From Roseomonas sp. (GTDB lineage Bacteria > Pseudomonadota > Alphaproteobacteria > Acetobacterales > Acetobacteraceae), in contig JADCGG010000089.1 in assembly GCA_020249125.1 (NCBI GenBank), positions 1-35,948 of the forward strand: a stretch of DNA of 35,948 nucleotides, written 5' to 3'. The position numbers and the translations under genes were made by a program. This document shows positions 1 through 35,948 of the stretch, one piece after another (position 1 is the stretch's first letter; each line of letters opens with the position of its first letter). The notes under the pieces are model-generated. The model saw only the letters and a program-made list of their open reading frames with translations, ran no database searches and had not been told where the DNA came from.

Positions 1-19
1 CCCACGACCGCCCGCCGGA

Positions 20-565
20 TCAGGCGCTGCGGCTGAGCTTCACGCCGGGGAAGTCCACCGGAACGTCGAAGGCGACGTTCACGTAATTCGTGAACAGGTT
101 GAGAGCGACATGGGCCAGAATCTCGACAATGGCGCCATCATCGAACCCAGCCGCGCGCAGCGATTGCACATTTGCCGCAGTTACCGCGCCACGGTTCTCA
201 ACCACATTGATCGCGAAGGCCAGCGCTGCTCTTGTCTTGGGATCGCTGGAAAGGCCGGTCTGCGCCGCCGCCATTTCGGCGGCGCTGGCGCCGGCCTTCT
301 GGCCAAGCACGGTATGGGCCGCGAGGCAGTAATTGCAGTCATTGCGATCAGCTACCGCAACGGCGATCTGCTCGCCGAGTTTCGCGCCAATCGTCCCGGC
401 GCCAAGCGCGCCAAAGAAGCCCCACATGCTTTGCAGCGCGGCGGGCGAATTCGCAACCGCCTTGAACATGTTCGGTACCACGCCAAAGGCGCCCTGGATC
501 TGTTCCAGCGCTGCCTTGGAGCCGGCTGGGGCCGAGGCTTTGTCAACAAGGTTCACACGTGCCAT
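20..565 (-). CDS. Carboxymuconolactone decarboxylase / AhpD-like peroxidase-related protein
   Basis: A 181-aa cytoplasmic protein of the AhpD/CMD fold. The active-site pattern is visible as E65, followed by CNYCLAAH at residues 77-84. This supplies the Cys-X2-Cys-X3-His set that AhpD-type proteins use for thiol peroxidase chemistry, with the upstream Glu as proton relay. The ATG at 565 is preceded by a good AAGGAGA ribosome site. It is the last gene of a minus-strand group behind a MarR regulator and a secreted protein, which suggests induction by an oxidant or electrophile. A hairpin lies in the 90-bp gap before it, so its level may differ from the upstream genes. The family assignment is solid. 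The physiological substrate (peroxide, or an organic compound as in true CMD) cannot be told from sequence. Confidence 0.88.
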   Translation of the reverse strand: MARVNLVDKASAPAGSKAALEQIQGAFGVVPNMFKAVANSPAALQSMWGFFGALGAGTIGAKLGEQIAVAVADRNDCNYCLAAHTVLGQKAGASAAEMAAAQTGLSSDPKTRAALAFAINVVENRGAVTAANVQSLRAAGFDDGAIVEILAHVALNLFTNYVNVAFDVPVDFPGVKLSRSA

Positions 566-604
566 AAATAATCTCCTTCTCTGTTGCTTGGAGGGGAATA
601 ATTG

Positions 605-641
605 GGCGGTCCGGCGATGGCAGTCGCCGGGCCGCCTTTTT
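605..641 (+). terminator. Hairpin with plus-strand T tract between two minus-strand genes
   Basis: Arms 605-617 and 624-636 pair over 13 positions with one G-T mismatch around a 6-nt loop. TTTTT follows at 637-641 on the plus strand. The T run is on the strand opposite to the flanking genes. On the minus strand the hairpin is followed only by an A/T-rich CAATTATT. It could end antisense transcription, or act as a partial attenuator or processing site before the AhpD-like gene. Confidence 0.6.
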
Positions 642-655
642 GCTGCGACACGCCC

Positions 656-1384
656 TTAGCGCGCCGGGACGACGCGGCCGGGCAGGCTCAGATTGCCTGA
701 CGCGACCTTGAAGACGTTCTCGACGCATAGCAGCGGCGCATGCAGATTGGCATTGACCTTAAGGCCCGCCGTCACGCCATCGAAGCGCGCCGTTGCCAAG
801 GCACCGATCTGGGCGAGTGGCACTTGCACTTCGACGACATCGTTCGTGAATTCGGTCTTGAAGTCTGGGCTGTCGATCAGGATTGGGGCGCCTGGCCAAT
901 CCGGCGGGAGCCTCGGCGTGGTTCCTGCCGGAATGTCCTTGACCTTCAAGCCGCCGGGGCAGGCTTTGTCCTCATTCAGAATGACCCAATGCGCATGCCA
1001 GCGGTCGCGATTGATAGCGCTTTGAGCCCGCTTGGATGCATCGTCGAAATCGGGATGGAAAGTTGCGGCAAGTGCGACGATGCCTTGATCCCCCTCGAAG
1101 CCGACATCGGCCGAGTTGAGCGAGGTTGGCCAAACATAAGCGTATACTTGTGATCCTTCGAACTTGCCTGTGGCCGCCGGCCGAGCGCTGCCGGCCTCAC
1201 CGCGCACACGGGTGCGGAAGCTCGCCATGCCATTCGCCGTGGTGATCCTGGTTTCGATGATGTCGAAGGACGCGTTCACCGCTTGATTCGCGTCTGGTCT
1301 GATTTCGTTCGCGCATGCAGTGGCGCCGAGGCAAAGCGAAGCCATCGCCGCAAGGCCCAGGCCTCGCACGCTCAAAATACTCAT
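656..1384 (-). CDS. Secreted protein of unknown function
   Basis: The ORF track extends to 1489, but the ATG at 1384 is the likely start. It has AAAGGA just upstream and begins a typical signal peptide (short N-region, hydrophobic LGLAAMASLCLGA, cleavage after ACA-N or similar). The Cys near the cleavage site does not form a convincing lipobox. The mature part is about 220 aa with an N-terminal segment rich in beta-type residues, a WHAHWV motif in the middle, and two Cys (before PGGLK, and in LLCVENVF) that could form a disulfide. I do not recognise a family. The gene lies 16 bp behind marR and upstream of the AhpD-like gene, so it is probably co-transcribed and exported to the periplasm. Its function is unknown. 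Confidence 0.75.
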   Translation of the reverse strand: MSILSVRGLGLAAMASLCLGATACANEIRPDANQAVNASFDIIETRITTANGMASFRTRVRGEAGSARPAATGKFEGSQVYAYVWPTSLNSADVGFEGDQGIVALAATFHPDFDDASKRAQSAINRDRWHAHWVILNEDKACPGGLKVKDIPAGTTPRLPPDWPGAPILIDSPDFKTEFTNDVVEVQVPLAQIGALATARFDGVTAGLKVNANLHAPLLCVENVFKVASGNLSLPGRVVPAR

Positions 1385-1400
1385 GTTGAAGTTTTCCTTT

Positions 1401-2075
1401 CTAGGTCTCTTGGGTTGCTTGGAAGGGCGGCCGTCCCGTTTCGAAGCCCATCCAGTTGGCAGACTGGAGGGACGGGTCAGCCGCTTCATGCTCGCCGCAG
1501 TCGAGCCGGAGATCCCGGTCGCCGATGGCGGCGTTCACGAAGGCACAATGATGGGGCTGGGCCGCGCCCGGATGGGCGTTCGGCCGAAAATGGCGGCAGC
1601 TTACACACATGCGCTGCTCGGGAATGGCGCCTGCCAGTTGAAGGGAGCGGATGATCCGTATTTGTGACAGCAGAAGGTCAGCCTGTTGGGCGGGCGAGAG
1701 GCCGGCGAGCGCTGTCGTTACCTGTGATTTAGACTGCGCAAGCGCGCGCCCAAGTTTTCGGCCCTCATCCGTCAAAATCACGCGCATGGCGCGTGCGTCG
1801 GCAGGGTCCGGCGCGCGCGCGACAAGGCCCTTGCGTTCCAGCGCGGCGAGCGTATCGGCGATTGTTGGCGGCGATACGGCCAGATGGGCGGCGATGTCCT
1901 TGGCGCGTAGGCCGCCCGCCCGTTCCGCCAGCAAGGCCAAAGCCTGCGCCTGTGTCGGGTTCAGACCCGCCTTGCCTGAGGCCATCCAGAGGTCAGACCG
2001 CAGGACAAGCGCGATTCTCTCAAACCCCTCGCGCAGGCGCGCCGTGACGGAAGCAGGTGTTTCGGCTTTGCTCAT
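1401..2075 (-). CDS. MarR-family regulator with C-terminal Cys/His cluster
   Basis: A 224-aa winged-helix regulator. Residues about 38-110 carry the MarR fold: recognition region LRAKDIAAHLAVSPPTIADT, then the wing with DPADARAMRVILTDEGR. Beyond the usual ~150-aa length, residues 157-193 add CVSC, two spaced His, HHC at 175-177 and a final C193. Four Cys plus His could bind a metal or sense oxidants. The start at 2075 sits 6 nt after a TATTTT -10 box, so the message may be leaderless. A palindrome, TAGGAGTCCTA, overlaps the promoter and is the expected autoregulatory operator. It heads the operon with the secreted protein and AhpD-like gene. MarR identity is certain. The sensing role of the tail is inference. 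Confidence 0.93.
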   Translation of the reverse strand: MSKAETPASVTARLREGFERIALVLRSDLWMASGKAGLNPTQAQALALLAERAGGLRAKDIAAHLAVSPPTIADTLAALERKGLVARAPDPADARAMRVILTDEGRKLGRALAQSKSQVTTALAGLSPAQQADLLLSQIRIIRSLQLAGAIPEQRMCVSCRHFRPNAHPGAAQPHHCAFVNAAIGDRDLRLDCGEHEAADPSLQSANWMGFETGRPPFQATQET

Positions 2076-2081
2076 GACATA

Positions 2082-2110
2082 AAAATAGGAGTCCTAAGTA
2101 AGATTGTCAA
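2082..2110 (-). promoter_or_regulatory. marR promoter and palindromic operator
   Basis: On the minus strand TTGACA (2110-2105) is followed after exactly 17 nt by TATTTT (2087-2082), a near-consensus sigma-70 promoter. The perfect 11-bp palindrome TAGGAGTCCTA (2086-2096) covers the spacer and the edge of the -10 box, where a MarR dimer would block polymerase. The marR ATG begins about 7 nt after the -10 box, leaving no room for a ribosome site. Confidence 0.75.
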
Positions 2111-2170
2111 GCCAAATTTCTGCTCCGCTAAGTTCCTCAGCGAAGCTGACGTGTGATGCCCTGAGTGCTC

Positions 2171-2956
2171 TCAAACCACCGGGCTTTTCCCGCCATCCAC
2201 ATTGATGGCCGTGCCGCTGATGAAGCCGCCCTGGTCGCTCGCCAGCAGCAAGGCCAGGGAGGCAAATTCCTCGGCCTTGCCGATACGCCCGAGCGGCACC
2301 GCCTTGCCTTGTTCGGCCTTCCAATCCTCCCACGTAATATTGCGCTTTTCGGCGGCATGGCGGCGCACCCATTGGTCGCTTTCAATAATGCCCACCAGCA
2401 TGGCATTCACCAGCACATTATGGGGGGCGAATTCGCTCGCCATCGCCTTGGTCAGCGCCATGCCGGCGGCGCGGGAGACGGAAGTGGGCGTGGACCCCGC
2501 CAAAGGCGCCTTGGCGCCGATATTCAGCACATTGATGACGCGCCCCCATTTGCGATCCCGCATGGCGGGCAGCGCAAGCCGACACAGCCGAATGGCGGCA
2601 AAAAGCTTGAGGTCCAGATCATCCTGCCAAAGCGCATCCGAGACTTCGAGGAAGCCGCCGCGCTGCGATGTGCCGGCATTATTGACCAGGATATCCACCT
2701 GGCCGAGCCCCTTCACCGCCGCCGCATAGGCGGCTTCACAGCCTTCGGCGGTGCGGATATCGGCGGCGATGGCGACCACCTTGGCGCCAGGTGCGGCGGC
2801 GCGGATTTCGACCTCGGCCTTCGCCAGGCTTTCCGCCCCGCGCGCCACAAGGGCAACATGCCCGCCTGATTCGGCAAACATCTTCGCAATAGCCAGCCCA
2901 AGCCCTTTGGACCCGCCGGTAATGAGCGCCGCGCGCCCGTTCAAGGTGATGTTCAT
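2171..2956 (-). CDS. SDR-fold protein with replaced catalytic residues
   Basis: A 261-aa classical-length SDR. The Rossmann glycine motif TGGSKGLG lies at residues 13-20 and NNAG at 92-95, so nucleotide binding looks intact. The catalytic set is not standard. Counting from the expected spacing, Ser is N145, the Tyr of YxxxK is T158 and the Lys is R162 (TSVSRAAG where YSASKAA is usual). Reduction by the normal Tyr-Lys mechanism is therefore unlikely. It may bind NAD(P) as a sensor, or use another chemistry. I have an unverified impression that proteobacterial SDRs with the same TSVSRAAG stretch exist, which would argue against a simple mutation. It lies downstream of tRNA-His on the same strand, with no operon partner. 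Automated pipelines would call it 3-oxoacyl-ACP reductase, which I would not accept. Confidence 0.85.
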   Translation of the reverse strand: MNITLNGRAALITGGSKGLGLAIAKMFAESGGHVALVARGAESLAKAEVEIRAAAPGAKVVAIAADIRTAEGCEAAYAAAVKGLGQVDILVNNAGTSQRGGFLEVSDALWQDDLDLKLFAAIRLCRLALPAMRDRKWGRVINVLNIGAKAPLAGSTPTSVSRAAGMALTKAMASEFAPHNVLVNAMLVGIIESDQWVRRHAAEKRNITWEDWKAEQGKAVPLGRIGKAEEFASLALLLASDQGGFISGTAINVDGGKSPVV

Positions 2957-3026
2957 GGATCACTCTCCCCCAATGAAGGGGGCCATCCTGCCGCAAGATG
3001 CAAAGGACGCAAGCGGAGGGGACGGC

Positions 3027-3103
3027 TGGGGCGACCAACGGGACTCGAACCCGTGACATCCAAGACCACAACCTGGCGCTCTACCAACTGAGCTATGGCC
3101 GCC
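3027..3103 (-). tRNA. tRNA-His (GTG)
   Basis: Read on the minus strand it folds as a complete cloverleaf: acceptor GCGGCCA/TGGTCGC (one G-U pair), D-arm with AGTTGGTAGA, anticodon loop TTGTGGT with anticodon GTG (plus-strand 3067-3069), and T-loop GGTTCGAGTCC. A G at position -1 and C73 are both present and CCA is encoded. The G-1:C73 pair is the classical identity element for HisRS. Several alphaproteobacterial groups have lost it, so its presence helps place the organism outside them. Confidence 0.96.
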
Positions 3104-3196
3104 ACCAACGGGGCTGAGATAGGCCCGCCCGCCCCGTGGCGTCAACCGCGCAGCCTTGGGTTGCGCGCGATGGGGCTGAAATGACATGCTACGGAC

Positions 3197-4423
3197 ATGA
3201 CCAGCGCCCCGACGCCCCGTTCCTTTGCCTTGCCGATTGCGCTTGTGATCGGCTTTGCGGTGTGCGGTGCCATGCTGGCCACGGGGTTGCGCCAAAGCTT
3301 TGGGCTGTTCCTGGCGCCGATGACCACAGAACATGGCTGGGCAGCGCGGGATTTCGCCTTTGCCATCGGGCTCCAAGTGCTGATCAATGGCATCAGCCAG
3401 CCCTTCATGGGCCAGCTTGCTGATCGTTTCGGCGGCCGGCGCGTGGTGATGGGCGGCGCGTTGCTTTATTGCATCGGTATCCTTGGCATGGCGCTGTCGC
3501 CTTCCGTGCTGCCCTTTACCTTCTTCGCAGGCTTCGTCACGGGCCTGGCGGTCTCTGGCGCCGGCATGTCCACCATTATCGCGAGCCTTACGCGCATGTT
3601 GCCGCCGGAAATGCGCGGGCGCGCATCGGGCTTGGGCACGGCGGGGTCTTCCGCCGGGCAATTCCTGGTGGTGCCGCTGGCGGGCTGGGCCATCCAGGGC
3701 TTTGGCTGGCAGGGCGCGCTTTTCGCCTTGGCGATTGCTGCCTTGTTGATGATCCCTTTTGCGCTGCCGCTCGCGGATAAGCAGCCTGCACCCGCGCCTG
3801 GTGTGGCGGCGGATAATGAAACGGCGCGTTCCGCCATGGGTCGCGCGCTGCGTGATCCAAGCTTCTGGTATCTGTCATCCGGCAATTTTGTGTGTGGGCT
3901 GCATGTGGCCTTCCTGACCGTGCATTTGCCGGGCTTTGTGCATAGCTGCGGCCTGCCGCTTTATGTTGGCGCCGGCGCCATTTCCATGATCGGGCTGTTC
4001 AACATTGTCGGTTCCTTGGCCGCTGGCGAATTGTCACAGCGCTGGAAGCGGCGCGAATTGCTGGTGGGGATTTTCGCGGCGCGCGCCGTGCTGATGACGG
4101 TGTTTATGCTGTCTGAGAAAACCACCGCGACGGTGCTGGTCTTCTCGGCGCTGATGGGCCTGCTCTGGCTTTCCACCGTGCCGCCGAGCCTCGCGCTTTG
4201 CGCGCGTAATTGGGGGCTTCGTTGGTTGGCGACGATTTTCGGCATGGTCTTTGTCAGCCATCAGATTGGCGGCTTCACCGGCGCCTTTCTGGGCGGCGTT
4301 ATTTTTGACCGCACCGGGTCTTATGATCTGATGTGGGTGATTGGCATTCTGGCTGCCGTCTTCGCCGCCGTGATCCATATGCCGATGCGCGATGGGCCGC
4401 GTGTGCAGCCCGCCACGGCCTGA
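3197..4423 (+). CDS. MFS transporter (monocarboxylate/OFA-like)
   Basis: A 408-aa inner-membrane protein with about 12 hydrophobic segments in two sets of six around a hydrophilic loop near residue 200. The MFS motif A is seen as GQLADRFGGRRVV after the second segment, and RGRASG between segments 4 and 5. The QSFGLFLAPM stretch in helix 1 resembles the oxalate/formate and monocarboxylate-type MFS branch. The racemase-fold gene begins 21 bp downstream on the same strand, so the two probably form an operon that imports and converts a small carboxylic acid. The substrate is not identifiable from sequence. The ATG at 3197 is the first that gives a sensible N-terminus before helix 1. Confidence 0.88.
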   Translation: MTSAPTPRSFALPIALVIGFAVCGAMLATGLRQSFGLFLAPMTTEHGWAARDFAFAIGLQVLINGISQPFMGQLADRFGGRRVVMGGALLYCIGILGMALSPSVLPFTFFAGFVTGLAVSGAGMSTIIASLTRMLPPEMRGRASGLGTAGSSAGQFLVVPLAGWAIQGFGWQGALFALAIAALLMIPFALPLADKQPAPAPGVAADNETARSAMGRALRDPSFWYLSSGNFVCGLHVAFLTVHLPGFVHSCGLPLYVGAGAISMIGLFNIVGSLAAGELSQRWKRRELLVGIFAARAVLMTVFMLSEKTTATVLVFSALMGLLWLSTVPPSLALCARNWGLRWLATIFGMVFVSHQIGGFTGAFLGGVIFDRTGSYDLMWVIGILAAVFAAVIHMPMRDGPRVQPATA

Positions 4424-4444
4424 TTTCATTCGAAAGGTTTTGCC

Positions 4445-5077
4445 ATGCGGCTTGCCCTGATCCATGCGCTGCGCCATTCGCCGCCGCCGATTGAAGAAGC
4501 CTTCGCGCGGCTATGGCCGGGCCAGATTCTGATGAACCTGTTGGATGACAGTCTTTCCGCCGATCTGGCGCGCGAAGGGAAACTTACGCCACGCATGACG
4601 GAACGGTTTTTGACACTCGCGCGTTATGCTGCCGGCACGGGTGCGGATGGCATCCTGTTCACCTGTTCCGCCTTCGGCCCCTGCATTGAAGCCTGCGCGC
4701 GGGATTTGGCGCCCATGCCCGTGCTGAAACCGAATGAGGCGATGATCGAAGAAGCCATCACCAAGGGCAAGCGCATCGGGCTTTTGGTGAGTTTCGCGGG
4801 CACCATCCCTTCCATGATCCCTGAATTTCCGCCGGGCATTACCGTGGTGCCGAAGCTCGCCGAAGGCGCGCTGGCGGCTTTGGATGCGGGTGATCTCGCC
4901 ACGCATGACAGGCTGGCCGCTGAAGCGGCGCGCGATCTGGCCGATTGCGATGCGATTGCGCTTGGCCAATTCAGCCTGGCACGCGCCAAGCCCTTGGTGG
5001 AACAGGCCACCGGCAAGCCCGTGCTGACCACGCCGGATAGCGCGGTGGTGAAGCTGAAGCGCTTGCTGGGCGGATAG
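4445..5077 (+). CDS. Asp/Glu racemase-superfamily protein, second active-site Cys absent
   Basis: A 210-aa protein of the aspartate/glutamate racemase fold. The first active-site loop is clear (LFTCSAFGPC, C74). The second loop, where two-base racemases carry a second Cys, reads IALGQFS (about residues 171-177) with no Cys. Members with one catalytic Cys include arylmalonate decarboxylases and maleate isomerase-like enzymes use variants of this loop, so this protein probably does not do ordinary two-base racemisation. A GAAAGG ribosome site precedes the ATG at 4445. The gap to the MFS gene is 21 bp, so it is likely co-transcribed. The product name should stay at superfamily level. Confidence 0.8.
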   Translation: MRLALIHALRHSPPPIEEAFARLWPGQILMNLLDDSLSADLAREGKLTPRMTERFLTLARYAAGTGADGILFTCSAFGPCIEACARDLAPMPVLKPNEAMIEEAITKGKRIGLLVSFAGTIPSMIPEFPPGITVVPKLAEGALAALDAGDLATHDRLAAEAARDLADCDAIALGQFSLARAKPLVEQATGKPVLTTPDSAVVKLKRLLGG

Positions 5078-5135
5078 GGATATGGGCGCCGCGGCGCGCT
5101 CTACCCGCACATGGGGTTATTGGCGCTTTGGCCAT

Positions 5136-5726
5136 TCAGCTGCGCGCAACATCAAGCATTTTCATGACGTCGCGCAGGTTTGGTCGCCGTTCCTCGGGCA
5201 GCGCCTCCAAATAGCCGCCGATACTGAGGATCGCGAAGCCATGCACGAGTGACCAGGCGGCGACAGCCGCCTTGGTTGCACCTATCGGATGCGGGGCTAC
5301 CCCCTGCACCGCCGCCACGCGTTCCACAACAACGGCGAAGGCAGCTTCGGCGGCTTGATCGAAGCGTTCATATGCCGCGAAGCGCCCTTCCCGCCCAAAC
5401 ATGAGTTTGAACAGGGCCGGGTCTTGTTGCGCGAAGCGGACATAGGCTTCACCGGCCGCGTAAAGCTGCTCAATCGCCTCGGCTGAACCGAGCGCCGCAC
5501 TGGCGCTGAGCATGGCCGCGCGTAAGGCATCAAAGCCTTGAGCGGCCAATTCCATGAGAAGGGCTTCCTTGCTGTCAAAATGGCGATAGGTGGCGTTCAC
5601 ACTGACGCCAACGCGGGACGCGATGTCCCGCAGGGTAAGTGCCGCCTCCGCCCCTTCGGCCAAGCGTGCGCGCGCTGCCTCTAGCAGGGCGATCCGTAAG
5701 TTACCGTGATGATAGGGTTTTTTCAT
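5136..5726 (-). CDS. TetR/AcrR-family transcriptional regulator (WHG-type C-terminus)
   Basis: A 196-aa TetR repressor. Residues about 12-56 form the HTH: TLRDIASRVGVSVNATYRHF followed by the canonical DSKEALL. The ligand domain resembles the WHG/TetR_C_33 type (FDALRAAM..., and VAAWSLVHGFAIL near the end). The gene is divergent from a three-gene operon (DUF2214, SDR, DUF2141) across about 120 bp. That gap holds a promoter-like sequence and a 19-bp dyad, so this operon is its likely target, with autoregulation. The effector is unknown. Its 3' end faces the racemase-fold gene with no clear terminator between. Confidence 0.92.
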   Translation of the reverse strand: MKKPYHHGNLRIALLEAARARLAEGAEAALTLRDIASRVGVSVNATYRHFDSKEALLMELAAQGFDALRAAMLSASAALGSAEAIEQLYAAGEAYVRFAQQDPALFKLMFGREGRFAAYERFDQAAEAAFAVVVERVAAVQGVAPHPIGATKAAVAAWSLVHGFAILSIGGYLEALPEERRPNLRDVMKMLDVARS

Positions 5727-5762
5727 CCATCAATCCACCAAATCGCATTCTAATTTTTGATG

Positions 5763-5812
5763 TTGACAATGTCCACTCTGGTCGTCTAAAAGAATGTTTG
5801 CATTGTGAACAT
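5763..5812 (+). promoter_or_regulatory. Promoter and TetR-type operator for the DUF2214-SDR-DUF2141 operon
   Basis: TTGACA at 5763-5768 is followed after 16 nt by TCTAAA (5785-5790), a plausible sigma-70 promoter reading right. Immediately downstream, 5794-5812 is a 19-bp imperfect dyad with arms ATGTT/AACAT and inner CA/TG about a central T. A second short dyad, GACAATGTC, overlaps the -35 box at 5765-5773. Either could be bound by the divergent TetR protein. Assignment is by position and symmetry only. Confidence 0.6.
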
Positions 5813-5845
5813 ACGTCATACTGTTTGCGGTAAAAGAGATTGCCG

Positions 5846-6301
5846 ATGCCCCTGAACATCGATCTGCTGCTGGCGGTGCTGCACCATTTGGGCATCCTGG
5901 TATTGGTTGGCTGCCTGGCAGCGGAGCTTACCGTGCTATTCCTGCGGGCCGGCAGTCACTGGGCCGAAATCTTGTCGCGCCTTGATCTTGTTTATGGCCT
6001 GAGCGCTGGGGCAGTACTCAGCTTTGGGCTTGCGCGGGTCTTTTGGGGCGCGCGGGGAAGCGGTTTTTATCTCGAAAACCCCGTTTTCTGGCTGAAACTC
6101 GGATTATTTCTGGCGATCTCACTGGTTTCCATTCGGCCCACCATGACCTTCCTGCGCTGGCGCCGTTTGGCGCGGGCGGAAGGTGGAACACCGCCAGCCG
6201 CCGAAATTGCAACGACGCGCCGCTGGGTTCTGCTTCAGGCGGGGCTTTTGCTGGCCCTGCCGATCTTCGCAGCCCTGATGGCGCGCGGCATCGGGCTTTG
6301 A
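5846..6301 (+). CDS. DUF2214-family membrane protein
   Basis: A 151-aa inner-membrane protein with four hydrophobic segments: near the N-terminus (LLAVLHHLGILVLVGCLAAE), around LVYGLSAGAVLSFGLARV, around FWLKLGLFLAISLVSI, and at the C-terminus. The pattern of an early Glu, a D-x-x-Y-G stretch, a GxxRV and a late SIRPT matches DUF2214 as I know it. The ORF track begins at a TTG (5840). The ATG at 5846 is preferred, although the ribosome site (AAGAGA) is weak. It is the first gene behind the TetR-controlled promoter and is followed by an SDR gene 48 bp on. Function unknown. Confidence 0.8.
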   Translation: MPLNIDLLLAVLHHLGILVLVGCLAAELTVLFLRAGSHWAEILSRLDLVYGLSAGAVLSFGLARVFWGARGSGFYLENPVFWLKLGLFLAISLVSIRPTMTFLRWRRLARAEGGTPPAAEIATTRRWVLLQAGLLLALPIFAALMARGIGL

Positions 6302-6349
6302 TGCCGGCTATCTCGAGAACCCTGCACTCACGCCAGACAAGGAGCACCC

Positions 6350-7138
6350 ATGCAACGACAAGTAGCCGTCATCACAGGCGCATCATCTGGTATTGGGGCG
6401 GCCTTGGCGGAAGCACTGGCGGCGCGCGGCACCCAGGTGGTGTTGGTGGCGCGTTCAGCGGCACGGTTGGAGGAAGTGGCGGAGCGGCTGCGGAGCGCCG
6501 GCGCCATTGCCCATGTGCTGCCCATGGACCTTGCCGAAGCAGGCGCTGCGCAAAGCCTGCATGCGGCGATCCGCGCCATGGGGCTTGCCGTTGATACGCT
6601 GATCAACAATGCCGCCATTGGCCATTATGGTCCCTTCGAGGCCGAACCACGTGAACGCCTGACCCAGGCGCTGCACCTGAATGTCGTGGCTCTTGCTGAA
6701 TTGACGCGGCTATTTGTGCCAGAGTTGCTGTTGCGCAAAGGTACCATTCTCAATATCGCCTCAACAGCTGCGTTGCAGCCAACACCCTTCATGAGCAGTT
6801 ACGGGGCGACCAAGGCGTTCGTGCTGTCCTTCTCTGAAGCGCTTTGGGCGGAATATCACCACCGCGGCCTGCATGTGGCGGCCCTTTGCCCCGGCCCGGT
6901 GGAAACGCCTTTCATTGATGCCATGGGGCCGGGTGTGCGCCGCACCGCCATTTTCCGCAAAACAATGCCTATTGAAGCCGTGGTGAAGGCTGGCCTGAAG
7001 GCGCTCGATTCAACAAGGCCTACGCGTATCCTGGGCGCGGGAAATTGGGTGTCGGCGCAGATGATCCGTTTTGCCCCACGCGCCCTGACCGCGCGCTTGA
7101 GTGCGGCGATGCTGAAGCCGCGCGAATTCAATCAGTGA
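6350..7138 (+). CDS. SDR-family NAD(P)-dependent oxidoreductase
   Basis: A 262-aa short-chain dehydrogenase of the DltE/YqjQ-like type. TGASSGIG sits at residues 9-16, INNAA near 85-89, and the catalytic Ser (NIAST) is followed by YGATK, so the active site is complete. The C-terminal part past residue 220 is basic and amphipathic, as in members that act on membrane or lipid substrates. AAGGAG precedes the ATG at 6350. It is the middle gene of the TetR-controlled operon, between a membrane DUF2214 protein and an exported DUF2141 protein, which would suit modification of an envelope lipid or quinone-like compound. That role is inference. Confidence 0.9.
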   Translation: MQRQVAVITGASSGIGAALAEALAARGTQVVLVARSAARLEEVAERLRSAGAIAHVLPMDLAEAGAAQSLHAAIRAMGLAVDTLINNAAIGHYGPFEAEPRERLTQALHLNVVALAELTRLFVPELLLRKGTILNIASTAALQPTPFMSSYGATKAFVLSFSEALWAEYHHRGLHVAALCPGPVETPFIDAMGPGVRRTAIFRKTMPIEAVVKAGLKALDSTRPTRILGAGNWVSAQMIRFAPRALTARLSAAMLKPREFNQ

Positions 7139-7162
7139 CCTAAAGCCAAAGGAAAATGCGAC

Positions 7163-7657
7163 GTGATGACATCGAACAGGACCAGGCGATCTGCGATTTC
7201 TCGCGCATTCGGCCCTTTATTGGCGCCGCTGATGATCGCCCTTGCCTGCGCGTTATTCGCTCCGCAGGCAATAGCCTCCTCTGGCGGCAGGATTGAAGCG
7301 ACAGTCTCGGGCGTTTCAGTGGCGCCTGGCATGGTGGGCTGTGCGTTATTTTCCTCGGCGGCGGGATTTCCGCTGGAATCGGATAGGCCAGGCGTGAGGA
7401 TCCAACGTGTGGCACCCGCTGCCGGCAGTGCGCTTTGCATCTTTGATAACGTGCCGCCGGGCACTTATGCTATCGCAGTGGTGCATGACACCAATGGCAA
7501 TGGCCGGGCCGATACGAATTTTCTTGGCATTCCCACCGAGGGTGTCGGTGTCAGCAATAACGTGATGCCCAGAATGTCGGCACCAACATTTGATGCCAAT
7601 AAATTCGCTGTCGCGGCAGGCCAAACAACAAGGCTTGCGATCAGTTTGCGCTACTGA
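7163..7657 (+). CDS. Exported DUF2141-domain protein
   Basis: A 164-aa secreted protein. The N-terminus is a long basic region followed by a hydrophobic stretch (PLMIALACALFAPQAIA) and a probable cleavage after AIASS. The rest matches DUF2141: an N-terminal beta strand (IEATVSGV), a Cys pair around GCALFSS and ALCIFDNVPPGTYAIAV, then HDTNGNGRADTNFLGIPTEG, a family signature that looks like a calcium-type loop. The start may be the GTG at 7163 (better spacing to AAAGGA) or the adjacent ATG at 7166. It is the third gene of the TetR-controlled operon, 24 bp after the SDR. It is periplasmic or surface-exposed, with function unknown. Confidence 0.87.
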   Translation: MMTSNRTRRSAISRAFGPLLAPLMIALACALFAPQAIASSGGRIEATVSGVSVAPGMVGCALFSSAAGFPLESDRPGVRIQRVAPAAGSALCIFDNVPPGTYAIAVVHDTNGNGRADTNFLGIPTEGVGVSNNVMPRMSAPTFDANKFAVAAGQTTRLAISLRY

Positions 7658-7677
7658 CCTCGCGCGGAGTGATCATC

Positions 7678-7697
7678 GCTTGCGCCAGCGCGCAAGC
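7678..7697. terminator. Perfect 8-bp hairpin between convergent genes
   Basis: GCTTGCGC (7678-7685) and GCGCAAGC (7690-7697) pair perfectly around the loop CAGC. It lies in the 54-bp gap between the convergent DUF2141 and histidine-kinase genes, where a shared terminator is expected. Neither strand shows a T tract, so termination would be weak or protein-assisted. Confidence 0.5.
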
Positions 7698-7711
7698 AGT
7701 AGCGTCGGCGA

Positions 7712-9076
7712 TTAAACGGGCAGGGTGGCTTCGGCCAGCAAGCCACCTTCTGGCCGGTTCTTCAGCACCACATCGCCACCATGCCCGCGCAGGATATTGC
7801 GTGCGATGGTGAGCCCAAGCCCCGTGCCGCCGGTTTCGCGATTGCGGCTGGCTTCCAGGCGGCGGAAGGGGGTGAAGACAGCCTCCAACTCCGTCTCAGG
7901 AATGCCGGGCCCTTCATCGGCAATGGCAAGGCGCAGCATCCCGCCAGCTTCCTGCGTCAGGGCAAGCCGCGCCGCGCCGCCATATTTCAGCGCATTGGTC
8001 ACCAGATTGGCGATGGCCCGTTTCAGGGCGAGCGGCCTGGCGCGGATCACTAGCTTGTCCGGCCCGTCATAGCTGATCTTTTCCGCCTGATCTGGATGCG
8101 CGTCACTCGCCTCATCGGCCACGGTGCGGCAGAGGGCGGCGATATCCATCTGTGTCGCGGGTTCCGTCGCCGCATCATCCCGCGCGAAGGCCAGTGTCGC
8201 GCCGATCATCGCTTCCATCTCATCCAGATCGGCGAGCATTTTGCGCCGCTGCTCATCATCATCCATGAATTCGGCGCGCAGTTTCAGCCGCGTGATGGGC
8301 GTGCGCAAATCATGTCCGATGGCGGCCAGCATCTGCGTGCGATCCGCGACAAAAAGCCTGATGCGCGCAGCCATTTCATTGAAGGCGCGCGCGGCGGTGG
8401 CAACTTCCATCGGGCCATTTTCCGAAAGCGGCGGTGCATTCACATCGCGCCCGAGCCTATTCGCCGCTTCCGCCAGCAGCCGCACCGGGCGCATCAGCCG
8501 CGCCACCGCCCAAAGGATCAGCAACACGGCGGCGAGCGTCATGCCGAAAAACGCCGCAAGGAAAGTATCCGAATGCCAAGGCCGCGGCGGCGGCAGGGAG
8601 GCGCGCAGATTGAGCCAAGGCCCATCTGGCAGGCGGAGCGACGCCGCAAACCCCGCCGAGCCCAATTCCGCAATGCGTATTTCGCGCGGGCGCAAGCGTG
8701 GCGGGCCAGAGGCCAAAAGATCAAGCCGGAACAGACGCAATATATGCGGCGAAACAGGCGGGGCGCCAACGCGCACAATCGGCGCCAGATCCAAATCCAC
8801 CGTCAGCCCTTCCGGCAGATCAAGATCGGCAATGATTTGCGCGCGCCGATCAGGCGCTGTCAGCACCGCAGCGCGCCAGGCGCCAAGGCTGCGCCCCGCA
8901 ATTTCACGCGCCTGCACAAAACGCTGCAAATCCACGCGATCCAGGGCATGGATGGTGAGCCCCGCTGCCTGCACGAGCATGAGTGCGACAATCAGCGCAA
9001 CGGCGGTCCGCCCACCAAGGCTGCCAGGCCACCAGCGCCGCCGCGGGGGCGGGGCGACAGGGGCTGCTTCAGCCAC
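7712..9076 (-). CDS. EnvZ-type sensor histidine kinase
   Basis: A 454-aa membrane kinase. The first membrane helix is at about 23-45, a periplasmic domain of about 125 aa follows, and the second helix is at about 171-193. A HAMP linker comes next (RPVRLLAEAANRLGRD), then the dimerisation box with phospho-acceptor H255 (IGHDLRTPITRLK). The ATPase domain shows an N box (IANLVTNALKYG), G1 (IADEGPGIPE) and G2 (GGTGLGLTI). It begins with GTG at 9076 and overlaps the stop of the response-regulator gene by 8 bp (GTGGCTGA), so the two are translationally coupled. The periplasmic domain has no family I recognise, so the signal is unknown. Confidence 0.94.
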   Translation of the reverse strand: MAEAAPVAPPPRRRWWPGSLGGRTAVALIVALMLVQAAGLTIHALDRVDLQRFVQAREIAGRSLGAWRAAVLTAPDRRAQIIADLDLPEGLTVDLDLAPIVRVGAPPVSPHILRLFRLDLLASGPPRLRPREIRIAELGSAGFAASLRLPDGPWLNLRASLPPPRPWHSDTFLAAFFGMTLAAVLLILWAVARLMRPVRLLAEAANRLGRDVNAPPLSENGPMEVATAARAFNEMAARIRLFVADRTQMLAAIGHDLRTPITRLKLRAEFMDDDEQRRKMLADLDEMEAMIGATLAFARDDAATEPATQMDIAALCRTVADEASDAHPDQAEKISYDGPDKLVIRARPLALKRAIANLVTNALKYGGAARLALTQEAGGMLRLAIADEGPGIPETELEAVFTPFRRLEASRNRETGGTGLGLTIARNILRGHGGDVVLKNRPEGGLLAEATLPV

Positions 9077-9788
9077 GATCTACCGTGGTGGCCAGCACAT
9101 AGCCGCCGCCACGCACGGTCTTGATCAAGGCGGGGTTGCGGCCATCATCTTCCAGGCGGCGCCGAAGACGTGATACCGCGACATCAATGGCGCGATCATA
9201 AGGGCCCGCTTGCCGCCCGCGCAGCAAATCCATCAGCATATCGCGCGTCAGCACGCGATTGGGCCGATCGAGCAATACCAGCAGCAATTCATATTCGCCC
9301 CCGGTCAAGGGAACTTCCACCCCATCGGGGTTGAGCAAGCGCCGGCGCGTGGGTTCCAATGTCCAGCCGGAAAACTTGATCACCTTGGCGGGTGGTTCCT
9401 TGGCCGCGGTGCCATCGCCAGAGGCACGGCGCAACACGGCGCGGATGCGTGCCAGCAATTCGCGCGGGTTGAAGGGCTTTGCCAAATAATCATCAGCGCC
9501 GAGTTCAAGCCCCACGATGCGATCCGTCTCCTCACCCATTGCGGTCAGGATCACGATTGGTACATCGGATTGGGTACGCAGCCAGCGCGCAAAATCAAGC
9601 CCCGATTCGCCCGGCATCATCAGGTCCAGCACCACCAGATGATAGCGCCCAAGCGGCCAAAGCCGGCGCGCTTCGCGGGCATCGCGTGCGGCACTCACGC
9701 GCAGGCCCTGCTTTTCCAGGAAGCGGGACAGAAGATCGCGGATTTCGCGATCATCATCAATGATCAGGATATGCGGTGCGTTTTCCAT
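9069..9788 (-). CDS. OmpR-family response regulator
   Basis: A 239-aa two-domain regulator. The receiver domain has the acidic pocket DDD at 11-13, phospho-acceptor D55 (VVLDLMMPG), the T/S switch at LTA and K104 (AKPFNP). The C-terminal winged helix (about 140-236) has the OmpR signature LTGGEYELLLVLLDRPNRVLTRDMLMDL and ends RLRRRLEDDGRNPALIKTVRGGGY. It binds DNA and activates or represses genes when phosphorylated by the overlapping downstream kinase. Sequence and partner fit the alphaproteobacterial OmpR/EnvZ class. The targets are not evident, so I leave the symbol blank. Confidence 0.95.
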   Translation of the reverse strand: MENAPHILIIDDDREIRDLLSRFLEKQGLRVSAARDAREARRLWPLGRYHLVVLDLMMPGESGLDFARWLRTQSDVPIVILTAMGEETDRIVGLELGADDYLAKPFNPRELLARIRAVLRRASGDGTAAKEPPAKVIKFSGWTLEPTRRRLLNPDGVEVPLTGGEYELLLVLLDRPNRVLTRDMLMDLLRGRQAGPYDRAIDVAVSRLRRRLEDDGRNPALIKTVRGGGYVLATTVDRG

Positions 9789-9982
9789 GCCCTGTTACAT
9801 TAGTGGTTTTTCGGTGCCATTCATCGGCCCATGTTGCGAAATGTGTCTGGCGCCGTGCCGGTTGCTATTCGTTGCACTTTGGCATGTCCGATGCCTTTTG
9901 CCAGCAATATTTCTGCCCCATCCTAAAGCGTATCGGATCAGGGCCTGACCTGCCCCCAAACTCACCCGGCCCTGTTTCCGCT

Positions 9983-10024
9983 GATGCGCCCTGGCCTTAT
10001 GCGCCGGGGCGCATCGCCTTTTTT
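9983..10024 (+). terminator. Terminator-like hairpin with plus-strand T tract
   Basis: GATGCGCC (9983-9990) pairs with GGCGCATC (10008-10015), followed by GCC and six Ts at 10019-10024. Both flanking genes read leftwards, so the T tract is antisense to them. The 248-bp gap between ompR-like and MOSC genes has no protein gene that I can support. The hairpin may end a small plus-strand RNA or antisense transcripts, or serve as a weak hairpin terminator for the MOSC gene. Confidence 0.5.
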
Positions 10025-10036
10025 CACGCCGCCATG

Positions 10037-10582
10037 TCACACTGGCTGCAAAGGGCGGAGCGGGCCAGCGGGGGCGATCACGATGATCGGATCGCCCAGG
10101 TGTAGCGCGCCGCCCTGCAGCACAATCGCCATGACGCCGGATTTACGGATCAGCCCGCCCGCAGCATCGCGCCCGAGCATCGCGCCCATCAGCCCCGGTT
10201 GGAAATGATCAAGCTGCGCGCAAGGATTGCGGAGTCCGGTGATTTCAATGATCGCCTCAGTCCCAAGACAAAGCCTTGTGCCGGCGCCAAGCGCCAGCAG
10301 ATCAAGCCCGCGCGTCGTCACATTCTCCCCAATATCGCCGGGCTTGAGCGTGAAACCTTGGGGGGCGAGTTCTTCGAAGATTTCAGCATGCAGCAAATGA
10401 AGCTGGCGCAGATTGGGCTGCGATGGATCGCGCGCGACGCGGGAGCGATGCTTTACCGTAACGCCCGCATGCGCATCGCCTTCCACGCCAAGGCCTGCGA
10501 TCAGGGTCAGGCTTTGCGCCGGCTGCTTGCTGAAGCGATGCGCGCCATCGCGGGCGAGTGCCTGGATGTAAGGTGCGGTCAT
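10037..10582 (-). CDS. MOSC-domain protein
   Basis: A 181-aa protein with a single MOSC domain, the sulfur-carrier fold shared with the C-terminus of molybdenum-cofactor sulfurase. Visible family features are GVEGDAHAG near the start, the RQLHLLH stretch, PGDIGENVTT in the middle and the conserved Cys in GLRNPCAQLD. The track begins 18 nt further up, but the ATG at 10582 overlaps the pgi stop as ATGA, which favours coupled translation and this start. Stand-alone MOSC proteins of this kind are thought to bind or transfer sulfur to molybdenum or other acceptors. The precise role here is unknown and has no clear link to pgi. Confidence 0.88.
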   Translation of the reverse strand: MTAPYIQALARDGAHRFSKQPAQSLTLIAGLGVEGDAHAGVTVKHRSRVARDPSQPNLRQLHLLHAEIFEELAPQGFTLKPGDIGENVTTRGLDLLALGAGTRLCLGTEAIIEITGLRNPCAQLDHFQPGLMGAMLGRDAAGGLIRKSGVMAIVLQGGALHLGDPIIVIAPAGPLRPLQPV

Positions 10583-12228
10583 GCGCGGCCTTCCGGCCAA
10601 AGCGTGGCGAGCTTGCCGATCAGTCCGGCAGTTGACCCATCATGCGGCTCTTGCGCCGCCCCTGCGCTGATCTCTGGCAGGATAACGCTGGCGAGTTGCT
10701 TGCCAAGCTCCACCCCCCATTGATCGAAGGGATTGATCCCCCACAACGCGCCAAGCACCGCGACCTTGTGTTCGTAAAGCGCCACCAATTGGCCGAGGGT
10801 GAAGGCATCAAGTTGCGGCAGCAGCATCGTCACGCTTGGCCGATCACCGGGGAAAACCCGATGCGGCAATAGGCGCGTGATCTCGGCCTCTGCTGCGCCA
10901 GCCTTGTGCATTTCGGCAATGACCGCGGCGTCATCCTTGCCCATCAGCAGTGCTTCAGCTTGCGCCAGACCATTGGCGAGAAGCTTGCGATGGCTATCGG
11001 CATGGGTGTGATCCGGCCGCGCCACCAGAATGAAATCCACCGGCACGGGTGTGGTGCCCTGATGGAGCAATTGCATGAAGGAATGCTGCGCATTGGTGCC
11101 TGGTTCACCGAACACCACAGGGCCGGAAGCGCGCGCAAGCGGCGCTCCGGAAAGCACCACGCGCTTGCCAAGGCTTTCCATTTCCAATTGCTGCAAATGC
11201 GCCGGCAAGCGCGCGAGGCGTTCATCATAAGGCAGCACGGCGCGGCTTGGGTAAGCCAACCCATTCACATGCCAGACCTCAACCAAGGTAAGCAGCACGG
11301 GCAGGTTTTCGGCGAGTGGCGCGGCCTGAAAATGCTGATCCATCACGCGTGCACCAGCCAGCAGCCGCGCGAAAGCATCCCAGCCAAGCGTCAACGCCAG
11401 TGACAGCCCAATCGCACTCCAAACCGAAAACCGCCCGCCCACCCAATCGCGAAAACCAAAGACGCGCTCAGGCAAAATCCCGAAAGCGGCGGTCGCGGCC
11501 AGATTCGTGGAAAGGGCTGCCATATGCTGCGATGCACCGGCTTCACCCAGCGCCGCGCGCAGCCAATCGCGGGCCAGCGCGGCATTCGCAATGGTTTCCT
11601 GTGTGGTGAAGGTTTTGGAGGCGACCAGCACCAAGGTGCGCGTGGGATCAAGCCGCGCGGCGATTTCATCGAAGGCATGGCCATCCACATTGGCCAGATA
11701 ATGCGCGCGCAGCGGAGCGCCTTCCGTCCAAAGCGCGCGCCCCACCATGGCGGGGCCAAGATCGGAACCACCAATGCCAATATTCAGTACATCGGTGAAG
11801 CGTTCACTATTGGCGGTAAGAATGCGCCCTTCATGCAGGGCGCGGGCGAAGGCTTCCATGCGCGCACGCACCGCCAGCACTTCGGGCATGATGTCTTCGT
11901 GGCCAGCGCGAAACGCATCGCCCGCTTCGGCACGCAGCGCCATATGCAGCGCGGCGCGGCCTTCGGTTTCATTCACCGCCGCACCCGCGAAAAGCCGGGC
12001 ACGGAAGCCCGTGACATCGCGCGCTTCAGCAAGCTTCAGCAGCGCATCAAGCACGGCATCCGAAATCGCGGTTTTGGAAAAATCGAGCAGAATATCCCCC
12101 GCCTGGCGCGAAAACCGCGCGAAACGATCAGGATCAGCGGCGAAAAGCGGGCGAATTTCCGCCGCGCCAGGCCGTGCCGCCAAAGCCATCAGCGCCGCCC
12201 AGGCGGCCTCAGATTGATCCTCTGCCAT
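10579..12228 (-). CDS. pgi: Glucose-6-phosphate isomerase
   Basis: A 549-aa enzyme of normal length that interconverts glucose-6-phosphate and fructose-6-phosphate in the cytoplasm. Both family signatures are present: GEPGTNAQHSFMQLLHQG with the catalytic Glu and the active-site His region, and GINPFDQWGVELGK near the C-terminus. The sugar-phosphate site is seen in IGIGGSDLGP and VASKTFTTQET. It overlaps the MOSC gene by 4 bp downstream and follows the UMF1-type MFS gene by 53 bp upstream, all on the minus strand. In alphaproteobacteria that rely on the Entner-Doudoroff pathway it mainly serves gluconeogenic cycling and polysaccharide precursors. Confidence 0.97.
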   Translation of the reverse strand: MAEDQSEAAWAALMALAARPGAAEIRPLFAADPDRFARFSRQAGDILLDFSKTAISDAVLDALLKLAEARDVTGFRARLFAGAAVNETEGRAALHMALRAEAGDAFRAGHEDIMPEVLAVRARMEAFARALHEGRILTANSERFTDVLNIGIGGSDLGPAMVGRALWTEGAPLRAHYLANVDGHAFDEIAARLDPTRTLVLVASKTFTTQETIANAALARDWLRAALGEAGASQHMAALSTNLAATAAFGILPERVFGFRDWVGGRFSVWSAIGLSLALTLGWDAFARLLAGARVMDQHFQAAPLAENLPVLLTLVEVWHVNGLAYPSRAVLPYDERLARLPAHLQQLEMESLGKRVVLSGAPLARASGPVVFGEPGTNAQHSFMQLLHQGTTPVPVDFILVARPDHTHADSHRKLLANGLAQAEALLMGKDDAAVIAEMHKAGAAEAEITRLLPHRVFPGDRPSVTMLLPQLDAFTLGQLVALYEHKVAVLGALWGINPFDQWGVELGKQLASVILPEISAGAAQEPHDGSTAGLIGKLATLWPEGRA

Positions 12229-12281
12229 AAAGTGTTTCTTGCACGCCTCCGCGGCGGGACTATGGCAGATGTGCGCGTGCT

Positions 12282-13547
12282 TTAGCCATGGCGCGCCACA
12301 CGCATGGGCGCAAGAATGGCCGCACCAAGTGCGAGGAAAGCAATCACGGTCGCAATGCCCCAGGCCTGGCTGCCGGAGACCTGTGTTGCGAATGCGACCG
12401 CCGCCGGTCCCAGAAAGCCCGTGATGCGCCCGGAAAGCGCGAAAAGCCCGAAATGCGCCGTGACTTCCTGGGGCGGGGCCATATGCGCCATCAATGTGCG
12501 CGATGCCGCCTGGGCGGGCCCCATGAATAGCCCAAGCGCCAGCGCCAGCGCCCAGAACAGGGTTTTGTCATTGCTCAGCAGCAGGAAACTGCCCAGCATA
12601 ATCATGGCGCAGAGTGCGACGAGGATTGTGGTTTTGGCGCCGATCCGATCCTCAATCAGCCCAAAGCCCGCCGCCCCCAGCCCCGCCGTGACATTCATGG
12701 CAATGCCAAACAGCAGAATTTCCTCAAACCCCATGCCATGCACACCGGCGGCATAGATCGCGCCAAAAGCGAACAGCGTATTGAGGCCATCGGTATAGAA
12801 CAGCCGCGCCACCAAAAACCGCGCCATGGCAGGATGCTGTGGCAGGCCGCGCAGGATGCTGCGTGTCTCGGCCAAGCCCGCGCGCATGGCCTGAAGCAGC
12901 CCAGGGCGCGGCCCGGCAGGATCAGGCAAGGCAATCAGCACCGGCCAGCCAAATACAATGATCCACACCGCAACCAGAAGCGCCGTGGCGCGCACATGTT
13001 CTGCCGCGCCGCGATCAAGCCCAAAGGGGGACGGGTTGGGCTGAATGAACAGCACCAGCGCGAGTGCAAGACAGGCAAGCCCGCCCGCATAGCCAAGCCC
13101 CCAAGCCAGGCCCGAAAGCCGCCCCATGCGTTCTTCCGGCACCAGGCTGGGCAGCATGGCGTTGTAAAACACCGTGCCCAATTCAAAGGCGATGGTGGCG
13201 AGCCCGATGCAGATCAGCGCGTAAAGCGCATCCGCCGGATCGGGCCGCGCGAACCAGATCAAGGCGGTGAAAATCGCGGTCAACAATGTGCAAACTGCGA
13301 GCATCGCGCGCCGGCGCCGGCCTTGATCAGCAATAGCGCCCAGAATGGGCGACAGCACCGCAATGGCGAAGGCGGCGAGCGTCTGCATCCAGCCCCATTG
13401 CGCCTGGCCCGTTACCGGATCGGGCGCGATGCCTTGCGTGAAATAGGCGGCGATGACGAAGGTGGAAACCACCGTCGGAAAGCCGCTATTGGCCCAATCA
13501 TACAGCGCCCAGGCGAAAGCCTTGGTCCGGCCTGGGCGTTCAGCCAC
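12282..13547 (-). CDS. UMF1/Atg22-type MFS transporter
   Basis: A 421-aa inner-membrane protein with about 12 membrane segments. The N-terminal signature AWALYDWANSGFPTVV is typical of the UMF1 family, which contains the yeast vacuolar amino-acid exporter Atg22. An MFS loop motif, ADQGRRRRAM, follows the second pair of helices. The start is GTG at 13547, only 5 nt after the ilvN stop, so it is very likely in the ilvBN transcript. Since Atg22 exports leucine and other amino acids, a branched-chain amino-acid exporter is an attractive guess. That is inference from family and position. Bacterial members are mostly uncharacterised. Confidence 0.87.
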   Translation of the reverse strand: MAERPGRTKAFAWALYDWANSGFPTVVSTFVIAAYFTQGIAPDPVTGQAQWGWMQTLAAFAIAVLSPILGAIADQGRRRRAMLAVCTLLTAIFTALIWFARPDPADALYALICIGLATIAFELGTVFYNAMLPSLVPEERMGRLSGLAWGLGYAGGLACLALALVLFIQPNPSPFGLDRGAAEHVRATALLVAVWIIVFGWPVLIALPDPAGPRPGLLQAMRAGLAETRSILRGLPQHPAMARFLVARLFYTDGLNTLFAFGAIYAAGVHGMGFEEILLFGIAMNVTAGLGAAGFGLIEDRIGAKTTILVALCAMIMLGSFLLLSNDKTLFWALALALGLFMGPAQAASRTLMAHMAPPQEVTAHFGLFALSGRITGFLGPAAVAFATQVSGSQAWGIATVIAFLALGAAILAPMRVARHG

Positions 13548-13552
13548 TTCGG

Positions 13553-14077
13553 CTATTCCATGATTCCCTTCGGCCCGCGCGCAATCGCAACCGCGCCGGT
13601 GCGCGAAACCTCGGCAAGGCCAATCGGGCGCATGAGTGCTACAAAGGCATCAATCTTGTCGGCATTGCCGGTCATTTCAAGCACGAAGCTTTCCGTCGTG
13701 GCATCCACCACGCGCGCGCGGAAGGCATCGGCAAGGCGCAGCACTTCCATGCGGTCTTCGCCGCGCCCAACCACCTTGATCAGCGCCAATTCGCGCGTCA
13801 GATGCGGGCCTTCGATCGTCAGGTCCGATACCTTATGCACCGGCACCAGCCGATCCAACTGTGCCTTGATCTGTTCAATCACCATCTCCGTGCCGCTGGT
13901 GACAATGGTGATGCGCGAAATCTGGCCTGTTTCATCCACCGGCGCGACCGTCAGGCTATCAATATTATAGCCGCGGCCGGAAAACAGGCCAATCACGCGC
14001 GCCAGCACGCCGGCTTCGTTTTCAACAAGGACAGCAATGGTCGCGGCGCGCGGCGCGTTCTTCATTTCGGACATCAT
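13553..14077 (-). CDS. ilvN: Acetolactate synthase, regulatory (small) subunit
   Basis: A 174-aa regulatory subunit of acetohydroxyacid synthase, the first shared enzyme of valine, leucine and isoleucine synthesis. The N-terminal ACT domain is clear (VENEAGVLARVIGLFSGRGYN), with the second ACT-like domain after about residue 85. This subunit binds valine and confers feedback inhibition. It starts at tandem ATG codons (14077, 14074) behind GAGGAA, 8 bp after the end of ilvB. The length matches the IlvH type. The symbol ilvH is equally used. Confidence 0.96.
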   Translation of the reverse strand: MMSEMKNAPRAATIAVLVENEAGVLARVIGLFSGRGYNIDSLTVAPVDETGQISRITIVTSGTEMVIEQIKAQLDRLVPVHKVSDLTIEGPHLTRELALIKVVGRGEDRMEVLRLADAFRARVVDATTESFVLEMTGNADKIDAFVALMRPIGLAEVSRTGAVAIARGPKGIME

Positions 14078-14085
14078 CGCGTTCC

Positions 14086-15885
14086 TCAGACCAGAACCTT
14101 GCCTTCATCGGTGACGCCGGCAACGCCACCTTCCTGGCCGGGCGCCAGGATCATTTGATTATGCGCGGCACCCGATGGGATCATGGGGAAGCAGTTTTCA
14201 TCCTTCGCCACGCAGATATCGGCAATCACGGGCTTGTCTATCGCGATCATTTCACGGATCACGCGATCAAGATCATCAATCCCTTCCGCGCGCATGCCAA
14301 CGGCGTGGAAGCTTTCCGCGAGCTTCACAAAATCCGGCAGGGATGCCGAATAGCTTTCCGAATAGCGCCCGCCATGCAGCAATTCCTGCCATTGGCGCAC
14401 CATGCCCATATATTCATTGTTCAGAATGAATACCTTCACCGGCAGGCGATATTGCGCGAGCGTGCCCATTTCCTGAATATTCATCAGGATCGAGGCTTCG
14501 CCAGCGATATCAATCACCAGCGCATCCGGATGCGCGATCTGCACCCCCATCGCCGCCGGCAAGCCATAGCCCATGGTGCCAAGCCCGCCCGAGGTCATCC
14601 AACGATTGGGCTTGTCAAAGCCGAAATACTGCGCCGCCCACATTTGATGCTGGCCGACTTCGGTGGTGATGAAGGTCTCGCGGCCCAATTCGCGGGTGAT
14701 GTCATAAAGCCGCTTCACCGCATGTTGCGGCTTGATGATCTTGCCTTCCTGACGATAGGCGAGGCATTGCTTGCCGCGCCATTCATCAATCTGGCGCCAC
14801 CAGGCGGCAATGGCGGGCTTATCCTGCGGCGCTTCATCCGCCTTCCAGGCTTCGATCATGGCGGCCAGCACGGCGCGCGCATCGCCCACAATCGGCACAT
14901 CCACCGCGACATTCTTGTTGATGGATGAAGGATCAATATCGGCGTGGATCTTCTTCGATGTCGGCGAGAAGGCATTGAGCCGACCCGTCACGCGGTCATC
15001 GAAACGCGCGCCGATATTGAACATGACATCACAGCCATGCATCGCAAGGTTCGCTTCATAGGTGCCGTGCATCCCCAGCATGCCCAGGAATTGCGGGTCT
15101 TCCGCCGGATAGGCGCCAAGCCCCATCAGCGTATTGGTGCACGGCATGCCTGTCATGCGCACAAATTCACGGAGCAGGCGTGATGCTTCCGGCCCGGCAT
15201 TGATCACGCCGCCGCCGGCATAGACAATCGGGCGATGCGCGCGCTTCAACAGCCGCACCGCATCGCGGATGGCCTTGGCATCGGGTTCCGTGCGCGGGCG
15301 ATAGGAACGATGGCTTTGCGTGGTTGCTTCCTGATAGGGCGCCTTGTTGATCAGGATATCCTTCGGCAGATCAATCACCACCGGGCCAGGGCGGCCGGAT
15401 TTCGCGACATAGAATGCTTCATGCATCACGCGCGCCAAATCTTCGGATTTCTTGACCAGGTAATTATGCTTGGTCGCCGGGCGGGTTATGCCGGTGGTAT
15501 CGGCTTCCTGGAAGGCATCATTGCCGATCAGATGCGTCGGCACCTGCCCCGTCAGGCAGATCACCGGGATGGAATCCATCAGCGCATCCACCAAGCCCGT
15601 CACCGCATTGGTCGCACCGGGGCCAGAGGTCACCAGCACCACGCCAACCTTGCCGGTGGAACGCGCATAGCCTTCAGCGGCATGGACCGCCGCCTGTTCA
15701 TGGCGCACCAGAATGTGGCGAATGGCGTTTTGCTGGAAAATCGCGTCATAGATCGGCAGCACCGCGCCGCCCGGATAGCCGAAAATCACCTCAACGCCGT
15801 TATCCTTGAGCGCGCGCAATACCACCTCGGCACCCGAAAGGTTCAGGGCATCAGTGGCGGGCGGGGCTTGGGTCGCGGCGGACAT
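14086..15885 (-). CDS. ilvB: Acetolactate synthase, catalytic (large) subunit
   Basis: A 599-aa ThDP enzyme that condenses pyruvate with pyruvate or 2-oxobutyrate. The track starts at 16047 inside miaA, but the ATG at 15885 has AAGGAA upstream and a family-like N-terminus (ALKDNGVEVIFGYPGGA). The catalytic Glu is in RHEQAAVHAAEG, the FAD region in GARFDDRVTGR, and the ThDP/Mg loop in DIAGEASILMNIQEMGT, the form usual in alphaproteobacteria. It leads an ilvB-ilvN-MFS transcript. A hairpin with a T tract lies only 17 nt before its start and may attenuate expression or end miaA. Both readings are discussed in the findings. Confidence 0.97.
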   Translation of the reverse strand: MSAATQAPPATDALNLSGAEVVLRALKDNGVEVIFGYPGGAVLPIYDAIFQQNAIRHILVRHEQAAVHAAEGYARSTGKVGVVLVTSGPGATNAVTGLVDALMDSIPVICLTGQVPTHLIGNDAFQEADTTGITRPATKHNYLVKKSEDLARVMHEAFYVAKSGRPGPVVIDLPKDILINKAPYQEATTQSHRSYRPRTEPDAKAIRDAVRLLKRAHRPIVYAGGGVINAGPEASRLLREFVRMTGMPCTNTLMGLGAYPAEDPQFLGMLGMHGTYEANLAMHGCDVMFNIGARFDDRVTGRLNAFSPTSKKIHADIDPSSINKNVAVDVPIVGDARAVLAAMIEAWKADEAPQDKPAIAAWWRQIDEWRGKQCLAYRQEGKIIKPQHAVKRLYDITRELGRETFITTEVGQHQMWAAQYFGFDKPNRWMTSGGLGTMGYGLPAAMGVQIAHPDALVIDIAGEASILMNIQEMGTLAQYRLPVKVFILNNEYMGMVRQWQELLHGGRYSESYSASLPDFVKLAESFHAVGMRAEGIDDLDRVIREMIAIDKPVIADICVAKDENCFPMIPSGAAHNQMILAPGQEGGVAGVTDEGKVLV

Positions 15886-15901
15886 GGTGTTTTCCTTCGT
15901 C

Positions 15902-15932
15902 AAAAAGCTGCGGCCCCGAAACAGCGGGGCCG
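15902..15932 (-). terminator. Terminator or attenuator hairpin between miaA and ilvB
   Basis: On the minus strand CGGCCCCG (15932-15925) and CGGGGCCG (15918-15911) pair perfectly around a 6-nt loop, and TTTTT follows at 15906-15902. It lies between the miaA stop (15968) and ilvB start (15885). No promoter fits downstream of it, so ilvB must be read through it. Confidence 0.75.
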
Positions 15933-15967
15933 AGGAAGGGGCTTCTAGACCCCGGCTGAGGGGCGCG

Positions 15968-16933
15968 TCAACGGATAAAATCAAGAAATGCGAAAAATTT
16001 GGCCGATTCACTTTCCGAAAATTGCGTGAAACCTTCAAATCGCGCATTTATGATATAGGTTTGCTCGGTCGGGGCCAGTTCGTGATGGCGGAACCAAGTC
16101 GCCTGCCGCTTGGTATATTGCCCGGTGGCGAGGATGGCGCGGGCGGAGGTTTCCCTTGCCGTCAGCCGCCCTGCCAACATGGCGGCGATTTCTGGCACGC
16201 CATGGGCGCGCATGGCGGGCAAGGCGGGGTCGAGCCCTTGGGCCAGCAGCGCTCGCACTTCTTCAACCGCGCCTGCCTGGATCATCGCTGCCCAGCGTGT
16301 CGCAATGGCGGCGCGCAGCCTGTCGCGCGGTGGGTCGAGCAGAAGGGCGGCAAAGCGCCAAGGCGCCGGTGCGGCGCTGGCTTCCGCCTGCCACGCCGCA
16401 ATGCCCCGCCCCGTGCCGCGCCAGACCTCATAAGCGCGGGCGATGCGCTGGCTGTCGCTCGGCCTAAGCCGCGCTGCCGAGGTCGGGTCCAGCGTCGCCA
16501 GCCTTGCATGGAGCGCCGCAGGGCCTTCTTCGGCCAAAAGGCGCCGGGCTTCCTCCCGCGCGGGCGCCGGGATTGGGGGGATGGCGGCCAGCCCTTGGGT
16601 TAGCGCGGCGCAATACATGCCGGTGCCACCGCAAATGATCGGCAGCCGCCCTGCCGCGCGGGCTTGCTCCATCGCCACCAGCGCCGCATCGCGCCACCAG
16701 GCGACAGAGGCGGCCTCAGCCGCCGGGCGCACGCCATAAAGCAGATGTGGCATGCGCGCTTCTTCCTCGGCGCTTGGGCGTGCGGTGATGATGCGCAGCT
16801 CTCGGTAAAGCTGCATGCTATCGGCGTTGATGATGGTGCCGCCGAGGCGTTCAGCGATTTCCAATGCGAGGGCGGATTTGCCTGAAGCAGTAGGGCCGAC
16901 AACGAACAAAGCGAGAGGTTGAATCTCGTTCAT
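15968..16933 (-). CDS. miaA: tRNA dimethylallyltransferase
   Basis: Adds a dimethylallyl group to A37 of tRNAs reading U-starting codons. About 321 aa from the ATG at 16933. The ORF track allows an ATG at 16951, but the shorter form gives the usual MNEIQPLALFVVGPTASGKS N-terminus. The P-loop GPTASGKS is followed by DSMQLYREL, GGTGMYC and, near the end, a QYTKRQATWFRH motif, all standard for MiaA. No ribosome site precedes either ATG. It is head-to-head with serB with only 20 bp (or 2 bp) between starts, so the promoter must lie inside serB or the transcripts are leaderless. ilvB follows downstream beyond a terminator-like hairpin. Confidence 0.94.
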   Translation of the reverse strand: MNEIQPLALFVVGPTASGKSALALEIAERLGGTIINADSMQLYRELRIITARPSAEEEARMPHLLYGVRPAAEAASVAWWRDAALVAMEQARAAGRLPIICGGTGMYCAALTQGLAAIPPIPAPAREEARRLLAEEGPAALHARLATLDPTSAARLRPSDSQRIARAYEVWRGTGRGIAAWQAEASAAPAPWRFAALLLDPPRDRLRAAIATRWAAMIQAGAVEEVRALLAQGLDPALPAMRAHGVPEIAAMLAGRLTARETSARAILATGQYTKRQATWFRHHELAPTEQTYIINARFEGFTQFSESESAKFFAFLDFIR

Positions 16934-16953
16934 GGCGCGGGCATAGCCCATAC

Positions 16954-17850
16954 ATGGACAAAATTCTGACCTTGATCACCCCACGCGGCGCGCTTTCCCC
17001 CGATCATCTGGCCAAGGCTGCTGCGGCGTTGCGCGCAGCGGGCGGAGAAGCCGGCGCGGCGCTGCCTCTGTCTGAAGCCGAAGCCGCTGATCTGCCCTTT
17101 GGCGGCCTGCCGTTGGATGTCGCGGATCGGGCGGTGCGCGATGCCTTGGCGGGCCAGCCAGTGGATGCCATCGCTCAGGACATCGCGGGCCGGCGCAAGC
17201 GGCTGCTGATCGCCGATATGGATAGCACCATGGTCACCAGCGAAACGCTCGATGAATTGGCCGGCGAGGCTGGGCTCAAGGAAGAAATCTCGGCCATCAC
17301 GCGCCGGGCCATGAATGGCGAATTGGATTTCGAAGGGGCACTCCGGGAACGCGTTGGCATGTTGAAGGGCCTGGCGCTGGAAGCGCTGGAACGCACCTGG
17401 GCGACGACGGAATTGATGCCAGGTGCCGAGGAACTGGTCGCGACCATGCGTGCCCATGGCGCGCGCTGCGCGCTGGTTTCCGGCGGCTTCACCTTCTTCA
17501 CCGGGCGCGTGGCGGAAAAGCTCGGCTTCCATGAACATCATTCCAATACCCTGCTGCATGCAGCCGGCAGGCTGACCGGCCAGGTGGGAGACCCCATCCT
17601 GGGCCGCAACGCCAAGCTGGTTACGCTGAAGCGGCTGGCGGGGGAAGAAGGGCTGGATCTGGCCGAGACCTTGGCCGTGGGTGATGGCGCCAATGACCTT
17701 GATATGCTTGGCGCCGCCGGGCTTGGCGTTGCCTTCAAGGCCAAGCCCGTGGTGGCGGCAGCGGCGCGCGCGCGGGTGGATCACGCGGATTTGCGCGCGC
17801 TGCTGTTTGCGCAGGGGTATCGGGCGGAGGCGTTTCGGCGGGGCGTGTGA
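16954..17850 (+). CDS. serB: Phosphoserine phosphatase
   Basis: A 298-aa HAD-family phosphatase that releases serine from phosphoserine, the last step of serine synthesis. The nucleophile is D88 in IADMDSTMVTSE. Motif II is LVSGGFTFFTG and motif III GDGANDLDML, with the Lys in FKAKP. An N-terminal region of about 75 aa resembles the reduced ACT-like part of proteobacterial SerB. The ATG at 16954 has no Shine-Dalgarno sequence. A possible -35 TTGAAT (16919-16924) and a weak CATAGC 17 nt on would start the message at or near the ATG. It is divergent from miaA with almost no spacer. Confidence 0.95.
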   Translation: MDKILTLITPRGALSPDHLAKAAAALRAAGGEAGAALPLSEAEAADLPFGGLPLDVADRAVRDALAGQPVDAIAQDIAGRRKRLLIADMDSTMVTSETLDELAGEAGLKEEISAITRRAMNGELDFEGALRERVGMLKGLALEALERTWATTELMPGAEELVATMRAHGARCALVSGGFTFFTGRVAEKLGFHEHHSNTLLHAAGRLTGQVGDPILGRNAKLVTLKRLAGEEGLDLAETLAVGDGANDLDMLGAAGLGVAFKAKPVVAAAARARVDHADLRALLFAQGYRAEAFRRGV

Positions 17851-17883
17851 GGCGGCGGGGCTTCTGTTCCGGTCAGGAAAGCC

Positions 17884-17926
17884 TTGACTGCGGTGCTACC
17901 TGGTATTACCGTACTGCGTCATGACG
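17884..17926 (+). promoter_or_regulatory. parDE promoter with phased operator-like repeats
   Basis: TTGACT at 17884-17889 is followed 17 nt later by TTACCG (17907-17912), a weak -10 that would start the message close to the parD ATG. Two 9-bp elements of form GGTnnTACC or GGTnnnACC (17892-17900 and 17902-17910) repeat with a 10-bp period. The start codon lies in a perfect 10-bp palindrome, CGTCATGACG (17917-17926). Phased short sites suit a ribbon-helix-helix antitoxin repressing its own operon. Confidence 0.55.
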
Positions 17927-18196
17927 GTGAAATCCTCCATCTCTCTCGCGGATGAACAGCACGCCTTCGCTAAGACGCTGGTTGATGCCGGGCGCTTCCC
18001 AAGTGTCAGCGCCGTGCTGCAACAAGGCGTGGAGCTTCTGCGCCAGCAAATGGAATCCGAAGCGTTGGAGCGTGCGGCGCTGGCAGAAGTGCTGAAGCAA
18101 CGGCGTGCCGGCAAATTCGTCTCGGCTAATGAGATGGATGATCGCATCGCGGCGATGCTGGCCCGCAAGCGCCAGGCCCATGCCGTACAGGATTGA
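17921..18196 (+). CDS. parD: ParD-family type II antitoxin
   Basis: A 91-aa antitoxin. The N-terminal 45 residues form a ribbon-helix-helix domain (strand KSSISL, then two helices with GRFPSVSAVLQQGVELLRQ), and the rest is a charged helix that wraps the toxin. The ATG at 17921 has no clear ribosome site and may be leaderless. The gene overlaps the toxin by 17 bp in another frame, the usual coupled arrangement that keeps antitoxin first. It would repress its own promoter through the phased repeats upstream. It lies between serB and a TSUP permease gene, a small accessory insertion in a housekeeping region. Confidence 0.9.
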   Translation: MTVKSSISLADEQHAFAKTLVDAGRFPSVSAVLQQGVELLRQQMESEALERAALAEVLKQRRAGKFVSANEMDDRIAAMLARKRQAHAVQD

Positions 18197-18545
18197 ATTC
18201 GCCGCAGCGTCTGAAAATGATCTCGAACTGATTTTCGATCATTTGTTCGAAAGCTATCTGAGCTTCGGCGAAAGCACCGTCCATGCCCTGGAACATGCGG
18301 CAATGCGCATCAGCCATATCCGCGCCGCCGCCGAAGGCCTGACGCTGTTTCCCGAACGTGGCACAGAGCGTCGGGATATCCTGCCAGGCCTTCGCTTCAT
18401 GGTGATGGACCGCGCGATTTATTGGTATGATGTTGATGATCAAGCGCAAGCGGTCCGGGTGCTCGGGATATTCTTCGGCGGGCAGGATCATATTCGCCGC
18501 ATGCTGATCAGGCTTTTGGGGCCAGACCCCTCCGCCATCACGTAA
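18180..18545 (+). CDS. parE: ParE/RelE-superfamily toxin
   Basis: A 121-aa toxin of the RelE/ParE fold. The track extends to 18105 inside parD, but the ATG at 18180 gives the proper start MPYRIEFAAASENDLELI. The family pattern is seen in the early helix (DLELIFDHLFESY), the PERGTERRDI turn and the C-terminal strands (GLRFMVMDRAIYWYDV, VRVLGIFFGGQD). ParE members poison DNA gyrase, and RelE members cut mRNA. The lack of a clear RelE catalytic set and the ParD partner favour ParE. It is somewhat longer than most (about 95-105 aa). Its stop overlaps the convergent TSUP gene by 8 bp. Confidence 0.88.
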   Translation: MPYRIEFAAASENDLELIFDHLFESYLSFGESTVHALEHAAMRISHIRAAAEGLTLFPERGTERRDILPGLRFMVMDRAIYWYDVDDQAQAVRVLGIFFGGQDHIRRMLIRLLGPDPSAIT

Positions 18546-19362
18546 AGATTGACCAGAACATCCGCGCGCTGGTGATCGCCAGAAACACCGCGAAGGCGCG
18601 CTTCAGCACCAAGGGCGGGATGCTATGCGCCAGCTTCACGCCCCAAGGCGTCGCGATGACGGAGGTGGGCGCAATCAGCGCAAAGCCGATCAGGCTGACA
18701 TAGCCGAGTGAAAAGGGCGGCACGCGCGGATCGCCCCAGCCGCCCCAGATCAAGCCGATGGTGGCCGGGATGGCGATGATCACGCCGAAGGCCGAAGCAG
18801 TCGCGACCGCGGCGCGGATCGGATAGCCAAGCAGCGACAGCAAAGGCACCCCAAGCGTGCCGCCACCAATCCCCATCATGGCGCTGACCGAACCAATGCC
18901 AAGGCCAAGTGCCGCGCGCGGTGCGCCTTCCGGCACGCGGTCCGTCAGTTTGAAGTCCAAGCCGGTGAAGCCCATGTTGAAGGCCACCAGCAGCGCAACC
19001 AGCGCGAAAATCGCCGTCTGCCCTTCGCCGCGCACATAAATCGCGAGCAGCGTGCCAATCACCACGCCCGCCAACATGGTGGGCCAGATGGAGCGCACCA
19101 AATCCTGATCCATCGCCCCCGTCGCGCGATGCTTGCGCGCGGATTGGATGGAAGTTGGGATGATGGTCGCGAGTGATGTCGCGACCGCCACCTTCATCTG
19201 CACGGCCTCAGGGATGCCGAATAGCGGAAAAACATTGAACAGCAGCGGCACAATCACAATCCCGCCACCCACGCCAAGCAAGCCCGCGAGCGTCCCGGAA
19301 ACCAGGCCAGTCGCCGCCATGGCGGCAGCAAGAGCCACCAGCCACACCACATCATCAACCAT
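18538..19362 (-). CDS. TSUP-family permease (TauE/SafE)
   Basis: A 274-aa inner-membrane protein with about eight hydrophobic segments in two homologous halves. The halves share the TSUP glycine-rich pattern: SGTLAGLLGVGGGIVIVPLL in the first and MMGIGGGTLGVPLL in the second. The family moves sulfite, sulfoacetate or other small anions, usually outwards. No sulfur-metabolism genes lie nearby to point to a substrate. It is convergent with parE and shares 8 bp with it. Upstream it faces the racemase gene across about 100 bp, which must hold promoters for both. Confidence 0.92.
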   Translation of the reverse strand: MVDDVVWLVALAAAMAATGLVSGTLAGLLGVGGGIVIVPLLFNVFPLFGIPEAVQMKVAVATSLATIIPTSIQSARKHRATGAMDQDLVRSIWPTMLAGVVIGTLLAIYVRGEGQTAIFALVALLVAFNMGFTGLDFKLTDRVPEGAPRAALGLGIGSVSAMMGIGGGTLGVPLLSLLGYPIRAAVATASAFGVIIAIPATIGLIWGGWGDPRVPPFSLGYVSLIGFALIAPTSVIATPWGVKLAHSIPPLVLKRAFAVFLAITSARMFWSIFT

Positions 19363-19462
19363 ATTCGGTTTTCTTTCGCTGCTATGCCTTCTTCTGGGCG
19401 CGTGGCATAAAGTGCTGGCGTTCCTGCGTCACCCCCGGGCAGCGCGAAAAAGGGTATGGCTG

Positions 19463-20164
19463 ATGAGTGATGCACGCATTCTGGGCGTTCTGGGCGGCAT
19501 GGGGCCGCTGGCGAGTGCATGTTTCATGCAGCGCCTGACTCTGCTGACGCCAGCCGAGCGTGATCAGGATCATATCCCGGCCATCCTCTGGTCAGACCCG
19601 CGCGTGCCGGATCGCACCGCCGCACGGGTGGCGGGCGGCGAAGACCCTCTGCCCGCGTTGGTACGCGGCATTCGCGGGCTGGAAGCTGCCGGCTGTGGCG
19701 CCATCGCCATTCCCTGCAACACCGCCCATGGCTGGTTTGATGGCATGGCCGCCGCAACCCGCCTGCCCATTCTGCATATCGTTGATGCGGCGGGCGCTGA
19801 ATTGCGCCGGCTTGGCGTGGCGGGCGGGCGCATTGGAATCATGGCCACGTCAGGCACGCTGGCCATGCGGCTTTATCAGCAAAGGCTGGATGGGCTTGGC
19901 TATGAATGCCTGACGCCAAGCGATGCTGAAATGCAAAGCCGTGTCACGCCGGCCATTACAGCGGTGAAGGCGAATAAGCTTGCCGAATCCTATGAGCCCT
20001 TGGCGGAAGTGGCGCGCAGCCTGATGGCGCGTGGAGCGCTGGCCGTGGTGCTGGGGTGTACGGAAATCCCGCTTGGCATCGCTGCCGGCCCGGTGCTGCC
20101 TTTCCCGGTCGCGGATACGATTGATGGCCTGGCGCGGGCCGCGATTGGTTGGGCGAAAGGCTAA
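19463..20164 (+). CDS. Aspartate/glutamate racemase-family protein
   Basis: A 233-aa cofactor-independent racemase. The start at 19463 (AAAGGG upstream) gives MSDARILGVLGGMGPLAS, the standard N-terminus of the amino-acid racemase YgeA/aspartate racemase group. The track's longer form runs into the TSUP promoter region. Both catalytic cysteines are present, C85 in IPCNTAH and C199 in LGCTEIPL, so true two-base racemisation is possible. Its substrate may be aspartate or a broader set. The stop overlaps that of the convergent PfkB kinase gene by 4 bp. Unlike the racemase-fold gene at 4445, this one has a complete active site. Confidence 0.9.
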   Translation: MSDARILGVLGGMGPLASACFMQRLTLLTPAERDQDHIPAILWSDPRVPDRTAARVAGGEDPLPALVRGIRGLEAAGCGAIAIPCNTAHGWFDGMAAATRLPILHIVDAAGAELRRLGVAGGRIGIMATSGTLAMRLYQQRLDGLGYECLTPSDAEMQSRVTPAITAVKANKLAESYEPLAEVARSLMARGALAVVLGCTEIPLGIAAGPVLPFPVADTIDGLARAAIGWAKG

Positions 20165-21075
20165 ACAACACCCGCCAACATCGCTTCCACCATCGGGCGA
20201 TAGGGCGTGGTGCCATCCCGCGCGCGCAAGGCACCCGCAGCGGAAGCAAAGCGCAACGCCGCTTCCAGACCCATCCCTTCGGCAATCGCCAAAGCATAGG
20301 CGCCGTGGAACACATCGCCGGCGCCGGTGGTATTGGTGGCCTCTACCTTGAAGGCCGGGATTTCCTGCGGCGCTGCCATGCCGGGCGCCAGCCACAGCGT
20401 GCCTTTCTCACCGCGCGTCACGGCGGCGAGCTTCACGGGGCCTGATCCCAAGGCACGGCGCAGCCCTTCTTCCGGCGCGGTGCCGGGCGCGAAATTCTGC
20501 AAGCCGGTGACGGAGAAAATCGCGTGATCCACGCGCGGCACCAAATCCACCAGAATGCGCGTTTCGCTTTTCTCGCCGTCCAGCACTATGGGAACGCCAA
20601 GGCGCCGCGCCTCTGCCGCCGCTGCCGCCACACCTTCCGGCCAGCGCGGATCGCAACAAAGCGCGCCAGCACCGGCCAGGGTTGCCAAGGGCAACCAGCC
20701 GGGATCAGTGCCCAGATCAGCGCCGCGAAAGCCGATAATGGTGCGTTCCCCATGGCGATCCACTAGCACGGCGGAAACCGGGCTCCGCCCGCCCGCCACG
20801 CGCTTGAGCCCCGCCGTGGTCACGCCATCCGCTTCCAGGGCCGCCGCCAGCAGGGGCGCGTTGAGGTCATCGCCAACCCGGCCCCAAAAATCCGCGCGCC
20901 CACCCAGGCGCGTGACCGCAATCGCCGCATTGGCCGCCATGCCACCGGCATTCAGCACATAGGATCGGGCGGCGATTTTCGCGGGCGGTTGGGGTATATC
21001 CTCCACCCGAAACACATGATCGGCGACGACATTGCCAAGGCAGACAACACGCGGAGCGGAAGGGTTCGGGGCCAT
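20161..21075 (-). CDS. PfkB-family carbohydrate kinase
   Basis: A 304-aa ribokinase-fold enzyme. The start is placed at the ATG at 21075, giving VVCLGNVVADHVFRV. The track's longer version overlaps the divergent RluA gene. The N-terminal signature is AGGMAANAAIAVTRLGG (sugar site) and the C-terminal one is TNTTGAGDVFHGAYA, holding the catalytic Asp of GAGD and the anion hole. The order and spacing fit sulfofructose, ribose or adenosine kinases, and the substrate cannot be chosen. The gene shares its start region with rlu on the other strand and ends convergently against the racemase, so neither end has a spacer. Confidence 0.92.
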   Translation of the reverse strand: MAPNPSAPRVVCLGNVVADHVFRVEDIPQPPAKIAARSYVLNAGGMAANAAIAVTRLGGRADFWGRVGDDLNAPLLAAALEADGVTTAGLKRVAGGRSPVSAVLVDRHGERTIIGFRGADLGTDPGWLPLATLAGAGALCCDPRWPEGVAAAAAEARRLGVPIVLDGEKSETRILVDLVPRVDHAIFSVTGLQNFAPGTAPEEGLRRALGSGPVKLAAVTRGEKGTLWLAPGMAAPQEIPAFKVEATNTTGAGDVFHGAYALAIAEGMGLEAALRFASAAGALRARDGTTPYRPMVEAMLAGVV

Positions 21076-21784
21076 GATGGGGGGAAGCCTGTCACGGCAG
21101 GACCGTCTTGGCCAAGTGCCTTCTGAAATCGCATCCCGCATCCTGCTGCTGCGCGATGATGCGCTGGTGCTGAACAAGCCGGCGGGACTTGCGACGCATC
21201 GCGGCCCGCGCGGCGGGGCTTCGGTGGAAGATTGGCTGCCGGCGTTGCAAATGGGCCGGCGCCATTTGCCGCAGCCGGCGCATCGGTTGGACCAGGATAC
21301 CGCGGGCTGCCTGGTGCTGGGGCGGACCAAGCCGGCACTCGCCGCTTTGGGCGCCATTTTCGCCAAGGGGCTGGCGCAGAAAACCTATTGGGCGGTGGTG
21401 CAGGGCAGCCCGGCGGATGATGCGGGGGAAATCGCCCTGCCGTTGCGCAAGATCAGCACGCGCGAAAAGGGTTGGCGCATGGAAACCCATGCGGATGGCC
21501 TGGCATCGCTCACACGCTGGCGCTGCCTGGGGCGCGGCGATGGCATGGCCTGGCTGGAATTGACGCCGCAAACCGGGCGCACGCATCAATTGCGCGTGCA
21601 TTGCGCGGCGATGGGTTGGCCGATTTTGGGTGATGCGCTTTACGGCGCGGGAGGGGCGGGGGGGTTGCATCTTCTGGCGCGCGCGGTTGCTTTGCCGCTG
21701 GATCCGCCCTTGCAGGCTGAGGCGCCGCCACCGCCGCATATGGAAGGCGCCTTGCGGGCATGTGGCTGGCACGCGCAGGTGTAG
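21074..21784 (+). CDS. RluA-family pseudouridine synthase
   Basis: A 236-aa RNA pseudouridine synthase. The catalytic motif is HRLDQDTAGCLVLGRT with the essential Asp in HRLDQDT. Further motifs are AQKTYWAVVQG and the late LELTPQTGRTHQLRVHCAAMGWPILGDALYG. It has no S4 domain, like the shorter RluA/TruC type. A GGAAGGG sequence precedes ATG at 21074 (also ATG at 21077). The first about 15 residues are unlikely to be structured, so a GTG further in is possible. Target RNA is unknown. Its start codon overlaps that of the divergent PfkB kinase. Confidence 0.92.
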   Translation: MMGGSLSRQDRLGQVPSEIASRILLLRDDALVLNKPAGLATHRGPRGGASVEDWLPALQMGRRHLPQPAHRLDQDTAGCLVLGRTKPALAALGAIFAKGLAQKTYWAVVQGSPADDAGEIALPLRKISTREKGWRMETHADGLASLTRWRCLGRGDGMAWLELTPQTGRTHQLRVHCAAMGWPILGDALYGAGGAGGLHLLARAVALPLDPPLQAEAPPPPHMEGALRACGWHAQV

Positions 21785-21798
21785 TGGCTGCGTTCACT

Positions 21799-22023
21799 TT
21801 ATGGCGAGAGATCCTCCAACCATGATGGAAAGCGGCCTGTTACGTAGAAGAAAATCATGGCGTAGCCTGCCTTAACGCAGTGCCAAATCACAAAGAGTGA
21901 CCAAGCCCAAAGACCAGGCAGAATAGCGCCTGCCAGCAGAACAATCGGATGAATCAAGCGCCGACCAATCAGAAATTCATTCAATCCCCAGGAGAGAGGT
22001 ATCAACAAAATCGCCAAGAACAC
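21799..22023 (-). pseudogene. C-terminal part of a frameshifted membrane protein
   Basis: A 74-aa reading frame (track start GTG at 22023) with two membrane segments (VFLAILLIPLSWGLNEFL, and the long LIHPIVLLAGAILPGLWAW stretch). It overlaps the end of the 206-aa frame below. If one base were added in the A6 run (T at 22057-22062 on plus) or the G8 run (C at 22092-22099), the two frames join into one protein of about 270 aa with four membrane helices. The hydrophobic, non-random sequence directly after the junction supports one original gene. I do not recognise its family. Confidence 0.65.
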
Positions 22024-22622
22024 GAAGGGGAAACCGATCCCTCCATTCTGTATATATTTTTTCGTTCTCTGATGATCGACGAGGGTCGTTGCCCCCCCCG
22101 GCGAAGAAAATGTATCGTCACGAAAATCAGGATCAGCAAAGACGAAACAAACGCTAGATCTATCGCTGACATGAAGGCGTCACAGCGAAAAGGGCGCTGC
22201 GCAAACAAGGATCGTTCCACAACACACAGAGTGTCGGGCAAAATAAATATCATCGAATAAAGGTTACGCAAAAAAGAGGCAAAATAGAAAACCGGCCAAG
22301 ATACCAAGAAAAATAGAATAAAAATGAGGCTCGGGGCATCACGGATGCGCTTCACAAAACTTGCTTCTGGCCCGAGGGGCTCATGCGCAATCCTGCCCTT
22401 GTCCCACCAAACCCAGTTCTGAAACGTATCGCGCGTCCTGAGTAAATCCGCCAATGCTGCATGCGATAGAGGCGCATCCTGTGGGGATGTCGCAATCCGC
22501 TGCCGCCAATAATCGCGAACACTCTCCGGCGTCCAGCCGCCGGGCGGTATCGGCGGCATGGGTGGTGATCGGCCCATAAATATAGCCCACCAACTCGGTT
22601 TGGATTTTTGCGACCCAGGCAT
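22002..22622 (-). CDS. Membrane protein of unknown function (N-terminal part, frameshifted)
   Basis: A 206-aa frame with a soluble N-terminal part (GGWTPESVRDYWRQRIATS, LADLLRTRDTFQNWVWWD) and two membrane helices at about 98-118 and 151-173. The last about 25 residues (after HFLRRGG) look like out-of-frame translation, ending SWRFC. They follow a G8 and an A6 homopolymer. The natural continuation is the 74-aa frame at 21799-22023. The region is visibly richer in A/T than its neighbours, especially 22020-22330. No family is recognised. It is transcribed away from the Bug receptor gene, with which it shares a 60-bp divergent spacer. Confidence 0.65.
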   Translation of the reverse strand: MPGSQKSKPSWWAIFMGRSPPMPPIPPGGWTPESVRDYWRQRIATSPQDAPLSHAALADLLRTRDTFQNWVWWDKGRIAHEPLGPEASFVKRIRDAPSLIFILFFLVSWPVFYFASFLRNLYSMIFILPDTLCVVERSLFAQRPFRCDAFMSAIDLAFVSSLLILIFVTIHFLRRGGQRPSSIIRERKNIYRMEGSVSPSCSWRFC

Positions 22623-22681
22623 GACACCAAGCTTGCCGAAGAGGTAGAGTCAACGCAAGCTAAAACGGGGGAGAAACCAAT

Positions 22682-23632
22682 ATGCTATCTCGCAGACACA
22701 TCATCACTGGCACGGCAGGCTTGGCCGCTTTGGGCAGCGCGGCATCAGCGCGCGCCTGGGAACCGTCGCGGCCCATTCAATTGATTGTCGGCTTCGCGCC
22801 AGGTGGCGGGGCGGATTTAGCTGCGCGCGCGATTGCGGAAGCATCCTCACGCTTTTTCCCGACGCCGATTGTGGTCATGAACCGCCCCGGTGCCGGAGGC
22901 GCCATTGCCGCGCAGCAAGTGGCGGGCATGGCGCCGGATGGGCTCAATCTGCTGGTGGGTGGCGGCAGTGAAAGCATCGCGCTGCCGGCCTTTCGGGATT
23001 TGCCTTACGATCCGAAGAAATCCTTCCGCGCCATTATCCGCATCACACGCCAGCCCTTGCTGATTGTGGCCCGACGCGGTGGGCGCTTTGCTGATCTGCC
23101 TTCCGTGATTGAAGCGGCGAAGCGCGCACCAGGTGCGATTCCCCATGCCTCCTCCGGCCAGGGGTCCATTTATCATGCGGTGTTCGTGTTGCTGTCGCGT
23201 GCGGCGAATATCGAATTGCTGCATGTGCCCTTCACCGGTGGCGCGCCCAGCTTGCAAGCCTTGATGGCGAATACCGTGGAATTGGCCGTGCTGGCGCCGG
23301 AAGAAATGGCGGGTCTTGCCAATGCCGGTGAAATCCGCCCGCTCGCGGTTGCCTCCGCCGAGCGTATTCCAGGCTACCCGGATGTGCCGACGCTCCGCGA
23401 ATTGGGCTTTGATGTGGTGATCGAAAATATGAAGGGGCTGAATGCGCCGGCGGGTCTGCCCGATGCCATCTATACCAGCCTGCATGACCGCTTCCGCCAA
23501 GGCATGCAGGCGCCGGCCTGGAAAACCTTTCTGGACCGCACGGGGGCCATGGATGGCTATCTGGATGGGCCAGGCTTTCAGCGCGCCATGGATGATGTGC
23601 TGGATGCGCTAAAAGCCGCGCTGGCGAGGTAA
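22682..23632 (+). CDS. Bug-family tripartite tricarboxylate transporter receptor
   Basis: A 316-aa periplasmic solute-binding protein of the TctC/Bug type. The signal peptide has RRHIITGTAGLAALGSAASARA, a near-Tat start (double Arg), with cleavage after ARA. The mature protein begins WEPSRPIQLIVGFAPGGGADLAAR, the family hallmark, followed by NRPGAGGAIAAQQV. A GGGGGAGAAACC ribosome site precedes the ATG. Bug receptors bind carboxylates or other small acids and hand them to TctAB permeases, but none are encoded here, so this is one of the orphan copies that abound in Acetobacteraceae and Burkholderiales. It ends 2 bp before the convergent glycosyltransferase gene. Confidence 0.94.
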   Translation: MLSRRHIITGTAGLAALGSAASARAWEPSRPIQLIVGFAPGGGADLAARAIAEASSRFFPTPIVVMNRPGAGGAIAAQQVAGMAPDGLNLLVGGGSESIALPAFRDLPYDPKKSFRAIIRITRQPLLIVARRGGRFADLPSVIEAAKRAPGAIPHASSGQGSIYHAVFVLLSRAANIELLHVPFTGGAPSLQALMANTVELAVLAPEEMAGLANAGEIRPLAVASAERIPGYPDVPTLRELGFDVVIENMKGLNAPAGLPDAIYTSLHDRFRQGMQAPAWKTFLDRTGAMDGYLDGPGFQRAMDDVLDALKAALAR

Positions 23633-23634
23633 GC

Positions 23635-24891
23635 CTAACTCACGCTGGGCATCACACTATCCCCGGCCCTGCCTTCCAGCACCGCATCAAACAGTTTTAT
23701 CTGTTGCGGCAGGCAGATGGATTGCAGATCATAACGTTCCAGCAAGGTCCGCCGCGCGGCCTTGCGGATTGGCTCATAACGATCCGGATGCGCCAGCGCT
23801 TCCACCACGGTTTCGGTCAGCGCGGCGGTATCAAAAAATGGCACCAGCAACCCGTTCACGCCATGTTCGATCACTTCCTGCACGGGTGGCGTGGCGGAGC
23901 CAACCACCAAAGCCTCGCACCCCATGGCCTCAATCATGGACCAGGACAGCACATAGGGATATGTCAAATAGACATGCGCGCGCGTCGCGCGAAACAGCGC
24001 CAGCAAGGCCGGGTGAGGGATGCGCCCGGTGAAATGCAGCCGCGTCACATCAAGCCTATCGCCCAATTCTTCCAGCAGATGTTCGCGCCAGGGGCGGCCA
24101 TCGGCGGGTTTTTCGCCATAGCCACGCGCCTCACCGCCCACCAAAACCACTTGCGCTTGCGGGCGGCGTGCCAGGATTTCCGGCAGCGCGCGCATGAAAA
24201 CATCAAAGCCGCGATAGGGTTCCAGATTGCGGGCGACATAGGTAATCACCTCATCGCCACGCTTGATCACGCTGCCATTGGGCAGCTTCACGTGATGCGC
24301 GCCAATAGGCGTGGCGACTTCGCTATTTACCCCTTCATGCACGACGGAGATTTTGCGGCGGAACACTTCAGGATAGCGGCTGCGTTGGAAATGCGTGGGG
24401 CTGACCCCCCAATCCATCGCCTCCAGCGCCGGGGTTTGCGGCAGGTTGAGCAAACGCGTGCGCGCGGCTTCATCCAATTCCACCTTATGCGCCGGGTTGA
24501 AGCCGACATCGCCGCCTGAGGTGGTGAAGTGGAATTCGCAGTAATGCAGCAATTTTGCATTGGGGAAGATATCGGGGAGGAACATGCCTTCCCCCCAGCC
24601 CGGATGGCAGCAGATGATATCGGGGCGGAAGCCTTTGCTCCGCAGATCAACCAAAGCCCGGGCCACATTCTGCGCGCGGCGCGTGGCGGCTTCCATGGGG
24701 TGCAAATAATGATGCGTCTTATCCCCAGCACCTCGCGGTTCCGGATAGCGGATATGGGTGACGCCGGGGAGCGAGATGTTTTCACGCTCCCCCAGGCCAA
24801 TCACCCGCGCCCCCGGACGCGCGGCGATCACCGGCGCCAAATGGCGGTATTGCCCGGGGAAATTCTGGTGAATGAAGAGCGCCTGAACCAA
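23635..24891 (-). CDS. Family 4 glycosyltransferase
   Basis: A 418-aa GT-B fold enzyme. The N-terminal domain begins ALFIHQNFPGQYRHLAPV, the signature of the Glyco_trans_4_3 domain, with HPGWGEGMFL following. The C-terminal GT4 domain holds NLEPYRGFDVFMRALPEIL (donor-binding region), FTGRIPH, and PYVLSWSMIEAMGCEALVVGS, the E-x7-E area. The start appears to be TTG at 24891 with AGGG upstream, and no in-frame ATG fits as well. It probably adds a sugar to a polysaccharide or glycoprotein. No other cell-surface genes lie next to it, so the product is unknown. It is divergent from an SDR gene across 124 bp. Confidence 0.9.
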   Translation of the reverse strand: MVQALFIHQNFPGQYRHLAPVIAARPGARVIGLGERENISLPGVTHIRYPEPRGAGDKTHHYLHPMEAATRRAQNVARALVDLRSKGFRPDIICCHPGWGEGMFLPDIFPNAKLLHYCEFHFTTSGGDVGFNPAHKVELDEAARTRLLNLPQTPALEAMDWGVSPTHFQRSRYPEVFRRKISVVHEGVNSEVATPIGAHHVKLPNGSVIKRGDEVITYVARNLEPYRGFDVFMRALPEILARRPQAQVVLVGGEARGYGEKPADGRPWREHLLEELGDRLDVTRLHFTGRIPHPALLALFRATRAHVYLTYPYVLSWSMIEAMGCEALVVGSATPPVQEVIEHGVNGLLVPFFDTAALTETVVEALAHPDRYEPIRKAARRTLLERYDLQSICLPQQIKLFDAVLEGRAGDSVMPSVS

Positions 24892-25015
24892 GCAATCACA
24901 CCCTGAAGAGAACTGCCGTTAAATCCGCCATTTGCCGTGTGCGCGCAATTGCCCCCTTGGCGCGGCGGTACGAACCCCCGAGAATGGCGCCAGATCAGGA
25001 GAGAAAGACACCCCA

Positions 25016-25765
25016 ATGACATTCGATTTCACCGGCAAGAAGGTTTTGGTCGCGGGCGGCAGCCGCGGCATTGGGCGTTCCATCGCGCTTGGCTTCGCCG
25101 CCGGCGGGGCCGCGGTTTCCATCTGCGCCCGCGGCGCCGCAGGGCTTGAGGCAACGCGGGCCGAGATCGCGGCCCATGGTGTGCCGGCCCATGCACAGCC
25201 CGCAGACCTCGCCAATCAGGCCGAGATCGAAGCCTGGGTGGCAGCCGCCGCCGCCGCGCTTGGGGGCGTGGATGTGCTGGTCAATAACGCCTCGGGCTTT
25301 GGCATGGCCGATACGGAAGAAGGCTGGCAGAAAAGCCTGGATGTGGATGTGATGGCGACGGTCCGTGCATCCCGCGCGGCGCTGCCTTTCCTGCGCGCTT
25401 CCAAGGGGTGCATCGTCAATACCACCTCCATCTCCGGGCTTGGGCCTTCGGTGCGCACGCCGGCCTATGCGGCGGTGAAGGCGCTGGTGATCAATTACAC
25501 GGCATCCCAGGCCGCAACCCTTGCCAAGGATGGCATTCGCGTGAACGCGATTGCGCCGGGTTCCATCGAATTTCCGGGCGGCATGTGGGAAGAACGCAAA
25601 ACCACCGACCCCACGCTTTATGGCCGCATCCTGGCCAGCATCCCCTTTGCCCGCTACGGCACGCCGGAAGAAGTGGCCAATGCCGCGCTTTTCCTGGCAT
25701 CCCCACTCGCAAGCTGGATCACGGGGCAGACACTGGTGGTGGATGGCGGCCAGACGCTTAGCTAG
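25016..25765 (+). CDS. SDR-family oxidoreductase
   Basis: A 249-aa classical SDR. The ATG at 25016 starts MTFDFTGKKVLVAGGSRGIG. The track's upstream extension is not needed. The cofactor motif AGGSRGIG, NNASG, the catalytic Ser in TTSIS and YAAVK are all present, and the C-terminus GQTLVVDGGQTLS is typical of FabG-like members. A GGAGAG sequence lies rather far upstream (about 15 nt). Substrate unknown. It is a single gene between the divergent glycosyltransferase and katG. A 32-bp inverted repeat lies just after its stop. Confidence 0.92.
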   Translation: MTFDFTGKKVLVAGGSRGIGRSIALGFAAGGAAVSICARGAAGLEATRAEIAAHGVPAHAQPADLANQAEIEAWVAAAAAALGGVDVLVNNASGFGMADTEEGWQKSLDVDVMATVRASRAALPFLRASKGCIVNTTSISGLGPSVRTPAYAAVKALVINYTASQAATLAKDGIRVNAIAPGSIEFPGGMWEERKTTDPTLYGRILASIPFARYGTPEEVANAALFLASPLASWITGQTLVVDGGQTLS

Positions 25766-25770
25766 GGCGC

Positions 25771-25802
25771 CGGATCATCGAATGGATTGATCGAATGATC
25801 CG
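25771..25802. repeat. Inverted repeat between SDR gene and katG
   Basis: Arms CGGATCAT (25771-25778) and ATGATCCG (25795-25802) are perfect. Three further pairs (CGA with TCG) form if one A is bulged, leaving a 9-nt loop. No T tract follows. It could be a factor-dependent terminator of the SDR gene or a regulator site upstream of katG. Confidence 0.6.
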
Positions 25803-25812
25803 AAATTATGTG

Positions 25813-28146
<2,334 letters not shown>

Positions 28147-28172
28147 GGTTGTAAGCTGCGACAAATTAAAGG

Positions 28173-28201
28173 GGCGCCGGTCTGAAGCCGGCGCCTTTTT
28201 T
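28173..28201 (+). terminator. katG intrinsic terminator
   Basis: GGCGCCGG (28173-28180) and CCGGCGCC (28188-28195) pair perfectly around a 7-nt loop, followed by six Ts (28196-28201), 27 nt after the katG stop. A textbook rho-independent terminator. Confidence 0.92.
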
Positions 28202-28268
28202 CATGCTTGACGCTTGGCATGGTCCGGGGGACGCTTCAACGCACTGAAGCCCGTCTTGGGAGAGCGCC

Positions 28269-28562
28269 GTGCCTGAACCCGATCCCGAAGCTGAATTCGA
28301 CATGGCGCTGGCGCGTGCCGGTGTTGTTGTGCCGCCGGAACGGCGTGCCGCGATGATGGAAGGCTTCCGCGCCTGGTGCGAAATGCGGAAGCTGCTGAAT
28401 GAACCCATGCCGCTGGCAACGGAACCCGCTTTCGCACTGACACAACCGGCGGGGCCCAGAGCATTTTCAAGCCAAGCGGAATCGCTTGGCGACTCGGAAA
28501 ATGCGATCAAACAAGATTCTGGAGGCGGTTCGCCGCGTCATGACGCGGCGGGGCGGCTCTAA
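28269..28562 (+). CDS. AtzG-like (DUF4089) small protein fused to repeat-derived tail
   Basis: A 97-aa protein starting with GTG at 28269 behind GGGAG. Residues about 8-57 (ALARAGVVVPPERRAAMMEGFRA, ending PLATEPAFAL) resemble the AtzG/DUF4089 helical small subunit that pairs with AtzE-type amidases, much as GatC pairs with GatA. The gene directly abuts an amidase start (TAA then ATG with no gap), supporting that pairing. Residues 65-83 are encoded by a palindromic repeat element, and the last residues by another palindrome, so the natural C-terminus probably lay near residue 60. The AtzG resemblance is from pattern memory and not certain. Confidence 0.6.
   Translation: MPEPDPEAEFDMALARAGVVVPPERRAAMMEGFRAWCEMRKLLNEPMPLATEPAFALTQPAGPRAFSSQAESLGDSENAIKQDSGGGSPRHDAAGRL
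28459..28517 (+). repeat. Alphaproteobacterial palindromic element inside a CDS
   Basis: Nested inverted repeats: outer GCATTTTC (28461-28468) with GAAAATGC (28497-28504), inner GCCAAGCG (28471-28478) with CGCTTGGC (28483-28490) around GAAT. The 3' flank ATCAAACAAGAT resembles the tail that follows such intergenic palindromes in many alphaproteobacteria. Here it lies in-frame at the end of the AtzG-like gene. Confidence 0.7.
28531..28550. repeat. 20-bp perfect palindrome before the amidase start
   Basis: CGCCGCGTCATGACGCGGCG reads the same on both strands and ends 12 nt before the amidase ATG. It could bind a dimeric regulator or, in RNA, form a hairpin near the amidase ribosome site. It also encodes part of the C-terminal tail of the AtzG-like protein. 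Confidence 0.6.
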
Positions 28563-29954
28563 ATGATTTCCCCAGTTCCCTCCCTCGCGGAAGCCTCGGC
28601 AGGCATCGCCGCTGGCACGCTTTCACCGATCGCGCTGACCGAAGCCGCCCTTGCACGCATTGCAGCGCTTGATCCCAAGCTGAATGCCTTCATCACCATC
28701 ACGGCTGATCGCGCGCTGCGCGCGGCGACGGTGGCGGAAGCCGAGATCAAGGCCGGCAAAAGGCGCGGGCCTTTGCATGGGATTCCCTATGCGCTCAAGG
28801 ATATCTATGATGTGGCGGGGGTGCGCACCACGGCGCATTCCAAGCTGCTGATTGACAATGTGGCGCGCGAAGATGCTGCCTCCACCGCCAGGCTGGAAGC
28901 CGCCGGCATGGTGCTGCTGGGTAAGCTTTCGACGCATGAATTCGCCCGCGGCGGGCCGACTGATGCACTGCCCTTCCCCAATGCGAAGAACCCGTGGAAC
29001 ACCGCGCATTTCGCCGGCGGGTCCAGCAGCGGTTCGGGCGTGGCGGTTGCCTCTGGCGTGGTGGGGCTTGCCATGGGCAGCGATACGGCGGGTTCCATTC
29101 GCCTGCCCGCCACGTTTTGCGGCATTGTCGGGCTGAAGCCGACCTATGGCGTGATCAGCCGGCGCGGCGTGGTGCCGCTTTCCTTTACGTTGGATCATGC
29201 CGGACCGCTGACGCGCACGGTGGAAGATTGCGCGCTGGCGATGCAGGTATTGGCCGGGCATGATCCGGGTGATCCGGGATCAGCGCGCGAAGCGGTGCCG
29301 GATTACAGCGCTGATTTACGCAAGGGCGTTGCGGGCCTCACGATCGGGCGCGCGCGTGCCTATGACGAAGAAGCGGGCGTTGATGCGGAAGTGATGGCCG
29401 CGATGGATGAAGCCGCCGCGCAATGGCGTGCCCTTGGCGCGCGGATCATTGATGTGCGCCTGCCCAGCAAGCGACGGATGGATGCCTGCATTCAAACCAT
29501 TCTGATCGCGGAAGGTTTCGCCATTCATGGTGAGTGGCTGCGCACCCGCCCGCAGGATTATGGCCGCGTGACGCGCGAACGCCTGATGATGGGCGCTTTC
29601 GTCACCGGTGCTGAATATGTCCAGGCGCAGCGCCTGCGCCGCATCATCACGGCTGAGGTGGATGCGGTGCTGGCCGGCTGTGATGCGATTCTATGCGCGG
29701 GGAACCCAACAGCGGCGCCGCGTGTGGTGGATGTGGATGAAGGGCCATTCCGGAAATCCCACCCCATTACCGGCCCCTTCAATGCCACGGGCCAGCCGGC
29801 CTTGGCGCTGCCATGCGGCTTTGGCTCTTCTGGCCTGCCCTTGGGGCTGCAATTGATCGGGCGGAATTACGGGGAAGCCATGCTGTTTCGGATCGCGCAG
29901 GCTTATGAAGGGGCAGCGGGGTGGATGGCGCGGCGCCCTGAAGTGGAGGGATGA
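28563..29954 (+). CDS. Amidase-signature hydrolase (AtzE/GatA-like)
   Basis: A 463-aa amidase. The Ser-cisSer-Lys triad is visible: Lys in PYALKDIYDVAG, the cis-Ser in GGSSSGSGVAV and the nucleophile Ser in SDTAGSIRLPATFCG. The rest (GLKPTYGVISRRG, the C-terminal FNATGQPALALPCGF) is standard. It abuts the AtzG-like small protein upstream, the arrangement of AtzE/AtzG and GatA/GatC pairs, and overlaps a YbfB-type MFS gene by 4 bp (ATGA) downstream. With the neighbouring D-aminoacylase-type gene it suggests breakdown of an amide or N-acyl compound. The substrate is unknown, and it should not be called GatA, since no gatB or gatC is here. Confidence 0.93.
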   Translation: MISPVPSLAEASAGIAAGTLSPIALTEAALARIAALDPKLNAFITITADRALRAATVAEAEIKAGKRRGPLHGIPYALKDIYDVAGVRTTAHSKLLIDNVAREDAASTARLEAAGMVLLGKLSTHEFARGGPTDALPFPNAKNPWNTAHFAGGSSSGSGVAVASGVVGLAMGSDTAGSIRLPATFCGIVGLKPTYGVISRRGVVPLSFTLDHAGPLTRTVEDCALAMQVLAGHDPGDPGSAREAVPDYSADLRKGVAGLTIGRARAYDEEAGVDAEVMAAMDEAAAQWRALGARIIDVRLPSKRRMDACIQTILIAEGFAIHGEWLRTRPQDYGRVTRERLMMGAFVTGAEYVQAQRLRRIITAEVDAVLAGCDAILCAGNPTAAPRVVDVDEGPFRKSHPITGPFNATGQPALALPCGFGSSGLPLGLQLIGRNYGEAMLFRIAQAYEGAAGWMARRPEVEG

Positions 29955-31084
29955 AAGCCGCGACTCTCACCGCGCTTTCCGGCACGGCGGCAACCTGCAC
30001 CGGGATAGGGCTTGCGCGCTTTGCCTATGTGCCGCTGTTTCCAGCCATGGTGGCGGCGGGTTGGGTGGATGGCGCGGAAGCGGGCTTGCTGGGGGCGCTT
30101 AATCTTACAGGGTATCTGATTGGTGTGGGCGGCGTGAGGGCGCTGGCGCGGCGGGTTTCCGTACCGCGTGCCTTGGACATGGGTATGGCAACGGCGGTGC
30201 TGGCTTTTGCCGCCTGTGCCTGGCATGGCGGGCTGGCTTGGCTCGGCTTTTGGCGCTGTCTGGCGGGGATTTCGGGCGGCATGTTGATGGGCCTCGCGGG
30301 GCCTTCGGTGCAGGCGGTGACACCCCCGGAACGCCGCGGCCGCGCCGGGGGCATGGTGCTGTTTGGTGTCGGCGGCGGCATCACGCTTGGCGCCGTGCTG
30401 GTGCCGGTTCTGCTGCAAGGCGGCGTGGCGCTCGCCTGGCTTGGGCTTGCGGTCGTGGTCTTGCTGCTTTGGTTAGTCATGCGCCCGCATTGGCCGCGCC
30501 CGCCCGCGACGGAAACCGCGCCGGAAGGCCATGCCCCGCCGGCTTATGGCATCATCATCGCCTATGGGCTTTCGGGCGCGGGGCTGGTGCCGCCGATGCT
30601 TTACCTTTCGGATCTTGCAGCGCGGGGCAGGGGGCTTGGCGTGGAATTGGGCGCGGGCATGTGGGTGCTGTTTGGTCTGGGGTGCATCAGCGGCGCCTTG
30701 TTGGGTGGCAGGGCTGTGGATCTTTGGGGTGGGCGGCTTGCTATCCTGATCTGGATGGTCATTCAGACCATTGCCTTGGCGCTGGCCTTGCCGCAGGCGC
30801 TCTGGGTGCTGGTGCCGTTGGGCCTGGTTTCTGGCCTGGCCGCGCTTGGCATCACCACCGTTGCCTTGGCGGCAGCGCGCGAAAGGGCCGGCGCGCTGGC
30901 CGGCGTGATCTGGGTGCGCGTGACGGCGAGCTTCGCGATTGCTCAGGCCTTATCGGGCTTTGTTCTGGCGGCGCTATTCCGCGCCACCGATGAAAGCCAC
31001 GCCGCCGTTTTCGCGTCGGGGCTTGCTTTAACGCTTGCTGGGCTGGTCGTGGCCTGGGCGGATTGGCGCTGGCGCTGGGACTGA
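29951..31084 (+). CDS. YbfB/YjiJ-family MFS transporter
   Basis: A 377-aa inner-membrane transporter with about 12 hydrophobic segments. The first helix has the YbfB/YjiJ signature GIGLARFAYVPLFPAM. Other features are NLTGYLIG in helix 2, RCLAGISGGMLMGLAGPSV in helix 4 and LRARERAGALAGV-like loop residues in the second half. It overlaps the amidase stop by 4 bp, so it is co-translated with it and probably imports the amidase substrate or exports the product. It ends immediately against the convergent D-aminoacylase-type gene (0-bp gap), leaving no room for a terminator. Confidence 0.9.
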   Translation: MKAATLTALSGTAATCTGIGLARFAYVPLFPAMVAAGWVDGAEAGLLGALNLTGYLIGVGGVRALARRVSVPRALDMGMATAVLAFAACAWHGGLAWLGFWRCLAGISGGMLMGLAGPSVQAVTPPERRGRAGGMVLFGVGGGITLGAVLVPVLLQGGVALAWLGLAVVVLLLWLVMRPHWPRPPATETAPEGHAPPAYGIIIAYGLSGAGLVPPMLYLSDLAARGRGLGVELGAGMWVLFGLGCISGALLGGRAVDLWGGRLAILIWMVIQTIALALALPQALWVLVPLGLVSGLAALGITTVALAAARERAGALAGVIWVRVTASFAIAQALSGFVLAALFRATDESHAAVFASGLALTLAGLVVAWADWRWRWD

Positions 31085-32539
31085 TCAGGCCCTGCCGCGC
31101 GTGACCAGGCGGCCCGGCTTTTCCCCCGTGGCACCCTTGCCCGCGACAAAGGTTGAAACGCCATTGGCCCAGACTTCCTCGATCCCCGCACTTTCCTGCT
31201 TCGGGTTCTCAAAAGTGGCGCGGTCAATCACCGTATCGGGGTCGAACATCACCAGGTCAGCATAAGCACCTTCACGGATCACGCCGCGATCCACCATGCC
31301 GAAAACAGCAGCGGGACGCCCGGTCATTTTATGGACAGCGGTCTCAAGGCTGAACAGGCGCAATTCGCGCGCATAGAGGCCCAGCACGCGCGGGAAAGTG
31401 CCCCAAAGGCGCGGATGGGGATGCGCATCATGCGGAATGCCATCTGAGCCAATCACTGACATGGGATGCGCCATGATGCGGCGCACATCCGCTTCATCCA
31501 TCTGGAAGGTGATTTGCCCCGCCGGCAACAGGCGTTCAGCCGCCATGCGGATATCCGTATTCCAGCCACGCGCAATGTCAGACAGATATTTGCCGGCCAT
31601 TTCAGGATGCGGGATGGACCAGGTGATCATCACCTTCACATCATCGCGCAGCCGATCCGGCATCAGCACGGTGGACCCCGCCGGATAGGGATAGACATCG
31701 AAGCAGACTTCCTGGCTTTGCGCATAAGCGTCAATCAGCGCGAGAGTCTGGTTTGAACGTCCGTAATTTTCCGGCATTGAGCATTTATGGTGGCTGATCC
31801 AAACCGGGCAGCCAACGCGATCACCGATCTTCAGCGTTTCTTCGATGGAAGCGCAAACGCGGTCTGCCTCATCACGCATATGCGTCACATAAATGCCGCC
31901 ATAGGCGCGCAGCGGTTCCGCCACCGCGATCACTTCTTCCGTGGTCGCATGCATGTTCAGCGGATAATAAAGGCCGGTGGAAAAACCCGAGGCCCCTTCG
32001 GCGAGGGATTGCTTCACGCGCAGCCGCATGCGTTCGATTTCGCCATCATTGGCAACGCGCATCACATCGCCATCCATGGCTTCCACACGCATGGTCTGGT
32101 GGCCGACCAGCGCATAGGTATTCACTTCCGAACCCTGCTTTTTCAGCTCATGCGCGTAGTCGCCGAAACTGTCGAAGCGCCACCAGCCATCTTCACCAAT
32201 CAAATCAAGCGGCGGCGGCGGGCGCTTGGAAAACCGCGCGGGCGAAAGGCTCACACCGCAATTGCCGACAACAACCGTGGTGACCCCCTGGCTGATTTTG
32301 CAGGTCATGCAGGCAGGCCCGCACAGCACGGCACGGTCATCATGCGTGTGGCTATCTATGAAGCCAGGTGCGACCGCCTTGCCGCCTGCCAGTACTTCGC
32401 GATCCGCACTCGCCGCGCCCAGATCACCCACCGCGACGATGCGATCGCCCGAAACGCCAATATCGCCGCGCCGGCTGGCGGCGCCGGTGCCATCAATGAT
32501 GGTCGCATCGCGGATGATCAGATCGCAGCGGAGAGCCAT
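31085..32539 (-). CDS. N-acyl-D-amino-acid deacylase family amidohydrolase
   Basis: A 484-aa amidohydrolase-superfamily enzyme. The metal-binding start is PGFIDSHTHDDRAVL (HxH), followed by the family Cys in VVGNCGVS. Then come GLYYPLNMHATTEEV, VTHMRDEAD, WISHHKC with metal His, and the late Asp in VIGSDGIPHDAHPHPR. These match D-aminoacylase and N-acyl-D-glutamate or -aspartate deacylases. It removes the acyl group from N-acyl-D-amino acids. A start at 32539 gives MALRCDLIIRDATIIDGTG. It is convergent with the amidase-MFS operon, so functionally related but separately controlled. Confidence 0.92.
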   Translation of the reverse strand: MALRCDLIIRDATIIDGTGAASRRGDIGVSGDRIVAVGDLGAASADREVLAGGKAVAPGFIDSHTHDDRAVLCGPACMTCKISQGVTTVVVGNCGVSLSPARFSKRPPPPLDLIGEDGWWRFDSFGDYAHELKKQGSEVNTYALVGHQTMRVEAMDGDVMRVANDGEIERMRLRVKQSLAEGASGFSTGLYYPLNMHATTEEVIAVAEPLRAYGGIYVTHMRDEADRVCASIEETLKIGDRVGCPVWISHHKCSMPENYGRSNQTLALIDAYAQSQEVCFDVYPYPAGSTVLMPDRLRDDVKVMITWSIPHPEMAGKYLSDIARGWNTDIRMAAERLLPAGQITFQMDEADVRRIMAHPMSVIGSDGIPHDAHPHPRLWGTFPRVLGLYARELRLFSLETAVHKMTGRPAAVFGMVDRGVIREGAYADLVMFDPDTVIDRATFENPKQESAGIEEVWANGVSTFVAGKGATGEKPGRLVTRGRA

Positions 32540-32636
32540 GGCGCATTCCTGGATTGGAAAGTTGTAAGGTAAAGGATGATGACCCAGAGCCGGGCAGGAG
32601 GGAACCCCCGAGCCACCGGTTCAGCCCCTGGGCGCC

Positions 32637-35087
32637 TTACCGCGGCCGCGCAGATTTGGCCGGCGGTGTCGCCAGGGCAATTGCCTTTTCGGTGCCAAGC
32701 AGGATTTCGGCAAACCTCATGATGTCGTGGCGTTGCAGCCCCCCGCCATCAAGGGCGTTGAGGATGGACTTGATCTTTGCGGAATGACTAATCTGCAGAT
32801 TGTCAAACGCTTGAAAGCGTCCGGCACGGCGACCGGCCTCTTCCAGGCGCCTCAGCGCCCGGGCTAAAATTTCAATATTGAGGACAACGGCAGCACGGCG
32901 CTTAGCATTCGGTTCATGCAGAGCAGGCAGAAATTGTAGATTAATGATCTGTTGCGTGGCCTCCTTGATTACTGAACCGATGTTATCTAGCAGCGGAGCA
33001 AAGATTTTTTGCTGATCCTTGATGCGTCCACGGGATGCGATTTCAAATTCACTTAGCAGGGCGACATATTCCTCGGCGATTTGCGCAGCGCGCGCGGGGT
33101 CTTCGGCGGGTAGACTCGGCAAGGGGTTTCGTTGCAATTTCTGAAGGGTTTCATCGATAATGCTGACAGCGACCGCCGAGATCCGAGTCGCAGTTGCCAG
33201 TACCGAGCTGGGGCTCTGCGCGCGGTCTAGTAGGCTTGCCACAGCCAAGCTGAACGCGGCTTGCCCCTCCTCCGCGGGTCCCTGGAGCGCGGCCATGACC
33301 AATTCTGGAGACGGTCCGGAAAAGGCGGCCAGCTTTGCTTCCCAAATCCCATCTGCGTGCCGCCAAATACTGGCCACCAGATCAAGCAATTGCCTGGTTC
33401 CTGCCGCATCAAGCCCGATACTCGGCAAGCCTTGTGGGAATGACAGGGTCGCCGAAAGACGTGCGGCTTCGGCCCAAAGGGCGCGGCCTTCCGAATCAAC
33501 CTGCAAGACATCAAAGAAACTGCGACCGCCGAGTTTGGCTGAAATCTGCTGTACCTCCGGTCCCAGCACTTCTCGGAGTGCATCTGCAATCGGCTGCAGG
33601 GCGGGGCGCGGTAATTTCGCGCTACCGGCGCGCCATTCATTCATGGGCACCACCGCGCCATCGAAGGGCAAGAACAGTATACGCGTGAAAGTGATAGGGC
33701 GTGGTGGCTTCAGGAGCTTCAGCCTGGGGCGTGCAGCTTCGATGATCGGATCAAGCATGGCGCGCGCAGGTATGGCTTCCAGAGCCGCAACGACCTGCCG
33801 CAATACCGAATCGGACGCAAGGGAGGTTCGCTTGGAAATGCGCGAAAGCGCGTCCGCACCATCATTGCCGTCATGACCGGCTTGGGTGAGGGAGCGCCTG
33901 GACTGTACCAGATCGGCTTCACGCAGCTTCTTGGCTTCAGCGGCAAGCGATGCGCCATGCTTACCAGACAGGAGCGTCTCGTTCCGGGCGATGAATTCCA
34001 AGGGGCGAAGGCGCCGCCAGTCCATACTCTTGGGGCCGGCAGCCTCTTCCTGGCGAATCTTCGATGCACCATCAGGAAAACCGCTCCAACCTTCCACTTC
34101 CCTCGGCAGGCTCGGCACCAAGTCACTCATTTCCCAAAAGCAGGCTTCCCGATCAGAGGGTTCCGATTGTCGCCATAAGGCGATGATAATATCCCAACCA
34201 TCAAGCAACCATTCTGGGCGGGCGACGCGCCGCAGAACCGCTGCCTGATCGCGCTGCCATGCACGCAGAAGGATCGTGGTATCCTCGATCACCGGATCAA
34301 GTTCGCTAATCGCCGTCTGAGCGCAGATTAGGGAAAGCTTTGCCTTACGTAACAGGAATTCTGCCCGAAACCCACGCGCGCTGTTTCGGCGAGGGGCGAG
34401 CCACTGCTCAAGCTCGGTAATAAAGGATTGCAGGTCGGCCACAGCTCTTCGGGTATGGCCGGTCACAGAGTCGTTTCGCTTGCAGATGGGCATTAAAGCG
34501 CTAGCCAAGACCTCCAGCGCCGCCTCAACCGCCTCAACAGTCATCGAATAGCGCTTGGCGATGCGCGCCACCGCCTTGCCGATACGTGGACGCAGGTAGA
34601 GCAGACTTTCCTGTTCCGGGGGCACCTTTGCCTCTGCGTGCAATTCGGTGCGACGAATCAAGTCAGTCAGCAGCAGAAAGAACATGCGGCGCCGCACATT
34701 GGAATCAGCCGCCTTTTGTTCGTCTGCCCAAGCCATGGCAGCCCGGCCTCGCCACCCTTCAAGTGCAACGCTAATCATTGCCTCACGCAGCTTGATCGGG
34801 GAAATTTCATGTGTGGCTCGGAGTTTTTTCCAGAGCTCTTTGTCATGCGCCGTAAGCCAGGGCGTACGGAGGAATTGCGCCTCTGACAAGGTCATTGGCC
34901 CCGACTCTCCCGCAAGGTAGCTCAGAGTCACATGGGGCTGGGCACCAGGGACGGCGCGGCTGACGCAGGCACCGAACAATTGCGGCGTCGTGAACGCTAC
35001 GACAACGCCACGTTCCGCAAAGCTACCCGGATTGCCTTTACTCTGCTGTCCCGGGACTGAGGGGGGGAAATTGTCGCTTCCTGACAT
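32637..35087 (-). CDS. Large helical protein of unknown family, tandem paralogue 2
   Basis: An 816-aa soluble protein with no signal peptide, membrane segment or motif I recognise. It is rich in Ala, Leu, Arg and Glu and appears almost fully alpha-helical. The N-terminus holds VVVAFTTPQLFGA. A middle stretch has a Pro/Phe-rich segment (KPPRPITFTRILFLPFDGA). Its last 250 residues (from about 567) are clearly related to the partial protein encoded next to it: LxxxAxIWxHA at the start, QSPSSV against TSPGQV, ARALRRLEEAGRR against ARALRRIESIGRR, and RFAEILLG against RLAEILLG. ATG at 35087 has AGGA close upstream. One sampled 60-base line is 55 percent GC, lower than neighbours. Function unknown. 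Confidence 0.8.
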   Translation of the reverse strand: MSGSDNFPPSVPGQQSKGNPGSFAERGVVVAFTTPQLFGACVSRAVPGAQPHVTLSYLAGESGPMTLSEAQFLRTPWLTAHDKELWKKLRATHEISPIKLREAMISVALEGWRGRAAMAWADEQKAADSNVRRRMFFLLLTDLIRRTELHAEAKVPPEQESLLYLRPRIGKAVARIAKRYSMTVEAVEAALEVLASALMPICKRNDSVTGHTRRAVADLQSFITELEQWLAPRRNSARGFRAEFLLRKAKLSLICAQTAISELDPVIEDTTILLRAWQRDQAAVLRRVARPEWLLDGWDIIIALWRQSEPSDREACFWEMSDLVPSLPREVEGWSGFPDGASKIRQEEAAGPKSMDWRRLRPLEFIARNETLLSGKHGASLAAEAKKLREADLVQSRRSLTQAGHDGNDGADALSRISKRTSLASDSVLRQVVAALEAIPARAMLDPIIEAARPRLKLLKPPRPITFTRILFLPFDGAVVPMNEWRAGSAKLPRPALQPIADALREVLGPEVQQISAKLGGRSFFDVLQVDSEGRALWAEAARLSATLSFPQGLPSIGLDAAGTRQLLDLVASIWRHADGIWEAKLAAFSGPSPELVMAALQGPAEEGQAAFSLAVASLLDRAQSPSSVLATATRISAVAVSIIDETLQKLQRNPLPSLPAEDPARAAQIAEEYVALLSEFEIASRGRIKDQQKIFAPLLDNIGSVIKEATQQIINLQFLPALHEPNAKRRAAVVLNIEILARALRRLEEAGRRAGRFQAFDNLQISHSAKIKSILNALDGGGLQRHDIMRFAEILLGTEKAIALATPPAKSARPR

Positions 35088-35209
35088 GATCCTGGATTAT
35101 CGTTACTGCCATTCGTTTCTCGGTCGTGAAAACAACCAATACAACGTTAGGGCATCTTCATCATTTCTCCAAGTACCTTTGCACAAAATGTCCCGGTCTT
35201 TCGGGGGGC
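35088..35209. other. AT-richer spacer between the tandem paralogues
   Basis: A 122-bp gap with no ORF I would support. On the minus strand GATAAT lies 8 nt before the ATG of the 816-aa gene and could be a -10 box, but no good -35 is placed at 16-18 nt. It may therefore carry a separate, weak promoter for the second paralogue. Confidence 0.4.
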
Positions 35210-35948
35210 TCATGCAAGAAAGCCGAGGCCTGCTTCCGGCCCCAACAAAATTTCTGCCAGACGCGCAAGGTCCAATCTCGTCATTCCGCTCGGCTCCAGC
35301 GCGCCTTGCGCTGCCCCAAGCGCCGCAGAGATACGCGCCGCAGCGCCATTATAGCCGTGATCAAGCCCGTGGCGTCGGCCAATACTCTCAATGCGCCGTA
35401 AGGCGCGTGCTTGGGCTTCCATAGCCAGGATGGCTTCCGGCGTGGCTGAGGTGCAGAAGGCCGGCAATTGGCGGAGGATGTGGGTTTCAAGCCCTTCTTC
35501 ATAAGCGAGCCGGCAGGTCACCTCGGCTTCCTGGCGCAGCTGCGCAAGGCGCGCGGCGCGGCGCGGGTTGCGTGTGGCTGGCGCGTTTTCCAGATCCTGG
35601 AAGGCTCTTCCGAAGGACTCGGCAAAGACGGCGGCGGTGCTGAGATCCTCGCTCGGTAAGTGAACCCGCGCCCTTTCCAGCCAATCATCCACGGCCGCAT
35701 CGGCGATAATGCCCGCTTTGGCGGATAATCTGGCCGCTTCCCTGGCGACCTGGCCCGGGCTTGTTGCCTTTTGCATCAAGGTCGCCAGCGCCATGCCGAA
35801 GGCGGGCGAATTCTCGCCGGCCATGGGGGAAAGCGCGGCGCGCACCGCTTCATCTGGCGGCCCCCAGCCGGCAAGCTGAATGGCTGCCCAAAGCGGGCCG
35901 GCATGCTGCCAAATGCCGGCAGCAAGCTGGACCAAAGGCACGAAGTCA
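35210..35948 (-). CDS. Large helical protein of unknown family, tandem paralogue 1 (partial)
   Basis: The C-terminal about 245 residues of a gene cut by the window edge. The frame stays open to base 35948 (codons for D-F precede the GTG at 35941 that the track uses). It parallels residues about 567-806 of the downstream 816-aa protein over its whole length, ending MTRLDLARLAEILLGPEAG. The two are tandem on the same strand with a 122-bp spacer that shows no other gene. Base composition is higher in GC than its paralogue, so they have diverged for some time or have different origins. Function unknown. Confidence 0.78.
   Translation of the reverse strand, partial: DFVPLVQLAAGIWQHAGPLWAAIQLAGWGPPDEAVRAALSPMAGENSPAFGMALATLMQKATSPGQVAREAARLSAKAGIIADAAVDDWLERARVHLPSEDLSTAAVFAESFGRAFQDLENAPATRNPRRAARLAQLRQEAEVTCRLAYEEGLETHILRQLPAFCTSATPEAILAMEAQARALRRIESIGRRHGLDHGYNGAAARISAALGAAQGALEPSGMTRLDLARLAEILLGPEAGLGFLA

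Follow-up and report, generated by a model that had tools for sequence, protein, structure and literature searches.

The MarR family is one of the most common kinds of bacterial regulator. Its usual signals are ligands, or oxidants that act on single thiols in the core, and many MarR proteins sense small molecules in the ordinary MarR pocket. CouR, MexR and MepR are MarR repressors with a winged-helix core and a palindromic promoter site. In OhrR, SydR and other cysteine-based redox MarR sensors a thiol-reactive oxidant is perceived, and the sensing cysteine is located in helix 1 (C16 in SydR; PMC11633110). A different arrangement is found in ArnR of Corynebacterium glutamicum, a winged helix-turn-helix (wHTH) repressor that carries a [4Fe-4S] centre in its C-terminal part and loses its hold on DNA when NO is present (PMC12343034). 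ArnR has three conserved cysteines (179, 193, and 223) and targets narK and hmp (PMC12343034).

The regulator gene described here, marR-C4, was found in a window of 35,948 nucleotides (the whole stretch of DNA that was analysed). Its product shares the winged-helix core with CouR, MexR and MepR (Foldseek E down to 5e-7), and its promoter region likewise contains a palindrome, here a candidate site. Unlike these repressors, it has an extra Cys4 tail behind a cysteine-free core, and the Foldseek alignments to the three structures span about 150 columns, as many as the core takes up on its own. With OhrR and SydR it would share the thiol-reactive oxidant that we propose as its signal, whereas the position of the cysteines differs: those of marR-C4 are C157, C160, C177, and C193 only, all behind the helix formed by residues 128-147. 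Since none of them is near the N-terminus of the core, an OhrR-type thiol sensor was rejected. A zinc-dependent MarR protein of the AdcR/ZitR type was rejected as well (NCBIfam NF038251, 22.4 bits versus a cut-off of 175). By analogy, ArnR is the nearest functional counterpart found, as both proteins combine an N-terminal wHTH with a C-terminal cysteine centre, marR-C4 being a predicted repressor. However, marR-C4 has four cysteines with another spacing, and the two are likened by architecture and not by sequence.

The MarR core and its Cys4 tail

The preliminary description had assigned the gene to a MarR regulator with an extra cysteine cluster, and the open reading frame, the Pfam matches and the cysteine conservation all agree with this assignment (Table 1). 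Residues 37-96 matched both Pfam MarR_2 (PF12802; 1.1e-14, 54.7 bits versus a cut-off of 27) and Pfam MarR (PF01047; 1.6e-12, 47.5 bits, cut-off 24.6). Among the matches listed, the PDB relatives obtained by sequence and by Foldseek were MarR-type regulators. For three further MarR-type proteins encoded in this genome, the match to marR-C4 was confined to the wHTH and reached residue 145 of 224 at most. The AlphaFold2 model of the full-length protein had a mean pLDDT of 92.2 and placed the last MarR helix at residues 128-147. The tail that had been postulated beyond the MarR fold is thus present, although with about 77 residues (148-224) it is slightly longer than the 60-70 residues claimed.

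Table 1. Features of the marR-C4 locus in the window.
Feature	Position	Strand	Remarks
marR-C4, predicted MarR-type autorepressor with Cys4 tail	1401-2075	-	Intact open reading frame, 224 aa
Conserved core of the tail, residues 152-213, C-x2-C-x16-C-x15-C	1437-1622	-	A4 profile match at 1437-1643, 5.1e-37
Candidate operator, perfect palindrome TAGGA-G-TCCTA (TAGGANTCCTA)	2086-2096	.	10 bp upstream of the marR-C4 start codon
Predicted sigma-70 promoter, TTGACA-N17-TATTTT	2082-2110	-	10/12 matches
Second gene, predicted secreted protein of an unnamed conserved family	656-1384	-	Invariant HPDFDD, WHxHW, and two Cys (alignment A5)
Third gene, AhpD-like peroxidase-related enzyme (CMD family), CNYC	20-565	-	PF02627, 5.5e-11; TIGR01926, 1.6e-25
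Left end of the contig, within an intergenic hairpin	1-19	-	Operon appears to go on in contig C129 of the same genome

Cysteine conservation among orthologues had been named as a check on the proposed cluster, which would have been refuted by its absence, and the cluster withstood this check. In an alignment of 106 sequences, including that of the window, each of the four cysteines was invariant (106/106), a figure that for C177 and C193 is partly built in because most homologues came from a contig scan with patterns containing one of these two residues. C157 and C160 occur in no scan pattern, yet both were conserved in 73/73 sequences of the pattern-found set. Several histidines were conserved to a lower degree in the same alignment (H175 in 97%, H176 in 93%, H196 in 86%, H168 in 74%, and H162 in 56%). 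The alignment excludes a distant tail-bearing MarR protein (L017:1501-1689, minus strand) with a degenerate tail, in which the last cysteine is replaced (RISAERE); its open frame continues without a stop into an NhaA-like antiporter (605 codons). In a second alignment (A2, 87 sequences) the invariant columns were Q42, L79, R95, and the four cysteines, with no others. Judged from these sequences, most of the wHTH drifts while the Cys4 set stays invariant.

Comparison of the tail with the Pfam and NCBIfam profiles gave no significant match, and a Pfam DHHC match at 0.25 was put down to chance. When the tail profile was run against PDB sequences, again no match was significant; the best one, ZDHHC9 (E 2.4), was judged to be due to chance. 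In the full-protein model the tail blocks between residues 151 and 210 reached a pLDDT of 92-94, and the prediction is therefore that the tail folds together with the rest of the protein and does not dangle loosely. Modelled alone, the tail gave a poor structure (pLDDT 66), with which Foldseek found no match below E 0.87, and therefore no fold class is claimed.

A candidate palindromic operator within the predicted promoter

A palindrome of the kind expected for a MarR-family operator is present and conserved in the promoter region of marR-C4 and its homologues, and is regarded as a candidate site. The motif TAGGA-N-TCCTA was found exactly in 72 of 80 named homologous loci and with at most one mismatch in 78 of the 80, where it usually begins 20-27 bp before the aligned start; altogether there were 75 sites in the 907 kb of these loci. 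The own genome (3.53 Mb) contains a single copy, the one in front of marR-C4. In a genus sample of 35 genomes, the own one included, the palindrome occurred once, in front of the gene, in 8/8 genomes with the regulator and in 0/27 where its gene was not found; these congeners are mutually non-independent, whereas the cross-phylum cases are independent. Such conservation at the operon was seen in alphaproteobacteria, planctomycetes, a cyanobacterium (Nostoc) and Thermus. Two planctomycete whole genomes had one and two sites, restricted to the operon, and two rhizobial whole genomes had one palindrome each, at the operon only. Plasmid records contained two sites (Nostoc) or one site (Thermus and Sphingopyxis), all at the operon, and the record of a Deinococcus plasmid carrying the regulator gene contained none.

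Two further sites, not in the regulator promoter, stood ahead of a gene for thioredoxin or in the interval from tpx to trx (L092 and L110). In Thermus (L113:3360-3857) the single site precedes a cytochrome P460 gene, which itself stands before marR, with a nitrite reductase gene and a radical SAM gene nearby. Scanned for across the phylum, the bare motif had a match in 26 genomes, in most of them away from the regulator, and reversed-pattern controls indicated that such sites are expected by chance. The bare motif was therefore ruled out as a predictor of the regulator: because chance sites occur in other genomes, the palindrome is informative by its position and not by its mere presence. The palindrome is missing at the genes of three distant MarR proteins whose tail is related (L018, L019, and L166). 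The tail is thus not tied to the TAGGA-N-TCCTA operator, which suggests a module that several MarR subfamilies employ.

In the predicted promoter of marR-C4, TTGACA (2110-2105) and TATTTT (2087-2082) are separated by a 17-bp spacer, and the palindrome overlaps both the spacer and the -10 element. In 53 of 81 homologous promoters a TTGACA-like box (at least 5/6 matches) was located just upstream of the palindrome, compared with 5% of random windows, and a TATATA-like element follows the palindrome in homologous promoters. This predicted layout is that of a repressor blocking RNA polymerase. As the start codon lies about 6 nt after the predicted -10 element, the transcript may be leaderless. The candidate operator is the strongest functional evidence; the preliminary description had mentioned neither it nor the conserved secreted partner, nor that the operon goes on in another contig. 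Its position, its exclusivity and its conservation across phyla leave little room for other readings, and marR-C4 is very probably a dedicated autorepressor of its own operon.

The operon and its linked genes

The gene following marR-C4 encodes a predicted secreted protein, for which profile and PDB searches gave no Pfam, NCBIfam or PDB relative, and which is about 48% identical between the alphaproteobacterium of the window and Deinococcus. The third gene had been proposed as an AhpD-like thiol peroxidase candidate, and TIGR01926 supported this with 90 bits (cut-off 81.8). The window stops after this gene because the contig ends there. A redoxin gene is present on contig C129 (16262-16798, minus strand; L149), 47 bp from its right end, and is 88% identical to the redoxin that follows ahpD in a congener (L028). 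The ends of the window contig and of C129 match both flanks of a 63-bp intergenic gap in this congener, where the hairpin at the break reads GGGCGGTCGTGGC...GCCATGACCGCCC (-38.9 kcal/mol, z -4.9). Thus, the two contigs appear to be adjacent, with the operon running across the gap into the redoxin gene. A second GC-rich hairpin was noticed between the secreted-protein gene and ahpD (604-637). Since it lacks a trailing T run when read in the direction of the operon, it may serve in processing or attenuation. The operon is preceded by an SDR gene, and a tRNA-His gene (gtg; 3027-3102, minus strand) is located upstream of the latter.

Among the 106 homologous loci, the secreted protein was the most frequent companion of the regulator (65 loci, usually as the next gene), followed by redoxin (61), AhpD-like enzymes (42), MOSC (40), glutamine amidotransferase (34), catalase (22), thioredoxin (12), and pseudoazurin (11), these being raw counts that include close relatives, without weighting for phylogeny and with names taken from Pfam. 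In 86 of the 106 loci the fetched flank contained one or more genes for a redoxin, an AhpD-like enzyme, a catalase or a thioredoxin, so that the tie of the operon to thiol and peroxide chemistry, first noticed in the window, extends well beyond it. Haem- or NO-linked genes (globin, Hmp, cbb3, pseudoazurin, Rrf2) were found in 25 of the 106 loci; NnrS and nitrite reductase genes near the regulator were single cases. On plasmids, the neighbours were tpx and thioredoxin (Nostoc), TlpA and NnrS (Defluviimonas), catalase, a hexameric tyrosine-coordinated haem protein and protoglobin (Hymenobacter), and cytochrome P460 and nitrite reductase (Thermus). In six Ensifer loci (L052, L053, L054, L056, L060, and L078) the regulator and a pseudoazurin gene point away from each other and have the operator region in common, and for this reason the pseudoazurin gene may be co-regulated.

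Proposed sensing through the tail and alternative readings

The computed evidence supports the conservation of the Cys4 tail, an operator that is placed within the promoter and confined to the operon, and the gene content of the operon itself. In the mechanism that we propose, a dimeric MarR-type repressor would occupy the single TAGGA-N-TCCTA operator between its own -35 and -10 elements and block RNA polymerase. Its control would be limited to its own operon, comprising marR-C4 and the genes of the secreted protein, the AhpD-like enzyme and the redoxin, to which the regulated operons of relatives would add MOSC, glutamine-amidotransferase and other genes. The Cys4 domain would most likely be a metal-thiolate centre, possibly with an Fe-S cluster, although zinc is favoured for the single reason that no Fe-S family was matched. 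Peroxide, reactive chlorine or NO would oxidize or nitrosylate this centre, the dimer would be disturbed and the operator released, and thiol-dependent detoxification would be switched on for as long as the signal lasts. Of this mechanism, dimerisation, repression and metal binding are inferred, as are the sensing of oxidants and the allosteric path.

Four strictly conserved cysteines in a predicted repressor acting on thiol and peroxide genes make a metal-thiolate or Fe-S redox switch the simplest reading, and it is likely that the Cys4 centre, be it of zinc, Fe-S or bare thiols, would sense an oxidant, which may be NO. Because the linked genes differ between operons (catalase, MOSC, amidotransferase, globin, P460), no one enzyme reveals the signal. 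Taken as a whole, including sensing through the tail, which the preliminary description had proposed in place of the usual ligand pocket, we consider this explanation somewhat more probable than its contrary.

The Cys4 centre could also be purely structural, the signal being a small ligand in the MarR pocket. According to this alternative, the tail would be a zinc site that stabilises the dimer, and a small molecule, for example a quinone, a phenol or another electrophile on which the enzymes of the operon act, would be sensed in the pocket. Many MarR proteins act in this way, the core fold of marR-C4 matches the ligand-binding MarR structures CouR, MexR and MepR, and the genes for MOSC and amidotransferase proteins do not count among the classical peroxide genes. 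On the other hand, the cysteines of the tail are stricter than nearly all positions of the core and most of the linked genes encode thiol or peroxide enzymes, both of which are nevertheless compatible with a structural role as well. We regard this alternative as unlikely.

Somewhat less likely still is a tail that carries an Fe-S cluster and works as an NO or redox sensor in the manner of ArnR. HiPIP proteins have the cysteine spacing C-x2-C-x16-C-x13-C, to which the invariant C-x2-C-x16-C-x15-C of the tail is close (one homologue has x13 and x15), and genes for globin, Hmp, NnrS, cbb3, nitrite reductase and cytochrome P460 are found near some members. Moreover, ArnR proves that such an architecture is possible (PMC12343034). 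The NO-linked genes, however, occur in just the 25 loci mentioned above, and the comparison with the HiPIP profile was not significant. Homology of the tail to HiPIP (PF01355), which the cysteine spacing had prompted, was rejected: the two share the CxxC-x(n)-C-x(n)-C pattern and the small domain size, but the alignment was confined to the CxxC region (hhalign probability 1.6%), and PF01355 had no match to the tail nor elsewhere in the own genome.

A literature search, with most subscription papers outside its reach, found no paper on the marR-C4 regulator or on the TAGGA-N-TCCTA motif. We tentatively put forward, as a possibility that falls a little short of probable, that a Cys4 metal-thiolate or Fe-S sensor module on a MarR protein represents an undescribed domain, and that it serves a cross-phylum oxidant/NO circuit with a near-invariant single operator (TAGGANTCCTA) and a secreted partner. 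Since the operator, the promoter and the sensor residues are all named, the proposal is easily testable. If true, marR-C4 and its homologues would constitute a widespread MarR class with an unassigned Cys4 domain, a near-invariant single operator and a compact redox operon, and thus a new mode of sensing in the MarR family.
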